Source of the DNA: Paucimonas lemoignei
Lineage (GTDB): Bacteria > Pseudomonadota > Gammaproteobacteria > Pseudomonadales > Pseudomonadaceae
Reading direction: 5' to 3'
Length of the DNA stretch: 64,000 nt
NCBI GenBank assembly: GCA_900475325.1
Contig: LS483371.1
Location: forward strand, 2,232,001 to 2,296,000
Numbering within the stretch: the first letter of the stretch is position 1; every line of letters begins with the position of its first letter. This document shows positions 1-64,000 of this stretch, in pieces. The notes under the pieces are model-generated. The model was not told where the DNA came from and did not search any database. It worked only from the letters and a program-made list of their open reading frames with translations. Both the position numbers and the translations under genes were made by a program.

Positions 1-159
1 GCTCTCTGAAGAGGTGACGCCGTCTGCGTTGGACTCTTCAGCCAGTTTAAGCCGGTCAGCTTTGCTGATGTATTTGTTCTTGTTGGCAGGAGCCAGTTTG
101 GCGCTGGCTTTTTTGGCATTGATCTTGAGTATCTGGTTGAGTTTCTTGCGACGGTTCAT
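1..159 (-). CDS. Small basic DUF2986-like protein, C-terminus cut by window edge
   Basis: An open frame starts with ATG at 159 and runs off the left end of the window without a stop (53 codons visible). The visible protein is very basic: it opens MNRRKKLNQILKINAKKA and continues with lysine-rich AKLAPANKNKYISKADR. This resembles the short DUF2986 family of gamma-proteobacteria, whose function is not known. There is no signal peptide or membrane segment. The family label comes from memory of its N-terminal pattern, so treat it as probable rather than certain. Confidence 0.6.
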   Translation of the reverse strand, partial: MNRRKKLNQILKINAKKASAKLAPANKNKYISKADRLKLAEESNADGVTSSES

Positions 160-339
160 GTGGCTATCCGGTGTGTACGCGTGTTGAATATTCGGCCCGC
201 TTTCCCGGGCTCGGCCCGTCATGAGGGGCGCACGCCAGGCTGCAGGCTGGAAAAGCCGCCACAGTACGGGCTCACGGGATTTGTGTCCATTGCCCAGCAG
301 CGTGGACCGACCTGAGAAACTGCGCCAGCGCCACAGGGG

Positions 340-897
340 CTAGCGTGCGTCGTTTCTTTTGCTGAGCCATTCGTCGCGGGTCAATTCCCAAATCTCCTTG
401 GGCATCGGCCCCGAGACAAACTGCCCTGGCTGGGTGTCGATCAACCGCATGCCTTCACGTTCGGACACTCTGCGCGACGCGTGGTTGCCCACCGCTTTGG
501 GCACTTGCATGGCGGGGCGCTGCAGCGTCTGGAACCAATAGGCGTTGATCACCTCGCAAGCTTCGCGGATATAGCCTTGCCCCTGCCACTGCGGGGCAAG
601 CCAGAAACCGCGGTTGTTCCCCGGATGATCATAGAGGCTGATGCTGCCAATGCTCTGTGCCGACTCAGCCGCCAGGCGGATCATCCAGTGCCACTCAGTA
701 CCCGCCGCGATGGCAGGGAGCGCGATATCACGAACATACGTCAGCGCGCCGTCGTCCGGATAAGGCCATGGCACGCGACTGTCGAGGTAGCGAACCACGT
801 CCCAATGGGCGAACAGCTGCTGTATCTGTTCTGCATCGCTCAGTTGCAGTGGGGTGAGTATCAGCCGGGAAGTCTTGAGCGTCGGGGGCCGTTCCAT
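340..897 (-). CDS. GNAT family N-acetyltransferase (RimJ/RimL type)
   Basis: A 185-residue protein with the layout of the RimJ/RimL-like GNAT branch. It opens with the beta-strand pattern TSRLILTPLQLSDA typical of that branch. The acetyl-CoA pyrophosphate loop is visible as QWQGQGYI at residues 103-110, followed by the helix REACEVINAYWF. A second conserved strand, NHASRRVSEREGM, near residue 140 fits the usual Asn-x-x-S region. The family transfers an acetyl group from acetyl-CoA to an amine, often a protein N-terminus or small amine; the substrate here cannot be read from sequence. Start ATG at 897 has an AAGGA about ten bases upstream. It stands alone, divergent from the hydrolase at 1048. 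Confidence 0.85.
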   Translation of the reverse strand: MERPPTLKTSRLILTPLQLSDAEQIQQLFAHWDVVRYLDSRVPWPYPDDGALTYVRDIALPAIAAGTEWHWMIRLAAESAQSIGSISLYDHPGNNRGFWLAPQWQGQGYIREACEVINAYWFQTLQRPAMQVPKAVGNHASRRVSEREGMRLIDTQPGQFVSGPMPKEIWELTRDEWLSKRNDAR

Positions 898-1047
898 GGT
901 GCGGGGTCCTTGAAGGGTGGGCTTGCCAGGCCGGTACTCTTGCAGAAGTGCAGCGCCGTTGTCGAACCTTGGTTGATGGCCAGCGGCAAGCCATGACGCG
1001 TCGGGCTCTATATACTGCCCGCCCTCGGTTTTGGTTCGGACCCACTC

Positions 1048-1545
1048 ATGCGACAGGTTTTACTCATTGTTGATGTCCAGGAAACCTTCAGCCCGCCTGA
1101 ATGGCTGGTCGACGGTGTGCGTGCGTTTTCGGCGATGATCCCGGCGATTGCCTCGGTGGAACTGCATGACGAGACGATCACCCCGTTTGCGCGGCAGCTT
1201 GGCTGGCATCCTGCGGCGCAAGACCACAGTCTGGTTGAGGCCGACCATGTGTTTGTCAAACATGGTTACGGCCCGACGCAAGAGATGATCGAGCACATCA
1301 GGCAACTGAACGTTGAGCGCGTGCTGGTCTGTGGCATGCAGACCGAAACGTGCGTGCTGGCTGCCGGGTTTGCCCTGTTTGATGCAGGGCTGACGCCGAC
1401 GCTGGTCACTGACCTGACAGTGGGCTCGTCACTGGACCGCTCCGGCAAACTGGGTATCGACCTGTGGATGCATCACTTTCGCCACGTGACCACTCGCGCA
1501 GAAGCGCTGGCGGCCTTGACCGGGCCCATGAACGAAATAGTCTGA
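1048..1545 (+). CDS. Isochorismatase-family cysteine hydrolase
   Basis: A 165-residue cytosolic enzyme of the isochorismatase-like superfamily. The catalytic triad can be placed: Asp9 in LLIVDVQETF, Lys71 in HVFVKHGYG and Cys102 in CGMQTETCVLAA. These hydrolases cleave amides, ureido acids or isochorismate through a cysteine thioester. The short length and the TETCV motif fit the nicotinamidase/ureidoacrylate-like group rather than a siderophore isochorismatase with an aryl carrier domain. No siderophore or pyrimidine-degradation genes flank it, so the substrate is open. It is followed after 41 bases by a lipoprotein gene on the same strand. Confidence 0.85.
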   Translation: MRQVLLIVDVQETFSPPEWLVDGVRAFSAMIPAIASVELHDETITPFARQLGWHPAAQDHSLVEADHVFVKHGYGPTQEMIEHIRQLNVERVLVCGMQTETCVLAAGFALFDAGLTPTLVTDLTVGSSLDRSGKLGIDLWMHHFRHVTTRAEALAALTGPMNEIV

Positions 1546-1586
1546 CCCGCTATGAACATTCGCTCTGAATATTAAGGAACCGACGT

Positions 1587-2198
1587 ATGAACAAATGGAT
1601 CTTCGCGCTGGTTGCGCTGCTGTCATTGGGCGGCTGCGCCAGCCCCTCGAACATGATCGAACGTGCCGATGAAAGCAAACCTCTCGATACGCATAAGGCG
1701 ACCATTGTCGGCTTTGTTTCCGAAGGTTTCCTGACTCAGCCCCATGGACTGTACGTGATGCTCAGGTATCAGGATCCTGACCCCAAGGCTGTGGCTACAC
1801 GCATAGCGCTCACCACCCTGGATCAGAAGGACGAGGTGCCCGGTAACTTGAACATCCTGGGCAACAGCTTCGTGTACCAGGTCACGCCGGGTACCTATGA
1901 AGTCAGCCACTGGTTTTATCGTCATTACGATGGGTCAAGTGTCGACCGCAAAGAGCCACTGAGCTTCACCGTCAAAGCGGGTGAAACCGCTTACATTGGT
2001 AACTTCCACGCTAACTCGCTGACCATGTGCCTGGCCAACCAGGACCACTATGCGAAAGCCATTGCCGATATCAAAGAGGCGCACCCGGTACTGAAAGAGG
2101 TAGCGATCACCAACCACGCCCAGGGTCTGCAATTCCCGGGCTGGCCCAGCACCAAGGCCACTGATGTTTTTGGCAAAGGGCTGTGCAAGGTGCTTTGA
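1587..2198 (+). CDS. Hypothetical outer-envelope lipoprotein
   Basis: A 203-residue protein with a clear lipoprotein signal peptide: MNKW, a hydrophobic stretch, then the lipobox LGGC with the lipidated cysteine at residue 17. Ala-Ser at +2/+3 gives no inner-membrane retention Asp, so outer membrane is likely. The mature part is soluble and strand-rich, with motifs such as VYQVTPGTYEVSHWFYRHYDG and AYIGNFHANS that suggest a beta-sandwich, but I do not recognise the family. The start is supported by AAGGAA seven bases ahead of ATG. It may be transcribed with the hydrolase upstream. Confidence 0.75.
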   Translation: MNKWIFALVALLSLGGCASPSNMIERADESKPLDTHKATIVGFVSEGFLTQPHGLYVMLRYQDPDPKAVATRIALTTLDQKDEVPGNLNILGNSFVYQVTPGTYEVSHWFYRHYDGSSVDRKEPLSFTVKAGETAYIGNFHANSLTMCLANQDHYAKAIADIKEAHPVLKEVAITNHAQGLQFPGWPSTKATDVFGKGLCKVL

Positions 2199-2375
2199 GC
2201 CGAGCAGTGAGGCTTGATCAGCGCCGTCATCACTGGAACACGTTTCAGGCGCTGGCATCAGCGCAGCAACCATGATACTCAATAGCCATATGGATAGTGG
2301 CACCATGGCGATCGTTCTCAACGGATGTGGGTTGAACAGTTCAAAGCGTCAGAGCATCTGGTGAGGTAGTAAAAG

Positions 2376-3416
2376 ATGTACGGGACTGAAGAGACTCTTG
2401 AGCAAAAATCCTTTGCTCAATTGCGTCCATTGAAGTTGGCCAGCGAGGTTCTGGCCACTGTGATGTGCCTGCTGGTGCTGACGCTGGTCAATGTGAGCCA
2501 GGAGGTTTCTCCCTGGCTCTACAGTTATTGCGCTGTCGCAGGCATTGCCTGTTATTTCACTTATCGCTCCCGGACCACCCGGCAATTGTGGCTCAGCGGC
2601 TTGCTGTTGCTAGGAGCGTGCAGCGCATGCCTGGGGTCATTGGCCGTGGCCATTGGCAACCCCAGCCTCTGGTTCTTGCCTATCGGCCTGGTGCTGAGCT
2701 TGCCTGCGGCGTCCATGCACGCTCATCCCTTGCACGCGGTGAGTACCGGCGTCGTGATCTGGGGCACTCTGTTCGGCGTGATCCACCCCGGTTTCGAACG
2801 GCCGCTGGACCTGCTGCTGACGCTTATCCTCATCGCTGCCAGCCTGTTGATTGCGACAATGATCTGCACCACGTTCTGCCGCATCCGCAAAGACGTATTC
2901 GACCTTGAGCGCCAGCTGCACGGCATGGCCTATCACGACACCCTGACCGGATTGCCCAATCGGCGGGCCTTCATAGAGCGGCTGACCGCGACCTTGACCC
3001 ACGATGCCGCGCGCCCCGGGTTATTTTTTCTGATGCTCGATATCGACGACTTCAAGAAGATCAATGATCGCTACGGCCACGACGCTGGCGACGAGGTGTT
3101 GGTCGCGGTTGCCCATGCGTTGCAAGGCCAGAGCCCGGGGCATAACGTTGCCCGCCTGGGCGGCGAAGAGTTCGGGATCGCGGCGCAGATGGCGGATACT
3201 GCGGCGGCGCAGGGCCTGGCGCGGGACATCATCAATGCCGTCAACGCCATTGAGGTGCGCGGCGCGAGCATGTCCATCAGCGTCGGGCTGGCGGCACACA
3301 GGTCGGGAGAGTCCATGTCCGGTCTGATGCGCCGCGCTGACCAGGCGCTGTATGACGCCAAAAACGACGGCAAGAACCGCTATGTCGTGGCCTCGCAGGT
3401 CAGCCTCGGGGTTTGA
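2376..3416 (+). CDS. Membrane diguanylate cyclase (GGEEF)
   Basis: A 346-residue protein with an N-terminal integral-membrane sensor (about residues 20-180, roughly six hydrophobic segments in a MASE-like arrangement) and a C-terminal GGDEF domain from about residue 185. The active-site loop is GGEEF at residues 262-266, and the substrate-binding part FFLMLDIDDFKKINDRYGHDAG is intact, so synthesis of cyclic di-GMP from two GTP is expected. The inhibitory RxxD site that normally sits five residues before the loop is absent, so product feedback through that site is unlikely. GAGGTAG precedes the ATG. It ends convergently with the histidine kinase gene. Confidence 0.88.
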   Translation: MYGTEETLEQKSFAQLRPLKLASEVLATVMCLLVLTLVNVSQEVSPWLYSYCAVAGIACYFTYRSRTTRQLWLSGLLLLGACSACLGSLAVAIGNPSLWFLPIGLVLSLPAASMHAHPLHAVSTGVVIWGTLFGVIHPGFERPLDLLLTLILIAASLLIATMICTTFCRIRKDVFDLERQLHGMAYHDTLTGLPNRRAFIERLTATLTHDAARPGLFFLMLDIDDFKKINDRYGHDAGDEVLVAVAHALQGQSPGHNVARLGGEEFGIAAQMADTAAAQGLARDIINAVNAIEVRGASMSISVGLAAHRSGESMSGLMRRADQALYDAKNDGKNRYVVASQVSLGV

Positions 3417-3443
3417 TCCGGCGCTGCGCGGCTGACGGTGTGT

Positions 3444-5165
3444 CTACTCGCTGATCACATTCTTGATACGCCGGGTCAGCTCAGCCATCGAGAACGGTTT
3501 GGTCAACAGATGCATGCCTGGTTCCAGTTGCGTCTCCCAGAGCGTGGCGTCGTGGACGTAGCCGGTGATGAACAGCACCTTGAGGCCGGGCCGCAGGCTG
3601 CGTCCCGCGTCTGCGACCTGGCGGCCATTGATGCCGCCCGGCAGGCCGACGTCGGTAACCAGCAAATCAATCTGCCGGTTCGATTGCAGAATTTGCAGGC
3701 CACTGGCGCCGTCGGCCTCCTGCAGCGCGGTGTAGCCCAAATCTTCAAGCACCTCAATGATCAGCATGCGAACCGCCGGTTCGTCGTCAATCACCAGCAC
3801 CGTCTCGCCTTGCCCGGCAAGGGAAGGCGACAGCTGGCCCGGCGCAGCTTCGGTCACAGCGGTTTCGGCCTGGGATCTGGGCAGGTACAACGTCATGGTG
3901 GTGCCGACATTCGGCAGCGAATCGATATGCACGCTGCCGCCGGACTGGCGGACAAAACCGTAGATCATCGACAGGCCCAACCCCGTACCTTCGCCCATGG
4001 GCTTGGTCGTAAAGAACGGGTCAAAAGCGTGGGCGATCACCTCGCGGCTCATGCCGGTGCCCGTGTCGCTGACGCTCAAGGTCAGGTATTGGCCAGCCGA
4101 CAGCTCGTGCTCGGCGGCCGTTGCGCCATCAAGGATGCAGTTGCCGGTGCGAATGGTCAGCGTACCGCCGTTACTCATGGCGTCGCGGGCGTTGATGCAC
4201 AGGTTGAGCAGGGCGTTTTCCAGCTGGTTGGGGTCCACCTGGGTCAGCCACAGGTCAGCCTCGTTTTGCACCTCTACATGGATCGCAGGGCCGATGGTGC
4301 TGCGGATCAATTGCAGCATGCCGGCAATGAGGCGTTTGACGTCGGTCGAGCTGGGCGCGAGGGTCTGGCGGCGGGAAAACGCCAGCAAGCGATGGGTCAG
4401 GGCAGCCGCACGATTGGAGGCGCCATGGGCCGCATCCAGATAGCGGTCCATTTCGCCATAGCGGCCCTGAGTGACCCGTAGCCTGAGCATTTCCAGGCTG
4501 CCCATGATGCCGGTCAACAAATTGTTGAAATCGTGAGCCAGGCCACCGGTCAGTTGCCCGACGGCTTCCATCTTCTGGCTCTGGCGCAGTTGTTGTTCCA
4601 GTAACCGCTGGGCGCTCATGTCGATGCCCACCCCGGTGCGACGCACGGGCTCACCGGCACTGTTGAAATAGGTATGCCCGCGGGACAGCACCCAGCGCAC
4701 CGAGCCATCGGGGTGGACGATCCGGTATTCGAGTTCCAGGTCGCCGCTTCTGACCAGCCCGTTGGACATGGTGTTGCGCAGCGCAGCGAGGTCATCGGCG
4801 TGCACGTTGGCGAGAAAATCCTGGCGTTTGATTCCGGCAGCGGCCTGCACCGGGTCGATGCCATACAGCTCGCTGATGCCCGCGTCGCAGTAGAAGCAAT
4901 CGTTGGACACTTCATAGGTCCAGACGCCTACGCCGCTGACCGCAGAGAGGGCCAGCCGGGTGAAGTCCATTGAATCGTGCAAGGCGGTTTCGCCCGCCTG
5001 TTCGGCAGTGACATCCCGGGCGCCAGCCTCGCTGTTTTGCGTGATTCGCAGTACCGCCTGGCGAGCCTCCTGAACGGTGTCGTAGTGACCCTCGCGCACC
5101 TGGGTTTCCAGCAGTGTGGAGAGTGCAAGGTCGAGGGCCAGGTCCCGGGGTGCCCGGTAGGACAT
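3444..5165 (-). CDS. Hybrid sensor histidine kinase (PAS-HisKA-HATPase-REC)
   Basis: A 573-residue cytosolic hybrid kinase if started at ATG 5165. That start was chosen because a longer in-frame reading to 5369 would overlap the next gene and lacks domain content. Order: short N-terminal region, a PAS/PAC domain (VSGVGVWTYEVSNDCFYCD to RRTGVGIDMSAQ), HisKA with phospho-acceptor His211 in GGLAHDFNNLL, an HATPase domain (CINARDAM, DTGTGM, GEGTGLGLSM), and a C-terminal receiver with phospho-acceptor Asp505 in LVTDVGLPGG and Lys in LLTKPF. There is no membrane segment, so it senses an internal signal or a PAS ligand. No separate response regulator is adjacent, so output probably passes through a phosphotransfer protein elsewhere. 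Confidence 0.88.
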   Translation of the reverse strand: MSYRAPRDLALDLALSTLLETQVREGHYDTVQEARQAVLRITQNSEAGARDVTAEQAGETALHDSMDFTRLALSAVSGVGVWTYEVSNDCFYCDAGISELYGIDPVQAAAGIKRQDFLANVHADDLAALRNTMSNGLVRSGDLELEYRIVHPDGSVRWVLSRGHTYFNSAGEPVRRTGVGIDMSAQRLLEQQLRQSQKMEAVGQLTGGLAHDFNNLLTGIMGSLEMLRLRVTQGRYGEMDRYLDAAHGASNRAAALTHRLLAFSRRQTLAPSSTDVKRLIAGMLQLIRSTIGPAIHVEVQNEADLWLTQVDPNQLENALLNLCINARDAMSNGGTLTIRTGNCILDGATAAEHELSAGQYLTLSVSDTGTGMSREVIAHAFDPFFTTKPMGEGTGLGLSMIYGFVRQSGGSVHIDSLPNVGTTMTLYLPRSQAETAVTEAAPGQLSPSLAGQGETVLVIDDEPAVRMLIIEVLEDLGYTALQEADGASGLQILQSNRQIDLLVTDVGLPGGINGRQVADAGRSLRPGLKVLFITGYVHDATLWETQLEPGMHLLTKPFSMAELTRRIKNVISE

Positions 5166-5236
5166 GCGCAGTGCTCTGCTGGAGTCAAATGAGGCGCCGA
5201 TTATCACACAACGCCGGGCTCGTTTACTCCCGCTTC

Positions 5237-5551
5237 CTACAAAGCATTGAGTAAACGTCTGACTTGCCCCATTTCCCAGGTACTGAGCAGGTGCACCGGA
5301 TCGGTGCCATAGCGCTGCCAGGTTGCTTCGGAACCGCAACGGCCGTCGGGCGACTGGCAGGCCGGACAACTGATCAATTCACCCTCGGCTGTGCAGAGCG
5401 CAAGCGTCCAACCGTCCGCCTGCACCCAGGTGCACTCACTCGAAAGGCCCGACATCGGCAGCGCGTCGCCCCGGCGCATCACCCGCAGGCCCAGTGCGAT
5501 GTCTCGCAGGACCTGGCAAACTTCCCGCGCCGTTAGGGGCAGATTGCTCAC
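5237..5551 (-). CDS. Small conserved Pseudomonas protein (DUF7693-like?), unknown function
   Basis: A 104-residue protein beginning VSNLPLTAREVCQVLRDIALG. The frame has no ATG at its head. GTG at 5551 is preferred because AGCAGGA sits five bases upstream; GTG at 5581 is an alternative. The sequence has a possible CxxC pair (SCPACQSPDG) and a Trp-rich middle (DGWTLALCTAEGE). It resembles short Pseudomonas-restricted proteins that I associate with DUF7693, though this is from memory. It lies between the kinase gene and another small gene on the same strand. Function unknown. Confidence 0.55.
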   Translation of the reverse strand: MSNLPLTAREVCQVLRDIALGLRVMRRGDALPMSGLSSECTWVQADGWTLALCTAEGELISCPACQSPDGRCGSEATWQRYGTDPVHLLSTWEMGQVRRLLNAL

Positions 5552-5590
5552 CGCATCCTGCTTCTGGCATGGCTGCGCCACTGCCGAGCC

Positions 5591-5809
5591 TCAATACGAA
5601 AGACTGAGCGCCTGGCCGGACTTGCTCCCGCCAGTAGCGACGAAGGTGTAGGGCGCCATCTGCTCGGCGGTGGATACTGCCGGCAGTTCAAAGGTGGGCT
5701 CGCAGGGCTGGGAAACGGTTGCGCAAGGCTCGCGTGAAGCAGCGGCCTGGGCTTGCAGGGCTTTAGCGGCGTTCGCGTGGTTGGCTGCGATTTCACTAAG
5801 AGTGGACAC
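5591..5809 (-). CDS. Hypothetical 72-residue protein
   Basis: A short frame starting with GTG at 5809, preceded by a strong AGGAGATG ribosome site, which is the main support for it being real. The protein is Ala/Pro-rich with an amphipathic N-terminal helix (LSEIAANHANAAKALQAQAAA) and no recognised domain. It carries two cysteines in the middle and ends GQALSLSY. It precedes the 104-residue gene on the same strand, and the two may share a transcript. Function unknown. Confidence 0.5.
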   Translation of the reverse strand: MSTLSEIAANHANAAKALQAQAAASREPCATVSQPCEPTFELPAVSTAEQMAPYTFVATGGSKSGQALSLSY

Positions 5810-6073
5810 GGTACATCTCCTGAAAAAATATCCGGCGCATCGCTGCGTCCTTGAGCTGGGGGGTGGCTACAGCGTCAGAATAATGTCGTTCCGGTGCAGT
5901 TGCAGTCGTCTTTGCAAGCCGCAAGCCAGTGGGCGTACCGGTCGGCGCTTTCTCTGAAACCGTTGTTCAAGCGCCACACAACAATGCGAATGAAGCTAAC
6001 AGACTGGATGAGAGGAGCCAGAGTTCCCGCTGTCTACATCCTCAACCTGCCCACCTTGACCATCAGGATTTCC

Positions 6074-7093
6074 ATGACCCATCCTCGAATCGGCTTTGCC
6101 TGCCAGTATCGGCACCCTGTTCGCGACCTGTCGATCAGCGCGCTCAAGCTTATCGAAACCCCGTTCAACCCCCGCACCACCACGCTGCGCTGGATGGACA
6201 GCGTTGCCGCTAACGTGGCCCGCGAAAAGCTGGTGGAAGTGGTTACCCATAACCTGGCGGCGCAATTGCAGCTGTTGGCGTACGTGGCCGAGCTGCCGCC
6301 TACCTTGCGCATGCTGCGGCTGAGCAGCGACTTGCTGCCGTTTTACAGCCATCCCAAAGTGCGCCACGTTTATCAGGACCCGGCCATCGTGCGGCAACTC
6401 CATGAAGGTTTTGCGGCGATTGGCGCATTGGCGCGTGCGCAGGACATCCGCCTGTCGTTTCACCCCGGCCAGTACTGCGTGCTGGGCTCGGACCGGCCCG
6501 AGGTGGTTGAAAACAGCCTGGCTGAGTTCGAATACCACGCTGACATGATCAGGATGATGGGCTACGGGGTCCGCTTTCAGGATTTCAAATGCAACCTGCA
6601 CATCGCCGGGCGCCTGGGTGGGGAGGGCATCCGCGCCCTCTGGCCGCGCTTGTCCGAAGTGGCTCGAAACTGCATCACCTTCGAAAACGATGAGAAGACC
6701 TACGGCGTTGATGATTGCCTGGAGTTGGCGGATCTGGCGCCGGTGGTGCTTGATATCCACCATTGCTGGATCCACGAGAACGACTACATCGCGCCGGATT
6801 CGCCCCGGGTCCAACGGATTCTTGACAGCTGGCGAGGCGTGCGGCCTGCCATGCATTACTCCCAGCCGCCGGAGCACTTGCAGGAACTGGGCTTTGGCGC
6901 TGAGCAGAAGCTGGAAATGGACGCGTTGCTGGCCGTCGTCAACAAGCGCGACCTCTACGCTCACAGCCTGCAAATGTGGAATCACTGGACCAACCGCTAT
7001 GCGCTGCAGTTTCTCGACCGGTTCGACATCATGTTCGAAGCCAAGGACAAGAACCTCGCGACCCTGGCGTTCTACCACGAATTTCTGGCGTGA
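6074..7093 (+). CDS. uvsE: UV damage endonuclease UvsE/UVDE family
   Basis: A 339-residue TIM-barrel endonuclease of the UVDE family, which nicks DNA 5' to UV photoproducts and starts an alternative excision repair route. Family motifs are clear: RIGFACQYRHP at the N-terminus, RLSFHPGQYCVLGS, CNLHIAGRLGGEG, CITFENDEKTYG and VVLDIHHCWIHEND, which supply the His, Glu and Asp ligands of the metal cluster. The start at ATG 6074 was chosen because the protein proper begins there and AGGA lies seven bases upstream. An upstream in-frame extension to 5894 has no family similarity. It converges with the MocR gene, only 12 bases away. Confidence 0.85.
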   Translation: MTHPRIGFACQYRHPVRDLSISALKLIETPFNPRTTTLRWMDSVAANVAREKLVEVVTHNLAAQLQLLAYVAELPPTLRMLRLSSDLLPFYSHPKVRHVYQDPAIVRQLHEGFAAIGALARAQDIRLSFHPGQYCVLGSDRPEVVENSLAEFEYHADMIRMMGYGVRFQDFKCNLHIAGRLGGEGIRALWPRLSEVARNCITFENDEKTYGVDDCLELADLAPVVLDIHHCWIHENDYIAPDSPRVQRILDSWRGVRPAMHYSQPPEHLQELGFGAEQKLEMDALLAVVNKRDLYAHSLQMWNHWTNRYALQFLDRFDIMFEAKDKNLATLAFYHEFLA

Positions 7094-7105
7094 TGCGCGC
7101 TGCGT

Positions 7106-8515
7106 TCAAAACGAGGCAATGATGCGACCGAGCATGGCCATGGCCTGCTCACTGCGTTCATCCCAGGGGTAGCCATAGTTCAGCCGCGCGCAGTTCTGAA
7201 AGCGCTGGCTGGCGGAAAATATCGGCCCGGGCGCCAGGCTGATGCCCTGGGCCAGTGCCAGTTGAAACAGCTGCAATGAGTCAACCTGCTCCGGGAACTC
7301 GAACCACAAAAAATAGCCCCCAGTGGGCTTGGTCACTCGGGTGTTGGCCGGGAAGTAGCGAGTGGCGGCCGCGAGCATGGCGCCCTGTTGCAGCTCCAGC
7401 GTGTCGCGCAACTTGCGCAAGTGCCGATCATAGCCCCCGTGCTTGAGGTAATCGGCGATGGCCGCCTGGGCAGGCACCGAGGGAGAAATCGTGGTCATCA
7501 GTTTCAGGCGGTTGATCTGCTCGGTATAGCGTCCGCCCGCCACCCAACCCACCCGGTAGCCTGGCGCGAGGTTCTTCGAAAATGACCCGCAATGCATCAC
7601 CAGGCCTTTGCGGTCCAGGCTCTTGATCGGGTTGGGGGCCTGCGTGCCGAAGTACAACTCCGCGTACACATCGTCTTCGATCAGCGGGATGTCATGGGTC
7701 TCCAGCAGCTCGTAAAGTGCGACTTTCTTTGCCTGGGTCATGCTGGCGCCCAGCGGGTTCTGCAGGCTGCTCATGAACCAGCAGGCCTTGATCGGCAGCC
7801 GTTCGAGGCTGTCTTGCAGAGACTGTATATCCACGCCGTCCCGAGGATGGACCGGGATTTCCACGGCTTTGAGCTTGAGCCGCTCCAGCACCTGAAGGCA
7901 CGCGTAGAACGCCGGGGCCTCGATGGCGACCAGATCGCCGGGCTGGGTGACGCATTGCAGGCACAGGTTCAACGCCTCCATGGCGCCGTTGGTGATCACC
8001 AGTTCGTTGGCGGGCAAACGCACGCCGCTGATCATGTAACGCAAGGCAATCTGGCGCCGTAGTTCGGGGTTGCCGGTGGTCATGTCGCTGACGATCGCCG
8101 CCGGTGCCATTTGCCGAACGGCGGTGGCCATGGACTTTGCCAGGCGCGGCAACGGGTACAGCCAGGGGCTGGGGAACGCAGAGCCGAAGGGCACGGTTTC
8201 TGGGTCTTTCAGGGAGGCCAGCACTGAAAAGATCAATTCGCTGACGTCCACGTCGGTGCCTTCGCTGGCATGCCTGACCAGCTCGGGCTCGACCATCGTG
8301 CTGGTCGAACACTCGCGCACGAAATACCCTGACCGCGCCCGGGCCTGAATCAAGCCCCGGTCTTCGAGCAGGTAATAGGCCTTGAACACCGTCGAAGGGC
8401 TGACTGCATACGTGCGGCTCGCCAGCCGCACCGACGGGACTTTTTCGCCGGGTGCGAGCATGCCGCTGCGAATCATTTCAGCGATGTCAGCGGCGAATTT
8501 TTCGTAGCGTTTCAT
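7106..8515 (-). CDS. MocR-type GntR/aminotransferase transcriptional regulator
   Basis: About 469 residues from ATG 8515; a start at 8545 is possible. The N-terminus is a GntR winged helix (APGEKVPSVRLASRTYAVSPSTVFKAYYLLEDRGLI). The rest is a fold-type I aminotransferase domain with the PLP lysine in CGSFSKNLAPGYRVGW and the substrate arginine near CARLNYGYP. Such MocR/PdxR-like proteins use PLP as a ligand-sensing cofactor and regulate neighbouring or distant genes for PLP, GABA, taurine or amino acid metabolism. The neighbour yghU lies upstream on the same strand, separated by a REP element, and no obvious target is divergent from it. The regulon cannot be read. Confidence 0.85.
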   Translation of the reverse strand: MKRYEKFAADIAEMIRSGMLAPGEKVPSVRLASRTYAVSPSTVFKAYYLLEDRGLIQARARSGYFVRECSTSTMVEPELVRHASEGTDVDVSELIFSVLASLKDPETVPFGSAFPSPWLYPLPRLAKSMATAVRQMAPAAIVSDMTTGNPELRRQIALRYMISGVRLPANELVITNGAMEALNLCLQCVTQPGDLVAIEAPAFYACLQVLERLKLKAVEIPVHPRDGVDIQSLQDSLERLPIKACWFMSSLQNPLGASMTQAKKVALYELLETHDIPLIEDDVYAELYFGTQAPNPIKSLDRKGLVMHCGSFSKNLAPGYRVGWVAGGRYTEQINRLKLMTTISPSVPAQAAIADYLKHGGYDRHLRKLRDTLELQQGAMLAAATRYFPANTRVTKPTGGYFLWFEFPEQVDSLQLFQLALAQGISLAPGPIFSASQRFQNCARLNYGYPWDERSEQAMAMLGRIIASF

Positions 8516-8624
8516 GGGCGTCGTCTGCACAGGCTGGACGCACATGATGGGCCAATTGCTGTACTGGAAACAGCCTCAAAACAGACGGGGAAAAGCGGAT
8601 CAGATGAATACTGGACGACTACCT

Positions 8625-8699
8625 GTAGGAGCTGCCGAAGGCTGCGATCGCGGTCTGTCTGAAACACCGCATTCGCAGCCTCGTAACCTCGGTCAGCTC
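8625..8699. repeat. REP element (GTAGGAGCTGCCGAAGG type)
   Basis: A palindromic intergenic repeat. The left arm begins GTAGGAGCTGCCGAAGGCTG and the right arm carries TTCGCAGCC followed by a diverged TCGGTCAGCTC. The same sequence type appears at 40967-41040, 51505-51569 and inside the array at 30963-31650. The right arm here is less well kept than in those copies. It lies between the MocR and yghU genes. Confidence 0.8.
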
Positions 8700-8749
8700 A
8701 AGCCCGCAGTGTGTCCGAAGTCACGCAACGCCTTCGAGACGTAGGATGA

Positions 8750-9589
8750 TCAATCCAGATCAGACGCCTGATGCCGTTCCGCCAGTTGCTCCGCTTCTTC
8801 GCCCCAGGTCCGGTTGACGCGCTTGCCACGGATCACTGCAGGTCGCTTGGCAATGTTTTCTGCCCAGCGCTGCACATGAGGGTATTCGTCGACGGCCAGA
8901 AACTCACTGGCCGAATAGAGATTGCCGCGCACCAGTTCCCCGTACCACGGCCATACCGCGATGTCGGCGATGGTGTATTGGTCACCCGCCAGGTAGGGGC
9001 TGTGAGCCAGGCGCTGTTCGAGTACGTCCAGCTGGCGCTTGGCTTCCATGGTGAAGCGGTTGATGGCGTATTCGATTTTTTCCGGGGCGTAGGCGTAGAA
9101 GTGCCCGAAACCACCCCCCAGATAAGGCGCCGCGCCCATTTGCCAGAACAGCCAGTTAAGGGTTTCGGTGCGCCCGGCCGCGTCGGTGGGCAGCAACGCG
9201 CCGAATTTCTCAGCCAGGTACAGCAGGATCGAGCCGGATTCGAATACCCGGATTTCGGGCTGAGCACTGCGGTCCAGCAGAGCCGGGATTTTCGAGTTGG
9301 GATTGACCTCGACGAAACCGCTGGAGAACTGATCGCCCTCATTGATACGGATCAGCCAGGCATCGTATTCGGCACCGCTGTGCCCCAGCGCCAACAGCTC
9401 TTCCAGCAGGATGGTGACTTTCACGCCGTTGGGCGTTGCCAGGGAATAGAGCTGCAGCGGCTGCTTACCCACCGGCAGTTGCTTCTCATGGGTCGGCCCG
9501 GCGACAGGCCGGTTGATACTGGCAAACGCGCCGCCAGAAGATGCTTCGTTCTTCCAGACCTTGGGCGGTACGTAAGGGGCGTTGCTCAT
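8750..9589 (-). CDS. yghU: Glutathione S-transferase family protein, YghU type
   Basis: A 279-residue cytosolic protein matching the nu-class YghU group. It has the long N-terminal extension (YVPPKVWKNEASSGGAFASI), then a thioredoxin-like domain (PLQLYSLATPNGVKVTILLEE), the cis-Pro and glutathione gamma-Glu contact region VNPNSKIPALLD and ESGSILLYLAEKF, and an all-helical C-terminal domain with TIADIAVWPW. E. coli YghU acts as a glutathione-dependent disulfide reductase binding two glutathiones, and a similar redox role is expected here. Length equals the family norm. It is flanked by REP elements on both sides and appears monocistronic. Confidence 0.88.
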   Translation of the reverse strand: MSNAPYVPPKVWKNEASSGGAFASINRPVAGPTHEKQLPVGKQPLQLYSLATPNGVKVTILLEELLALGHSGAEYDAWLIRINEGDQFSSGFVEVNPNSKIPALLDRSAQPEIRVFESGSILLYLAEKFGALLPTDAAGRTETLNWLFWQMGAAPYLGGGFGHFYAYAPEKIEYAINRFTMEAKRQLDVLEQRLAHSPYLAGDQYTIADIAVWPWYGELVRGNLYSASEFLAVDEYPHVQRWAENIAKRPAVIRGKRVNRTWGEEAEQLAERHQASDLD

Positions 9590-9677
9590 GGAGAACCTCC
9601 GCAGAGTTAGATGATGTGTGAGGATGGGACAGACTGTAGCGCCGTTTGATCCAGGCCAGGTTCAGGCTACGCCGATC

Positions 9678-9768
9678 CTGTGGGAGCGAATTCATTCGCG
9701 AAAGCGTCAGGTCAGGCCCAATCGATGTGTCTGGCCTGCCGTATTCGCGAATGAATTCGCTCCCACAG
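9678..9768. repeat. REP pair (TGTGGGAGCGAATTCATTCGCG type)
   Basis: Two inverted copies of one palindrome: CTGTGGGAGCGAATTCATTC at the left and the matching GAATTCGCTCCCACAG at the right, about 40 bases apart. This paired arrangement recurs at 55928-56021 and in the tandem array near 31 kb. It lies between divergently placed yghU and fetB ends and could help end transcription. Confidence 0.85.
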
Positions 9769-9800
9769 GCGATATTCGCCAGCCGCGAATGAAAACTGCG

Positions 9801-10592
9801 CTACCGGTTGATCAGCTTGTGCACCATGAACCGGTGATCTGCCGAAAAAAGCCGCCGGTAGGTCAGCAGCACTGCACCCACCGTCCCCAGCGCGGAAGCG
9901 GCGGCGATCAGGAACATGATCACGATCTGATAGCGTACCGCTTCGACAGGCGATTGGCCCGCCAGCACCTGGCCGGTCATCATGCCCGGCAAACTGACGA
10001 TGCCCACCACGCTCATCTGGTTCAGGGTAGGGGTCATGCCTGCTTTGACAGCCTGGCGAGCGGCCATCTGGGCGGCTTCCCAGCGTGATCCACCCAACGC
10101 CAGGATCATCTCGACGGTGCTGCGACCCGACGACAGCTCCTGCATCATCCGCTCAATGGCCAGGGACACGCCGGTCAGGGTATTGCCCAGAATCATGCCC
10201 AGGATGGGAATTGCATATTGCGGCTCGTACCAGGGCTCGATACGAATCACCACCAGCAAGCCAATGGCCGTGACCAGCCAGGAGCTGCCCCAGACCGAAA
10301 CGATGCTGTCCACCCGGCGCCCGGCGTAGGTGCGCTTGCCACGTCCGGCTGCGGAAAACCCGGCAATCAGGGTCATCAGGCACATCAACGGCAGCACCAC
10401 GTACCAGTAGGCGAACTCGAACACCCAGCCCAGCAGATAGCCGATGGCAAGCAACTGAACCACGGTGCGAATCGCGGCCCATATCAGTTGCCGCTCCAGA
10501 CCCAGTTTCAAGCCCAGGGAAAGCGCGCCGTTGATCAGGATCAGGCTCGCCGCAATGGCGATGTCTGCAGCTGACAGGCTGTGATAGTTCAT
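9801..10592 (-). CDS. fetB: FetB-like ABC exporter permease
   Basis: A 263-residue integral membrane protein of the UPF0014/FetB family with about six to seven hydrophobic helices. The conserved core is visible as GMILGNTLTGVSLAIERM, followed by LSSGRSTVEMILALGGSRWEAA and MSVVGIVSLPGMMTGQVLAG. With the ATPase FetA it forms an exporter linked in E. coli to iron efflux and peroxide tolerance. The ATG overlaps the fetA stop by four bases (ATGA), so the two are translationally coupled. The C-terminus ends near a REP pair. Confidence 0.88.
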   Translation of the reverse strand: MNYHSLSAADIAIAASLILINGALSLGLKLGLERQLIWAAIRTVVQLLAIGYLLGWVFEFAYWYVVLPLMCLMTLIAGFSAAGRGKRTYAGRRVDSIVSVWGSSWLVTAIGLLVVIRIEPWYEPQYAIPILGMILGNTLTGVSLAIERMMQELSSGRSTVEMILALGGSRWEAAQMAARQAVKAGMTPTLNQMSVVGIVSLPGMMTGQVLAGQSPVEAVRYQIVIMFLIAAASALGTVGAVLLTYRRLFSADHRFMVHKLINR

Positions 10593-11299
10593 TGGTCGCC
10601 CTCAGGTGTCAGCACCCCGGCGTGCATCTGCAGGCGCAGGGTGCTCATGCGTCGGGCCTGCTCATGATCATGGGTCACCCAGACGCACGCTCGCGTCCCA
10701 ACGGGAGCAGAGGTGAACCAGGTATTGACCAGACTCTCAACCTCTCGGGAGGATTTCGGGTCGAGTGCCGCTGTAGGCTCGTCCAGCAGCAATACCTGCG
10801 GATCCAGCTGGAGAGCCCTGATCAATGCAATCACCTGGGACTCGCCGCCTGAAAGATCGCCCGCCGTCTTGTTCATGAAGCTTGCCGGTTTGCCAGCCTG
10901 ATGCAGCATATGCACGGCGCGTTCGATGTCGAAAACCTGCTCCTTGAAGACTTCAAGGCTGTAGGGAAACCTCAGGTTGTCTTCGACACTGCCGTCAATG
11001 AGCGCGGGTCGTTGGGCGATGTAGCTGACGCGACTGCGATAGCGTGGGATCAGGGCGCTGGTCACCACCTGATGACTCCACAGCACTTCACCGCTGTCCG
11101 GTGCCTCCAGCAAGGCCAGCGTGCGCAGGAAGACACTTTTGCCGGAGCCCGATGGGCCCGTGATAGCAACCTTGTCGCCGCCCCTCAACATGAAGTCTGT
11201 GGGGTGCAATAGCGTGCTCTGACCCGCCTGATCCAGTCGGCTCAGCTTGCGGGTTTCTATTAATGAGGGCAGGGGGTGGCCTAGGGCGAAGGGGTGCAA
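10589..11299 (-). CDS. fetA: FetA-like ABC transporter ATP-binding protein
   Basis: A 236-residue ABC ATPase: Walker A GPSGSGKSVFLR, signature DLSGGESQVIAL, Walker B VLLLDEPTAALDP, and switch His in VWVTHDHEQ. It energises FetB. The reading frame lacks an ATG at its head. TTG at 11299 is taken as start because GGAG stands six bases upstream; a start nearer LIETRKLSRLDQ would also keep the full domain. It is the first gene of the fetAB unit and lies 65 bases beyond the end of the response regulator gene on the same strand, so some read-through from that gene is possible. Confidence 0.87.
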   Translation of the reverse strand: MHPFALGHPLPSLIETRKLSRLDQAGQSTLLHPTDFMLRGGDKVAITGPSGSGKSVFLRTLALLEAPDSGEVLWSHQVVTSALIPRYRSRVSYIAQRPALIDGSVEDNLRFPYSLEVFKEQVFDIERAVHMLHQAGKPASFMNKTAGDLSGGESQVIALIRALQLDPQVLLLDEPTAALDPKSSREVESLVNTWFTSAPVGTRACVWVTHDHEQARRMSTLRLQMHAGVLTPEGDQ

Positions 11300-11364
11300 G
11301 GTTTTACTCCATGACCGAGGCTTGCAAGGATACCTCAGCGCGAGCGCTACCCGTTCGACGAGCG

Positions 11365-12042
11365 TTACTGGCGGGGTCCCTGAAGCTTGTAGCCCATACC
11401 GTGAACCGTGTGCAGCAACGGCACATCAAACGACTTGTCGATGGTTTTGCGCAGCATGTAAATGCTGGTCCGCAAGCTGTCTGTGTCGGGAGGGGCGTCC
11501 CCCCACAGGGCTTGTTCGAACTCTCTGCGTCTGACCACGGCAGGGCTTTTGCGCATGAGCAGCTCCAGAAGCACCCTGTTGGTCGGGTTGAGCTTGAGTG
11601 GTACGCCGGCGCGTTTGACTTCTAGTGAGTCCAGATCGAAGGTCAGGTCATGCACTTGGATGATGTTTGTCTGCACGCCCTTGAAGCGCCGCACGACCAC
11701 TTCGACCCGGGCGAACAACTCGGACAGCGCAAAGGGTTTGACGATGTAATCATCGGCGCCAACCTGGAACCCGGTCAGGCGGTCGTCCAGTTGGTCTCTG
11801 GCGGTGAGCATCAAAATGGGAATGTGCTGGCCGGTATTTTCCCGGATGCGTCGGCAGACCATGTTGCCATCCATCCCAGGCAGCATCAGGTCCAGAATGA
11901 TCGCGTCAAAATTTCCCGTGACAGCCAGATGCAGCCCGGTCACGCCATCTTGGGCGCCCGAGACTTCACAGCCTTTGAGCGTGAAGTACTCGGACACATT
12001 GGCCAGGATGTCCTTATGGTCTTCGATGACGAGTATGCGCAT
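11365..12042 (-). CDS. OmpR-family response regulator, ColR/PmrA-like, no partner kinase nearby
   Basis: A 225-residue two-domain regulator. The receiver has the acidic pair in VIEDHKD, the phospho-acceptor Asp in AIILDLMLPGMDG, Thr in MLTARDQLDDRLTG and Lys in IVKPFALSE. The C-terminal winged helix ends with SLRTSIYMLRKTID and HTVHGMGYKL. The pattern ARDQLDDRL..GADDY..KPFALSEL and DSLR..LRK.IDK is that of ColR. It is 70 bases downstream of eptA on the same strand, like the pmrCA part of a pmrCAB operon, but no histidine kinase follows: fetA does. It probably controls eptA and the divergent phosphatase genes. Confidence 0.85.
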   Translation of the reverse strand: MRILVIEDHKDILANVSEYFTLKGCEVSGAQDGVTGLHLAVTGNFDAIILDLMLPGMDGNMVCRRIRENTGQHIPILMLTARDQLDDRLTGFQVGADDYIVKPFALSELFARVEVVVRRFKGVQTNIIQVHDLTFDLDSLEVKRAGVPLKLNPTNRVLLELLMRKSPAVVRRREFEQALWGDAPPDTDSLRTSIYMLRKTIDKSFDVPLLHTVHGMGYKLQGPRQ

Positions 12043-12111
12043 GGCTCGCTCTTTTTATTCTGCTGGCCCGATTGCTCAGGCCAGGGGTGTTGATAGGGTG
12101 TCAGTGTACGG

Positions 12112-13761
12112 TTACTGGGCTGCCAGCGCGCCGTCGGTGTTGGTCTTTCTGCAGCCTGCGAACATGTCCAGTGCGGGGTCGTAAACCTTAGTGTGAACCT
12201 GCAGCAAGCCAAGCATCGAGTGGAAAAGATTATCCTGGCTCAACGGTGCGTTACTGGTGTTCATCAGGCAATGGCTGTCAACCGAGAACGACTGCTGATA
12301 ACTGTCGGAAAACCAGGCCAGCATGGGCACATGCTTTTGTTGGTCAGGCGCCAGCAGGTAGGGTGTACCGTGCAGGAATAAATTGTATTCGCCCAGTGAT
12401 TCACCATGGTCCGACAAGTACAACATCGCGGTGTCGACCTTGTTCTGATTGCTGCGCAGGATATCAATCAGGCTGGCCAGCACATGGTCGGTATACAGTA
12501 GGGTATTGTCATAACCGTTAACGATACTGTCCCGGCTGCAACTGTCCAGGGCGTTGCTTTTACACACAGGCGTAAACTGCTCAAACTCTTTTGGGTAGCG
12601 CTTGAAGTATTCCGGGCCGTGACTGCCCATCTGGTGAAGCACCAGCACGGTATCTTTATCCAGGTGGTCGATGAAACTCTGCAGGCCCTGCAGCAGGATT
12701 TCATCCCGGCATTCACGGTTGGCGCACAGTTGCGGGTCTTTCAGGTTGCTCACGTCCTGCATCGTCACCCGGTCGCAGGTGCCCTTGCAGCCGGACTGGT
12801 TGTCCCGCCAGATCACGTCAAGCCCTGCACGCTTGAGCACGTCGAGCAAACCTTCCTGGCTTTTTGCCGTTGAAGCGTTGTAATCCTTGCGACCCATGTT
12901 GGAAAACATGCAGGGCACCGATACTGCCGTTTCAGTGCCGCACGAGTGAACATCGGTAAACGCGATCAGGCCATCCTCTTTGCGTAGTTGAGGTGTGGTG
13001 TCGCGGTTGTAGCCCAGGATGCCGAAGTTCTCGGCCCGGGCACTTTCGCCCACCACCAGCACCGTCAGGGATTTACGCGAATGTTGGGTCCATTCGGGGC
13101 TCAGCTTTGCATCCTCGCCCAACGTCAGGAACGGCTTGCGAGCGGTCAGAATTTGTTCGCCCAGATAACCTGCCGACGCACCGATGTAGTTGCTGGGCAC
13201 GACCATCAAACGCAGTTCGTGGTGGTTGCGAAACAGTGATGACAGCCCTTGATAATTGAGCAGGGCAAAGCCGGTGATCACCGCGGCGCAGGTGAGACTG
13301 ACCAGCGTCTTGCTGATCAACTCCCGATGCAGGCGCTGATAATGAACGGGTGTGCGCCACAATAATAAAGAGGGCAGAACACCTAACAGGCCGAGATAAA
13401 CAAACAGTTTGGGCGACAGCAAGTCCCAGACTTCGGTGGCGTTGGTCTCGGCGAAGTTACGCAACATGCCCGTGTCGATCAATACGCCATACCGGTTCAT
13501 GAAATAAGCGACACCGGCGCTGATCATGAACAAGGCTGTCATGACCGGTTTAAATATCTTCTCAAAGGCCAGCAAGGTAAGTGTGATGTTAAAGATGCAT
13601 AAGATCATTACCCCAAAGGCAATACACAGCGTCACGCCTGAGCTGCCGGTATTGGTAATTTTGAAGAGGTGTTGCCAGAGGATGGAATTGAAACCCAGCA
13701 ACAGGAAGGCACTGGCTAATACAGTCACAACTTCAGGGCGAACTGCTTTGCGGTTGAGCAT
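12112..13761 (-). CDS. eptA: Lipid A phosphoethanolamine transferase EptA-like
   Basis: A 549-residue inner-membrane enzyme with about five N-terminal helices (residues 15-170) and a periplasmic sulfatase-fold domain. Metal and catalytic features are present: VVGESARAENFGILGY, the nucleophile Thr in CGTETAVSVPCMFS, YLSDHGESLGE and LHGTPY, plus the paired cysteines typical of EptA/MCR enzymes. It moves phosphoethanolamine from phosphatidylethanolamine to lipid A phosphates, lowering surface charge and polymyxin binding. Start ATG 13761 follows an in-frame TTG. Its upstream region is shared with the divergent phosphatase genes, and the downstream gene is the ColR-like regulator. Confidence 0.9.
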   Translation of the reverse strand: MLNRKAVRPEVVTVLASAFLLLGFNSILWQHLFKITNTGSSGVTLCIAFGVMILCIFNITLTLLAFEKIFKPVMTALFMISAGVAYFMNRYGVLIDTGMLRNFAETNATEVWDLLSPKLFVYLGLLGVLPSLLLWRTPVHYQRLHRELISKTLVSLTCAAVITGFALLNYQGLSSLFRNHHELRLMVVPSNYIGASAGYLGEQILTARKPFLTLGEDAKLSPEWTQHSRKSLTVLVVGESARAENFGILGYNRDTTPQLRKEDGLIAFTDVHSCGTETAVSVPCMFSNMGRKDYNASTAKSQEGLLDVLKRAGLDVIWRDNQSGCKGTCDRVTMQDVSNLKDPQLCANRECRDEILLQGLQSFIDHLDKDTVLVLHQMGSHGPEYFKRYPKEFEQFTPVCKSNALDSCSRDSIVNGYDNTLLYTDHVLASLIDILRSNQNKVDTAMLYLSDHGESLGEYNLFLHGTPYLLAPDQQKHVPMLAWFSDSYQQSFSVDSHCLMNTSNAPLSQDNLFHSMLGLLQVHTKVYDPALDMFAGCRKTNTDGALAAQ

Positions 13762-13861
13762 CAAGATTCTACTGGCATAAAGTGGCGGAGCGCTGACAGC
13801 CTTGCAACAGCAGTGCGGTCTCCAATGCCGCGGACTTTAGGCAGGCGACCATAAAATTTTC

Positions 13862-13989
13862 GTGAAAAACCTGCAATTAAAAGGTGCTGGCGAGCTGTAT
13901 TTTTTTGCAAGGTTACTCGCCCGCGGTGGAATGTTTCTGAATAAATCCTGAACAAATAGTTGGCCACTAATTTTTCACATTGTTTTCAC
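13862..13989. promoter_or_regulatory. Divergent control region with TTTTTCAC boxes (candidate ColR-like sites)
   Basis: Between eptA and the phosphatase operon, the core TTTTTCAC occurs on the plus strand at 13971-13978 and on the minus strand at 13862-13869. Each copy faces the gene it would control. The plus-strand copy is followed by a second TTTTCAC at 13983-13989, giving an 11-base direct repeat, the spacing used by OmpR-family dimers. The core matches the published ColR consensus tail as I remember it. Binding is inferred, not shown. Confidence 0.5.
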
Positions 13990-14093
13990 CTGTCCGCCAC
14001 AGGTTAAATCTTAGTGTGCCGCTACTGATGAAGTGCCGTGTCGTGAATAACTCCCGACTGCACCGCAGTTCGATCCCTTGCTGGAGCAATGGT

Positions 14094-14792
14094 GTGGTCC
14101 ACACTTTGATAAATGACGCGATCCTGCCCAGAAAATCATTCTGGACGTCGTCGGTTAATAACCGTTCGCGTGTACGGCTGGCCAGCTCAGTGGCAACGGT
14201 TGCGTTAGTTGCGTTCTCCGGCTGGTTTTTCACCTCGACCTCCGTGGTTGATTTAGGCATGACGGGCAATCAGGCCAAGGTTGAATTTAGCCGTCGCTGG
14301 GCTCAGGGCGATCTGGTGGTCATGATCAGGCACGCCGAGCGCTGTGATCGGTCTGGCAATCCGTGCATGGCCAGCCCGGATGGCATCACCAAAAACGGTG
14401 CCAAGGCGGCGTTGGCAGTCGGCACCGGTTTGCAGCAGCTGGGCCTGCAACATACCCGGATAATCGCCAGCCCGCTGACACGCACTCAGCAAACCGCCGA
14501 CTTGATCTCAGCCCGGGCCGTGCCCGCTCAAGATTGGGTCAGCGATTGCAAAAGTGGTTTTAAAGACGCTGTTCTGGCCAATAAAAAGCCTCAGGAAAAC
14601 CTGGTGCTGATTACCCACAGCGGCTGCATCGATCAATTCGAACGCAAGATGGGAGTACGTTCCGCTGACCGCAACAGCGAGTACACCCAGGCGTTCTTTG
14701 TTCAAGTAGATGGGCGGCATGCGCCGAAGATTCTTGGGTCCCTGGACTCAGCCCACTGGCAAAACCTGACCACCGAGCCGTTGAATCCATGA
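14094..14792 (+). CDS. Membrane-anchored histidine phosphatase (Ais/PmrG-like)
   Basis: A histidine phosphatase with one N-terminal membrane anchor (VRLASSVATVALVAFSGWFF) and a periplasmic domain. The phospho-histidine motif is VVMIRHAERCD, a second Arg sits in SPLTRTQQTADL, and the second catalytic His is in LVLITHSGCIDQF. E. coli Ais/PmrG removes phosphate from LPS core heptose, and the place next to eptA suggests a similar role. An in-frame reading back to 13980 begins inside the presumed operator. GTG 14094 is preferred because GGAG lies seven bases upstream, giving 232 residues; ATG 14028 remains possible. The stop overlaps the next ATG by four bases. Confidence 0.75.
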   Translation: MVHTLINDAILPRKSFWTSSVNNRSRVRLASSVATVALVAFSGWFFTSTSVVDLGMTGNQAKVEFSRRWAQGDLVVMIRHAERCDRSGNPCMASPDGITKNGAKAALAVGTGLQQLGLQHTRIIASPLTRTQQTADLISARAVPAQDWVSDCKSGFKDAVLANKKPQENLVLITHSGCIDQFERKMGVRSADRNSEYTQAFFVQVDGRHAPKILGSLDSAHWQNLTTEPLNP

Positions 14793-15637
14793 ATAACCTT
14801 AGCGCCCGTTCTGCCTTTTATTGTCGCAATGCAGGGCTGCCCCTGTTGCTGGCCTTGATGACCTTCTTGATCTTTGACCTGAGCTCACTGGATCGGCTGT
14901 TCAGCAATCTGTTCTACGACCCTGTAGCCGGGGTATTTCCCATCGGTGAGAGTCACCTGTTCGAGAAGATCACCCATAAGTGGGCGCGGATCCTTCCCAA
15001 CTGGACCGGTGAACTGGCCATCGTCGGTGCATTGTTGTCATTTATCTGGCCGTGCCTGGACAAATACCGCGAAAGCCGATTGCCTCGCCGTATCGTCCGC
15101 TCGCGGTGGGCGCAGCCGTTAAAAACCTTGTATTGCCATCAGCGCGACTTCTTTTTTGTCGTGGTGGCCTTTGCCCTGAGCACCGCGCTCATCCATTTTC
15201 TAAAAAGCCACACCAGCATTTATTGCCCGGTGGAAACAACGCTCTATGGCGGCCGCGAAGCCCATAAGGAATGGTTCGAAAACTTCACCTTGTGGCACGA
15301 AGCCGGGGCAGGGCGATGCTGGCCTGGGGGGCATGCCTCAAGCGCGTTCAGCCTGTTCGCCCTGTACTTCGTCGCGCGACGCTATCGCTGGCAGCATTCG
15401 TCACTGTTGCTGTTGGGCATCACTGCGCTAGGCCTGATCTATGGCACCACGCGCGTGTTGCAGGGCTGGCATTACGTATCGCATACCTTCTGGGCTGGCA
15501 TTTTCGTCTGGCTGAGCACACTGCTTGTGGCGCTGTTTTTTTACGGGCGTTCGACTTTGCAGCAGCCGGTCCTGAGGGGTAGAACAATCATTGGCGGGCT
15601 AAAGCGCAACCCTGCGCCATTGCCTGCCAGCCACTGA
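14789..15637 (+). CDS. PAP2-family membrane phosphatase (lipid A or undecaprenyl phosphate related)
   Basis: A 282-residue polytopic protein of the PAP2 superfamily. The three signature blocks are recognisable: a KSHTSIYCPVE block, RCWPGGHASSAFSLF (the PSGH-like block), and TRVLQGWHYVSHTFW (the SRx5H block). In the last block the usual final Asp is replaced by His (HxxSH). Such enzymes dephosphorylate lipid phosphates at the periplasmic face or move phosphate to lipid A. The gene is translationally coupled to the histidine phosphatase and followed by a second PAP2 gene, which places it in an envelope modification operon. The exact substrate is unknown. Confidence 0.8.
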   Translation: MNNLSARSAFYCRNAGLPLLLALMTFLIFDLSSLDRLFSNLFYDPVAGVFPIGESHLFEKITHKWARILPNWTGELAIVGALLSFIWPCLDKYRESRLPRRIVRSRWAQPLKTLYCHQRDFFFVVVAFALSTALIHFLKSHTSIYCPVETTLYGGREAHKEWFENFTLWHEAGAGRCWPGGHASSAFSLFALYFVARRYRWQHSSLLLLGITALGLIYGTTRVLQGWHYVSHTFWAGIFVWLSTLLVALFFYGRSTLQQPVLRGRTIIGGLKRNPAPLPASH

Positions 15638-15674
15638 TCACACACTGCACCTGTCATCCTCATGGAAAACGTAC

Positions 15675-16412
15675 ATGGCTAACGCATTACTGCCTGGCGT
15701 CTCGCGCCCCTTTGATTTTCGTCTCTGGTTGGGCCTGCCGTTACTGGCGATGGGTCTATTACTCTGGCTTGATCCTTCAGGCCTGGATTTTGCGCTTGCC
15801 GAGAAGTTTTACGTGCCGGGCGTGGGGTTCATCGGGCGTAAAAGTTACTGGCTGGAAAACATCCTGCACGACCGGGCCAAAGAAGCAGTGATCCTGTTGA
15901 GCGTGCTGTTGTTCCTGGGCTTTGTCGCCAGTTGGTTCGCGCCCAGACTGCGCGAGTGGCGCCGACCGTTGGGTTATGTGGTGCTGGCGATGGGGCTCAG
16001 CACCGCGATCATCACGCCGCTCAAGGCCCTCACTGCGGTGCAGTGCCCGTGGAGTTTGAGCGAGTTTGGTGGCACTGAAACCTTTACCCCGTTGCTGGAT
16101 GCGCGCGCTGAAACACTCAAGCCGGGCCGTTGCTGGCCGGGCGGTCATGCGTCAACCGGGTTCTCGTTACTGGCGTTGTTCTTCGCGCTGCGTGACCGCC
16201 GCCCAAAAGCTGCAAGGGTGGCGCTGGGTGTAGCACTGGCATTGGGGGTGACGTTCTCCATCGGGCGGATGATGCAGGGCGCGCATTTTCTTTCCCACAA
16301 TATATGGACGCTGTTGTTTGACTGGATGATCTGCGTGCTGTGTTATCGCTGGCTGCTTTATCGCCCGGCTACCGCAGCCGCCAGCGAAGCCCAGCATGCG
16401 TTGGCCGAGTAG
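15675..16412 (+). CDS. Second PAP2-family membrane phosphatase
   Basis: A 245-residue polytopic PAP2 protein related to its upstream neighbour: the blocks KALTAVQCPWSL, RCWPGGHASTGFSLLAL and GRMMQGAHFLSHNIW line up, with the same HxxSH variation. Five or six hydrophobic segments are visible. The two neighbours probably arose by old duplication but are now quite different outside the motifs. It starts 37 bases after the first PAP2 gene and overlaps the following lipoprotein gene by 17 bases, so the four genes are one unit. Candidate roles are lipid A 1- or 4'-dephosphorylation or undecaprenyl pyrophosphate recycling. Confidence 0.8.
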   Translation: MANALLPGVSRPFDFRLWLGLPLLAMGLLLWLDPSGLDFALAEKFYVPGVGFIGRKSYWLENILHDRAKEAVILLSVLLFLGFVASWFAPRLREWRRPLGYVVLAMGLSTAIITPLKALTAVQCPWSLSEFGGTETFTPLLDARAETLKPGRCWPGGHASTGFSLLALFFALRDRRPKAARVALGVALALGVTFSIGRMMQGAHFLSHNIWTLLFDWMICVLCYRWLLYRPATAAASEAQHALAE

Positions 16413-16785
16413 CGCGGCCGTGCGGGTCGGTGTGTTGAATCTGACAATGCTGCTGAGCGTGGCCGTGCTCAGTGGCTGCGAGACAACGGGGGAGCGGTTG
16501 CTCGCTCAAGGCTATCCGCCGAGCTTTGTCAGCGGTTTTGAAGATGGCTGCAGCAGCGGTCGGCAGGCCGCAGGGGCACTGAGCGAGTTTCGTAAAAATG
16601 TCCCGGCTTATCTGGCCGACCGTCGCTACGCCATGGGCTGGGACGATGGCTTGCGTCAATGTCAGGCGGCGGTGAACAACGACGCCTTGCGACCTTCCGC
16701 CATCGACAGCCAGGCCGATCGTAACTGGCAGCACAGCAAGGACCAGAGTTGGAGCAAAGCGTTGAGTCACAAAGCGCAGCCCTGA
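16396..16785 (+). CDS. Small hypothetical lipoprotein
   Basis: A 129-residue protein with a signal sequence ending in the lipobox VLSGC (lipidated Cys28), followed by ETTGERLLAQGYPPSFVSGFEDGCSSGRQ. The mature part repeats a pattern of Gly-x-x-Asp-Gly-Cys and YAMGWDDGLRQC, so two cysteines may form a disulfide in the periplasm. I do not recognise a named family. It overlaps the second PAP2 gene by 17 bases, so it is likely co-expressed with the envelope phosphatases. A hairpin CCGGC-N7-GCCGG at 16817-16833 lies just after it but lacks a clear T-run. Confidence 0.7.
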   Translation: MRWPSSAAVRVGVLNLTMLLSVAVLSGCETTGERLLAQGYPPSFVSGFEDGCSSGRQAAGALSEFRKNVPAYLADRRYAMGWDDGLRQCQAAVNNDALRPSAIDSQADRNWQHSKDQSWSKALSHKAQP

Positions 16786-16946
16786 AACAACTCTGACATC
16801 AAACTGTAACCTGGCACCGGCTTAATTTGCCGGCATCGCCGTGTTCAGGCACCACTCTGACGCAGGGCGGAAACTCATTGAGAACGCCCCCTAGTGAAGG
16901 CACAATGCGTGTCCTTTTTTTGGCCGACCTTGCCGGAGGCGTCGAA

Positions 16947-18044
16947 ATGATCAAAACGCCGTACTACCTGATCGATAAACAGAAGCTTTTGAGCAACATG
17001 GAGAAGATCGCCTACGTGCGCGAACACTCCGGGGCCAAGGCTCTGCTCGCGCTCAAGTGCTTTGCGACCTGGTCGGTATTCGACCTGATGCAGCAGTACA
17101 TGGACGGCACCACGTCGTCGTCGCTCTACGAGCTCAAACTCGGCCGCCAGAAGTTCGAGGGCGAAACGCACGCCTACAGCGTGGCCTGGGCTGACGACGA
17201 AATCGAAGACATGCTCGCCAACTGCGACAAGATCATCTTCAACTCCATCGGCCAGTTGCAGCGCTTTGCCGAAGCCTCGGCGGACAAGGTGCGCGGTCTG
17301 CGAGTCAACCCGCAGGTGAGCAGTTCGGATTACCTGCTGGCCGACCCGGCACGTCCGTTCAGCCGTCTGGGCGAGTGGGACCCGGTCAAGGTCGAAGCAG
17401 TCATCGATCAGATCTCGGGTTTCATGTTCCACAACAACTGTGAGAACGGTGATTTCAGCCTGTTCGACAAGATGCTCGGCACCATCGAAGAGCGCTTCGG
17501 CCATCTGCTGCACAAGGTGGAATGGGTCAGCCTCGGCGGCGGTATTCACTTCACGGGTGAAGGCTATGCGCTGGACGCTTTCTGCGCGCGCCTCAAGGCT
17601 TTCTCGCAGAAATACGGCGTCCAGGTTTATCTCGAGCCGGGCGAAGCGGCCATCACTCAGAGCGCTTCTCTGGAAGTGACCGTGCTCGACACCCTTTATA
17701 ACGGCAAGCATCTGGCCGTGGTGGACAGCTCGATCGAAGCCCACATGCTGGATCTGCTGATCTACCGCCTGGACGCCAAGCTGGCCCCGAGCGAGGGCGA
17801 GCACACGTACATGATCTGCGGCAAGTCGTGCCTGGCCGGTGATATCTTCGGTGAATATCAATTCCCGGCACCCCTGGCGATTGGCGATCGGTTGTCGTTT
17901 GTCGACGCTGCCGGCTACACCATGGTCAAGAAAAACTGGTTCAACGGTCTGAAAATGCCGTCCATCGTAGTGAAACAACTCGACGGTACTGTCGAGGTGG
18001 TTCGTGAATTTGGTTTTGACGATTACCTGTCCAGCCTTTCGTAA
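16947..18044 (+). CDS. nspC: Carboxynor/carboxyspermidine decarboxylase
   Basis: A 365-residue PLP enzyme of the alanine-racemase/ornithine decarboxylase fold. The PLP lysine is in ALLALKCFATWSVF, close to the N-terminus as in the NspC family, and the C-terminal catalytic loop is MICGKSCLAGD. It decarboxylates carboxyspermidine (or carboxynorspermidine) to the polyamine. ATG 16947 was chosen because GGAGG stands seven bases upstream and the protein core starts MIKTPYYLID; the longer in-frame reading to 16827 adds no family sequence. The partner dehydrogenase follows after 27 bases, so the pair makes spermidine without S-adenosylmethionine decarboxylase. Confidence 0.9.
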   Translation: MIKTPYYLIDKQKLLSNMEKIAYVREHSGAKALLALKCFATWSVFDLMQQYMDGTTSSSLYELKLGRQKFEGETHAYSVAWADDEIEDMLANCDKIIFNSIGQLQRFAEASADKVRGLRVNPQVSSSDYLLADPARPFSRLGEWDPVKVEAVIDQISGFMFHNNCENGDFSLFDKMLGTIEERFGHLLHKVEWVSLGGGIHFTGEGYALDAFCARLKAFSQKYGVQVYLEPGEAAITQSASLEVTVLDTLYNGKHLAVVDSSIEAHMLDLLIYRLDAKLAPSEGEHTYMICGKSCLAGDIFGEYQFPAPLAIGDRLSFVDAAGYTMVKKNWFNGLKMPSIVVKQLDGTVEVVREFGFDDYLSSLS

Positions 18045-18071
18045 GCTGGCGTAGTGAGGAGAAGTAAGGAA

Positions 18072-19316
18072 TTGAAGAAGAACGTTCTTATCATTGGTGC
18101 AGGAGGTGTCGCCAAGGTGGTGGCCCACAAGTGCGCGCAGCACAACGACGAACTCGGTCGTATTGCCATCGCGTCGCGCAACATCTCCAAGTGCCAGGCC
18201 ATCATCGACAGCGTCAAGGCCAAGGGTAGCCTCAAGCAGCCCGCCGATATCAAAGCCTTTTCGCTCAATGCACTGGATATCGAAGCGACCAAGGCGCTTA
18301 TCCTCGAGACCGAATCGCAGATCGTGATCAACGTCGGTTCGTCGTTCCTCAACATGTCGGTGCTGCGTGCCTGCATCGATACCGGCGTGGCCTATCTGGA
18401 CACCGCGATCCATGAAGAGCCGGGCAAAGTCTGTGAGACGCCGCCGTGGTACGGCAACTACGAGTGGAAACACCTCGAAGAGTGCCAGGCCAAGAACGTC
18501 ACCGCCATTCTGGGCGTGGGTTTCGACCCGGGCGTGGTCAACGCCTATGCCGCATTGGCCCAACAAAAGCATTTCGACCGTATTGATTCCATCGACATCC
18601 TCGACGTCAATGCGGGCTCACACGGCAAGTATTTCGCGACCAACTTCGATCCCGAAATCAACTTCCGTGAATTCACCGGGCAGGTGTACAGCTGGCAGAA
18701 CAGCCAGTGGACCACCAACAGCATGTTCGAGGTCAAACGCACCGATGACCTGCCAGTCGTGGGTTCGCAGAACCTGTACCTGACCGGCCACGATGAAGTG
18801 CACTCGCTGTCCAGGAACCTCAACGTGCCTAACGTGCGTTTCTGGATGAGTTTTGGCGAGCACTACATCAATGTTTTCACCGTACTGAACAAGCTGGGCC
18901 TGCTCTCCGAGAAGCCGGTCAAGACTGCTGAAGGCGTGGAAATCGTGCCGTTGAAAGTGGTCAAGGCCGTACTGCCGGATCCGTCGTCGCTGGCGCCGGG
19001 CTACACCGGCAAGACCTGCATTGGCGATCTGGTCAAAGGCACGCGTAATGGTCAGCCCCATGAGCTGTTCATTTATAACGTCGCCGATCACGAAGAAGCC
19101 TACGCCGAGACTGACAGTCAGGGCATTTCCTACACCGCTGGCGTACCGCCGGTGGCCGCAGCCCTGTTGGTTGCCCGTGGGGAGTGGGACGTGCAACGCA
19201 TGGCCAACGTTGAAGAACTGCCAGCCGAGCCGTTCCTCAAGCTGCTCGACGTGATGGGTCTGCCGACCCGCATCAAGGACGACAAGGGCGACCGCCCTTG
19301 GGATGCCATCGCCTGA
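18072..19316 (+). CDS. Carboxynor/carboxyspermidine dehydrogenase (saccharopine dehydrogenase family)
   Basis: A 414-residue NADPH enzyme with a Rossmann start KKNVLIIGAGGVAKVVAHKC and the saccharopine-dehydrogenase C-terminal domain. It condenses putrescine (or diaminopropane) with aspartate semialdehyde and reduces the imine to carboxyspermidine. The frame has GTG at 18054, but family proteins begin MKKNVLIIGAGG, so TTG at 18072 is preferred; AGGAG lies about ten bases before it. It is coupled to the decarboxylase just upstream and followed by a strong terminator. The gene order decarboxylase-then-dehydrogenase is worth noting because the reverse is common in other genera. Confidence 0.88.
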   Translation: MKKNVLIIGAGGVAKVVAHKCAQHNDELGRIAIASRNISKCQAIIDSVKAKGSLKQPADIKAFSLNALDIEATKALILETESQIVINVGSSFLNMSVLRACIDTGVAYLDTAIHEEPGKVCETPPWYGNYEWKHLEECQAKNVTAILGVGFDPGVVNAYAALAQQKHFDRIDSIDILDVNAGSHGKYFATNFDPEINFREFTGQVYSWQNSQWTTNSMFEVKRTDDLPVVGSQNLYLTGHDEVHSLSRNLNVPNVRFWMSFGEHYINVFTVLNKLGLLSEKPVKTAEGVEIVPLKVVKAVLPDPSSLAPGYTGKTCIGDLVKGTRNGQPHELFIYNVADHEEAYAETDSQGISYTAGVPPVAAALLVARGEWDVQRMANVEELPAEPFLKLLDVMGLPTRIKDDKGDRPWDAIA

Positions 19317-19324
19317 TGCTGTAG

Positions 19325-19362
19325 AAAACCCTGTGCGTCGATAGCGACGCGCAGGGCTTTGT
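19325..19362 (+). terminator. Rho-independent terminator after the carboxyspermidine genes
   Basis: CCCTGTGCGTCG and CGACGCGCAGGG form a twelve-base stem with one G-T wobble around an ATAG loop at 19329-19356. It has A's before the stem and CTTTGT after it. It lies eight bases past the dehydrogenase stop. Confidence 0.85.
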
Positions 19363-19394
19363 CCCTTCTTCCTTTAAAACACATCACTCGCTTT

Positions 19395-19420
19395 CTGTAG
19401 GCGCTGCCGAAGGCTGCGAA
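19395..19420. repeat. REP half-site
   Basis: A single arm related to the GTAGGAGCTGCCGAAGG type: CTGTAGGCGCTGCCGAAGG followed by CTGCGAAAG. I find no matching inverted arm close by, so this copy is solitary. Confidence 0.6.
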
Positions 19421-19485
19421 AGCACTGCGCCTTGAATCGAGTAGCAACAACAGCATCCGGGTGCTGCTGAGTCAGGTTCCGTCCT

Positions 19486-20050
19486 GACGGCCGGGTCACT
19501 TTTGGTGCCAAAAGTAACCAAAACCTCTGCGCTGGCGTACGGCCCCCGCTTCGCGGCGGTACCTTCGCTCCGGCACCGTGGGGCGGGCACGCGCCGACGG
19601 GCCATCCATGGCCCAACGGCGCTCGCTCGGCATCCATGCCGAGCGACCCACCCCACGGCACCTCCACTCAGCCTCCCGACGCGCATTTTGCGTCGTCTGT
19701 GAAATCGTGGGAGGAAAAGCAAAAGCAAATCTGCTCTGCAGATTTTTCCAGGATGATTTCCTGCCTGATTCACACCCCGCTTTTGATTCTAGAGGCCTGC
19801 GCAGAACGTATGGGCGACACAAATTGCGACTTGTGGCCGGCCGAGCGCAGGTATTGCGCAGTGGGCAACCCGGCATGGATGCCGGGTTAGCCGCACCGGG
19901 CCATGGATGGCCCATTGCGGCCGCCCACGGAGCAATGCCGGAGCGAGGGAGGTCTGAGCCTTGGCGAAGACCCGGACAGAGGAGCGGGAGCGTTTTGCTT
20001 ACTTTTGACTGGGCCGGCATTCCGGCTTTCAAAAGTGAGGCGCCGTAAGG
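19486..20050. repeat. Long non-coding element with inverted arms
   Basis: The 859 bases between 19317 and 20175 hold no convincing gene. About 19491-19660 and 19860-20045 are inverted, imperfect copies of each other. Shared blocks are CACTTTTG/CAAAAGT near the outer ends, CTTCGCTCCGGCA, GGGCCATCCATGGCCC and CGGCATCCATGCCG; the last two are themselves palindromes. Short open frames on both strands are Arg/Pro-rich translations of these repeats and lack ribosome sites. It looks like a dispersed Pseudomonas repeat larger than a REP, possibly a non-autonomous mobile element or its remnant. Confidence 0.6.
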
Positions 20051-20175
20051 GCGCAAAGGTGAATCAGCGTCGCCGCCGCTGCTGGATATGCATGCGATTC
20101 AGCACTCTTGGAACACAATATCTACGACGTTCATCGAACCTCGTCGGACACCCAGCGTCCACCGAACAATCGCAT

Positions 20176-21051
20176 CTAAAGGCGTGATTCCATCATCCGC
20201 ATCAACGGCTCGTACTCGGCATGGCTGGCGGGAACCAGGCCGGTGGCTTCCTGGGATTTGAAGAATGCGGACAGCCCATTCTGATTGCTGAACACCGCCG
20301 CGCGGATCTGCTTTTTCAGTTCAGGGCACAGGGTGCCGCTGAACACGTAAGGCGAGTAATAAATGGGTTCCGAGCGCCACATGATGTCAAACGTATCGCG
20401 CTTGATCCGCCCGCTGTTGAGGTAGGCATCGACCTCGACGCTGGCCACGAAAGCGGCGTCAACCCGACTGTCCAGCAACGTATCCAGAGCTTTGCTGTGA
20501 GAACCGGCATACACCACCGAGCTGAAAAAATCCGTGAGTGGCTGGCTGACCTTGGCTGAAAACTCGAAATTGGGTACCACGCTGCCGGAGGTGCTGGCGG
20601 GGTCACTCAGCGCGACCTGAGCGCCGCGCAGCGCCTTGACGTCACTGAACGTTCCGCGCCGTGTGACCAGCAGCGACTGATAGTGATGGCCTGCCGGGGT
20701 GAAGTAGCCCGGGCTGATGGTCAGGCTGGCGAACGGCTCGACGCGCGGGTCGCGCTGGCGGGCCATGATGTAGGACGCAGGACCCAGCCAGGCAATGTCC
20801 ACGCCGCCCGAGACCACCGCGTCGATCACGCTTTCATAAGACGAGGAGGTCGGCACCAGGTCCACCGGTATCTGCAAGGCTGCGCTCAACTGATCGAGCA
20901 AGGGCTGATACTCGCCTCGCAACGCCTCTATGGGTTTGGTGGTATTGGGAATGATCGCCACCCGCAGACTGCGTTGAGCGCATTGAGCGTGCGCCAAGGT
21001 GGTAAGCACGGTGGTCATCGCAAACACGGTCAACCATTTCACTGTGTGCAT
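20176..21051 (-). CDS. PhnD-like periplasmic binding protein (phosphate/phosphonate type)
   Basis: A 291-residue secreted protein with a signal peptide (LTVFAMTTVLTTLAHA) and the PF12974-type fold. Typical strings are SLRVAIIPNTTKPIEALRGEYQPL, DIAWLGPASYIMA, VTRRGTFSDVKALRGAQVALSDPASTSG and the C-terminal FSNQNGLSAFFKSQ. Members bind phosphonates, phosphite or other small anions. No ABC permease or ATPase adjoins it. Instead its ATG overlaps by 13 bases the end of a membrane GGDEF-EAL gene, which suggests it may deliver a ligand signal to that receptor rather than serve transport. The ligand is unknown. Confidence 0.8.
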   Translation of the reverse strand: MHTVKWLTVFAMTTVLTTLAHAQCAQRSLRVAIIPNTTKPIEALRGEYQPLLDQLSAALQIPVDLVPTSSSYESVIDAVVSGGVDIAWLGPASYIMARQRDPRVEPFASLTISPGYFTPAGHHYQSLLVTRRGTFSDVKALRGAQVALSDPASTSGSVVPNFEFSAKVSQPLTDFFSSVVYAGSHSKALDTLLDSRVDAAFVASVEVDAYLNSGRIKRDTFDIMWRSEPIYYSPYVFSGTLCPELKKQIRAAVFSNQNGLSAFFKSQEATGLVPASHAEYEPLMRMMESRL

Positions 21052-23363
21052 GCGGCATCCATCGCATCGATAAAGGGAGCGTACTGCTCTAGTTGTTCAG
21101 CTGACATTGGCCGACTGAAGTGATAGCCCTGGACCATGTCGCAACCGGCCAGCTTAAGGCAGATGAGCTGCTCGCGGGTTTCCACGCCTTCAGCGACCAC
21201 CTCCAGACCCAGGCGTTTGGCGAGGATGATGGTGGAGGCCACGATGGGGTTGTCATCCGGGCTGTTGGACAGCGGCGCAATCACCGCGCGGTCGATTTTC
21301 AGCTTGGTCAGCGGCAGCGATTGCAGGTGAGCGAAGCCTGCATAGCCCTGGCCGAAATCGTCGAGGCTGATGGCCAGACCGGCGCTGCGCAGACGCTGCA
21401 GATGCTCGATGCCATGACCTTCGTTATCCAGCACCGAGGTTTCGGTGATTTCCAGTTCCAGACGCTGTGGCTGGACCTGGTAGCGATTGAGTTCATTGAG
21501 CAGTTTTTCGCTGAAGTCCGCCTGACGCAGCTGGATCGCTGAAATGTTGATTGCCAACCGCAGGTCTCGGCCCTCAGCCTGCCACCTCGACAATTCCTCG
21601 CAGGCCAGGCGCAACACTTCCCAGCCCAGTGCGACAATGAAGCCGCTGCGCTCGGCCAGGGATATGAACTGGTCTGGGTACAGCAGGCCGAAGTCAGGGT
21701 GCTGCCAACGCACCAATGCCTCGTAACTTTCTACCAGCATGCTCTCCAGGCGGATTTGCGGCTGATAGTGGAGCACAAAATGGCGCTCGTTCAGCGCCCC
21801 AGTAAAGGCCTGTTCCAGGATGAATTCCTTGATGTCCGAGACGTTCAGCGACGGGTCGAAGAAGCGATACTGGCCCCGGCCCGAGCGTTTGGCCGAGTAC
21901 ATGGCGGCGTCGGCGCAGCGGATCATGTGCTCGATGTCCTGACCGTCGCGCGGGCAAATGCTCACCCCGACGCTGGGGCTGGTGCTCAGTTCGTGTTCTT
22001 CCAGGGAGTAAATGGCCGACAGTTTGTCCACCAGGGTGCGCGCCCAGGCATCGATCTGCTCCTCGGTGCGCTCGCCTGCCAGCAGCACGACAAACTCATC
22101 ACCACCAAAACGCGCCGCTTCGTCGTCGGGTTCCAGCAGGCGGCTGATGCGCCCGGCGACTGCTTGCAGCAACAGATCGCCGGTCCGGTGCCCCAGTGAG
22201 TCATTGATCGACTTGAAGCGGTCCATGTCGATGAACAGGATCGCCAGCAACTGGCGTCTGCCCCGTTGCTGCGTCAGGATTTGCGCCGCAACTTCCATGA
22301 ACTGCCGACGATTATGCAGCCCGCTCAAGTGGTCGGTGGCCGCCGCGTGGCTGCTGCGTCGATGTTCGTCCTCCAGACGGCTGATCAATTGCTGGTTGAT
22401 CTGCTGGGCTTGCTCCAGCGCATCGAAGGCTTCCTGGCGTCGGTTCAACACGCGTAACGTCCAGATCAGGCTGCAAAGAATGAACAGTGTCATGCACAGG
22501 TTCAACCAGAGCTGACGTTCATAGGTCAGGCGCGAGGAGGCGAGGATTTCATCGCGCTGCTGGCTGACCACCACGCTGAATCCGCGTTGCGCCACGCGGC
22601 GGTAGAGGCTCTGGTATTCCCCAGATGTAGCGTATTGAGTGAGTTCCCCGGCTTCTTGTCCGCTTTGTGGTAGCTCGGGGCTCAGTGCCGCTCCAGAAAT
22701 CACCACGCCGCTGCTGGTTATGCGCAGCCGTTCCCGGCCCGTGTTGTCGAGCAAACGCATCATGCCGCTGCGGCCCAGATCGATACGTTCAAAAAGCGCT
22801 GCCAGATAGCCGATGTCCAATTGCACCAGCAGCACACTGTCCAGCTCCCGCGCAGCAGGGTCGGTCAGGGGCAGCAAAAACGGCAGACGCCAGTTAGGTG
22901 AGGACGAACCGGTTTGCGCCTCGGGCAGTGCTGGCAGCAGGGGCTTGAGTCCGTGAAGCGCGATGTGGTTTTGAAGTTGTGCCAGCCAGTCGGCAGGCAG
23001 TTGCTGGGGCTCATCAATGTGAGTGCCGGACAGCAAACGCCCTTCAGTGCTGTACAGGCTCATGCGTTTGAGGACCGGGTCCTCGGCCAGCATGCGCACC
23101 AACCCCCAGTTGCGCTGATCGCGATCCTCGATATCAATGCGTGCAACCTTGCCGATCGCTTGTGCGCGATCCACCAGTTGCCGCAGGTTTTCCGCAGCGA
23201 TGGTTGCCAGGTTCAGGTGTTCGGCGGCCTTGGCGGCCAGCGCTTCGTGTTGCGAAGTGGCCTTCTGTTGAAGAAACAAGCCCCACAGAAACACCAGTGT
23301 GGCGGCGCACAGGATGACCAGCAACAGCCGCAGCAGACTCAGCGAGGAAGAAAACAGGCGCAT
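21039..23363 (-). CDS. Membrane GGDEF-EAL cyclic di-GMP enzyme with periplasmic sensor
   Basis: A 774-residue inner-membrane protein. Helix 1 is at about residues 8-28, a periplasmic Cache-like sensor follows to about residue 275, helix 2 is near LWLNLCMTLFILCSLIW, then a short coiled region, GGDEF (RFGGDEFVVL) and EAL domains. EAL catalytic residues are present: ESYEALVRW, INISAIQL, EITET, LDDFGQGYAGF, KIDRAVI and VAEGVET. The GGDEF motif is intact but the RxxD inhibitory site is replaced (EPDD). It may therefore both make and degrade cyclic di-GMP, with net phosphodiesterase activity likely. It overlaps a PhnD-like binding protein gene downstream, a possible sensor partner. Confidence 0.88.
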   Translation of the reverse strand: MRLFSSSLSLLRLLLVILCAATLVFLWGLFLQQKATSQHEALAAKAAEHLNLATIAAENLRQLVDRAQAIGKVARIDIEDRDQRNWGLVRMLAEDPVLKRMSLYSTEGRLLSGTHIDEPQQLPADWLAQLQNHIALHGLKPLLPALPEAQTGSSSPNWRLPFLLPLTDPAARELDSVLLVQLDIGYLAALFERIDLGRSGMMRLLDNTGRERLRITSSGVVISGAALSPELPQSGQEAGELTQYATSGEYQSLYRRVAQRGFSVVVSQQRDEILASSRLTYERQLWLNLCMTLFILCSLIWTLRVLNRRQEAFDALEQAQQINQQLISRLEDEHRRSSHAAATDHLSGLHNRRQFMEVAAQILTQQRGRRQLLAILFIDMDRFKSINDSLGHRTGDLLLQAVAGRISRLLEPDDEAARFGGDEFVVLLAGERTEEQIDAWARTLVDKLSAIYSLEEHELSTSPSVGVSICPRDGQDIEHMIRCADAAMYSAKRSGRGQYRFFDPSLNVSDIKEFILEQAFTGALNERHFVLHYQPQIRLESMLVESYEALVRWQHPDFGLLYPDQFISLAERSGFIVALGWEVLRLACEELSRWQAEGRDLRLAINISAIQLRQADFSEKLLNELNRYQVQPQRLELEITETSVLDNEGHGIEHLQRLRSAGLAISLDDFGQGYAGFAHLQSLPLTKLKIDRAVIAPLSNSPDDNPIVASTIILAKRLGLEVVAEGVETREQLICLKLAGCDMVQGYHFSRPMSAEQLEQYAPFIDAMDAACTQ

Positions 23364-23495
23364 TGCTTCTCAGTCTTCCAGTAGCAAAACGCCACATTAC
23401 TACCGGTGTGTAACAAAAATATGACAGCTTGTGCGTGTTCGTCAGGCACCGTGTCCGTGTTTCTGACACTGTGCTGTCGCGCAGCAAACAGTAAT

Positions 23496-23589
23496 CTGTG
23501 GGACCGGCGTTAGCCGGGAAGGCGGCAGTTCTTCCTACACATCTGCAATGGATGTACCGGCCCTTTCCCGGCTAAAGCCGGTCCCACAG
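23496..23589. repeat. REP pair (GTGGGACCGGCTTTAGCCGG type)
   Basis: Inverted copies of the GTGGGACCGGC...GCCGGGAA type: CTGTGGGACCGGCGTTAGCC at the left and GGCTAAAGCCGGTCCCACAG at the right. The same family is at 26271-26360 and 34925-35016. It lies between the GGDEF-EAL gene and the TonB receptor gene. Confidence 0.85.
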
Positions 23590-23693
23590 AAAACCAGTTC
23601 TATTCAAGATAGTTATTCCTACAGGCCCATGTGTTGCTGTACGACAGCGCTGTGTCAGAAAACAACCGGATCCCCGCCGATAGGGTGTTTACC

Positions 23694-26114
23694 TCACCAC
23701 GAGTACTTCACGCTGCTCAGCAAGGTGCGCCGCAGGCCTGGGTAGCATTCGTAGGAGTCATCACAGGTGGCGACGTATTTCTCGTCCAGCAAGTTCTGAG
23801 CATTGAGCGACACGGTGACGTTTTTATTGATCGGGTAGCTCACCCCAGCATCGAACAGGGTGTAGTTATCGATGTGGTACGTGTTGGCGTTATCGCCATA
23901 CAGCACGCCTGTGTAGCGAGCGCCGCCACCGAGCATCAGGCCATCGAGCACAGTGTCGTGGAAGGTGTAGCTCAGCCACGCCGATGCCATGTGCTTGGGT
24001 ACGTTGGCGGGACGATTGCCTTCGTCACCTCGGGTGCTCTTGGTGATCTCGGCCTTGGTGTAGGTATAAGAGGCAACCACATCCCAGTTCTGGTCGAGCC
24101 TGGCTTTGATTTCGGCTTCGATGCCGCGCGACTGTTGCTCGCCATTGGCCACGGAGAAACCGGTACTTACGCCGTTGACCAGTTCGTTGGTCAGGGCATT
24201 GGTCTTGGTCAGGTCGTAGGCGGCCAGGGTCATGAAGATAGCATCAGTCGGCTGGTACTTGAGGCCCGCTTCCCACTGCCGCGCCTGGCTGGAATCAAAG
24301 GCGCGGCCGCTGCGGTCCAGCCCGGTGTTGGGTGCGAAGGACTCCGAATAGCTGATGTACGGCGCCAGGCCGAATTCAGTCAGGTAGGTCAGGCCAAGAC
24401 GGCCCGTAAAGGCGTTGTCCTTCTGGTTGGTGGATGCCCCGACGTGGTTATCCAGGTCGTTATGCACGTAGTCATAGCGAGCGCCAGCGGTGACGATCCA
24501 GTGATCGTCGAATTTGATCTGATCCTGGAGGTAGCCGCCAATCTGTTCGATGGTCTGGTCATAGTTGATCGAGCTGATGCTGTTAGCCGCCGTGGGCCGG
24601 GTGACGCTTTGGCCGTATTGCGGGGCGTAAATGTTCAAGCTCGGACCCTGAATACGCCAGCGGGTAACATCAGCATCCTGCCAGGAATAGTCGGCGCCCA
24701 TCAGCAGTTTATGGGTCAGCGGCCCGGTGCTGAAGTCAGCCTGGAGCTGGTTGTCCAGGTTGAAGGCGTTCATGTGCTGATCGAAACGGTCGGCACCGCG
24801 AATGGTATTGCCGGTATCCGTGTCGACGCTGAATGGCAGCAGGTTCTGGAAGATCACATCGACCTGGCCGTAGCGTGCGTTCTGACGAAATTCCCAAGTG
24901 TCATCCAGGCGATGACGGAACTCATAACCAAAGCTGTACTGATTCTGGTTGAGATGGTTGAAGCTGTGGTCACCCATCAAGGTGTCGGTGGTGTGGCCAT
25001 CGGGCGTGCTGTAGGCAAACAGCGAGCCGCCGTTGCGGTCGCGCAAAAAATCGCTGAGCAAGGTCAGGCTGGTGTCTTCATCCGGCGCCCAGGTGAAGGA
25101 GGGCGCGATATACAGGCGGTCGTCCTTTAACTCATGGCCGTCGTCGTAGTCCACTTGAGTATTGGCATCTCGGGCCGAGCCAACCACCCGGTACAGCAGG
25201 TGTTGCTCATCGTCCAGCGCGCCACCGAGATCGAACTGGCCCTGCCTGCGATCGTGGCTGCCGGCGGTGAGTTGCACTTCATTGACGTGGTTGGCTTCAG
25301 GTTTTTTACTGACGCGGTTGATGATCCCGCCGGCATCGCCCTGGCCAAACAAGGTCGAGGAGGGGCCTTTGACGACGTCAATACGATCAAGTGAGTAAGG
25401 CTCGCTGCGGAAAAACGCGTAGCTGTTGTTTTGCTGGCGCAGGCCATTGAGGTAGTCGCTGGTGGACTGGCCGTTGAAGCCGCGAATGAACAGCCAGTCA
25501 AACCCCTTGGGATCCAGGCCGTAGCCTTCGACTTTGACGCCAGGGACATAGCGCAGGGCTTCGGTCACGGTCTGCGCGCTCTGCGCCTGCATCTGCTTGC
25601 GGGTTATCACTGAGATGGATTGAGGAATCTCGATCAGCGGGGTATCGGTCTTGGTCCCGGAGGCGCTGCGGGTGGCGACGTAGCTGTCGACCGGGCCCGC
25701 CGCCGACTCGACAGTCCTGCCCGAGATGCTGGTGGCGTCCAGTTGCACGGTCGATGCATCACCGGTGCCCGGCAGCAAAGAATAGCTGCCGTTGGCATGT
25801 GGCACGATCTGCAAACGGCTGCCCGCCAGCAGTTGCCGCAACCCTGCGTCTGTGGAGTAACGCCCGCGCAGTCCCGCAGATTTTTGTCCGCGCGCGGCAT
25901 CGGGCTCGAAGGACACAGTGACACCCGCCGTGGCGGCAAACTGTTCCAACGCAGAATTGACGGGGCCAGCGGGAATATTGAACTCGGTTTCAGCCGTGGT
26001 TTGCGCCCACGCATTGGGTGCGACCAGCACGGTGGTGAAGGGTGCTGCCAATACAATGCCGAACAGGGCACGGTTGATGAGGCTATTTCCGGTGGGGGAC
26101 TTGCGCGGGGACAT
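23694..26114 (-). CDS. TonB-dependent siderophore receptor with STN signalling domain
   Basis: An 806-residue outer-membrane receptor. After the signal peptide (ending AWAQ) comes an STN domain (VNSALEQFAATAGVTVSFEP to ADGSYSL-like end), then the plug (IEIPQSISVITRKQM, IDVVKGPSSTLFGQGDAGGIIN) and a 22-strand barrel ending with the aromatic C-terminal Trp (SVKYSW). The C-terminal block with a Cys pair, TCDDSYECYPG, is typical of ferrichrome/ferrioxamine-type hydroxamate receptors such as FhuA, FiuA and FoxA. The STN domain signals to the FecR-like protein encoded upstream. AAGGAAA precedes the ATG. The exact siderophore cannot be fixed from sequence. Confidence 0.88.
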   Translation of the reverse strand: MSPRKSPTGNSLINRALFGIVLAAPFTTVLVAPNAWAQTTAETEFNIPAGPVNSALEQFAATAGVTVSFEPDAARGQKSAGLRGRYSTDAGLRQLLAGSRLQIVPHANGSYSLLPGTGDASTVQLDATSISGRTVESAAGPVDSYVATRSASGTKTDTPLIEIPQSISVITRKQMQAQSAQTVTEALRYVPGVKVEGYGLDPKGFDWLFIRGFNGQSTSDYLNGLRQQNNSYAFFRSEPYSLDRIDVVKGPSSTLFGQGDAGGIINRVSKKPEANHVNEVQLTAGSHDRRQGQFDLGGALDDEQHLLYRVVGSARDANTQVDYDDGHELKDDRLYIAPSFTWAPDEDTSLTLLSDFLRDRNGGSLFAYSTPDGHTTDTLMGDHSFNHLNQNQYSFGYEFRHRLDDTWEFRQNARYGQVDVIFQNLLPFSVDTDTGNTIRGADRFDQHMNAFNLDNQLQADFSTGPLTHKLLMGADYSWQDADVTRWRIQGPSLNIYAPQYGQSVTRPTAANSISSINYDQTIEQIGGYLQDQIKFDDHWIVTAGARYDYVHNDLDNHVGASTNQKDNAFTGRLGLTYLTEFGLAPYISYSESFAPNTGLDRSGRAFDSSQARQWEAGLKYQPTDAIFMTLAAYDLTKTNALTNELVNGVSTGFSVANGEQQSRGIEAEIKARLDQNWDVVASYTYTKAEITKSTRGDEGNRPANVPKHMASAWLSYTFHDTVLDGLMLGGGARYTGVLYGDNANTYHIDNYTLFDAGVSYPINKNVTVSLNAQNLLDEKYVATCDDSYECYPGLRRTLLSSVKYSW

Positions 26115-26182
26115 GCGGTTTCCTTTTCGCCCTGTAGCGATGATGGCGGCGTCAATTGCGCCTCTTATCTACAGAGTCGAAC

Positions 26183-26201
26183 GAGAATGAAAATCAACAA
26201 C
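26183..26201. promoter_or_regulatory. Weak Fur-box-like sequence before the receptor gene
   Basis: GAGAATGAAAATCAACAAC matches the 19-base Fur consensus at 14 positions by eye, about 70 bases ahead of the receptor start. The right half is poor, so direct Fur control here is uncertain. Expression may instead come mainly from the FecI-like sigma factor. Confidence 0.3.
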
Positions 26202-26270
26202 CCCCCGAGCAACAGTTTTCATTGATAGATGCTTTTTTGCTGCAGCGGATGTCTGTCGCGGGCCGCGACC

Positions 26271-26360
26271 CGTGGGACCGGCTTTAGCCGGTAAAGCTGG
26301 ATTGCAGACGACACACTCGCAGGGCTGTACCGGCCTCTTGCCGGCTAAAGCCGGTCCCAC
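26271..26360. repeat. REP pair (GTGGGACCGGCTTTAGCCGG type)
   Basis: CGTGGGACCGGCTTTAGCCG on the left and CCGGCTAAAGCCGGTCCCAC on the right form a long hairpin-capable pair in the gap between the FecR-like gene and the receptor gene. It could lower read-through between the signalling genes and the receptor. Confidence 0.85.
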
Positions 26361-26412
26361 TACAAACGTGTACAGCACGCCAACCTGGAATCCCCACGGG
26401 TTTTTAAATCAC

Positions 26413-27363
26413 CTAAACGGCCTCGACACTCACCCAAAACCGACTGAAACGACGAATACGCACGGGCAGGGTGGTGGTCAGGTTTTCCAGAATGGTATCG
26501 GTACTGCCCAGGTGAAAAGCGCCGGAAATACGCAGCCCGGCAATGCTTGGGTCGTAGCCGAGGTGGCCAGAGCGGTAGCGTTGCAGTTCGCTGATGAAAT
26601 CCCCCAGTCGCCAATCGTTGACCACCAGCATGCCGCGGGTCCAGGCATCTGCCTGAGTGTCAGCGCTTTGCACCGCCCCGATAGTGGTCTCGCTGAAAGT
26701 CAGTTGTTGGCCTGCGTTGATACGTACTGCGGACGTCGAATGCACACTGCGTATCTCCACCGCATGCTCCAGTACGCACACCCGGGTCTGATCGTTATCC
26801 CGGCGTACGATGAAACGCGTGCCCAACGCCCGAATGCTGCCGTCGTGAGTGTGCACGATGAACGGCCGCGCCATAGCGTCCGGCGCTGTTTCAATCAGGA
26901 TCTCACCGGTGAGCAACTGCAGTTCGCGTAACGGGTCGCTATAGCGAATATTCACCGCGGTATCTGTATTCATCTGTAGCTGGCTGCCATCGTCCAGGCG
27001 CAGACGGCGCCGTTCTCCGGCGCTGGTGCGTTGATCGGCCATGAGCAACGGCAACCCGGTGCCCTGCCAGGCAACACTGCCCGCCGCGCCAGCCGCCAGC
27101 AGAATAGAAAGGACTTTAAGCACATCGCGGCGTTTGGCCCGGGCACTGGATAAAGTGACCCGGCCGACACCTGGCTCGAGCTTGTCGAACTTATCCTGCA
27201 AACGGGCCAGACGCTCCCATGCCTGGCGATGGCTTGGGTCAAGCTCCAGCCATTTTCGGTGGGCCTGTCGGGTCGCTTCGTTCTGCGCCCCGTCGTGCAG
27301 TTCGACGTACCATCGGGCTGCGGCTTCCAAGGTGGCGCGATTCGGAGATTGAGCGCTGTTCAC
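26413..27363 (-). CDS. FecR-family anti-sigma/sigma regulator
   Basis: A 316-residue inner-membrane regulator. The N-terminal cytosolic part carries the FecR N-domain (ARWYVELHDGAQNEATRQAHRKWLELDPSHRQAWERL). A single membrane helix is at LKVLSILLAAGAAGSVAW (about residue 90), and the periplasmic FecR domain contains DDGSQLQMNTDTAV, GEILIETA and LGTRFIVR. It relays the ligand-bound state of the TonB receptor to the sigma factor. It starts with GTG 27363, three bases after the sigma stop. Order sigma-FecR-receptor is the standard cell-surface-signalling layout. Confidence 0.9.
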   Translation of the reverse strand: MNSAQSPNRATLEAAARWYVELHDGAQNEATRQAHRKWLELDPSHRQAWERLARLQDKFDKLEPGVGRVTLSSARAKRRDVLKVLSILLAAGAAGSVAWQGTGLPLLMADQRTSAGERRRLRLDDGSQLQMNTDTAVNIRYSDPLRELQLLTGEILIETAPDAMARPFIVHTHDGSIRALGTRFIVRRDNDQTRVCVLEHAVEIRSVHSTSAVRINAGQQLTFSETTIGAVQSADTQADAWTRGMLVVNDWRLGDFISELQRYRSGHLGYDPSIAGLRISGAFHLGSTDTILENLTTTLPVRIRRFSRFWVSVEAV

Positions 27364-27366
27364 GGC

Positions 27367-27876
27367 TCAGTCTTCCACAGACAGCAAGCAATGGGTCAGT
27401 GCCCTGGCAGCGTGTTTTTTTACGGTATTTACCGAGACATTGAGGTGTCGGCCGATGTCCACGTATGAGAGACCGTCCAGCTGCGCCATCAGGAAAATCT
27501 CGCGGGTGCGCGGGCCAAGGCCATCGAGCAAGCGGTCAATTTCCACCAGCGTTTCAATGATCATGAAACGGGTTTCCGGGGAGACATCCAGCGACTCGGG
27601 GCGCGCTGCGAGGGTCTCCAGATAGGCTTGCTCAAGCGCCCGGCGACGGAACATGTCGATCATCAGGCTGCGCGCGACGGTGCTGAGGTAGGCCCGGGGT
27701 TCGCGAAGCTCCACACTTTTGCGCTGGGTCAGGACGCGAATAAAAGTGTCCTGGGCAAGGTCTGCGGCGCGGTCTACACAGCCGAGCCGTTTGCGCAGCC
27801 ATCCGCACAGCCAATGATGATGGTCCACATAAAGCGTATGCACCGCGTGTTGCAGCGACGGATCGGCGGAGGACAT
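27367..27876 (-). CDS. FecI-like ECF sigma factor for iron uptake
   Basis: A 169-residue ECF sigma of the FecI group. Region 2 spans VDHHHWLCGWLRKRLGC to ARDTFIR-like LAQDTFIRVL, followed by REPRAYLSTVARSLMIDMFRRR. Region 4 includes LDGLGPRTREIFLMAQLDGLSYVDIGRHLNVSVNTVKKH (a helix-turn-helix). It should direct transcription of the adjacent receptor gene when the siderophore is bound outside. A Fur box lies 26 bases ahead of the start codon, so the unit is expected to be on only under iron limitation. Confidence 0.9.
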   Translation of the reverse strand: MSSADPSLQHAVHTLYVDHHHWLCGWLRKRLGCVDRAADLAQDTFIRVLTQRKSVELREPRAYLSTVARSLMIDMFRRRALEQAYLETLAARPESLDVSPETRFMIIETLVEIDRLLDGLGPRTREIFLMAQLDGLSYVDIGRHLNVSVNTVKKHAARALTHCLLSVED

Positions 27877-27901
27877 GGAGTGAGCCTGAGATCAATTAAT
27901 T

Positions 27902-27920
27902 GGTAATGAATCTCATTTTC
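27902..27920. promoter_or_regulatory. Fur box upstream of the FecI-like sigma gene
   Basis: GGTAATGAATCTCATTTTC matches 14 of the 19 bases of the Fur consensus GATAATGATAATCATTATC, including both GAAT/CATT-type arms. It is 26-44 bases upstream of the sigma start at 27876 (minus strand), where it would overlap a promoter. Confidence 0.6.
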
Positions 27921-28032
27921 ATATTTGTAACGGAATTTGGCAAGCTTGCGTGTCGGGCGACGCTGCAACGTGGCATCCGGGCAATCCACTCGATTGCCCG
28001 GTCACCGTCTGCAAATGGCTCAAGATCCGGTA

Positions 28033-29241
28033 TTAAACCTGCGCCTCAGCTGATTGTGCCGCTGCCCGTGCGGCTCTCTCGAAACGCCTGGCATTGAATA
28101 GACACAAGGCAAGGGCGACGGCTGCCACCAGCCCGCCGATAACTCCCACCCACGCCGAGCCCAGGTGATGCACGACAATACTGCCCAGCAGTGCGCCGCC
28201 GCCAATACCGATGTTGTAGATCGCCGAATGCAGGGCGGTTGCGACATCAGTGGCGTCGGGCGCCAGGCTGATGACCTGGGATTGCATCTGCACGCTGAAA
28301 CACAACATGGCCAGCCCCCACAAGGCGAACACGGCCACCAGGGTGTAGATGCTCCACGACGCCCAGAACATCAGGCCCAGGCACAGGCACAACGAGCCAA
28401 TCGCCAAGGCGGTGAGGTTTTTCGGGAAGCGGGTGTCCAGTTTGCTGAATACCATCGAGCCCAAAAGCCCGGCCAGGCCGAACAACAGCAACAGCCAGGT
28501 GGTGGTGCCTTCACTGAAGCCGCCGACTTTTTGCACGAACGACTCAATGTAGGTGTACGCCGTGAAGTTGGCCGTCACCACCAGTGCCGTGATCCAGTAC
28601 AGCGACACCAGCGCCGGACGCTTGAACAGGATGGGCAAGCTGGTCAGGCTGCCGCTGTTCTGGGTAGGCAATAAAGGCAGCTTCTTGGCCAGCAATACCC
28701 AGATCAGGCACGCGACCACTGCAATGGCCAGAAACGTCGCGCGCCAGCCCATGCTCTCGCCCAGCAGACGACCAATCGGAATACCCAGGACCATTGCCAG
28801 TGACGAGCCCATGGCCAGAATACTTAGGGCTCTGCCGCGATTGCCCTCAGGCGCCAGGCGCACCGCGAGCGACGCGGTAATCGACCAGAACACCGAGTGG
28901 GCCAGTGCGATGCAGATCCGGCTGATCACGACGAGGGTGAAATTGGGCGAGAGGCTGAGCACGATGTGGCTGGCGATCAAGGCGCCAATGGCGACTTTAA
29001 GCAGCAATCGGCGCTCCACGTTGCGGGTCAGCAACATCATCGGCAGGGACATCAGCGAGACGGTCCAGGCGTAGACCGTGAGCATTGGCCCCACTTGGGC
29101 GGAGGTCATGCCAAAACTGTTGGCAATGGCGCTCAATAGGCCCACCGGGGCGAACTCGGTGGTGATGAAGATGAAGGCAGCTACCGCCAGTGTGCAGACA
29201 CTGACCCAGCTGGTGTTTTGAGTGTCAGCGGACGCTGTCAT
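28033..29241 (-). CDS. MFS efflux transporter (SotB/AraJ-like)
   Basis: A 402-residue, 12-helix MFS transporter. It opens with VCTLAVAAFIFITTEFAPVGLLSAIA, the hallmark of the drug:H+ antiporter-1 group that includes SotB and AraJ. The helix 2-3 loop (MLLTRNVERRLLLKV) and the helix 5 motif GSSLAMVLGIPIGRLLG are also present. Members export sugars such as arabinose, or drugs. ATG 29241 was chosen because GAGGA lies four bases upstream; a longer frame to 29253 lacks such a site. It stands next to a sugar porter gene on the same strand, but a 120-base gap and its own ribosome site suggest separate units. Confidence 0.85.
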   Translation of the reverse strand: MTASADTQNTSWVSVCTLAVAAFIFITTEFAPVGLLSAIANSFGMTSAQVGPMLTVYAWTVSLMSLPMMLLTRNVERRLLLKVAIGALIASHIVLSLSPNFTLVVISRICIALAHSVFWSITASLAVRLAPEGNRGRALSILAMGSSLAMVLGIPIGRLLGESMGWRATFLAIAVVACLIWVLLAKKLPLLPTQNSGSLTSLPILFKRPALVSLYWITALVVTANFTAYTYIESFVQKVGGFSEGTTTWLLLLFGLAGLLGSMVFSKLDTRFPKNLTALAIGSLCLCLGLMFWASWSIYTLVAVFALWGLAMLCFSVQMQSQVISLAPDATDVATALHSAIYNIGIGGGALLGSIVVHHLGSAWVGVIGGLVAAVALALCLFNARRFERAARAAAQSAEAQV

Positions 29242-29361
29242 GAATCCTCGCAAAAACGTGTTGGCAGGTCCCGTGGCCTGGAACCTGCTGCTGTGTAGAT
29301 ATCGCTCTGTCGCGCCGTGCCGGTCGTGGTGGCAATTAGACCGGCAGCATGGCGGGCGCGT

Positions 29362-30783
29362 CTACAGTTCTTTCTTCATGTACTTTTCAATCTCTTCCAG
29401 GGACTTGCCCTTGGTTTCAGGCAGGCAGAAGTACACGAAGAGCAGGGAACCAACGTTGATCACCGCGAAGATAAAGAACGTCGGATTGCCAATCGCTGCC
29501 AGTGCCATGGGGAACAGGAAGGCGACCAGCGCATTGAACAGCCATTGCATGGACACGGCCGTACCGGTGAGCAGGCCGCGAATCTGAGCGGGGAATAGCT
29601 CAGACATCAGCAGCCAATACACTGGCGCGACGCACATCTGCATGAACAGCAGAAACAACAGGATGCAGGCCAGCGCCGTGTAGCTCTGAGTCAGGTTCTG
29701 CGGCATGAACTGCAGAACGCAGCCTAAAGCCACCTGAGAAAGGACCACCATGACCAGGCCGGTCATCAGTAGATGGCGACGACCATAGCGACCAATCGCC
29801 CAGATGCCCAGCAGGGTGGCGATCACCGAGACGACGCCGTTGCCGATGGTCGCCGTCAGTGCGGCGTTGGTGCCCATGCCGGTGGTTTTGAGAATGATCG
29901 GCGTGTAATACATGAACGCGTTGACGCCGGTGAACTGAGCGGTGAAGCCCAGGCCGATGCCGATCAGCAGCAACTTGATCACCCAACTCTGGCGCAGCAG
30001 TTCGCCAACAGGCGGGCGCTTGCGAGCGCTTTCTTTCTGAGCCTTCATTTCCTCGACTTCGCGCTTGGCGTCCTCGGGGCTGTCGCGCAGCTTTTCCAGG
30101 ACTTCTTGCGCATCATCGAAGCGACCTTTGGCCGCCAGCCAGTGCGGCGAAGGCGGCACGAAGAATGTGCCGATCAGCAGCAGAATGCCGGGGATCATGG
30201 CGATGGCCAGCATGTAACGCCAGATATGCGAAGAGCTGAGCAACGCCGCCATCAAGGCACTAAGCACGTAAGCCAACAGTTGGCCGCTGACGATCATCAG
30301 CTCGTTACGGCTGACCAGGCGACCGCGCCGCTTGGGCCCGGCGATTTCCGCGATGAACACCGGTACCGTCGCCGAGCCACCGCCCACTGCGATGCCGAGC
30401 AGGAAGCGCGCGGCGACCATGATCGGGATCGATGGCGCGATAGCAGTCGCCAGAGCACCCGCGATAAACAGCAGAGACAAGAGGCGCAAAGTGACACGAC
30501 GGCCGAAGCGGTCCGAAATATAACCGCTGGCCAGCGAGCCGAACGCGGCACCGACAATCAGCGATGAGGTGATCAAGCCTTCGGTGAACGCGGTCAGCCC
30601 CAGGCCACCCTCGCTCACGGGCAGTGTCATGAAGGGTAAGGCACCGGCGATGATGCCGGTGTCATAACCGAAGGCCAGCGCGCCCATGGTGGCAACCAGG
30701 ACGGAAATAAAGATCATCCGGGAGGGCGACATCGCTTGCCCGCCCTGATCAGGTTTTGCGGCGGTAGAGGTACTGGAAGGCAC
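29362..30783 (-). CDS. Sugar porter family MFS transporter (proton symporter type)
   Basis: A 473-residue protein with 12 helices and sugar-porter signatures: GYDTGIIAGALPF in helix 1, ISDRFGRRVTLRL in the 2-3 loop, RFLLGIAVGGGSATVPVFIAEIAG in helix 4, QFTGVNAFMYYTPIIL in helix 7, and the C-terminal LPETKGKSLEEIE. This is the GalP/XylE/IolT group, which imports hexoses, xylose or inositol with protons. No sugar catabolic gene is adjacent, so the substrate is not defined. The frame starts with GTG 30783, with AAGGA eight bases upstream; ATG 30732 is an alternative. A long repeat array lies upstream. Confidence 0.88.
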   Translation of the reverse strand: MPSSTSTAAKPDQGGQAMSPSRMIFISVLVATMGALAFGYDTGIIAGALPFMTLPVSEGGLGLTAFTEGLITSSLIVGAAFGSLASGYISDRFGRRVTLRLLSLLFIAGALATAIAPSIPIMVAARFLLGIAVGGGSATVPVFIAEIAGPKRRGRLVSRNELMIVSGQLLAYVLSALMAALLSSSHIWRYMLAIAMIPGILLLIGTFFVPPSPHWLAAKGRFDDAQEVLEKLRDSPEDAKREVEEMKAQKESARKRPPVGELLRQSWVIKLLLIGIGLGFTAQFTGVNAFMYYTPIILKTTGMGTNAALTATIGNGVVSVIATLLGIWAIGRYGRRHLLMTGLVMVVLSQVALGCVLQFMPQNLTQSYTALACILLFLLFMQMCVAPVYWLLMSELFPAQIRGLLTGTAVSMQWLFNALVAFLFPMALAAIGNPTFFIFAVINVGSLLFVYFCLPETKGKSLEEIEKYMKKEL

Positions 30784-30962
30784 TGCGAAATCCTTGCGTT
30801 AAACGGTGAGGCGCCCGGGAGAAAGCGTAGGCCCAGGCTGAGGACATGGCTTGTTAGGGGCCTGCCCGCTGCGCTAGTTCCACAAAGTAACCGGATATTT
30901 CGCAGTAATTAAACGATTCAGCTACACGAGATGCCGACAATGGCTATCTTTCCGGCCTGAGC

Positions 30963-31650
30963 TCACCGAGGTGACGAGGGCTGCGAAGGCGGTGTATCTG
31001 ACCGCCGCTATTCGCAGCCTTCGGCATCTCCTACGAACGACCACCGACCCCGTGGGAGCGAATTCATCCGCGAAGAGGCCCTTACATCCGACGTTCATCT
31101 ATCATCTGCACCGCAGCCTTCGCGAATGAATTCGCTCCCACAGGGGCATGCGTTCTTTCAGGTTCACCCCGGTCCTGGAGCTGACCGAGGTTACGAGGGC
31201 TGCGAAGGCGGTGTATCTGACCGCCGCTGTTCGCAGCCTTCGGCAGCTCCTACGAACGACCACCGATCCCGTGGGAGCGAATTCATTCGCGAAGAGGCCC
31301 TTACATCCGACGTTCATCTATCATCTGCACCCCAGCCTTCGCGAATGAATTCGCTCCCACAGGGGCATGCGTTCTTTCAGGTTCACCCCGGTCCTGGAGC
31401 TGACCGAGGTTACGAGGGCTGCGAAGGCGGTGTATCTGACCGCCGCTGGTCGCAGCCTTCTGCAGCTCCTACAAACGACCACCGACCCCGTGGGAGCGAA
31501 TTCATTCGCGAAGAGGCCCTTACATCCGACGTTCATCTATCATCTGCACCGCAGCCTTCGCGAATGAATTCGCTCCCACAGGGGCATGCGTTCTTTCAGG
31601 TTCACCCGGTCCTGGAGATGACCGAGGTTACGAGGGCTGCGAAAGCGGTT
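30963..31650. repeat. Tandem array of about 219-bp units built from two REP types
   Basis: The 960 bases between 30784 and 31743 hold no convincing gene. From about 30963 a unit of 219 bases is repeated three times and begins a fourth: CTGCGAAGGCGGTGTATCTG recurs at 30980, 31199 and 31418, with a diverged copy at 31636. Each unit contains one GTAGGAGCTGCCGAAGG-type palindrome (here as GGCTGCGAAGG...CAGCCTTCGGCAG) and one GTGGGAGCGAATTCATTCGC pair. Copies are nearly identical, so the expansion is recent. Open frames on both strands here are translations of the repeat and are not genes. Upstream, 30784-30962 has no visible feature beyond the leader of the transporter. Confidence 0.85.
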
Positions 31651-31743
31651 TGATTGACAGGCTGCTGTTTAGCGGGTCTCAGGAGACAGTGACGCGAGGT
31701 GAGTGGCGGACTCGGGCGCGCCACTGGAGAGGCAGGGCCGGGA

Positions 31744-32715
31744 TTAGACGTGCCCGAACAGCTCCTGCACAAACTTGACCCGTTGCTCCGGCGTTTCAAT
31801 ATCGCCGTTGAGCGCCAGCTGCTCCAGTCGCGCTTCCACCGCCTGGGTGCGATGGGTCAGGCCGCAGTCGTTGGCAATCTGGATGTTCAGGCCGGGGCGG
31901 GCGTTGAGCTCCAGGATCAGCGGCCCTTGTTCCTGATCCAGCACCATGTCCACACCGATATAGCCCAGGCCACACAATTCGTAGCATTCGGCAGCGAGCT
32001 TCATGAAGCCGTCCCAGTTGGGCAGCTGCACGCCGTCTACGGCGTTGGTGGTGTCCGGGTGTTTGGTGATGATGCTGTTCAGCCAGGTGCCGCGCAGGGT
32101 GATGCCGGTGGCGAGGTCGACGCCGACGCCGATGGCGCCCTGGTGCAGGTTGGCCTTGCCGCCAGACTGCCGGGTCGGCAGGCGCAGCATGGCCATCACC
32201 GGGTAGCCCATCAGCACGATCACGCGAATATCCGGCACGCCTTCGTAGCTGATGCTTTTGAAGATCTGGTCAGGCGTGACGCGGTACTCGATCAGCGCCC
32301 GATCCCGGTGTCCGCCCAGGGAATAGAGGCCGGTGAGAATGCTCGACACCTGATGCTCGATTTCCGAGTGGCTGACGATGCGCCCCGAGATGGTCCGGTA
32401 ACGGTTTTCGAAACGGTCGGCGATCACCAGAATGCCGTCACCACCGGCACCCTGGGCGGGTTTGATGACGAAGTCACTGCGGCCACCGATGATCTCGTCG
32501 AGCTTGTCGATCTGCTTTTCGGTGGAGATCACCCCGTACATCTCGGGCACATTGATGCCCGCCGCGATAGCCCGCTCCTTGGTGATGATCTTGTCGTCGA
32601 CAATCGGATACAGGCTGCGCTTGTTGTACTTGAGCACGTAATCGGCGTTACGTCGGTTGATGCCCATGATTCCCCGGGCTTCCAGGGCCTTCCAGGTCTT
32701 CCACAGGCCGATCAT
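31744..32715 (-). CDS. Alpha-L-glutamate ligase-like ATP-grasp protein
   Basis: A 323-residue cytosolic protein of the ATP-grasp superfamily (RimK/alpha-L-glutamate ligase-like group). ATP-grasp features include FVIKPAQGAGGDGILVI (nucleotide-binding lysine and Gly loop), RVIVLMGYPVMAMLRLPT, YIGVDMVLDQEQGPLILELNARPGLNIQIAN (metal-binding Glu/Asn). Such enzymes join an amino acid to a carboxylate through an acyl phosphate. Its ATG overlaps by four bases the stop of the membrane pseudo-transglutaminase, and a secreted retropepsin-like gene leads the operon. This trio is conserved in gamma-proteobacteria and has been predicted to modify a peptide or protein in the envelope; the substrate is unknown. 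Confidence 0.85.
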   Translation of the reverse strand: MIGLWKTWKALEARGIMGINRRNADYVLKYNKRSLYPIVDDKIITKERAIAAGINVPEMYGVISTEKQIDKLDEIIGGRSDFVIKPAQGAGGDGILVIADRFENRYRTISGRIVSHSEIEHQVSSILTGLYSLGGHRDRALIEYRVTPDQIFKSISYEGVPDIRVIVLMGYPVMAMLRLPTRQSGGKANLHQGAIGVGVDLATGITLRGTWLNSIITKHPDTTNAVDGVQLPNWDGFMKLAAECYELCGLGYIGVDMVLDQEQGPLILELNARPGLNIQIANDCGLTHRTQAVEARLEQLALNGDIETPEQRVKFVQELFGHV

Positions 32716-34265
32716 TTGGCTTCTTCTTGCTTGGCTTCATCCTTGAGGAAGGCCTTGAAGCGCACCAGTTCGGTCAGGCGGTAGCCACGGTAGCGACCCA
32801 TCGCCAGCATGAAGCCCACCAGAATCAGCAGCACTGCCGGGAAGGTGAAGACGAAGTAGATCAGCTCCGGCACGCTCATGATGATGTGCGCCAGCGAGGC
32901 CGCGAACAGCGTCCCGATGGCGACTTTCATGGCATGGCCGCCGCCGCGTTCTTCCCAGGTGATGGACAGGCGTTCGATGGTCATGGTCAGGATCACCATC
33001 GGGAACAGCGCCACGGAAAGCCCGCGTTCAAGCCCAAGCTTGTGGCTGAACAGACTGATGGCGGCGATCAGCACCACCACGAAGGTCAACACCACCGAGA
33101 GCCGGGGCAGCATCTGCAACTTCAGGTGCTCCAGATAGGAGCGCAGCGACAGGCCCAACGCGGTAATGACGGTAAACAGAATGATACCGAACCCCAGCTG
33201 GGTTTCCCGGAAGGCCAGGGCAATCAACACCGGGGTAAAGGTGCCCAGGGTCTGCAGGCCGATCAGGTTGCGCAGGATCAGAATCACCAGCACGCCGATC
33301 GGGATCATCACCATGATCATGAAGGTTTGCTGGGTTTGCAGGGGCAGGCCGTACAGCGAATATTCAAGGAAGTCCGCGTCAGTGCTGGCATCGGTCAATT
33401 TGGCCAGGCGAATCGCGTTCATTTCACTGTTATTGAGGCTGAAGGTCACCACCGGTTTTTTGCCGCCGTCGAGGGTCACCAGACTTTCGTCGCCGGTCCA
33501 CCACAGCAGGCGATCTTCAGGCAGGCCCTGTTCGCCGGTGTCCGGGTTGAAATACAACCAGTCCTTGCCATTGAAGCTGCGCAGCCAGAGTTCCGGGCTT
33601 TGCGGTTGGTCGGCCACCAGGCGAATGGTGTGGACCTTTTCCATGGGCACATGGGCGATGGACAGCAACAGCTCGGTGATCCGCGCCTTGTTGGAACTCG
33701 ACGGGTCGCCCGCCAACAGCAGCTTGACGTTGTTGTCGGAGAGGTTATTGACCCGTTTGATGGCTTCGGTGACGAAGGTTTCCACGTCCGCCGAGTGCTG
33801 GCGAATCGGTGCGAGCAACGCTTCGGCGGCCACTTTCTCGGGCCCTTCGACGACGATGCTGTCACGGAAGATCGGCCCTTTGGCCTTGAGCTTCTCGCCG
33901 CTGTAGCGCTTGGTCAGCACGAGGCGGTAATACAGCGTCTGGTTGCCGGTGGCGCGGCGTGCCGACCAGGTGACCTTGCGGTTGCCATCGACCCGATTGA
34001 CGCTGACCCCATAGTTATTGGAGATAAAGCTCTCGTTGAGGCTGATGTAGTCACGCGCCAGCGGTGGCACGAACATCTGCAGCTTCACCGAATCCTTATT
34101 GTTGTTGGCGACGAACTCGACCTTGGCGTCGATATTCCACAGATCGTCGGTTTCATCCTCGGTGACCGGGATGCCGAGCGCCAGAATCTGATAGGCCGTG
34201 ATTGCGATCCCCAGTGTCACCAGGACACCAATCAGGATTTTCAGATGCAACGTAAGAGAGCGCAT
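32712..34265 (-). CDS. Inactive transglutaminase fused to seven membrane helices
   Basis: A 517-residue inner-membrane protein. Helix 1 is MRSLTLHLKILIGVLVTLGIAITAYQ. A periplasmic region of about 220 residues follows, whose end (HTIRLVADQPQSPELWLRSFNGKDWLYFNP) has the transglutaminase-like fold without a catalytic Cys. Seven helices fill the C-terminal half (from FMIMVMIPIGVLVILILRNLIG). ATG 34265 was chosen because the hydrophobic start fits and the upstream gene stops at 34270. The protein lies between a secreted retropepsin-like protein and an ATP-grasp ligase in one coupled operon, so it is likely the membrane scaffold or channel of the system. Confidence 0.85.
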   Translation of the reverse strand: MRSLTLHLKILIGVLVTLGIAITAYQILALGIPVTEDETDDLWNIDAKVEFVANNNKDSVKLQMFVPPLARDYISLNESFISNNYGVSVNRVDGNRKVTWSARRATGNQTLYYRLVLTKRYSGEKLKAKGPIFRDSIVVEGPEKVAAEALLAPIRQHSADVETFVTEAIKRVNNLSDNNVKLLLAGDPSSSNKARITELLLSIAHVPMEKVHTIRLVADQPQSPELWLRSFNGKDWLYFNPDTGEQGLPEDRLLWWTGDESLVTLDGGKKPVVTFSLNNSEMNAIRLAKLTDASTDADFLEYSLYGLPLQTQQTFMIMVMIPIGVLVILILRNLIGLQTLGTFTPVLIALAFRETQLGFGIILFTVITALGLSLRSYLEHLKLQMLPRLSVVLTFVVVLIAAISLFSHKLGLERGLSVALFPMVILTMTIERLSITWEERGGGHAMKVAIGTLFAASLAHIIMSVPELIYFVFTFPAVLLILVGFMLAMGRYRGYRLTELVRFKAFLKDEAKQEEAK

Positions 34266-34269
34266 TGGG

Positions 34270-34806
34270 TTACTCGGTTCTTTGAGCGGTAATTGCACAG
34301 CCAGGCTTGCCCGCTGCGTACTTAAGGCTTGGATCGACCAGCGCATCAAAGCGTTTCAAGGCTTCGGAGCCGATCAAAAGCGGATATTGGAAAGCACTTC
34401 GGTCGGTCAAGTTCACTTCGATGGTGCGTAAAGATGCACCCATGCACACATCCAGGCTGATCACCGGGCGTGCGGTGTACTTTTTCTCGTCATCCGGGTC
34501 GCGATCATCAGCACGGCGCTTGATCTTGCTGACACGGGCCAGCGGCCGCTCGATGGGGTGCGCGTGGGCGTCATCAATCGCCAGATAAAACCGCACCCAG
34601 CTTTCGCCATTGCGCTTGAAGTGCTTGATGTCCCGCGCACTCAGCGACGCGGTCTTGGCCCCGGTGTCGAGCTTGGCTGCGACTTGCAGGTCAATGTCGT
34701 TGAGTTGCGCATATTCGTTGAGGCCGTACACCGTCTTTTCGGCAGCCATGCCCATCAGAGGCAGAAAAAGAAGGCAGAGCAGGGCGGGAAAGGCTTTGAG
34801 TGTCAT
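34270..34806 (-). CDS. Secreted RimK/LysX-associated retropepsin-like protein (putative ATP-dependent zinc protease family)
   Basis: A 178-residue protein from ATG 34806 (AGGA just upstream), with a signal peptide (LKAFPALLCLLFLPLMGMAA). The mature domain contains VAAKLDTGAKTASLSARD, an aspartic-protease-type DTGA motif, then VRFYLAIDD, RPVISLDVCMGASLRTIEVNL and YPLLIGSEAL (the second retropepsin-like strand). The family is named zinc protease in databases, but the fold is that of a single-lobe retropepsin that would dimerise. It is the first gene of a three-gene operon, five bases from the pseudo-transglutaminase. A longer start at 34833 is less likely. Confidence 0.82.
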   Translation of the reverse strand: MTLKAFPALLCLLFLPLMGMAAEKTVYGLNEYAQLNDIDLQVAAKLDTGAKTASLSARDIKHFKRNGESWVRFYLAIDDAHAHPIERPLARVSKIKRRADDRDPDDEKKYTARPVISLDVCMGASLRTIEVNLTDRSAFQYPLLIGSEALKRFDALVDPSLKYAAGKPGCAITAQRTE

Positions 34807-34924
34807 AAATCCTGGCACGGTTAGGGCGAACACCCTTGAGACTTGATTCGACTGGCGCAGTGCTATTACTGACCATCAATTGGGGCGGCATTCTAGCATG
34901 AAGGTATTTTCACGTTGCCGATGT

Positions 34925-35016
34925 CGTGGGACCGGCTTTAGCCGGGAAGACGGGAGTTCTGCCAATGCAGGTCTAGCGGATGTACCTGCCTCTTCCCGGC
35001 TAAAGCCGGTCCCACG
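34925..35016. repeat. REP pair (GTGGGACCGGCTTTAGCCGG type)
   Basis: CGTGGGACCGGCTTTAGCCG and the matching inverted CCGGCTAAAGCCGGTCCCAC lie between the divergent retropepsin-like gene and prpR. Same family as 23496-23589 and 26271-26360. Confidence 0.85.
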
Positions 35017-35049
35017 AGAGGTGTACCTCACGGGCGCGATTATTAGACC

Positions 35050-35134
35050 ATTGTCGACAATGTGATGGATTACTTTGACTGAAATGCTCCATGGCGCTAG
35101 ATTCGGCCCATATTGATTTCAGGGTGTCGACAAT
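35050..35134 (+). promoter_or_regulatory. prpR promoter with two GTCGACA operator palindromes
   Basis: A sigma-70-like promoter is visible: TTGACT at 35075-35080, a 17-base spacer, and TAGATT at 35098-35103. A perfect palindrome ATTGTCGACAAT lies at 35050-35061, just upstream of the -35 box. A second TGTCGACA lies at 35125-35132, directly abutting the prpR ATG at 35133. GntR/FadR-type proteins bind TNGTNNACNA-like sites, so PrpR probably binds both and represses its own operon. This is inferred from the pattern. Confidence 0.6.
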
Positions 35135-35870
35135 GCTGAGTCAGGTGCTACACACCACTCCACTTCAAGAAGACCCGGAAACCCTCTCCGAAAACGTCTT
35201 CCGCCGCATTCAGTCCGCCATCATCAAAGGCGAGATAGCCCCTGGCAGCAAGATTTCCGAACCGGAGCTGGCGCGCACCTATGGCATCAGCCGTGGGCCG
35301 TTGCGTGAGGCGATCCATCGGCTTGAGGGGCAGCGGTTGCTGGTTCGAATTCCCCATGTGGGTGCGCGGGTGGTATCCCTGAGCCACGCCGAGTTGATCG
35401 AGCTGTATGAAATTCGCGAATCCCTGGAAGGCATGGCCTGCCGCCTGGCCGCCGAACGCATGACCCCTGAAGAGATCGATGACCTGCGTCGGGTGCTCGA
35501 TACCCATGAGCGCGACGCGGCGTTCCAGGCCGGTGTCGGCTATTACCAGCAGGAAGGCGATTTCGATTTTCACTACCGGATCATTCAGGGCAGTGGCAAC
35601 AAGACCCTGACGCAAATGCTGTGCGGCGACCTGTATCAACTGGTGCGCATGTACCGCATCCAGTTCTCTGCCACGCCCAACCGGCCGCGCCAGGCGTTTG
35701 CCGAACACCACCGCATTCTGGACGCCATCGCCGACCGTGACGGCGAGTTGGCTGAATTGTTGATGCGCCGCCATATCGGCGCTTCGAAACGCAACATTGA
35801 GCAGCACTACCTGGACCCGCAGCATGAACAGCCCGCTGCCAAATCCGCTCTTCAAACAGGAGATGAATAA
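35133..35870 (+). CDS. prpR: GntR-family (FCD) regulator of propionate catabolism
   Basis: A 245-residue regulator with an N-terminal winged helix ([51 protein letters not shown]) and a C-terminal FCD ligand domain whose metal-binding His residues can be seen in [25 protein letters not shown] and LLMRRHI. The FCD fold usually senses a carboxylic acid, here plausibly 2-methylcitrate. ATG 35133 is preferred over 35091, which lies inside the promoter. Its TAA shares one base with the prpB ATG (TAATG), so it is translated together with the operon it controls. Confidence 0.88.
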
Positions 35871-36763
35871 TGAATTCCAATAAAACCACTCCCGGCCAAC
35901 GCTTCCGTGATGCCGTGGCCAGCGAACACCCGTTGCAGGTGGTTGGCGCCATCAACGCCAATCACGCGTTGCTGGCCAAACGTGCCGGGTTCAAAGCGAT
36001 TTATTTGTCGGGCGGTGGCGTGGCGGCGGGGTCGTTGGGCATTCCGGACCTGGGCATTACGGGTTTGGATGATGTGCTGACCGATGTGCGGCGCATCACG
36101 GATGTGTGCGACCTGCCGCTGCTGGTGGATGTGGACACCGGTTTCGGTTCGTCGGCGTTCAACGTGGCCCGCACTGTGCGTTCCATGAGCAAGTTCGGCG
36201 CGGCGGCGATTCATATCGAGGATCAGGTGGGCGCCAAGCGTTGCGGTCATCGCCCGAATAAAGAAATTGTCTCCCAGCAGGAAATGGTCGACCGCATCAA
36301 AGCCGCCGTGGATGCGCGTCTGGATGACAGCTTCGTGATCATGGCCCGCACTGATGCGTTGGCGGTGGAAGGCCTGGAGTCTGCGCTGGAGCGTGCCGCT
36401 GCCTGCATTGAAGCCGGTGCCGATATGGTTTTCCCGGAGGCGATTACTGAGCTGGACATGTACAAGCTGTTCGCCGCGCGGGTGAAGGCGCCGATTCTCG
36501 CCAACATTACCGAATTCGGCGCCACGCCGCTGTTCACCGTGGATGAGCTGCGCAGCGCCGATGTCTCACTGGTGCTCTATCCTTTATCGGCGTTCCGGGC
36601 CATGAACAAGGCAGCGGAAAATGTCTACGGTGCGATCCGCCGCGACGGCAGCCAGAAGAATGTCGTGGACACCATGCAGACCCGCATGGAGCTGTATGAC
36701 GCGATTGATTACCACACCTTCGAGCAGAAGCTGGATGCGTTGTTTGCGCAGAAGAAAGTTTGA
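35870..36763 (+). CDS. prpB: 2-Methylisocitrate lyase
   Basis: A 297-residue cytosolic enzyme of the isocitrate lyase/PEP mutase family. Signatures: [28 protein letters not shown] (Mg2+-binding Asp pair), the catalytic loop [15 protein letters not shown] with its Cys, and [12 protein letters not shown]. It splits 2-methylisocitrate into pyruvate and succinate, the last step of the methylcitrate cycle. An AGGAG site precedes the ATG and the gene is coupled to prpR. A REP element separates it from prpC. Confidence 0.95.
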
Positions 36764-36781
36764 GGAGCTGGAGATGACAAC

Positions 36782-36891
36782 CTGTGGGAGCAAGCTTGCT
36801 TGCGAAGGCTGTGTTCCAGACTGCAGAGTTACTTCGGATGTACTGGCCCCTTCGCGAGCAAGGTGGAGCGCCACCCCGGTCGCTCCCACGG
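36782..36891. repeat. REP pair between prpB and prpC
   Basis: CTGTGGGAGCAAGCTTGCTT on the left and a diverged CGGTCGCTCCCACGG on the right form an inverted pair of the GTGGGAGC type. It occupies most of the 191-base gap between prpB and prpC. Confidence 0.8.
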
Positions 36892-36954
36892 GCCAATGGC
36901 TGACATAACCAACGAATTGCCAAATCCCTAAAAAATCCAAGACTGGAGAAAGCA

Positions 36955-38082
36955 ATGGCTGAAGCAAAAGTATTGAGCGGGGCTGGCCTGCGTGGCCAGG
37001 TTGCCGGGCAGACTGCCTTGTCGACCGTGGGCCAGACCGGCGCCGGTTTGACCTACCGCGGTTACGACGTCAAAGAGCTGGCCGCCCAGGCGCGCTTCGA
37101 GGAAGTGGCTTACCTGCTGTTGTATGGCGAGCTGCCGACCCAGGCCGAGCTGGACGCCTATCTGGCGAAGCTGAAAACACTTCGCGATTTGCCACAAGCC
37201 TTGAAAGAAGTGCTTGAGCGCATCCCCGCCAGCACTCACCCGATGGATGTCATGCGCACCGGCGCGTCGATGCTGGGCACGCTGGAGCCGGAAACCAGCT
37301 TCGATCAGCAGCGCGATGCCACCGACCGCCTGCTTGGCGCGTTCCCGGCCATCATGTGTTACTGGTATCGCTTCAGCCACGACGGCAAACGTATCAACTG
37401 CGTGACCGACGAAGACTCCATCGGCGGGCACTTCCTGCATCTGCTGCTGGATAAAAAGCCCAGCGAATTGCATCGCAAGGTCATGGATGTCTCGCTGATT
37501 CTCTATGCAGAGCACGAATTCAACGCCTCGACCTTCACGGCGCGGGTCTGTGCTTCGACCTTGTCCGACCTGTTCTCCTGCATCACCGCAGCCATCGGCA
37601 CCTTGCGGGGCCCGCTGCACGGGGGCGCCAACGAAGCCGCCATGGACATGATTCAGACGTTCAGCTCGGCCGAAGACGCGATCCAGGGCACTCTCGGCAT
37701 GCTGCAACGCAAAGACAAGATCATGGGCTTCGGGCACGCCATCTATAAAGAGTCGGACCCGCGCAACGAAGTGATCAAGGGTTGGGCGAAAAAGCTCGCC
37801 GATGAAGCCGGGGACACCGTGTTGTATCCAGTCTCCGAAGCCATCGACAAGACCATGTGGGAGCAGAAGAAACTGTTCCCCAACGCCGATTTCTACCACG
37901 CCTCGGCTTACCACTTCATGGGCATCCCCACCAAGTTGTTCACGCCGATTTTCGTCTGTTCACGCCTGACTGGCTGGGCGGCGCATGTGTTCGAGCAACG
38001 TGCCAACAACCGCATCATCCGACCCAGCGCCGAATACGTGGGCGTTGAGCAGCGCAGTTTTGTGAGCATCGAAATGCGCTGA
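36955..38082 (+). CDS. prpC: 2-Methylcitrate synthase
   Basis: A 375-residue citrate-synthase-family enzyme that condenses propionyl-CoA with oxaloacetate. Type-defining strings: GLTYRGYDVKELA near the N-terminus, LYAEHEFNASTFTARV, GPLHGGANEAAM (active-site His) and MGFGHAIYKESDPRN (second His), and VCSRLTGWAAHVFEQR at the end. Its length and the short N-terminal domain match PrpC rather than GltA. GGAG lies seven bases ahead of the ATG. Flanked by REP elements inside the operon. Confidence 0.95.
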   Translation: MAEAKVLSGAGLRGQVAGQTALSTVGQTGAGLTYRGYDVKELAAQARFEEVAYLLLYGELPTQAELDAYLAKLKTLRDLPQALKEVLERIPASTHPMDVMRTGASMLGTLEPETSFDQQRDATDRLLGAFPAIMCYWYRFSHDGKRINCVTDEDSIGGHFLHLLLDKKPSELHRKVMDVSLILYAEHEFNASTFTARVCASTLSDLFSCITAAIGTLRGPLHGGANEAAMDMIQTFSSAEDAIQGTLGMLQRKDKIMGFGHAIYKESDPRNEVIKGWAKKLADEAGDTVLYPVSEAIDKTMWEQKKLFPNADFYHASAYHFMGIPTKLFTPIFVCSRLTGWAAHVFEQRANNRIIRPSAEYVGVEQRSFVSIEMR

Positions 38083-38168
38083 GTCTGACCTCAACGCTGA
38101 AACGATTTTCTGCCGGAGTCAAAAGCTCTGACCAAGCGCAAAATAGTTCTGTGAAAACAATGAAAGCC

Positions 38169-38262
38169 CTGTGGGAGCGAGCTTGCTCGCGAAGAGGCCA
38201 GTACATCCGAACGATTGTCTGTGCCGAAGAAAATGCCTTCGCGAGCAAGCTCGCTCCCACGG
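38169..38262. repeat. REP pair between prpC and acnD
   Basis: CTGTGGGAGCGAGCTTGCTC on the left is matched by GAGCAAGCTCGCTCCCACGG on the right. The pair can fold into a large stem in the prp mRNA within the 275-base gap. Confidence 0.85.
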
Positions 38263-38357
38263 GGATCGTGTTTGCTGCGCGACAGTGCAGCGTTGAAGAG
38301 ATGGGCTGCTATTTCACCGCCATCCCCCTGAATTTCCCGTGATCGAGGCCCCGCGCC

Positions 38358-40952
38358 ATGAATTCTGAACACCGCAAACCCTTGCCCGGTACCTCGCTGG
38401 ATTACTTCGATGCCCGTGAGGCAGTCGATGCGATCAAGCCCGGCGCCTACGACGGCCTGCCGTACACCTCGCGCGTGCTGGCGGAAAACCTGGTGCGACG
38501 CTGTGACCCGGCGACGTTGACCGCGTCCCTTGAACAGTTGGTCGAGCGCAGGCAGGACCTGGACTTCCCGTGGTTCCCGGCGCGGGTGGTGTGCCATGAC
38601 ATTCTCGGCCAGACCGCCCTGGTGGACCTCGCCGGGCTGCGCGATGCCATCGCCTTGCAAGGCGGTGATCCGGCGCTGGTCAACCCTGTGGTGCCGACCC
38701 AACTGATTGTCGACCACTCCCTGGCGGTCGAGCATGGCGGCTTCGAGGCGAATGCTTTCGAGCGCAACCGCGCCATCGAAGACCGGCGCAACGAGGACCG
38801 TTTCCACTTCATCAACTGGACCAAAAAAGCCTTCAAGAACGTCGACGTGATCCCGCCCGGCAACGGCATCATGCACCAGATCAACCTGGAGCGAATGTCG
38901 CCGGTGGTGCATGCGCTGGAAGGCGTGGCGTTCCCCGACACCCTGGTTGGCACCGACAGCCACACGCCACACGTGGATGCCTTGGGCGTTATCGCCATTG
39001 GCGTTGGCGGGCTTGAAGCCGAGAGCGTGATGCTGGGGCGGGCATCGTGGATGCGCCTTCCGGACATCATCGGTGTCGAACTCACCGGTCAGCGTCAACC
39101 GGGGATTACCGCCACCGATATCGTGCTGGCCGTGACCGAGTTTTTGCGCGCGCAAAAGGTGGTGTCCGCTTATCTGGAGTTCTTCGGCGAGGGTGCCAAT
39201 GCCTTGACCCTTGGCGATCGGGCGACCATTTCCAACATGACTCCGGAATTCGGCGCCACGGCGGCGATGTTCTATATCGACCAGCAGACCCTGGATTACC
39301 TGACCCTGACGGGGCGCGAACCAGAGCAGGTCCGGCTGGTGGAAACCTATGCGAAGCAAACCGGCTTGTGGGCTGACAGCCTTGAAACGGCGGTTTACGA
39401 ACGGGTCCTGACTTTCGACCTGTCCAGTGTGGTGCGCAACATTGCAGGCCCCTCCAACCCTCATCGCCGGGTGCCGACCTCCGAGCTGGCCGCGCAGGGG
39501 ATTTCCGGTGTGGTGGAAAACGAGCCGGGGCTGATGCCTGATGGTGCGGTGATCATCGCGGCCATCACCAGCTGCACCAACACCAGCAACCCACGCAACG
39601 TGATCGCCGCCGCCTTGCTGGCGCGCAATGCCAACGCCGCCGGGCTCAAGCGCAAGCCATGGGTCAAGACTTCACTGGCGCCGGGCTCCAAAGCAGTGCA
39701 GCTGTATCTGGAGGAGGCCAACTTGCTGCCTGAGCTGGAAGCCCTGGGTTTCGGCATCGTCGGCTTTGCCTGCACCACCTGCAACGGCATGAGCGGCGCG
39801 CTGGACCCGAAAATCCAGCAGGAAGTCATCGACCGGGACCTGTACGCCACGGCCGTGTTGTCAGGTAACCGTAACTTCGACGGGCGTATCCACCCTTACG
39901 CCAAGCAAGCATTCCTGGCTTCGCCACCGTTGGTGGTGGCCTACGCGATTGCCGGCACCATTCGTTTCGATATCGAACAGGATGTGCTGGGCCTCGATCA
40001 GGCGGGTAACCCGATCACCTTGAAAGACCTCTGGCCCAGCGACGAAGAGATTGACGCGGTGGTCAAGGCCAGCGTCAAGCCGGATCAGTTTCGGCAGGTG
40101 TATATCCCGATGTTCGAAATCAAGGCGGACAACGGCGAGCAGGTCAAACCGCTGTACGACTGGCGCGAACAGAGCACCTACATTCGCCGTCCGCCTTACT
40201 GGGAAGGCGCTCTGGCCGGGGCGCGGCCGCTCAAGGGAATGCGCCCGCTGGCAGTGCTGGGTGACAACATCACCACCGATCACCTGTCGCCGTCCAACGC
40301 CATCATGCTCGACAGCGCCGCCGGTGAGTACCTGGCGAAAATGGGCTTGCCGGAAGAGGACTTCAACTCTTACGCCACCCATCGAGGTGATCACTTGACG
40401 GCTCAGCGGGCAACCTTCGCCAACCCCAAGTTGCTCAATGAAATGGTTCAGGAAGGCGGCAAGGTCAAACAGGGCTCCCTCGCTCGCATCGAGCCGGAAG
40501 GCCAGGTGACCCGCATGTGGGAGGCCATCGAAACCTACATGGAGCGCAAGCAGCCGCTGATCATCATTGCCGGTGCCGACTACGGCCAGGGCTCGTCCCG
40601 TGACTGGGCCGCCAAGGGCGTGCGCCTGGCCGGTGTCGAAGCCATTGCCGCCGAAGGTTTCGAGCGCATCCACCGCACCAACCTGGTGGGCATGGGCGTG
40701 TTGCCGCTGGAATTCATGCGCGGCGTGGATCGGCACACGCTGAATATCGATGGCAGCGAAACCTTTGACGTGATCGGCGAGCGGATTCCGCGCAGCACGA
40801 TGACGCTGGTGATCCACCGCAAGAATGGCGAACGGCAGGAGGTGCCGGTGACCTGCAGGCTCGATACGGCGGAAGAAGTGTCGATCTATGAGGCCGGAGG
40901 CGTGCTGCAGCGCTTTGCGCAGGATTTTCTGGAGCAGCGCGTAGCGGGCTGA
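38358..40952 (+). CDS. acnD: Fe-S dependent 2-methylcitrate dehydratase
   Basis: An 864-residue aconitase-family enzyme. Fe-S cluster cysteines are present in ITSCTNTSNP and GFACTTCNGMSG. Other aconitase signatures are VGTDSHTPHVDALGV, the GDNITTDHLSPSNAI swivel-domain loop and GADYGQGSSRDWAAKG. AcnD dehydrates 2-methylcitrate to a trans/other isomer of 2-methylaconitate, which PrpF then converts. It replaces the cluster-free PrpD dehydratase, and no prpD is seen in this window. The gene lies between prpC and prpF, each gap holding a REP. Confidence 0.93.
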   Translation: MNSEHRKPLPGTSLDYFDAREAVDAIKPGAYDGLPYTSRVLAENLVRRCDPATLTASLEQLVERRQDLDFPWFPARVVCHDILGQTALVDLAGLRDAIALQGGDPALVNPVVPTQLIVDHSLAVEHGGFEANAFERNRAIEDRRNEDRFHFINWTKKAFKNVDVIPPGNGIMHQINLERMSPVVHALEGVAFPDTLVGTDSHTPHVDALGVIAIGVGGLEAESVMLGRASWMRLPDIIGVELTGQRQPGITATDIVLAVTEFLRAQKVVSAYLEFFGEGANALTLGDRATISNMTPEFGATAAMFYIDQQTLDYLTLTGREPEQVRLVETYAKQTGLWADSLETAVYERVLTFDLSSVVRNIAGPSNPHRRVPTSELAAQGISGVVENEPGLMPDGAVIIAAITSCTNTSNPRNVIAAALLARNANAAGLKRKPWVKTSLAPGSKAVQLYLEEANLLPELEALGFGIVGFACTTCNGMSGALDPKIQQEVIDRDLYATAVLSGNRNFDGRIHPYAKQAFLASPPLVVAYAIAGTIRFDIEQDVLGLDQAGNPITLKDLWPSDEEIDAVVKASVKPDQFRQVYIPMFEIKADNGEQVKPLYDWREQSTYIRRPPYWEGALAGARPLKGMRPLAVLGDNITTDHLSPSNAIMLDSAAGEYLAKMGLPEEDFNSYATHRGDHLTAQRATFANPKLLNEMVQEGGKVKQGSLARIEPEGQVTRMWEAIETYMERKQPLIIIAGADYGQGSSRDWAAKGVRLAGVEAIAAEGFERIHRTNLVGMGVLPLEFMRGVDRHTLNIDGSETFDVIGERIPRSTMTLVIHRKNGERQEVPVTCRLDTAEEVSIYEAGGVLQRFAQDFLEQRVAG

Positions 40953-40966
40953 ACGACATTATTTAG

Positions 40967-41040
40967 GTAGGAGCTGCCGAAGGCTGCGAAGGCATTGTGA
41001 CTGAAACACCGCTATTCGCAGCCTGCGGCAGCTCCTACAG
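40967..41040. repeat. REP element between acnD and prpF
   Basis: GTAGGAGCTGCCGAAGGCTG at the left and CAGCCTGCGGCAGCTCCTAC at the right form a nearly perfect inverted pair that fills the acnD-prpF gap. Confidence 0.85.
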
Positions 41041-41064
41041 GTCCCACATTCAGGACAGAATTCC

Positions 41065-42252
41065 ATGACTCACCCACCACAACTAAAAATCCCCGCCACC
41101 TACATGCGCGGCGGCACCAGCAAGGGCGTGTTCTTCAACCTCGCCGATTTGCCCGAAGCGGCTCAGGTCCCCGGCGCGGCACGTGATGCCTTGCTGTTGC
41201 GGGTCATTGGCAGCCCTGACCCCTATGAAAAACAGATCGACGGCATGGGCGGGGCGACGTCCAGCACCAGCAAGACGGTGATCCTGTCCCGCAGCGGCCG
41301 GGCCGATCACGATGTGGATTACCTGTTCGGTCAGGTGTCCATCGACAAGCCCTTCGTCGACTGGAGCGGTAACTGCGGCAATCTGTCGGCGGCGGTCGGT
41401 CCTTTTGCCATCAGCAGCGGCCTGATTGACGCCTCGCGAATCCCGCAGAACGGCATGGCGGTGGTGCGCATCTGGCAGGCCAATATCGGCAAGACCATCA
41501 TCGCCCACGTGCCCATCACCGACGGGATGGTGCAGGAAACCGGCGACTTCGAGCTGGACGGCGTGACCTTCCCGGCGGCCGAAGTGCAACTGGAGTTCCT
41601 GGATCCGGCGGCTGACGAAGCGGAGGGCGGAGGTTCCATGTTCCCCACCGGCAATCTGGTGGATGAGCTTGAGGTGCCCGGCGTCGGCACCTTCAAGGCG
41701 ACCCTGATCAACGCGGGCATCCCGACCATCTTCGTCAACGCCCAAGACATCGGCTACACCGGCAGTGAACTGCAAGGCGACATCAACGGTGATCCGAAGG
41801 CACTGGCGATGTTCGAAGCCATCCGCGCCCATGGCGCGCTGCGCATGGGCCTGATCAAACAGCTGGACGACGCAGCAACCCGACAGCACACGCCCAAGGT
41901 GGCCTTTGTGGCTGCGCCCGCCGACTACATCGCCTCCAGTGGCAAGCCGGTGGCGGCGGCGAGCATTGATCTGCTGGTGCGGGCAATGTCCATGGGCAAG
42001 CTGCACCACGCGATGATGGGGACTGCGGCGGTGGCTATCGGCACGGCGGCGGCGATCCCTGGCACGCTGGTCAATTTGGCAGCGAGCGGCACCGAACGTG
42101 AAGCGGTGCGCTTTGGCCATCCTTCCGGCACCTTGCGCGTCGGCGCCCAGGCGTTGCAGAAAGACGGCGAGTGGAAAGTCACCAAAGCCATCATGAGCCG
42201 CAGTGCACGGGTGTTGATGGAGGGATTTGTGAGAGTGCCTCTGGCGAGGTAG
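41065..42252 (+). CDS. prpF: 2-Methylaconitate cis-trans isomerase
   Basis: A 395-residue protein of the PrpF/DAP-epimerase-like fold. Opening PATYMRGGTSKGVFFNLADLP carries the conserved GGTSKG block. GMGGATSSTSKTVILS and DWSGNCGNLSAAVGPFAI hold the conserved loop with the candidate Cys, and GKLHHAMMGTAAVAIGTAAAIPG is the second domain signature. It isomerises the AcnD product so that hydration to 2-methylisocitrate can proceed. It is the last gene of the prp operon, and an AGGA stands before the ATG. Confidence 0.93.
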   Translation: MTHPPQLKIPATYMRGGTSKGVFFNLADLPEAAQVPGAARDALLLRVIGSPDPYEKQIDGMGGATSSTSKTVILSRSGRADHDVDYLFGQVSIDKPFVDWSGNCGNLSAAVGPFAISSGLIDASRIPQNGMAVVRIWQANIGKTIIAHVPITDGMVQETGDFELDGVTFPAAEVQLEFLDPAADEAEGGGSMFPTGNLVDELEVPGVGTFKATLINAGIPTIFVNAQDIGYTGSELQGDINGDPKALAMFEAIRAHGALRMGLIKQLDDAATRQHTPKVAFVAAPADYIASSGKPVAAASIDLLVRAMSMGKLHHAMMGTAAVAIGTAAAIPGTLVNLAASGTEREAVRFGHPSGTLRVGAQALQKDGEWKVTKAIMSRSARVLMEGFVRVPLAR

Positions 42253-42257
42253 CCTTA

Positions 42258-42312
42258 CAAGCTGCAAGCGAAGAGCATTTGCCACCTCTTGCAGCTTGCA
42301 GCTTGCAGCTTG
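42258..42312. repeat. GCAGCTT triplet repeat and hairpin between prpF and ppsR
   Basis: Three tandem copies of the seven-base GCAGCTT at 42291-42311 face an inverted ACAAGCTGCAAGCG at 42257-42270, so a stem of ten or more bases can form. It sits in the 84-base gap between convergent prpF and ppsR and may end both transcripts. Confidence 0.55.
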
Positions 42313-42336
42313 ACGCTTGCCGCTCCCCGCAGGGGC

Positions 42337-43155
42337 CTATTTGAATCGTCGCTCAACCCCTTTCTCCACCAGCACCTTGGCGGAGATTTCTTCGACAGAG
42401 AAGTGCGTGGAATTGATGTTCGGGATGTTCTCGCGGCGGAACAGGCTTTCGACCTCGCGCACCTCGAACTCACACTGAGCGTAGCTGGAGTAGCGGCTGT
42501 TGGGCTTGCGCTCGTGGCGAATGGCGGTGAGGCGATCTGGGTCAATGGTCAGGCCGAATAACTTGTTACGGTGTGCCTTCAGTGCGCTGGGCAGTTGCAG
42601 GCGTTCCATGTCGTCTTCGGTCAGGGGGTAGTTGGCGGCGCGGATGCCGAATTGCATGGCCATATACAGGCAGGTCGGGGTTTTGCCGCAGCGTGAAACA
42701 CCCACCAGAATGATGTCGGCCTTGTCGTAGTAATGCGTGCGGGCGCCGTCGTCGTTGTCCAGCGCGAAGTTCACCGCCTCGATGCGCTCCATGTAATTGG
42801 AGTTGTGACCGATGGAGTGCGATTTGCCCACCGAGTAAGAAGAGTGTGAACTAAGCTCTTGCTCCAGCGGGGCCAGAAAGGTCGAGAAGATGTCGATCAT
42901 GAAGCCATTGGACGTGGCTAGGATCTCGCGGATTTCCTGGTTGACGATGGTATCGAAGATGATCGGCCGGACATCGTCCTTGTCGGCGGCATTGTTGATT
43001 TGTTGTACCATCGCCCGCGCTTTCTCGACGCTGTCGATGTAGGGCCTGGTGAACTTGTTGAACGTGATGTTCTCAAATTGTGCCAACAGGCTTTGGCCCA
43101 GGGTTTCGGCCGTGATCCCGGTTCCGTCGGAGATGAAAAAAGCAGATCGTTTCAT
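42337..43155 (-). CDS. ppsR: PEP synthase regulatory protein (bifunctional kinase/pyrophosphorylase)
   Basis: A 272-residue DUF299/PSRP family protein. The N-terminus [23 protein letters not shown] and the P-loop-like [19 protein letters not shown] are diagnostic. It phosphorylates PEP synthase on a threonine next to the catalytic His using ADP, switching it off, and reverses this with phosphate. It is divergent from ppsA with a shared 165-base promoter region, the standard Pseudomonas arrangement. Confidence 0.94.
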
Positions 43156-43289
43156 TTGCGCCTTTGGCCTTAAGCTGGTGACGATTGTTGGATATCATAG
43201 GCGCGCTTGCGGGCCGGGGTAGCTGGCTTTCGCAACTTTTTTTCAAGGGCCGGTTTTTTATCACCTGGCCTGACAACTGAGCTTTTCCC

Positions 43290-43297
43290 AACAACAA
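43290..43297 (+). promoter_or_regulatory. A-rich CA motif (candidate Hfq/Crc site) in the ppsA leader
   Basis: AACAACAA fits the AANAANAA motif that Hfq with Crc binds in Pseudomonas mRNAs during carbon catabolite repression. It lies 24 bases before the TTG start of ppsA and just ahead of the GGAGAG ribosome site, where binding would block translation. Inferred from the motif alone. Confidence 0.45.
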
Positions 43298-43320
43298 ACA
43301 CAGTTAGTGGAGAGATCACC

Positions 43321-45696
43321 TTGGTAGAGTACGTAGTTTCCCTCGATAAGCTCGGCGTCCATGATGTGGAGCATGTGGGGGGCAAGAACGCATCCCTCGG
43401 CGAAATGATCAGCAACCTTGCAGGTGCTGGCGTTTCGGTGCCCGGTGGCTTCGCCACTACGGCCCAGGCCTACCGTGATTTTCTTGAGCTCAGTGGTCTG
43501 AACGATCAGATCCACTCCGCTCTGGACGCTCTTGATGTCGACGATGTCAATGCGCTGGCCAAAACCGGCGCGCAGATTCGTCAGTGGATCATGGAAGCCG
43601 AATTCCCCGAGAAGCTCAACGCCGAGATTCGCACCGCCTTTGCCGAACTGTCGGCAGGTAACCCGAATCTGGCCGTTGCCGTGCGTTCTTCCGCCACCGC
43701 TGAAGACCTTCCGGACGCTTCCTTTGCCGGCCAACAGGAAACCTTCCTTAATATCCGCGGCGTCGAGAACGTCATCCGTGCGGCCAAGGAAGTGTTTGCC
43801 TCATTGTTCAATGACCGGGCCATTTCCTACCGCGTTCACCAGGGTTTCGACCACAAGCTGGTGGCCCTCTCGGCTGGCGTGCAGCGCATGGTCCGCTCCG
43901 AGACCGGCACTGCGGGCGTGATGTTCACGCTGGACACCGAGTCCGGTTTTCGTGATGTGGTGTTCATTACCGGTGCCTATGGCCTGGGTGAAACCGTGGT
44001 GCAGGGCGCGGTCAACCCTGACGAATTCTACGTTCACAAACACACCCTTGCCGCCGGTCGCCCGGCCATCCTGCGCCGCAACCTGGGCAGCAAGGCCATC
44101 AAGATGATCTACGGCGACGAAGCCAAGGCCGGTCGTTCGGTGAAAACCGTTGATGTCGAGCCTGCCGAGCGCGCCCGTTTCTGCCTGAGCGATGACGAAG
44201 TCGCCGAGTTGGCCAAGCAGGCAATGATCATCGAGAAGCACTACAAAGCGCCGATGGACATCGAGTGGGCTAAAGACGGTGACGACGGCAAGCTGTACAT
44301 CGTGCAGGCGCGTCCGGAAACCGTGAAAAGCCGCGCCCAGGCCAACGTCATGGAGCGGTACCTGCTCAAGGAAACCGGCACCGTGCTGGTTGAAGGCCGT
44401 GCCATCGGCCAGCGCATCGGCGCAGGGAAGGTGCGGATCATCAAGGACGTCTCGGAGATGGACAAAGTCCAGCCGGGCGACGTGCTGGTGTCCGACATGA
44501 CCGACCCTGACTGGGAACCGGTCATGAAGCGCGCCAGCGCCATCGTTACCAACCGGGGCGGTCGTACCTGCCACGCGGCGATCATTGCCCGTGAGCTGGG
44601 CATTCCAGCGGTAGTGGGTTGTGGCAACGCCACCCAGCTGCTGCAGGACGGGCAGGGCGTGACAGTCTCCTGTGCCGAAGGTGACACCGGCTATATCTTC
44701 GAAGGCGAACTGGGCTTTGACATCAAGACCAACTCAGTCGATGCCATGCCAGAACTGCCGTTCAAAATCATGATGAACGTCGGCAACCCGGACCGCGCCT
44801 TTGATTTTGCCCAGTTGCCCAACGCCGGTGTCGGCCTGGCGCGCCTGGAATTCATCATCAACCGCATGATCGGCGTGCACCCCAAGGCGCTGCTCAATTA
44901 CGACAGCTTGCCTCAGGACATCAAAGACAGTGTCGACAAGCGGATTGCGGGCTACGACGACCCGGTCGGCTTCTATGTCGAGAAGCTGGTCGAGGGCATC
45001 AGTACCCTGGCGGCAGCATTTACCCCGAAAAAGGTCATCGTGCGTCTGTCGGACTTCAAGTCCAACGAGTACGCCAACCTGATTGGCGGCAAGATGTACG
45101 AGCCTGAAGAAGAAAACCCGATGCTGGGTTTCCGCGGGGCTTCGCGTTACATCAGCGAAAACTTCCGCGACTGCTTCGAGCTGGAATGCCGCGCCCTCAA
45201 GCGTGTGCGCGAAGAGATGGGCCTGACCAACGTCGAAATCATGGTGCCGTTCGTACGTACCCTGGGTGAAGCCAGTCAGGTGATTGATCTGCTGGCCGAG
45301 AACGGCCTGAAACGCGGCGAGAACGGCCTGCGCATCATCATGATGTGCGAACTGCCGTCCAACGCGATTCTGGCCGAAGAGTTCCTTGAGTACTTCGACG
45401 GCTTCTCCATCGGCTCCAACGACCTGACCCAGCTGACCCTGGGCCTGGACCGTGACTCCGGGGTCATCGCCCATCTGTTCGATGAGCGTAACCCGGCCGT
45501 CAAGAAGCTGCTGTCCAACGCCATTCAGGCGTGCAATAAGGCCGGCAAGTACATCGGCATCTGCGGCCAGGGCCCTTCGGATCACCCGGATCTGGCGCGC
45601 TGGTTGATGGATCAGGGGATTGAAAGCGTTTCATTGAACCCCGATTCGGTGCTCGAAACCTGGTTCTTCCTGGCGGAAGCTCAGGCGCCTGTCTGA
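43321..45696 (+). CDS. ppsA: Phosphoenolpyruvate synthase
   Basis: A 791-residue enzyme that converts pyruvate and ATP to PEP, AMP and phosphate for gluconeogenesis. Domain order is an N-terminal ATP-grasp-like domain ([31 protein letters not shown]), the phosphohistidine domain ([21 protein letters not shown], with the threonine targeted by PpsR adjacent to the His), and the C-terminal PEP/pyruvate barrel ([37 protein letters not shown]). The start is TTG 43321, giving [12 protein letters not shown] and the usual length, with GGAGAG eight bases upstream. A frame back to 43207 would run through the leader. A terminator follows. Confidence 0.95.
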
Positions 45697-45723
45697 GTTG
45701 ATCTGATCTGATGTCATTGAGGC

Positions 45724-45760
45724 AAGCCCCATCTGTCCATGCGGCAGATCGGGGCTTTTT
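45724..45760 (+). terminator. Rho-independent terminator after ppsA
   Basis: AAGCCCCATCTG and CAGATCGGGGCTT pair with a single bulged C around a nine-base loop, followed by TTTTT at 45756-45760. It lies 28 bases past the ppsA stop and rules out starts of the next gene that fall inside it. Confidence 0.85.
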
Positions 45761-45812
45761 CATGTTTACCCGGATGGTTTCTCGTGAACCGTCCTTTTAT
45801 CGTTCGAGCAAT

Positions 45813-46805
45813 ATGCAAAGCAGCAGCAATCTCTTTCCCGTGGCTTTGATCAGCGCCGAGCGTTGTGGTGACCTGATCGAAGACGTATACCGCCTCAAGC
45901 CCGCCACCAGTCCTGACTACAGTGTCGAGATCGCCGTGACCCGACTCGGCCTCGTGGCGCAACCCGACGTGCGCGGCGTGCCGGTGATCCTGTTGCACGG
46001 CAGTTTTTCCAATCGACGCTTCTGGTACTCCCCCAAAGGCGTTGGCCTGGGCGCCTACCTTGCGCGTGCCGGGTTCGATGTGTGGATTCCGGAGATGCGT
46101 GGGCATGGCCTGTCAGCGCGCAATCAGGCTTATCGCCAGAACCGGGTGGCCGATTACGCGCGCTACGACCTGCCTGCCATTGCCGCGTTTGTACATGAGC
46201 AGAGCGGGCAAATCCCGCACTGGATTGGCCATTCACTGGGTGGCACCACCCTGGCGGCGGCATTGGGCGGGCAGCATCTGGGGCCTGAGTCTGCGGCATC
46301 GGTGGCGTTGTTCGGTAGCCAGGTCAGTCGTGACTACTGGCCGTTGAAGATCCCGCCCGTGCAATGGGCCGGGCGCATGTTGCTCAAGCCTTTCGATCAT
46401 ATTTCAGGGGCGCGCTTCAAGCGTGGGCCGGAGGATGAGCCGATTGGGCTGGTCCTCGAAAGCCTGCGCTGGCATGGCTTGTTCGGCCGTTTTGGTGACC
46501 GGGAGACCGATTGGTGGGCCGGTTTGAGCCGCGTTGAGGTCCCGGTTCTGGCGGTGGCCGCCATGGGCGATTTCCAGGATCCGGTGTGGGCCTGTCGCAA
46601 GTTGTTTGATCAGATCGGCTCGCCACGGCGTCAATTCCTTTGCCTGGGGCGTAAGCAGGGTTTCAGCGAAGACTTCAATCACGTCCAGATGCTGGTCAGC
46701 AAAAGTGCGCAGCGCGAAGTGTGGCCGCTGGTTAAAGACTGGCTGGACCAAGGCTCTTTGCCTGTACCGGAGCTGTCGCAGGCGCAGATGGTTGCCGCTG
46801 ACTGA
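45813..46805 (+). CDS. Alpha/beta hydrolase
   Basis: A 330-residue alpha/beta hydrolase. The oxyanion strand is VILLHGSFSNRRFW, the nucleophile elbow is WIGHSLGGTTLAAAL (Ser of GHSLGG), the acid lies near VLAVAAMGDFQDPV, and the catalytic His is probably in EDFNHVQML. The substrate is unknown; the fold covers esterases, lipases and thioesterases. ATG 45813 was chosen because upstream in-frame codons run into the ppsA terminator; ATG 45762 or 45774 cannot be excluded. It stands between ppsA and rraA and appears monocistronic. Confidence 0.8.
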   Translation: MQSSSNLFPVALISAERCGDLIEDVYRLKPATSPDYSVEIAVTRLGLVAQPDVRGVPVILLHGSFSNRRFWYSPKGVGLGAYLARAGFDVWIPEMRGHGLSARNQAYRQNRVADYARYDLPAIAAFVHEQSGQIPHWIGHSLGGTTLAAALGGQHLGPESAASVALFGSQVSRDYWPLKIPPVQWAGRMLLKPFDHISGARFKRGPEDEPIGLVLESLRWHGLFGRFGDRETDWWAGLSRVEVPVLAVAAMGDFQDPVWACRKLFDQIGSPRRQFLCLGRKQGFSEDFNHVQMLVSKSAQREVWPLVKDWLDQGSLPVPELSQAQMVAAD

Positions 46806-46927
46806 CCTCAAGGCATTTCGCTGGGCACGGGTTGCGACTAAGCTACGACCCAGCTTCGTAAACCGCCAGCTAAGCTGGGTGCTTGAGTTAGCCAAGCCAT
46901 TGATCTTTCGCCTACAGGAGTTACGTC

Positions 46928-47416
46928 ATGCACTACATCACTCCGGATTTATGCGATGCCTACCCCGAGCTGGTCCAGGTCGTGGAGCCCATGTTCAGCA
47001 ATTTCGGCGGCCGGGATTCGTTCGGCGGTGAGATCGTCACCGTCAAATGCTTCGAGGACAACTCCCGGGTCAAAGAGCTCGCCGAGCTGGATGGCTCAGG
47101 CAAAGTGCTGGTTGTGGACGGCGGCGGGTCCCTGCGCTGCGCCTTGCTCGGCGACATGATTGCCGAGCGGGCAGCGCATAACGGCTGGCACGGCGTGGTG
47201 ATCTACGGGTGTATTCGTGACGTGGACATGCTGGCTCAGACTGATCTGGGTGTGCAGGCCTTGGCCAGCCATCCATTGCGCTCCAACCGTCGTGGCGCTG
47301 GCGATCTGGATCTGGCGGTAACCTTTGGCGGCGTCACGTTCCGCCCGGGTGAATATGTGTATGCCGACAACAACGGCATTATTGTCTCGCCATCGCCTTT
47401 GAAAATGCCTGAATAA
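46928..47416 (+). CDS. rraA: Ribonuclease E activity regulator RraA
   Basis: A 162-residue protein of the RraA family, a ring-shaped trimer related to methyltransferase-like/aldolase folds. Recognisable strings: [46 protein letters not shown] and [24 protein letters not shown]. In E. coli RraA binds and inhibits RNase E; stand-alone members elsewhere act as 4-hydroxy-4-methyl-2-oxoglutarate aldolases. The conserved [12 protein letters not shown] and R-D pair fit either. AGGAG precedes the ATG, and cmaX begins 11 bases after the stop. Confidence 0.9.
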
Positions 47417-47427
47417 GCGAAGCTTTG

Positions 47428-48423
47428 ATGTTCGATGAAACCAACGCGCAGTGGGGGCTGGTCCATGCTCTCGTATTGGATGGTAAAGGTGGCGCGCGCT
47501 TCATCGCCCGCACTGAGCTCGATTGCCTGCAGCTGCAGCCAGACGAAAGCGTCTGGCTGCACTGGGACCGCGGGCATCCACAGACCCACAGCTGGCTGCG
47601 CACCGCCAGCGGCTTGAGTGAGTTCGCCTGCGATCTACTGCTGGAAGAGAATACCCGGCCGCGTTTATTGCCGTTGCCGGATGAGAAGCTGCTGTTGTTC
47701 CTGCGCGGGGTGAATCTCAACCCGGGTGCCGAACCTGAAGACATGGTTTCGGTGCGGATTTTTGCAGCGGCGCAGCAAGTGATCTCCCTGCGACTGCGCC
47801 CGTTGCGTGCCACCGATGAACTCATCGAACAGCTTAATGAAGGCAAAGGCCCGAAAAACGCCTCCGAACTCATCCTCTATCTGGCTCAGTTTCTGACCGA
47901 CAAGGTCCAGGCGCTGGTCGGCGACCTCACCGAATCGGTGGATGAAGAGGAAGAAAAAATAGATGCCGACGAACGGTACACGCCTGATCACGGGCAGATG
48001 CTGCACATCCGTCGTCGAGCGGCAGGGCTGCGTCGTTTTCTGGGGCCGCAGCGCGATATCTACGGCCAGCTAAGCCGCAGCAAATTACCCTGGTTCGTCG
48101 AGGACGATGCCGACTACTGGAACGAGCTGAACAACAGCCTGACGCGTTACCTCGAAGAGCTTGAATTGACCCGCGAGCGAGTGGGGCTGGTGCTTGAGTC
48201 CGAAGACAGGCGTCTGCGCGAGCGGATGAATCGGACCATGTACCGCTTTGGGATCATCACGGGAATCTTCCTGCCGATGAGTTTCCTGACCGGGCTGCTG
48301 GGGATTAACGTAGGCGGTATTCCCGGCTCATCGAGCCCCTACGGATTTCTGATCGCCTGCCTGTTGATCGCCGGGGTAGCGCTTGGGCAATGGTGGCTGT
48401 TTAGACGGTTGCGCTGGGTATGA
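47428..48423 (+). CDS. cmaX: CorA/ZntB-family transporter CmaX
   Basis: A 331-residue CorA-superfamily divalent cation transporter. The N-terminal cytosolic domain leads through a long helix (LEELELTRERVGLVLESEDRRLRERMNR) to two C-terminal membrane helices. The pore signature appears as GIN in LTGLLGINVGGIPG, the ZntB-like variant of GMN. In Pseudomonas cmaX sits upstream of crfX, cmpX, sigX and oprF and is linked to the SigX response, as here. The ATG at 47428 follows an in-frame TTG. Confidence 0.9.
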   Translation: MFDETNAQWGLVHALVLDGKGGARFIARTELDCLQLQPDESVWLHWDRGHPQTHSWLRTASGLSEFACDLLLEENTRPRLLPLPDEKLLLFLRGVNLNPGAEPEDMVSVRIFAAAQQVISLRLRPLRATDELIEQLNEGKGPKNASELILYLAQFLTDKVQALVGDLTESVDEEEEKIDADERYTPDHGQMLHIRRRAAGLRRFLGPQRDIYGQLSRSKLPWFVEDDADYWNELNNSLTRYLEELELTRERVGLVLESEDRRLRERMNRTMYRFGIITGIFLPMSFLTGLLGINVGGIPGSSSPYGFLIACLLIAGVALGQWWLFRRLRWV

Positions 48424-48521
48424 CAGGTGCGTTTATGATGTCGGCGCCGAAGGGTTGTGACTCGTGCAGAATTGGTCGCGTCTTTTAGTGACGTTACGTG
48501 AAGGGGTTATGCGAGGGGCAT

Positions 48522-48770
48522 ATGCACGATCCGTTTGAAGAATCTTTACGCGACATGCTCAATTCGTCATCCTCCAGCCGGGATGACGATGCGTGTTTGG
48601 GGCGAGTCCTGAAAACCGCCAATCGCCAGGTCGGCGCGGGTGTGTTGTTCAGTCTGTTGGGGCGCTGGTCCGAAGCGATGATGATCGCGTTGAATAATGG
48701 ATCCGCCCACGTTGCACCGGTTTCACGTCGCAAACTTTCTACCGCTCGTCCTGTTGATAAGGCTGATTGA
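48522..48770 (+). CDS. crfX: CrfX, small protein of the sigX locus
   Basis: An 82-residue protein starting MHDPFEESLRDMLNSSSSSRDDD, identical in pattern to Pseudomonas CrfX. ATG 48522 was chosen because GAGGGG lies just upstream and the family starts there. It has a Ser/Asp-rich N-terminal region, a short hydrophobic centre (VGAGVLFSLLGRWSEAMMIALNN) and a basic tail. Its function is not established. It is two bases from cmpX and therefore co-transcribed. The 98-base gap to cmaX holds the likely crfX promoter, which other pseudomonads place under SigX. Confidence 0.88.
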   Translation: MHDPFEESLRDMLNSSSSSRDDDACLGRVLKTANRQVGAGVLFSLLGRWSEAMMIALNNGSAHVAPVSRRKLSTARPVDKAD

Positions 48771-48772
48771 AC

Positions 48773-49597
48773 ATGGAATTGGATCTCTGGACTCAGAGTC
48801 TGGTTGCCGCAATGACTGCATTGTGGACCAAAGTAGCGAATTTCATTCCTAACCTGTTCGGCGCCCTCGTGGTGGTGCTGCTGGGTTTCGTCGTGGCCAA
48901 GCTGCTCGACACATTGCTGTCCAAATTACTCGCAAAACTGGGCCTTGATCGGTTGATGGCGGGCACCGGTCTGACCAAGTTGATCAGCCGCGCCGGTATT
49001 CAGGTGCCGATTTCAACGCTGATCGGCAAAATTGTTTATTGGTTCGTGCTCTTGATTTTTCTGGTTTCGGCGGCAGAATCGCTGGGGCTTGAGCGGGTTT
49101 CCGCAACGCTGGACATGTTGGCGCTGTATTTGCCCAAAGTATTTGGCGCTGCGCTGGTACTGCTGGTTGGCGTGTTGCTGGCGCAGTTGGTCAACGGTCT
49201 GGTGCGTGGTGCGGCCGAAGGCGTAGGCCTCGACTACTCGGCCGGGCTGGGGCGTATCGCACAGGGTCTGGTGATTATCATCAGTATTTCGGTGGCGATT
49301 AGTCAGCTGGAGGTCAAGACTGACCTGCTGAACCACGTGATCGTGATTGGTTTGATTACCGTCGGTCTGGCAATTGCCTTGGCCATGGGGCTGGGAAGTC
49401 GTGAGTTGGCCGGGCAGATCCTGGCAGGAATTTATGTGCGGGAGTTGTATCAGGTTGGGCAACAAGTGCGTGTTGGCGATGTCGAAGGCCAGATCGAAGA
49501 AATTGGTACGGTGAAAACCACTCTGCTGACCGAGGAGGGGGAGTTGGTTTCATTGTCCAACCGAATCCTTCTGGAGCAGCGAGTGAGCAGCCGTTAA
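48773..49597 (+). CDS. cmpX: CmpX, MscS-like mechanosensitive channel-type membrane protein
   Basis: A 274-residue inner-membrane protein with about five hydrophobic helices. The first two are at residues 5-45 (ATKVANFIPNLFGALVVVLLGFVVAK region), and a pore-like segment VIGLITVGLAIALAMGLGSRELAGQILAGIYVREL is followed by a small beta domain (QQVRVGDVEGQIEEIGTVKTTLL) as in MscS. In Pseudomonas CmpX affects envelope tension signalling and SigX activity. ATG 48773 follows an in-frame TTG. It is followed by sigX after 86 bases. Confidence 0.88.
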   Translation: MELDLWTQSLVAAMTALWTKVANFIPNLFGALVVVLLGFVVAKLLDTLLSKLLAKLGLDRLMAGTGLTKLISRAGIQVPISTLIGKIVYWFVLLIFLVSAAESLGLERVSATLDMLALYLPKVFGAALVLLVGVLLAQLVNGLVRGAAEGVGLDYSAGLGRIAQGLVIIISISVAISQLEVKTDLLNHVIVIGLITVGLAIALAMGLGSRELAGQILAGIYVRELYQVGQQVRVGDVEGQIEEIGTVKTTLLTEEGELVSLSNRILLEQRVSSR

Positions 49598-49683
49598 GCG
49601 GCTAACCTGCTACTCTATGCCGCCAGGAATCACCGGACCCCGGGCCGTGGCGGCCAATGACCTGACTGTCGGCACGACTTGTT

Positions 49684-50274
49684 TTGAATAACGCACAACC
49701 GTCAACGATGCGCTACGACCCCCGCGAGCTCTCTGATGAGGAGCTGGTTGCGCGGGCGCATGTCGAGCTTTTTCATGTGACGCGGGCTTACGAAGAGCTG
49801 ATGCGTCGCTACCAGCGAACACTTTTTAACGTCTGTGCACGTTATTTAGGGAACGATCGGGACGCTGACGATGTCTGTCAGGAAGTGATGCTTAAGGTGT
49901 TGTATGGCTTGAAAAATTTCGAGGGTAAATCGAAATTCAAAACCTGGCTCTACAGCATCACTTATAACGAATGCATCACGCAGTACAGAAAGGAACGGCG
50001 TAAGCGTCGCTTGATGGACGCTTTGAGTCTGGATCCACTTGAGGAAGCGTCGGAAGAAAAGACGCCAAAACCTGAAGAACGGGGTGGGCTCGATCGCTGG
50101 CTGGTGTATGTGAACCCGATCGATCGGGAGATTCTGGTGCTGCGATTCGTCGCAGAATTGGAATTCCAGGAGATCGCAGACATCATGCACATGGGCTTGA
50201 GCGCAACGAAAATGCGCTACAAGCGGGCTTTAGATAAATTACGTGAGAAATTTGCAGGCGTTACCGAAACTTAA
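49684..50274 (+). CDS. sigX: ECF sigma factor SigX
   Basis: A 196-residue ECF sigma. Region 2 is visible as FNVCARYLGNDRDADDVCQEVMLKVLYGLKNFEGKSKF-like text, then TWLYSITYNECITQYRKERRK; region 4 ends with DREILVLRFVAELEFQEIADIMHMGLSATKMRYKRA. SigX governs envelope, fatty acid synthesis and oprF expression in Pseudomonas. No anti-sigma gene is adjacent, as is usual for SigX; the upstream cmpX may play a sensing role. The start is TTG 49684, which matches the known family N-terminus; ATG 49708 is the alternative. Confidence 0.92.
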   Translation: MNNAQPSTMRYDPRELSDEELVARAHVELFHVTRAYEELMRRYQRTLFNVCARYLGNDRDADDVCQEVMLKVLYGLKNFEGKSKFKTWLYSITYNECITQYRKERRKRRLMDALSLDPLEEASEEKTPKPEERGGLDRWLVYVNPIDREILVLRFVAELEFQEIADIMHMGLSATKMRYKRALDKLREKFAGVTET

Positions 50275-50300
50275 CTCGGTGCAAATATCTCTAACGAGCA

Positions 50301-50349
50301 GGCAAGTTCTGATAGACTTGCCGATGAGTTGTCCCCAGATATGTGGGAC
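50301..50349 (+). promoter_or_regulatory. Two hairpins in the sigX-oprF gap
   Basis: GGCAAGT and ACTTGCC (50301-50307 and 50316-50322) form a seven-base stem around an eight-base loop. GTCCC and GGGAC (50331-50335, 50345-50349) form a second, weaker one. Neither is followed by a T-run, so they may be 5' leader structure of oprF mRNA rather than a terminator. Confidence 0.4.
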
Positions 50350-50381
50350 TGCTTTACAATCACCAGATGGGGATTTAACGG

Positions 50382-51416
50382 ATGAAACTGAAAAACACCT
50401 TGGGCTTGGCCATTGGTACTATTGTTGCCGCGGCATCTTTCGGCGCTCTGGCTCAAGGCCAAGGCGCAGTCGAAATCGAAGGCTTCGCTAAGAAAGAGTA
50501 CTACGACAGCGCCCGTAACTTTAAAAACGACGGCAACCTGTTCGGCGGCTCCGTAGGCTACTTCCTGACCGACGACGTTGAAGTACGTCTGGGTTACGAC
50601 GAAGTCCACAACGTGCGTAGCGACAGCGGTAAGAACATCAAGGGCTCGAACACAGCTCTGGACGCTCTGTACCACTTCAACAACCCGGGCGACATGCTGC
50701 GTCCGTACGTTTCGGCTGGTTTCTCTGACCAAAGCATCGGTCAAGATGCTCGTGGCGGCCGTAACGGTTCGACCTTCGCCAACATCGGCGGCGGTGCCAA
50801 GCTTTACTTCACTGACAACTTCTATGCCCGTGCAGGCGTTGAAGCTCAGTACAACATCGACCAAGGCGACACCGAGTGGGCTCCAAGCGTCGGTATCGGC
50901 GTAAACTTCGGTGGCGGCTCCAAGAAAGTTGAAGCAGCACCAGCTCCAGTAGCTGAAGTTTGCTCCGACAGCGACAACGATGGCGTGTGCGACAACGTCG
51001 ACAAGTGCCCGGACACCCCAGCCAACGTTACCGTTGACGCTGATGGCTGCCCAGCAGTTGCTGAAGTTGTACGTGTTGAGCTGGACGTGAAGTTCGATTT
51101 CGACAAATCCGTAGTCAAGCCTAACAGCTACGGCGACATCAAGAACCTCGCTGACTTCATGCAACAGTACCCATCCACCACCACCACTGTTGAAGGTCAC
51201 ACTGACTCCGTCGGTCCTGACGCTTACAACCAGAAGCTGTCCGAGCGTCGTGCAAACGCCGTTAAACAGGTTCTGGTTAACCAGTACGGTGTTGGCGCTA
51301 GCCGCGTAAACTCGGTTGGTTATGGCGAATCCCGTCCAGTTGCTGATAACGCAACTGACGCTGGCCGCGCTGTAAACCGTCGCGTAGAAGCTGAAGTTGA
51401 AGCACAAGCTAAGTAA
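50382..51416 (+). CDS. oprF: Major outer-membrane porin and peptidoglycan-binding protein OprF
   Basis: A 344-residue OmpA-family protein. A signal peptide (MKLKNTLGLAIGTIVAAASFGALAQ region) precedes an eight-stranded N-terminal barrel. A proline/alanine-rich linker and the cysteine-loop DSDNDGVCDNVDKCPDTP follow, then the OmpA C-terminal domain (FDFDKSVVKPNSY, VEGHTDSVGPDAYN, LSERRANAVKQVL, GYGESRPVADN) that binds peptidoglycan. OprF sustains cell shape and is a slow general porin. The cysteine loop is an OprF hallmark. The gene is downstream of sigX, which drives part of its expression. Codon usage is strongly biased, as expected for an abundant protein. Confidence 0.96.
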   Translation: MKLKNTLGLAIGTIVAAASFGALAQGQGAVEIEGFAKKEYYDSARNFKNDGNLFGGSVGYFLTDDVEVRLGYDEVHNVRSDSGKNIKGSNTALDALYHFNNPGDMLRPYVSAGFSDQSIGQDARGGRNGSTFANIGGGAKLYFTDNFYARAGVEAQYNIDQGDTEWAPSVGIGVNFGGGSKKVEAAPAPVAEVCSDSDNDGVCDNVDKCPDTPANVTVDADGCPAVAEVVRVELDVKFDFDKSVVKPNSYGDIKNLADFMQQYPSTTTTVEGHTDSVGPDAYNQKLSERRANAVKQVLVNQYGVGASRVNSVGYGESRPVADNATDAGRAVNRRVEAEVEAQAK

Positions 51417-51444
51417 TTAGCCTGCTTCCCTCGCTTCAATAGAG

Positions 51445-51472
51445 AAGCCCGGCTTATGCCGGGCTTTTCTTT
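51445..51472 (+). terminator. Rho-independent terminator after oprF
   Basis: AAGCCCGGC-TTAT-GCCGGGCTT forms a perfect nine-base stem with a four-base loop, followed by TTCTTT. It lies 29 bases beyond the oprF stop. Confidence 0.93.
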
Positions 51473-51504
51473 GCCTGCGATTTGGCGGGTGACTGCGATG
51501 ATTC

Positions 51505-51569
51505 CTGTAATAGCTGCCGAAGGCTGCGAATTCTGCACGCTGGTTTCGCAGCCTTCGGCAGTGCCTGCA
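51505..51569. repeat. REP element (GTAGGAGCTGCCGAAGG type)
   Basis: CTGTAATAGCTGCCGAAGG and the matching CGCAGCCTTCGGCAGTGCC form an inverted pair between oprF and pyrD. The outer arms are slightly diverged (AATAGC for GGAGC). Confidence 0.75.
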
Positions 51570-51671
51570 TGACTACTGCGGCTTAAAACCTGCGCACATG
51601 CCTCGCGTCGAAGCGCCCAAGACGTCTATAATCGCCGCCCTGAATTCAGCTATTCACGAGCCGCGCCCCTC

Positions 51672-52697
51672 ATGTATAACCTGGCCCGCCAGTTACTGTT
51701 CAAACTCTCCCCGGAAACCTCACACGACCTGTCGCTGGATCTGATCGGGGCGGGTGGTCGGCTAGGCCTCAATGGCCTGTTGAGCAAGGCGCCGTCGCGT
51801 TTGCCGGTCAAGGTTATGGGGTTGGACTTTCCCAACCCTGTGGGCCTCGCCGCCGGGCTGGATAAAAACGGCGCGGCCATCGATGGCTTCGCACAGTTGG
51901 GCTTCGGTTTTGTTGAGATCGGTACCGTCACCCCGCGCCCACAGCCGGGTAATCCCAAGCCGCGTATCTTTCGGCTGCCTCATGCCGAGGCAATCATCAA
52001 TCGCATGGGGTTCAACAACCTCGGAGTTGATAACCTGGTCACTCGCGTCCAGGCCGCCAGCTACAAGGGCATCCTGGGGATCAACATCGGCAAGAACTTT
52101 GATACCCCCGTCGAGCGTGCGGTAGACGATTACCTGATCTGTCTGGACAAGGTTTACGCCCACGCCAGCTATGTCACGGTGAACGTCAGTTCGCCCAATA
52201 CTCCGGGCCTGCGCAGTCTGCAATTCGGTGACTCACTCAAGCAGCTGTTGGAAGCGTTGCGTGTGCGCCAGGAAGCTCTTACTCAATTGCACGGCAAACG
52301 TGTGCCGCTGGCCATCAAGATCGCCCCGGACATGACGGATGAGGAGACCGTGCTGGTTGCCGCTGCTCTGATCGAGTCGGGTATGGACGCCGTGATCGCC
52401 ACCAACACGACCCTTTCCCGTGAAGGCGTTGAGGGCTTGCCTCATGCGGATGAGGCGGGCGGTTTGTCGGGTGCGCCGGTCCGCGAGAAGAGTACTCACA
52501 CGGTCAAGATACTTGCCGCTGAGCTGGCGGGTCGCATGCCGATCATTGCAGCGGGCGGGATTACCGAGGGCAAGCACGCAGCTGAGAAAATCGCCGCAGG
52601 CGCAAGCCTTGTCCAGATCTACTCGGGCTTCATTTATAAGGGGCCGGCGTTAATTCGTCGGTCAGTGGACGCCATTGCAGCGATGCCACGGGCCTGA
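51672..52697 (+). CDS. pyrD: Dihydroorotate dehydrogenase (quinone), class 2
   Basis: A 341-residue membrane-associated flavoprotein of de novo pyrimidine synthesis, oxidising dihydroorotate with quinone. The N-terminal helical extension ([21 protein letters not shown]) marks class 2. Core features are [19 protein letters not shown], the FMN and substrate loop NRMGFNNLG, the catalytic Ser in [22 protein letters not shown] and the phosphate site [11 protein letters not shown]. It is preceded by a REP and followed by a two-sided hairpin shared with rmf. Confidence 0.95.
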
Positions 52698-52712
52698 GCC
52701 GATTTATGGCAT

Positions 52713-52740
52713 AAAAAAGGGGTTCCAGATGGAACCCCTT
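52713..52740. terminator. Shared terminator between pyrD and rmf
   Basis: AAGGGGTTCC-AGAT-GGAACCCCTT is a perfect ten-base stem at 52717-52740. The A-run at 52713-52718 on the plus strand gives a T-run after the stem when read on the minus strand, so it best ends rmf. For pyrD it lacks a good T-run. Confidence 0.85.
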
Positions 52741-52826
52741 GGGCTTTACGCCCGGCGCCCGGATGGGACGCTTCTGGTTTTGATCGTCTTCAAGTTTTTT
52801 GATGGACTGGTCGGAGATTTACCTGA

Positions 52827-53042
52827 TTATCCGACCGCGTGAAGTTCGTTGAGCCTGTGGATTCCCGCAGTGCCGGTCATACCGTCCCAGTTGTCGCCAC
52901 GTCCTTCTCGCCAGCCATTGATCCAGGCTTGGCGCACCGACGGTAGAGTAAAAGGGCAAAGCTCACGGGATTTGCCATGAACACCAAATTGATATCCGCG
53001 TAAAAATGCTCTTTCCAACGGATCACGCTTAAGTCTTCTCAT
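52827..53042 (-). CDS. rmf: Ribosome modulation factor
   Basis: A 71-residue basic protein, MRRLKRDPLERAFLRGYQFG onward, with RQAWINGWREGRGDNWDG in the middle. This is the RMF pattern: an N-terminal RGYxxG helix and the conserved W-x-x-GW-R-x-G-R-x-D. RMF pairs 70S ribosomes into inactive 100S dimers in stationary phase. It is transcribed towards the shared terminator after pyrD and away from rlmL, the standard Pseudomonas order. AGGG lies about nine bases before the ATG. Confidence 0.93.
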   Translation of the reverse strand: MRRLKRDPLERAFLRGYQFGVHGKSRELCPFTLPSVRQAWINGWREGRGDNWDGMTGTAGIHRLNELHAVG

Positions 53043-53608
53043 AGGGTGTTGCCCTCGTTTGTTGACTGTTATGTCCCTGAGACCTCATGTCGAGGTCGGG
53101 CAGAAAATTTTCTGCCGTTGGTGCCCGCTGCCGGCGTGACGGGCGATGGTGCTGTCACCGTTGCGATGACAACCTGTGTTGATTTCTAACCAATGGATCG
53201 AGCGCTGTGAATGATCGTTTTGTCATAAGCGCGTCACATAAGTAATAACCTGATCATAAGAAACGGGTGTTTCAAATTTGATTATTTCTGGAGGCCCGCA
53301 TTCACGAGGCTTTCAGAGGAGAGCGCGACACAGTCTCAAATGCGAATGATGGCCGGGTGCAAGCAGGCTTAATTCGACGAAGGGTCGCGATGTGACTTTT
53401 TATTACTGCTGTTGTCGTGCTCAATAGCTGTTTTTCAATGTCCTTTGGCCACGATGGCCGGGACTGGCTGACGCCTTCCGGGTAGTGGAAGGGTGTTGGC
53501 TCGGCACAATGTGTGTGCCACGCAGGCGGTCTCCAAGAAAGACGTCTGTTTTAAATCTGGTCGGGCAATGCGTTGCCCGCCGCTTATGGCTCAGGCCCTG
53601 GAATATTC
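53043..53608. other. 566-base intergenic region between rmf and rlmL
   Basis: No convincing gene on either strand. It must hold the divergent promoters of rmf (near 53050-53100) and rlmL. The central part, about 53190-53290, is AT-rich, with a GATCATAAG stretch. Short frames near 53485-53816 overlap the rlmL start and are not supported. A small RNA is possible but I cannot see a clear terminator that would mark one. Confidence 0.6.
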
Positions 53609-55879
53609 ATGTCGGATCGTTACGAACTTTTCCTCACTTGCCCCAAAGGCCTGGAAGGGCTGCTTGCTGAGGAAGCCACTGCGCTTGGCCTTGAGGAAAC
53701 CCGCGAACATACTTCTGCCATTCGCGGCAGCGCTGACATGGAAACCGCTTACCGGCTGTGCCTCTGGTCGCGCCTGGCCAACCGCGTGCTGTTGGTGCTC
53801 AAGCGTTTCCCGATGAAGGATGCCGAGGACCTTTACAACGGCGTATTGCACGTCGACTGGCACGATCACCTGGAGCCTGATGGCTCGCTGGCCGTAGAGT
53901 TCAGCGGCCACGGCTCGGGCATCGACAACACTCATTTCGGCGCCTTGAGGGTCAAGGACGCCATCGTCGACAAGTTGCGCACCGCTGATGGCTCGCGGCC
54001 TTCTGTGGACAAACTCAACCCAGACCTGCGCGTTCATCTGCGCCTGGATCGCGGCGAAGCCATTCTTTCCCTGGACTTGTCCGGCCATAGCCTGCACCAG
54101 CGTGGCTATCGTTTGCAGCAGGGCGCCGCGCCCCTGAAAGAAAACCTGGCCGCAGCCATTCTTATTCGCGCCGGCTGGCCGCGCATTGCCTCCGAAGGCG
54201 GAGCGTTGGCCGACCCGATGTGTGGCGTGGGCACCTTCCTGGTTGAAGCGGCAATGATCGCTGCCGACATCGCGCCGAACCTCAAGCGTGAGCGCTGGGG
54301 TTTCTCCGCGTGGCTGGGCCATGTTCCAGCGTTGTGGCGCAAGCTGCACGACGAAGCGCTTGCCCGTGCGCAAGCTGGCTTGGCCAAGCCGCCACTCTGG
54401 ATTCGCGGCTACGAAGCCGATCCACGTTTGATCCAGCCCGGTCGCAATAACATCGAGCGAGCAGGCTTGAGCGAGTGGATCAAAGTCTATCAAGGCGAAG
54501 TGGCCACGTTTGAGCCACGCCCGGACCAGAACCAGAAGGGCTTGGTAATCTGCAACCCTCCTTATGGCGAGCGCCTGGGTGATGAAGCGAGCTTGCTGTA
54601 TCTCTACCAGAATCTTGGCGAGCGCCTGCGTCAGGCGTGCTTGAACTGGGAGGCGGCCGTGTTTACCGGCGCACCGGATCTGGGCAAGCGCATGGGCATT
54701 CGCAGCCACAAGCAATACGCATTCTGGAACGGTGCGTTGCCGTGCAAGCTGTTGCTGATCAAGGTGGTGCCGGATCAGTTCGTCACCGGTGAGCGGCGTA
54801 CTGCCGAGCAGCGGCAGGTCGAGCGCGAGCAAGTCGAGGTTGAAGACACCAGCCCGTTAGTGACCCCTGGCAAGTACGAGAAGTACAACAAGAACGGCAA
54901 CCCGATCAAACCGGCTCCTGTGGTTGTCGAGCAGCCGCGCTTGAGCGAAGGCGGGCAGATGTTCGCCAACCGCCTGCAGAAGAACCTCAAACTGCTGGGT
55001 AAATGGGTACGTCGCGAGGGTATCGATTGCTACCGCGTTTATGACGCCGATATGCCGGAATACTCGCTGGCGATCGATCTGTATCAGGATTGGGTGCATG
55101 TGCAGGAATACGCTGCGCCCAAGTCGATTGATCCAGAGAAGGCGTCGGCCCGGCTCTTCGACGCCCTGGCGGCGATTCCTCAGGCGCTCAATGTCGACAA
55201 GAATCGAGTGGTGATCAAACGCCGCGAGCGTCAGAGTGGCACCAAGCAGTACGAACGTCAGAGCGCACAAGGGCAGTTCCTTGAGGTCAACGAGGGCGGC
55301 GTCAAGTTGCTGGTCAACCTGACCGATTACCTGGATACCGGCCTGTTCCTTGATCACCGCGCCATGCGTATGCGTATTCAGCGCGAAGCGGCGGGCAAGC
55401 GTTTCCTCAATCTGTATGCCTACACCGCCACCGCCAGCGTGCATGCTGCCAAGGGTGGCGCTCGGAGCACCACCAGTGTCGACTTGTCCCGGACCTATCT
55501 GGATTGGGCGCGTCGCAACCTGTCGTTGAATGGCTTCTCCGACAAGAACCGACTAGAGCAGGGCGATGTGATGGTCTGGCTGGAAGCCTGTCGCGAAGAG
55601 TACGACCTGATCTTTATCGATCCGCCGACATTCTCCAACTCCAAGCGCATGGAAGGGATCTTCGACGTGCAGCGCGATCAGGTGCAGTTGCTTGACCTGG
55701 CCATGGCGCGCCTGGCCCCCGGCGGGGTGCTGTATTTCTCGAACAACTTCCGCAAGTTCGTGCTGGACGAGAACCTCGCCCAGCGTTATGCGGTTGAAGA
55801 GATCAGCGCGCAAACCATCGACCCGGATTTCGCCCGCAACAGCAAGATCCACAGGGCGTGGAAGATTACTGCGAAGTAA
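53609..55879 (+). CDS. rlmL: Bifunctional 23S rRNA methyltransferase RlmKL
   Basis: A 756-residue fusion. It starts MSDRYELFLTCPKGLEGLLAEEA at ATG 53609; a longer frame from 53573 adds nothing homologous. The THUMP domain (about residues 50-160) precedes the RlmL methyltransferase, which has DPMCGVGTFLVEAAMIA and the motif IV NPPYGERLG, making m2G2445. The C-terminal RlmK domain has LDHRAMRMRIQREAAGKRFLNLYAYT, a SAM-binding block and motif IV DPPTFSNSKRM, making m7G2069. Both active sites look intact. The gene is followed by a REP pair. Confidence 0.95.
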   Translation: MSDRYELFLTCPKGLEGLLAEEATALGLEETREHTSAIRGSADMETAYRLCLWSRLANRVLLVLKRFPMKDAEDLYNGVLHVDWHDHLEPDGSLAVEFSGHGSGIDNTHFGALRVKDAIVDKLRTADGSRPSVDKLNPDLRVHLRLDRGEAILSLDLSGHSLHQRGYRLQQGAAPLKENLAAAILIRAGWPRIASEGGALADPMCGVGTFLVEAAMIAADIAPNLKRERWGFSAWLGHVPALWRKLHDEALARAQAGLAKPPLWIRGYEADPRLIQPGRNNIERAGLSEWIKVYQGEVATFEPRPDQNQKGLVICNPPYGERLGDEASLLYLYQNLGERLRQACLNWEAAVFTGAPDLGKRMGIRSHKQYAFWNGALPCKLLLIKVVPDQFVTGERRTAEQRQVEREQVEVEDTSPLVTPGKYEKYNKNGNPIKPAPVVVEQPRLSEGGQMFANRLQKNLKLLGKWVRREGIDCYRVYDADMPEYSLAIDLYQDWVHVQEYAAPKSIDPEKASARLFDALAAIPQALNVDKNRVVIKRRERQSGTKQYERQSAQGQFLEVNEGGVKLLVNLTDYLDTGLFLDHRAMRMRIQREAAGKRFLNLYAYTATASVHAAKGGARSTTSVDLSRTYLDWARRNLSLNGFSDKNRLEQGDVMVWLEACREEYDLIFIDPPTFSNSKRMEGIFDVQRDQVQLLDLAMARLAPGGVLYFSNNFRKFVLDENLAQRYAVEEISAQTIDPDFARNSKIHRAWKITAK

Positions 55880-55927
55880 GGGTGGTATAGGGGCGGGGCT
55901 TCGTTAAGTCCTGCCCTATCGGGATTA

Positions 55928-56021
55928 CTGTGGGAGCGAATTCATTCGCGAAGAGTTCAGTACATTCGATGGAGATGCATCGACTGTACTACAGCATTCG
56001 CGAATGAATTCGCTCCCACAG
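55928..56021. repeat. REP pair (TGTGGGAGCGAATTCATTCGCG type)
   Basis: CTGTGGGAGCGAATTCATTC and the inverted GAATGAATTCGCTCCCACAG lie between convergent rlmL and dacB and could serve as a bidirectional end signal. Confidence 0.87.
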
Positions 56022-56043
56022 CTGAGCATGGATACCTCAGGCC

Positions 56044-57512
56044 TTACGGCCTTTGAATCGATACCGTGTTGTTGACCAGCTTCGGCTGGCGATACAACTC
56101 GACCAATACTTCATCCAGTACCGACGAAGCACCCCACGGCCGAGGGTCATTCAGGATGGCGACGACCGCCCAGGTGTTGCCGTTGCTGTCACGGCTGAAG
56201 CCTGCAATGGCGCGCACGGTGTTGAGGGTGCCGGTCTTGATGTGCGCCTCACCCAGCAGAGGTGTGCGCTTGAGGCGCTTGCGCATGGTGCCGTCCATAC
56301 CCGCCAGCGGCATTGAACTCATGAACTCTGCGGCGTAAGGGCTCTTCCAGGCGGCTTGCAGGATGATCGCCATCTCCCGTGCACTGACGCGCTCGGCCCG
56401 TGACAGGCCCGAGCCGTTCTCCATCACCAGATGAGGCGCAGTAATGCCTTTCTTCGCCAGCCACTGACGGATCACCCGTTGCGCTGCCTTGGCGTCATCG
56501 CCATCGGCTTCATTGCGAAATTCCTGACCAAGGCTGAGGAACAGTTGCTGGGCCATGGTGTTGTTGCTGAATTTGTTGATATCGCGAATGACTTCAACCA
56601 GATCCGGGGAAAAGGCCTTGGCGAGCAATTTGGCGCTACCAGGCACGACGTCAACGCGGTCCTTGCCCAGAATGCTGCCACCCAGTTCCTGCCAGATCGC
56701 GCGAACAGCGCCAGCGGCGTAAGTCGGGTGGTCGAGCAGGGACAGGTAGGTCTGCGAGTTGCAGCCGTCGCCCAACTGGCCGCTGACAGTGACCAGAACG
56801 CTACCGTCAACCTGTGGCACCGGGTTGTAACGCACGTCGCTAGCGCATTGCTTTGATGCGACAGCCTTGACCTGGTTGTCGACGCGAATGCTGGCAATCG
56901 GCGGCTCCACGGAGACGAGCACTTTGCCGCCGTCGTTGCGGGTAATGAAACGCAGCGCTTTGAGGTTGACCATCAACGAGTCGGGCTTGACCAGAAAAGG
57001 CTTGTTCTTGTCGTTGCCGTCATCGTCAAACACCGGCAGTTGCGGCTGGACGAAATGGCTGCGATCAAGGACCAGGTCGCCGGTCACCTGCTGGACGCCA
57101 TTGGCGCGCAGATCACGCATCAGCAGCCAGAGTTTCTCCATGTTGAGTTTCGGATCTCCACCGCCTTTGAGGTAGAGATTGCCGCGCAGCACGCCATTGT
57201 TGAGGGTGCCGTCAGTGAAGAATTCGGTTTTCCATTGATGGGTCGGCCCGAGCATTTCCAGCGCGGCATAGGTCGTGACCAGCTTCATGGTCGAAGCCGG
57301 ATTGACCGATACGTCAGCGTTGAAGACAGTCGGTGTACCTGGCCCATTGAGCGGCAGCATGACCAGTGACAGCGCGTCGTTGCCCAGCTTGCTGGCTTTG
57401 AGCGCCTGCTGGACCTTGGGGGGAGTGAAGTGTTGATCGGCTCTGCATGAACCGGCAAAGCGAGCGGGAAAAGAAGGGTGGCGAAAAACAAGGGACGCAA
57501 TGATTTGATCAT
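56044..57512 (-). CDS. dacB: D-alanyl-D-alanine carboxypeptidase/endopeptidase PBP4, apparent frameshift near the signal peptide
   Basis: A PBP4-type serine enzyme trimming and cleaving peptidoglycan in the periplasm. Active-site motifs are intact: NPASTMKLVTTY (SxxK), KFSNNTMAQQL (SxN) and AHIKTGTLN (KTG), in about 460 residues of coding frame. The start is broken. ATG 57512 opens a good signal peptide (MIKSLRPLFFATLLFPLALP, then VHA), which stays in frame to ...SLPP and then leaves the frame used by the mature enzyme (KVQQALKASKLG). The switch falls in a run of six C (57418-57423), where seven would restore one frame. An unbroken frame from 57516 has no signal peptide. This is either a sequencing slip or a real disruption. 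Confidence 0.85.
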
Positions 57513-57780
57513 TCAAAAAACCCTACAACAAGACGGGGGAACGAGAGGGCATGGATGGATTCCCTCGATAAAAAATAACGGTGACTCAAATGGGTGTGGC
57601 GAAAAAATTTGCAATACACCTGAAATACCGACGCATTATGCCCCAACGCCGGGTCACTTGTGCTCGGCTCATGGCTCCGGTCAGGAGTTTTTTGCAGTCT
57701 AGCAGCGGGCTCGTCGTCAGATAGTCTGTTATACGGGCATTTATCCGCCCAAACTGATAACGCGCCGCCCGATGTTACTG

Positions 57781-57873
57781 ATGAGAATTGACCCAATGGC
57801 CACTGACCGTTCCCGCCGTCTGCGCAAAAAGCTTGGTGTGGACGAGTTGCAGGTTTTGCTGGTCGGCGCGTAA
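57781..57873 (+). pseudogene. Truncated, inverted copy of the yggL 5' end
   Basis: A short frame reads MRIDPMATDRSRRLRKKLGV then DELQVLLVGA and a stop at 57873. The MATDRSRRLRKKLGVDELQ part matches the YggL start MATNRSRRLRKKLCVGEFQ encoded about 450 bases away on the opposite strand. By eye the DNA is about 80 percent identical over some 80 bases, including the bases just ahead of the ATG. Similarity ends before the stop. It is a relic of a second yggL gene or an inverted partial duplication; expression is unlikely to matter. Confidence 0.65.
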
Positions 57874-57911
57874 TCCCGCAAATCTCGCGTAGCACAGGGA
57901 AAATCAGGCAC

Positions 57912-57938
57912 AAAAAAAGCCACCCCAGGGGATGGCTT
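57912..57938 (-). terminator. Rho-independent terminator after yggL
   Basis: Read on the minus strand, AAGCCATCCCC and GGGGTGGCTT form a stem with one mismatch, followed by TTTTTTTG. It lies 45 bases beyond the yggL stop. Confidence 0.8.
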
Positions 57939-57982
57939 CTTTGTTCGCTGTTAATGACCTGCGATGTTATCTCGCGAGGTTA

Positions 57983-58327
57983 TTACACTGCCGAGTTGAT
58001 CGGTGTCTCAGGGTGCCAGGCATCCATCAACGGACTGACTTCAACTTTGGTCAGTTCGCTACGATTCTTCAACCAGGCCTCAACGATTGCGCGCTGTTCT
58101 TCGTTGACAGAGCCACGCTTGGCCAGGCAGACCAGACCGAAGTCGTCACCGCCGACGTAGTCAAGACCGTTTGCGTCCATTGCTTCATTCAGAAAAGCAT
58201 CGAGGAAGGCATCAATCGCCTCGTCACCCAGATCCTCTTTGAATTCCAGATTAAGCTCGAAGCCCAATTCCTGGAACTCGCCCACACAGAGCTTTTTGCG
58301 CAGACGACGGGAGCGATTAGTGGCCAT
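57983..58327 (-). CDS. yggL: YggL family protein (50S ribosome-associated, DUF469)
   Basis: A 114-residue acidic protein with a basic N-terminus: MATNRSRRLRKKLCVGEFQE, then an acidic body with LDAFLNEAMDANGLDYVGGDD and LVCLAKRGSVNEEQRAIVEAWLKNR. E. coli YggL has this length and pattern and binds the 50S subunit. ATG 58327 is the family start; a frame from 58342 begins with TTG. A truncated inverted copy of its 5' end lies at 57781-57873. Confidence 0.88.
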   Translation of the reverse strand: MATNRSRRLRKKLCVGEFQELGFELNLEFKEDLGDEAIDAFLDAFLNEAMDANGLDYVGGDDFGLVCLAKRGSVNEEQRAIVEAWLKNRSELTKVEVSPLMDAWHPETPINSAV

Positions 58328-58642
58328 TGGAGTAATCCTCAAAAGTAATTTCGGGGCGCAGTCTACCAGCTAACCAGAGGTGATGCCCGTTTCGTCGCTA
58401 CAGGCGCTGATCAGAAACCAGCAAGTTGATCAGGTTGGGTGGCGTGGAGCGCACCGTTTGCCGGCGACAGCAAAGTGAGCTGATCTGAAACGTTTGGCAT
58501 AGATAAAGCGCGAAAGATCGAACGCTCAATAGTCGGAGCACTCGTATTCATAACCGCAGCAGGTTTCACCCGGACTACCAGGTGATAACCGCATTGGCCG
58601 CTCAGGCGACCTTCCAGGATTTTGCAATCAGATGAGAATGCT
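58328..58642. other. 315-base intergenic region
   Basis: Between divergent yggL and the HAD gene. I see no gene. It must contain both promoters. A short palindrome-like CCGGACTACCAGGTGATAACC lies near 58570, but nothing I can name. A weak ribosome site precedes the HAD ATG. Confidence 0.6.
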
Positions 58643-59317
58643 ATGAGACCTCAGACTTCATTCATATTCGACCTCGACGGCACACTCACAGACAGCGTTT
58701 ACCAGAATGTAGCGGCTTGGAAAGAAGCGCTCGACTCAGAAGGCATACCGCTCTCAATGTGGCGTATCCACAGAAAGATAGGCATGAGCGGCGGGCTGAT
58801 GCTCAAGTCTCTGTCACGGGAAACCGGACTGGACATTGACGCCAGGCAAGCCGAACGGTTGAGTGCCCGACACGCCGAGGTCTACGAGCGCTTACAAGGC
58901 CAGATCATTGCGCTGCCCGGTGCGATAAAGCTCCTTGAATCCCTGAGCAGGGACAATCTCAATTGGTGCATAGCAACGAGTGGCGGTGTCGACACCGCGA
59001 AGATCAACTTGAAAGTGCTAGGCCTGAATTTCGACGAGATCAACATCATCACCCGCGATGACGTGGAGTATGGCAAGCCCGACCCCGACCTCTTCCTGGC
59101 TGCAGCACGGCGGATGGATGTCGCTATCGAAGAGTGTCTAGTGATTGGGGATGCTATCTGGGACATGCTCGCCGCGCGGCGTTGCAAGGCCACCGGGATT
59201 GGCCTCCTGTCCGGAGGTTATGACATTGGTGAGCTGGAACGGGCAGGGGCATTGAGAGTGTATGAAGATCCGCTCGACCTGCTAAAGCATCTGGATGAAG
59301 TGGCGTCTCGACCTTAA
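58643..59317 (+). CDS. HAD-superfamily hydrolase (phosphoglycolate phosphatase/beta-phosphoglucomutase-like)
   Basis: A 224-residue HAD subfamily I protein. Motif I is FDLDGTLTDS (nucleophile Asp10, acid Asp12), motif II is IATSGG, motif III Lys is in EYGKPDPDLFL, and motif IV is CLVIGDAIWDM. The helical cap between residues 18 and 85 (AAWKEALDSEGIP to LSARHAEVYERL) matches Gph/PgmB-type phosphatases of small sugar phosphates. Substrate not determinable. ATG 58643 is preferred over an in-frame TTG at 58622. The following 262 bases hold no good gene. Confidence 0.85.
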   Translation: MRPQTSFIFDLDGTLTDSVYQNVAAWKEALDSEGIPLSMWRIHRKIGMSGGLMLKSLSRETGLDIDARQAERLSARHAEVYERLQGQIIALPGAIKLLESLSRDNLNWCIATSGGVDTAKINLKVLGLNFDEINIITRDDVEYGKPDPDLFLAAARRMDVAIEECLVIGDAIWDMLAARRCKATGIGLLSGGYDIGELERAGALRVYEDPLDLLKHLDEVASRP

Positions 59318-59579
59318 CCAAATGGCAGCTATGCAGGAGCGTCGAGCCTCTCACGAGCCTGGAGCGTCAGGTTTTCCATGGAGAGCGGCTCTGTCAGCCA
59401 GGTGAGCTGTCGATATGTACCGCAGCAGATGCTTTGGCTGTGGCTACGTTTTGCCCGCCAGTCGATTCAGTTGCTTCTGCGCGCGCGTGCTGAAGACCGT
59501 CAGCAAATCGCTGAGGCCCACGAGGTATTACGGTGAGACAGCTCACGGCTGATGTAGCCGATGTTGTCAGTCACTAAGT
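59318..59579. other. 262-base region without a recognisable gene
   Basis: Between the HAD and TetR genes, which converge. A 27-residue minus-strand frame opens at 59582 and stops early. Other frames are broken by stops. It may be a decayed gene, but I cannot assign it. Confidence 0.5.
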
Positions 59580-60182
59580 TCATGGGTGCGATTCAACACT
59601 CATTATGCTTTGACGGCTTCCCCCTATCAGTACTAAGCGAGTGATGAACTCTGTAAGGCTGATATTGCTAAGTGCGAATTCTTGGAAAAGAAGCTGTCCG
59701 AACAAAAACGCCAGTATCGTTCGTGCCAAGTGAGGAACGCCATGATGGGTGTGTTGCGGTAGAACTCCCTTCAGGATCTGCTCCAGGAGGATCAAATATT
59801 CTGTGTATCGGGCACTGATGTCCGATTTTTGCTGGGGGTTGAGATTGTGTTTCTCGCGACTGACGACCAACATTTGCCCAGGGTACTGCGTGTTGAAATT
59901 AAAGAATATCTGGATGAATTTCTCTAGCCTGGAGAGGTGAGAGCCCTTTTTGTTTATATGTTTTCGAGTGTCGTTGATCAGGTTGTACAGGGTCTCTTCA
60001 ATCAATTCGTATAACAGAATTTGCTTGCTTTCGACATGGTTATAGATCGAGCCAGGATTGATGCCCAGGTATTTTGCGATGTCTCTTACACCCACTGCCT
60101 GATACCCATGCGCAGAAAAAAGGTCGGCGGCCACGGACAGTAGTTGATTGCGCATGTTGGTTTTCTGCACGGTGTTAGTCAT
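59580..60182 (-). CDS. TetR-family transcriptional regulator
   Basis: A 200-residue regulator. The helix-turn-helix is ADLFSAHGYQAVGVRDIAKYLGINPGSIYNHVESKQILLYEL, the canonical TetR pattern. The C-terminal ligand domain is all-helical and not assignable to a subfamily. It lies at the end of the amino-acid-type transporter cluster on the same strand, 69 bases after the binding protein gene, so it likely regulates that cluster. Its AT content is slightly higher than that of the neighbours. Confidence 0.85.
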   Translation of the reverse strand: MTNTVQKTNMRNQLLSVAADLFSAHGYQAVGVRDIAKYLGINPGSIYNHVESKQILLYELIEETLYNLINDTRKHINKKGSHLSRLEKFIQIFFNFNTQYPGQMLVVSREKHNLNPQQKSDISARYTEYLILLEQILKGVLPQHTHHGVPHLARTILAFLFGQLLFQEFALSNISLTEFITRLVLIGGSRQSIMSVESHP

Positions 60183-60250
60183 AGGCTTGGTACTTCTATT
60201 TGCGTGGGACGGGCCGACCCCCAGAGGGTCGGCTCATGAAGTCCTTGGCT

Positions 60251-61087
60251 TCACTCCACCAGACGAGGTGCGCCGACCTCAGACGCGTCTTCCGAGAGGC
60301 CGAACTTGCTGAGAATCTTTTTTATTTCACCATTCTCATGCATGGCTTGAATATCCGCAGACAGGGCATCCCCCAGTGAGGTATTCGATTTGGTGTAGGC
60401 GAAGGCGGTCTGGCCAGGTTCTAAAGTTGCCTTGACCCGATCGTCAGGCGCGGATACAACGATTTTGAGCCCTGCGAACCCGCCTTTTTGTTGCGAAGCG
60501 ATTCCGACCGCGTAGCTATCAGCCCCCGCATCAATCCGATTGGATGCCAGATCCTGGGCCATGGCCACAGGGTTAGGGTAAAGCACCAGGTTGTCGCCCA
60601 GGACTTTCTGAAGGTCGGCTACCCATAGATAGCCCTGCACGGTACCCACTCGTTTTCCTTCTAGGTCAGAGATTCTGGAAACACCCTCTTTTGAGATGAT
60701 ACCCATCACGTCGAGGTAGAGAGGCGCCGTCAGGCCAAGCATCTTGTTGCGCTCGGCGGTACGGTACCAGTCGCCAATGGCGACATCCGCCCGCTTCGCC
60801 ACGACTGACTGGATCACCGCAGCGGGGTCAAGTGCGGTGGTTTTGAGTTTCAGGCATTCCTTTTCTGCAATGAGCTTGATGATCTCGCCGTCTACGCCGC
60901 TCAGTTGGGTACCGACGCCAGGTATTGAATAGGGCGGGAACGACCAAGCCGCAACGCTGAGCACACCAGGCGTCAGCGTCTCGAACGTGTGCGCCGGTAC
61001 GCAATCTGCAGCCATCGCCTGTGACGCAAGCGCACTGAGGGCGAAGCCAAGAATAAAATGTTGTGAGCTATTTTTAATCGTTGCCAT
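60251..61087 (-). CDS. Polar amino-acid-type ABC transporter substrate-binding protein
   Basis: A 278-residue secreted protein of family 3 solute-binding type. The signal peptide ends ASQAMA. Mature motifs: GVLSVAAWSFPPYSIPG, LSGVDGEIIKLIAEKECL, KRADVAIGDWYRTAERNKMLG, VGTVQGYLWVADLQKVLGDN and SNRIDAGADSYAVG. It brings a small polar solute to the two permeases encoded upstream. The substrate is not readable; the nearby M24 enzyme suggests a modified amino acid, peptide or quaternary amine. It is separated from the permease by 47 bases. Confidence 0.87.
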   Translation of the reverse strand: MATIKNSSQHFILGFALSALASQAMAADCVPAHTFETLTPGVLSVAAWSFPPYSIPGVGTQLSGVDGEIIKLIAEKECLKLKTTALDPAAVIQSVVAKRADVAIGDWYRTAERNKMLGLTAPLYLDVMGIISKEGVSRISDLEGKRVGTVQGYLWVADLQKVLGDNLVLYPNPVAMAQDLASNRIDAGADSYAVGIASQQKGGFAGLKIVVSAPDDRVKATLEPGQTAFAYTKSNTSLGDALSADIQAMHENGEIKKILSKFGLSEDASEVGAPRLVE

Positions 61088-61134
61088 AGTGATCTACCTG
61101 AGGAGTTATTAAATTGAGAACAATTGGCAGTTTG

Positions 61135-61803
61135 CTAAACGTTGGATAACTGGTTCTTTGCCAGACTTTTTTCCATTTTGCCCACGATGATGGTGGCGGG
61201 CAGGCATACTGCCGCGTACATCAATCCCGCCAGTGCAAGCACCGGCATATATTGGAACGTCGCGGAACCAATAGCAGAAGCCTTGCTGACCATTTCGGGT
61301 AGTGCGATGGTGAAACATAATGATGATGCCTGGAACATCATGATGGAAAAGCCTAGAAGCGATGGAATGGCGACCTTCAGTGCTTGAGGAAGTATGACAA
61401 ATCTCAGTGAGTCCAGTGTTGTCAGGCCAATGACTTCAGAGGCTTCTTTCTGTCCGGCGTCAACAGCTTCCATTCCGCCACGGATGATTTCACTGGTGTA
61501 AGCGCCGGTGCAGTAAGCGAGTGCAATAGCCGCTGCCCAGAACGAGCTTAGTGTGATACCCGCCGTAGGCAGACCGAAGTAAAAATACTGCAGAAGTATC
61601 AGGGCCGGAGCACCACGTCCCAATTCCACAAAGAACAGGGTCACGGCTTTAATCGCCATCGACCTGGACGAAGCGCCTACAGCGAAAACCAGGCCCAGGC
61701 TAATACCTATGATCAAGCTGACCGCTGTCACTTGAAGGGACAGGATAAAACCCTTCCACAAGCTGGGAAACCATTCAACCCACATCGCAAGAATCGTCAT
61801 CAT
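61135..61803 (-). CDS. Amino-acid ABC transporter permease (second)
   Basis: A 222-residue HisM/GlnP-type permease with about five helices. The EAA loop is visible as KEASEVIGLTTLDSLRFVILPQALKVAIPSLLGF, and the N-terminal helices include SLIIGISLGLVFAVGASS. Its ATG overlaps the stop of the first permease by four bases, so the two are translationally coupled and probably form a heterodimer. Confidence 0.88.
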   Translation of the reverse strand: MMTILAMWVEWFPSLWKGFILSLQVTAVSLIIGISLGLVFAVGASSRSMAIKAVTLFFVELGRGAPALILLQYFYFGLPTAGITLSSFWAAAIALAYCTGAYTSEIIRGGMEAVDAGQKEASEVIGLTTLDSLRFVILPQALKVAIPSLLGFSIMMFQASSLCFTIALPEMVSKASAIGSATFQYMPVLALAGLMYAAVCLPATIIVGKMEKSLAKNQLSNV

Positions 61804-62441
61804 CTTGCAATCCTCTGGGCTAACCGGTGCCCAATCCAGCGGGAAAAGAAAGCGACGGGCAGGCTCATCGCCAGATAGAGAAGGGCTGCCATGGAGTAGA
61901 TCTGCAGCCCTTTGAATGTCTGCTGTGTGGCTTGGTAGGCCTGGAATGTAACGTCGCCCACGCCAATCGTCGAAGCAACTGCCGAGTCTTTCAATAGACC
62001 TATCAGGTAGGTGGTCGCAGAGGGGATGACGATGCGGAACATCTGGGCAAAGATCACATCCCTGAAACGCTGCAGGGGGCTCAGGTTTAGAGCATAGGCT
62101 GCCTCATACTGACCAGGTGATATCGAGCCCAGTGCGGCTCTGTACACTTCAGACATCTGGGCGGCTGTGATCAGCCCCAAACCGAGAATGGCAGCGATCA
62201 GTGGCGAGATCTCGAAGAACCCACCGCCGATCCCGAAAAAAATGAAGAACAGCCAGACAATGGGTGGAATGGAGCGAAGAATGAGTACCAGACTCAGCGC
62301 GGTAAATCGCAGGATCGGTGTCTTGGCGGTTCTCATCGCGCACAATGGAGCACCCAGCACGATACCCATTGCGAACGCCCCCAGGGTGACGCAGATCGTC
62401 CAGACTACCCCGTCCAGCAGGGCCATCAGAATCTGGAACAT
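61800..62441 (-). CDS. Amino-acid ABC transporter permease (first)
   Basis: A 213-residue permease of the same type as its neighbour. The EAA loop is AALGSISPGQYEAAYALNLSPLQRF then VIPSATTYLIGLLKDSAVAS, and the N-terminus MFQILMALLDGVVWTICVTL includes the first helix. Its ATG shares one base with the ATPase stop (TGATG), so it is coupled to the ATPase. Confidence 0.88.
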   Translation of the reverse strand: MFQILMALLDGVVWTICVTLGAFAMGIVLGAPLCAMRTAKTPILRFTALSLVLILRSIPPIVWLFFIFFGIGGGFFEISPLIAAILGLGLITAAQMSEVYRAALGSISPGQYEAAYALNLSPLQRFRDVIFAQMFRIVIPSATTYLIGLLKDSAVASTIGVGDVTFQAYQATQQTFKGLQIYSMAALLYLAMSLPVAFFSRWIGHRLAQRIAR

Positions 62442-63250
62442 CAGCGATCCCTCACTGCACGCAGGAATTTGATCACGCGATCATGTGTCGGCGATCGCAT
62501 GACGTCCACACTTGGGCCTTGCTCAATGATTCTGCCATCTGCCATGACCACCACGCGGTCGGACACCGTCTCTGCGAAGTGCATCTCATGAGTCACCACG
62601 ATCATCGACATGCCCTCGCGTGCCAATTCTTTCATGACGGCCAACACCTCCAGACCCAGTTCCGGATCGAGCGCCGAAGTTGGTTCGTCGAAAAGCATCA
62701 GTTCGGGTTCCAACGCCAGGGCGCGGGCAATTGCTATGCGCTGCTGCTGGCCGCCCGAACACCGTGACGGATAAAGTCTGGCCTTATCCGCCAGGCCGAC
62801 GCGATCGAGTAGCTGCATGGATCGCGCGTCTGCTTCCTTCCAGGAGCGTCCCATAGTCCTGACCTGGGCGAGACTGACGTTCTGCAACACGGTCATGTGA
62901 GGAAAAAGATTGAACGACTGGAAGACCATTCCGATTCTTCGACGCAGCTTGAGTAATTCTGCACGCGGCACGGGCTTTTCAGCGTCAATAACCATGTCAT
63001 CCATGGCGACTCTGCCCTTGGTGGGAGGCTCCAGTTGATTGATACAGCGAAGCAGGGTGCTTTTACCGGAGCCACTCGGCCCGATGATCGCTACCACCTC
63101 ACCCTTTGCCATTTCAAAGGTCACGTCTTTCAGAATCTCGTATGGCCCGAAATTCTTGTACAGAGACTCGACCTTTAAAAAAGGTATTGCTGGCTGTGCG
63201 GCGGGGACCGAGGAGAGTGAAAGTTTTGTCGCTACGCTCATTTTGCTCAT
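62441..63250 (-). CDS. Amino-acid ABC transporter ATP-binding protein
   Basis: A 269-residue ABC ATPase of the polar amino acid group (HisP/GlnQ-like). Walker A is GPSGSGKSTLLRC, the signature is CSGGQQQRIAIARAL, Walker B is MLFDEPTSALDPELG, and the switch His is in VVTHEMHFAE. The N-terminus has a 25-residue extension before the core. Starts at 63250 and 63241 are both possible. It follows the M24 gene after 52 bases in the same direction. Confidence 0.9.
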   Translation of the reverse strand: MSKMSVATKLSLSSVPAAQPAIPFLKVESLYKNFGPYEILKDVTFEMAKGEVVAIIGPSGSGKSTLLRCINQLEPPTKGRVAMDDMVIDAEKPVPRAELLKLRRRIGMVFQSFNLFPHMTVLQNVSLAQVRTMGRSWKEADARSMQLLDRVGLADKARLYPSRCSGGQQQRIAIARALALEPELMLFDEPTSALDPELGLEVLAVMKELAREGMSMIVVTHEMHFAETVSDRVVVMADGRIIEQGPSVDVMRSPTHDRVIKFLRAVRDR

Positions 63251-63302
63251 CCTGTTCGGTTATTGAGGGACTGCACTTATCTGCAGAGTGCAGAAGTCTC
63301 TC

Positions 63303-64000
63303 TTAACGATAGGTATCGACCAGTGGTGTACTGGAAAGCTTGACCGCTCCGTTGGCAGTAATAAGCACTTGCTCCTCCAGTTTGACACCCTCGCGGCCGC
63401 CATCCTCCCCGATATAACTTTCAACCGAGACGACCATGTTCTCTTGAAATACACCGTCGTAGCCCCACTCCGAAAAATCCACGGCATATGCCACGCTTGG
63501 ATATTCATCCACCAGGCCTACTCCGTGCAGCATCATCATGTAGCGGTTGTGCTGGTATTTATGCGGTACCGGCCAGCATTGTTCGGCGAAGTCACGAAAC
63601 GTCAGCCCGGGTTGCAACAGCCCGATATTGTGGCTGATTTGATCGGAGGCAGTCGCCATCAGAGAACGCTGGTAACCGGTAGGCGATTTTCCTGGACACA
63701 CAAAACTGCGCGAGATATCCGATAGATAGCCGCCCGGGCCGACCATATCGGTATCGAAACAAACCATTTCCCCTGCTTCGATGACTTTGTCCGTAGCGTC
63801 TTGAAACCAGGGGTTGGTGCGATGGCCCGAGCTTAGAAGGCGGCTTTCAGCCCACTCGCCACCCTGTGCGACGTTGGTGCCATGCATGATGCTCCAGAGC
63901 TGATTCTCTGTGATACCTGGGGCCAAGCTGGCTCTCATCCGGGCAATGGCGAGATCGCATACGCCCATTGACACTCTATGGCTCTGAATCTCTTCAGCGG
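63303..64000 (-). CDS. M24 (creatinase/aminopeptidase fold) protein, DddP-like, N-terminus outside the window
   Basis: The frame is open through the last base, so only the C-terminal 232 residues or so are present. It is the pita-bread domain of family M24. Metal ligands are visible in order: two Asp in MVCFDTDMVGPGGYLSDISRSF, His in MMMLHGVGLVDEYP, Glu in VSVESYIGEDGG and Glu in LEEQVLIT. The strings ENQLWSIMHGTNVAQGGEWAES, RLLSSGHRTNPWFQ and HGVGLVDEYPSVAYA resemble DddP, the DMSP lyase of marine bacteria, more than proline dipeptidases. Many M24 proteins remain uncharacterised, so function is open. It leads an ABC importer operon. Confidence 0.78.
   Translation of the reverse strand, partial: AEEIQSHRVSMGVCDLAIARMRASLAPGITENQLWSIMHGTNVAQGGEWAESRLLSSGHRTNPWFQDATDKVIEAGEMVCFDTDMVGPGGYLSDISRSFVCPGKSPTGYQRSLMATASDQISHNIGLLQPGLTFRDFAEQCWPVPHKYQHNRYMMMLHGVGLVDEYPSVAYAVDFSEWGYDGVFQENMVVSVESYIGEDGGREGVKLEEQVLITANGAVKLSSTPLVDTYR

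Follow-up and report, generated by a model that had tools for sequence, protein, structure and literature searches.

According to the accessible text of Lormand et al. (mBio 2025; PMC12239564), the operon rloABC, described in Pseudomonas aeruginosa PA14 and P. fluorescens, is associated with growth under hypoosmotic conditions, with cell shape and biofilm, and with tolerance to antibiotics acting on the cell wall. The same text reports that RloA, which was crystallised from P. fluorescens and forms dimers, cleaves polyglutamate in vitro, including stretches of 8 and 10 glutamates, and that the variants R114A and R137A showed the strongest loss of cleavage and did not restore low-salt growth. 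As well, P. aeruginosa without any RloA was found not to grow in low salt, while deletion of rloB or of rloC alike rescued the RloA-less mutant (PMC12239564). In searching for substrates, its authors found no exported protein with at least eight glutamates, and CprS, a candidate under relaxed criteria, was not cleaved by RloA.

The window (the whole stretch of Paucimonas lemoignei DNA analysed here, 64,000 nucleotides) contains a copy of this published Pseudomonas operon, matching it in all three families and in gene order, and the system is already known. The original prediction had regarded the trio as a system still lacking a described function, which is outdated, given the rlo phenotypes reported in the accessible text of PMC12239564. 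Unlike P. aeruginosa, for which that text gives three Rlo proteases, the window genome has two secreted ones (RloA1 and RloA2, the latter with 304 bits) together with RimB, and a search of this genome for a third Rlo protease found none.

The RimB-RimK system likewise combines a retropepsin with an ATP-grasp ligase. RimK was reported to glutamylate RpsF and to synthesize free poly-alpha-glutamate (PMC11957791; PMC7343187). No RloB-type membrane partner is known to be described for RimB-RimK. The catalytic residues of RloC align with RimK of locus L066, in which the RimB-RimK and RloB-RloC systems lie side by side. However, RimB has no signal peptide, whereas window RloA has a predicted one, and the PreATP-grasp domain (PF18030) present in L066 RimK was not listed for RloC up to E 10. 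Cyanophycin is a non-ribosomal amino-acid polymer with an ATP-grasp synthetase and a peptidase dedicated to its cleavage, and poly-gamma-glutamate synthesis by PgsBCA involves the Mur-ligase-type PgsB with PgsC and PgsA. Cyanophycin-synthetase-like and cyanophycinase genes lie beside one 7TM RloB relative (L228), which carries a fused D-Ala-D-Ala-ligase-like domain in addition and has no transglutaminase domain; no such pair was found at the window.

Layout and proteins of the window operon

The three genes follow each other in the order rloA-rloB-rloC on the reverse strand, to which all coordinates below refer. Gene rloA1 (34270..34806, stop codon counted in) encodes a secreted retropepsin-like aspartic peptidase of 178 aa, rloB (32712..34265) an inner-membrane protein of 517 aa with pseudo-transglutaminase and 7TM domains, and rloC (31744..32715) a cytosolic RimK-related ATP-grasp ligase of 323 aa; all three products scored above their NCBIfam cut-offs in a profile search of the window proteins. 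Three real, coupled genes with a four-base overlap between rloB and rloC had been predicted and were confirmed on the sequence, while the predicted five-base gap between rloA and rloB measures 4 bases (CCCA, 34266..34269, between the rloA stop and the rloB start). A scan for sigma-70 promoters returned 1 site against 0.9 expected.

RloA1 matched NF052262 with 344.8 bits (cut-off 280) as well as PF05618, compared with only 79.4 bits for the RimB model, and the PDB entries matched by sequence were 9g58 (289 bits) and 9g59. A likely signal peptide covers residues 1-22 and ends in MGMAA (34741..34806); its hydrophobic stretch LLCLLFLPLMGM has a mean hydropathy of 2.49 by a hydropathy heuristic rather than SignalP. 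The retropepsin-like signature (PF05618, clan AA) is present as the active-site DTGA motif at residues 47-50 (34657..34668), in agreement with the secreted DTGA protein originally proposed. Peptidases of this kind work as homodimers, the two subunits sharing one active site. Elsewhere in this genome, and in this genome only, RloA2 adjoins opgGH. Of the 7 other neighbourhoods compared (9 to 14.5 kb), none gave a match to opgG or opgH, 6 encode an RloA2-like protein (identity 55% or higher), and 5 contain a YihG gene.

RloB matched NF052267 with 1055.8 bits (cut-off 900) and also PF14400 and PF14402. Its N-terminal membrane helix (residues 2-28, 34182..34262; AF2 model and hydropathy) is followed by a transglutaminase-fold domain (residues 40-283, 33417..34148) and a 7TM domain (residues 309-516, 32718..33341; PF14402 and AF2 model). 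The transglutaminase-like fold is present without the Cys-His-Asp triad, the places of which are taken by S190, E225, and N240, respectively (33546..33698), so that the catalytically dead, seven-helix membrane protein of the original prediction was recovered. The complete absence of cysteine from RloB rules out an active cysteine transglutaminase in the window. Single-sequence search gave no convincing solved homologue of RloB (best E 0.61) and none of the RloB of locus L083 up to E 0.01. By structure, the top solved match of the transglutaminase-type fold is 3isr, annotated as a putative cysteine protease, with TgpA, LapG, and PeiW further down the match lists; unlike these transglutaminase-like cysteine proteases, window RloB has no cysteine. 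The structure matches of the 7TM domain, putatively to membrane subunits of the RNF/NQR ion pumps, fell below a usable level.

RloC matched TIGR02291 (alpha-L-glutamate ligase-like) with 575.2 bits (cut-off 314.2) and PF14397. Residues D256, E269, and N271 (31903..31950), presumably the metal-binding part of the active site, align with the GVD and ExN of RimK and are identical in all 139 rows having a residue there among 141 aligned RloC. Together with K42, K46, K85, D162, R164, N189, and H191, they make up ten nucleotide- and metal-binding positions, which are invariant in 139 or 140 of the 141 rows, the rest being gaps. By this alignment the ligase site is intact across related loci, and the cytosolic ATP-grasp ligase predicted for this unit stands.

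The RloB-RloC pair and three hydrolases across related loci

The survey comprised 144 distinct loci (3 of 147 were removed as duplicates), whose counts are not independent of one another. Of 249 genomes, 41 contain rloB, and exactly these contain rloC; rloC follows rloB immediately in 142 of the 144 loci, with RloA adjoining in 89, which bears out the predicted conservation of the trio. The 7TM core and RloC are kept in loci without the transglutaminase domain (L066, L067, and L217), so the core pair is independent of that domain.

A Cys-less RloB is encoded in 113 of the 144 loci, including all 89 in which RloA lies directly before rloB and 11 in which an apparently secreted AstE/AspA-type hydrolase takes that place. 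RloB with a Cys-His transglutaminase-type site was found in 26 loci, distant relatives only; none of these has RloA or AstE adjacent (23 of the 26 have visible upstream DNA), and across their genomes an apparently secreted RloA-like protein was present in 1 of 26. Nine other Cys-less loci lie mid-contig and have no hydrolase linked to them; for 7 of these 9, operon-type AstE is encoded elsewhere in the genome. Operon-type means at least 280 bits, a limit set once the scores were known to leave an interval from 254.1 to 285.6 bits empty. The corresponding counts are 0 of 24 for genomes with a Cys-His RloB, 5 of 34 for those with RloA adjacent to rloB (the window genome is among the 29 without it), and 0 of 20 where RloB is absent. 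Among rows with the locus kept, the signal-stretch heuristic separates AstE rows imperfectly: four of the five above 280 bits score 1.92-2.66 and the fifth (L251) 1.41, while those below reach up to 1.36, and 1.63 for the distant 99-bit match L279. AstE relatives without a signal stretch occur with the cytosolic RimB-RimK glutamate system, often beside RimB.

Taken together, we give roughly an even chance to the reading that RloB-RloC builds and presents an acidic, probably glutamyl, envelope chain which needs a periplasmic hydrolase of interchangeable fold. Its weight is bounded by the tree (reduced from 141 to 91 rows by a 72% identity filter; L212, L228, and L229 left out), on which the Cys-less RloB rows form essentially one branch, contig-end rows taken in, and only 2 independent pairs are available. 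Within the Cys-less group, rloB is directly preceded by RloA or AstE in two branches. Since only one or two independent losses underlie the distribution of hydrolases and cysteine, this distribution is a pattern and not statistical proof. The same tree would suit the view that the Cys-His domain is a transferase or binder and that its non-overlap with RloA and AstE is phylogenetic coincidence; the Cys-His loci also carry a different envelope set (TPR and barrel-like proteins), so the whole system may act differently there. We consider this unlikely, as two unrelated hydrolases with signal-like N-termini stand before rloB in two Cys-less branches, the unlinked operon-type AstE genes are likewise confined to the Cys-less side in that comparison (7 of 9 against 0 of 24), and the top solved-structure match carries a cysteine protease annotation.

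No paper on a Cys-bearing RloB or on AstE beside rlo was found in the literature searched; an earlier account of such gene neighbourhoods is possible, most likely that of Iyer et al. in 2009. Neither succinylglutamate nor aspartoacylase is mentioned in the main text of PMC12239564 or of PMC11957791.

A constant extra partner was searched for among the neighbouring gene clusters of gamma-proteobacterial loci and not found. Besides rloB, rloC, and rloA, the clusters in more than 8 loci are a TPR set, the AstE set, and one run of 11 loci, whose frames we read as overlapping the place of RloC, while neighbours common to 4 to 8 loci look lineage-limited. As six Cys-His loci supplied the sequences for the TPR model, its count is tilted towards that group; 8 Cys-His loci gave no TPR match, and 2 of these end within 1.2 kb of rloB. 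The barrel-like proteins were called from signal-like N-termini, size, and a C-terminal Phe in some, with no Pfam match above cut-off.

A proposed envelope chain and its meaning

Under the preferred reading of a chain in need of a hydrolase, RloC would use ATP in the cytosol to assemble a chain of acidic amino acids, the likeliest candidate being oligo- or poly-alpha-glutamate. RloB, as an obligatory inner-membrane partner, would move or present this chain on the periplasmic side, where RloA would cut it. Uncut product may then damage the envelope, above all at low osmolarity. The hydrolase would be a required third part with an interchangeable fold. Its probably ancestral version would be a cysteine domain of the transglutaminase type inside RloB itself. 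In other lineages the task would fall to a secreted metallo-hydrolase of the AstE/AspA (M14-type) kind or, as in the window, to the retropepsin RloA, likewise secreted; there the transglutaminase domain of RloB would keep its fold without catalysis. We infer from the locus distribution that the three unrelated folds are functionally equivalent. The original idea of a ligase conjugate, handled by the membrane protein and acted on by the periplasmic retropepsin, fits the published epistasis and the locus survey, while the product chemistry and the export by RloB are parts that we only infer.

It is possible, though rather improbable, that RloC instead glutamylates a protein or cell-wall precursor reaching the envelope, with an RloA-type hydrolase as editor and RloB as acceptor, scaffold, or flippase. 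RimK, the nearest characterised relative, modifies RpsF besides making free polyglutamate, and the cell-shape and cell-wall-antibiotic phenotypes in the accessible text of PMC12239564 point to peptidoglycan; as RloC has no PreATP-grasp domain, its acceptor may differ from that of RimK. However, no acceptor candidate stood out among the genes recurring near the operon, and the missing exported protein with at least eight glutamates and the uncut CprS speak against it, although both would be compatible with a modified protein. RloB could also be a sensor, whose pseudo-enzyme domain binds periplasmic acidic peptides and switches RloC on or off while RloA tunes the ligand level. Pseudo-enzyme domains often bind, and 113 loci still encode the domain in a Cys-less form, but the 7TM core and RloC persist without it in L066, L067, and L217. 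The equal rescue by rloB and rloC deletions (PMC12239564, accessible text) argues in the same direction, and we regard a sensor as quite improbable.

Extending the preferred reading of a hydrolase-dependent chain, we tentatively propose, at somewhat less than an even chance for the whole taken jointly, that RloB-RloC is a widespread bacterial machine for an acidic amino-acid polymer of the envelope, the obligatory periplasmic hydrolase of which was swapped between unrelated folds. The polymer would parallel the osmoregulated periplasmic glucans, with amino acids in place of sugars; the machine would reach the outer membrane via TPR and barrel-like proteins encoded after the ligase in Mariprofundaceae and several other lineages, and via a barrel-like protein alone in relatives of Aquimarina, and the Pseudomonas pseudo-transglutaminase would be a fossil of the first hydrolase.

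What is new here is the survey of rloB-rloC linkage, of the invariant ligase site, of intact and dead transglutaminase sites, and of the distribution of the three hydrolases. The operon controls low-salt growth, biofilm, cell shape, and cell-wall-antibiotic tolerance in P. aeruginosa. If three unrelated hydrolases serve one ligase-membrane pair, a cleavable amide product must exist in the periplasm, which would explain the dead enzyme domain of RloB and reveal a new envelope polymer.

The window operon and its published counterpart

The window operon is a standard, already published rloABC locus on the minus strand, consisting of rloA (34806-34270; PF05618; RloA1 344.8 bits), rloB (34265-32712; PF14400 and PF14402; RloB 1055.8 bits), and rloC (32715-31744; PF14397 and weaker RimK-type matches; TIGR02291 575.2 bits), and all three products exceed the NCBIfam cut-offs (280, 900, and 314.2 bits, respectively). 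The predicted four-base overlap between rloB and rloC is present, while the rloA-rloB gap is four bases rather than five. The window RloA matches PDB 9g58 with 289 bits, and a Pfam search of the window RloB returned no match to PF01841 (Transglut_core) up to E 10. Just 3' of rloC lies a tandem array (30952-31649) with a 219-base unit, 3.2 copies, and 96% match.

The genome, a single 5.92-Mb contig, possesses one RloB copy and three retropepsin-like genes, namely RloA1, RloA2 (304.2 bits), and RimB (295 bits). The RloA2 gene is convergent with opgH, 156 bases apart, in a region (L281 682-5920, at about 543-548 kb of G000:C1) that also includes opgG. This opgH matches MdoH, the osmoregulated periplasmic glucan glucosyltransferase (1505 bits), and the opgG upstream of it matches PF04349 (MdoG); no opgG/opgH-type match was found beside retropepsin genes in seven other neighbourhoods searched.

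The operon had originally been put forward as a candidate for a system without a described function, but it corresponds to rloABC of Lormand et al. 2025 (PMC12239564). According to that paper, low-salt growth of P. aeruginosa requires three redundant secreted RloA proteases, RloA cleaves runs of 8 and 10 glutamates whereas runs of at most 6 are left uncut, and deletion of rloB, of rloC, or of the two together restores low-salt growth completely and the other phenotypes in part. As well, an inactive transglutaminase gene was described to influence membrane-vesicle output in Shewanella vesiculosa (PMC12096838), and insertions in PA1766-PA1768 are among those reported from a suppressor screen in P. 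aeruginosa (PMC7314104).

The RloB-RloC core pair

PF14402 (RloB) and TIGR02291 (RloC) occur in the same 41 of 249 genomes of the window organism's phylum. The trio was expected to be conserved, and the survey agreed, with rloC after rloB in 41/41 and rloA directly upstream of rloB in 34/41. Across 144 distinct loci (147 minus three duplicates, drawn from the phylum sample, a genome contig scan, and samples of two other groups), rloC is directly downstream of rloB in 142; the two exceptions are L228, which is divergent, and L229, whose contig is short. In the RloC active site, ten residues are invariant wherever a row has a residue (139 or 140 of 141 rows). Two database proteins, P0091 (786 aa) and P0209 (507 aa), carry RloB and RloC as a single chain, which could reflect a frameshift at the overlap or a gene-model artefact.

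A variable hydrolase beside rloB

The RloB transglutaminase site retains the catalytic Cys (Cys-His) in 26 of the 144 loci and lacks it (Cys-less, as in the window) in 113, the domain being absent or cut off in five. The third catalytic place of the Cys-His proteins is Asp in 21 and Cys in five, and one intact-site RloB matches PF01841 (E 1.6e-16). A motif search concurred, finding the Cys motif in no Cys-less row. Directly upstream of Cys-less rloB are RloA in 89 loci (median gap of six bases), an AstE/AspA-type hydrolase in 11, and neither in 13, three of which are at contig ends; four gamma-proteobacterial loci have the order A-B-C-AstE. Among the 16 linked AstE proteins, PF24827 was confirmed for four (L126, L099, L200, and L105), and the others were assigned by our own model. 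Neither RloA nor AstE adjoins rloB in any of the 26 Cys-His loci (23 informative, three at a contig end), and an M14 zinc carboxypeptidase is directly upstream in one of these (L088). An MscS mechanosensitive channel gene (L150 6046-6891) is directly upstream of one Cys-less rloB.

In a tree of 91 rows based on RloC and 7TM columns, all Cys-His rows but L094 group together. The Cys-less rows fall into two branches, one with AstE and a large one with RloA, which a single split (support 66.8) sets apart from the rest of the tree; L227 represents a separate Cys loss. Only two independent pairs are available for the Cys/hydrolase comparison, so the pattern tells which parts travel together and is not a replicated test.

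Genome-wide, a PF05618 gene of any kind is present in 8/26 Cys-His genomes, and one with a signal-like N-terminus in 1/26 (G262). Of the ten mid-contig Cys-less loci without an upstream hydrolase, L204 carries AstE after rloC, and seven of the other nine genomes carry an unlinked AstE (285-336 bits to the operon type); no operon-type AstE was found genome-wide in G279 and G671. Three of these seven (G193, G280, and G282) also have an apparently secreted retropepsin elsewhere. At the same 280-bit limit, operon-type AstE was found in 0/24 Cys-His genomes, 5/33 RloA-adjacent genomes, 0/20 genomes without RloB, and not in the window's own genome. A signal-like stretch is present in 16/16 linked (score 1.69-2.89) and 7/7 unlinked proteins (2.06-2.71), and is clear in four of a further five, the fifth (1.41) being inseparable from the weaker group (at most 1.36). 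The weaker AstE relatives examined have no such stretch, except a distant 99-bit match scoring 1.63, and many of them adjoin cytosolic RimB.

Other architectures and reading of the family

A TPR protein follows rloC in 18/26 Cys-His loci versus 1/113 Cys-less loci, and a secreted barrel-like protein then follows in several Cys-His loci. In the Aquimarina phylum, five of six loci (L095, L096, L224, L226, and L227, not L225) have no TPR gene and encode, after rloC, a related secreted protein about 375 residues long. The phylum sample contributes four Cys-His loci, all of them Mariprofundaceae-type (class Zetaproteobacteria). Upstream of Cys-His rloB in such genomes is a small membrane protein (L062 8011-8565, L063 4427-4990, and L064 7516-8073), the one in L062 matching PepSY-TM below the Pfam cut-off (E 6e-4). 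L066 (4271-10922) carries, in a single run, FtsK, RimB, RimK, a barrel-like protein, a short RloB without the transglutaminase domain, and RloC. In L228 (4328-9400), a 7TM relative of RloB carries a fused D-Ala-D-Ala-ligase-like domain, and its gene is followed by a cyanophycinase (241.6 bits, above cut-off) and a cyanophycin-synthetase-like gene (431 bits, below cut-off). Two open frames (G182:C1:2469211-2470668, 656 aa, and G066:C1:703488-704948, 667 aa) have two separate listed PF05618 matches each and so probably encode tandem retropepsin-like domains within one protein; similar-sized frames in G098 and G243 have one listed match each.

What is new here is the hydrolase swap at the family level, not the window operon itself; no prior description of the swap was found in the literature searched, which did not extend to the 2009 amidoligase survey. 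RloB-RloC would make and present a cleavable acidic, probably glutamyl, product, which RloA would remove. Direct evidence comprises the RloA activity and epistasis published in PMC12239564, together with the linkage, active sites, and hydrolase distribution of this analysis; from these we infer the product identity, the transport direction, and the equivalence of the hydrolases. We regard the match in AstE compartment, with cytosolic forms next to RimB-RimK and secreted forms accompanying RloB-RloC, as the best hint that glutamyl chains are handled by both systems.
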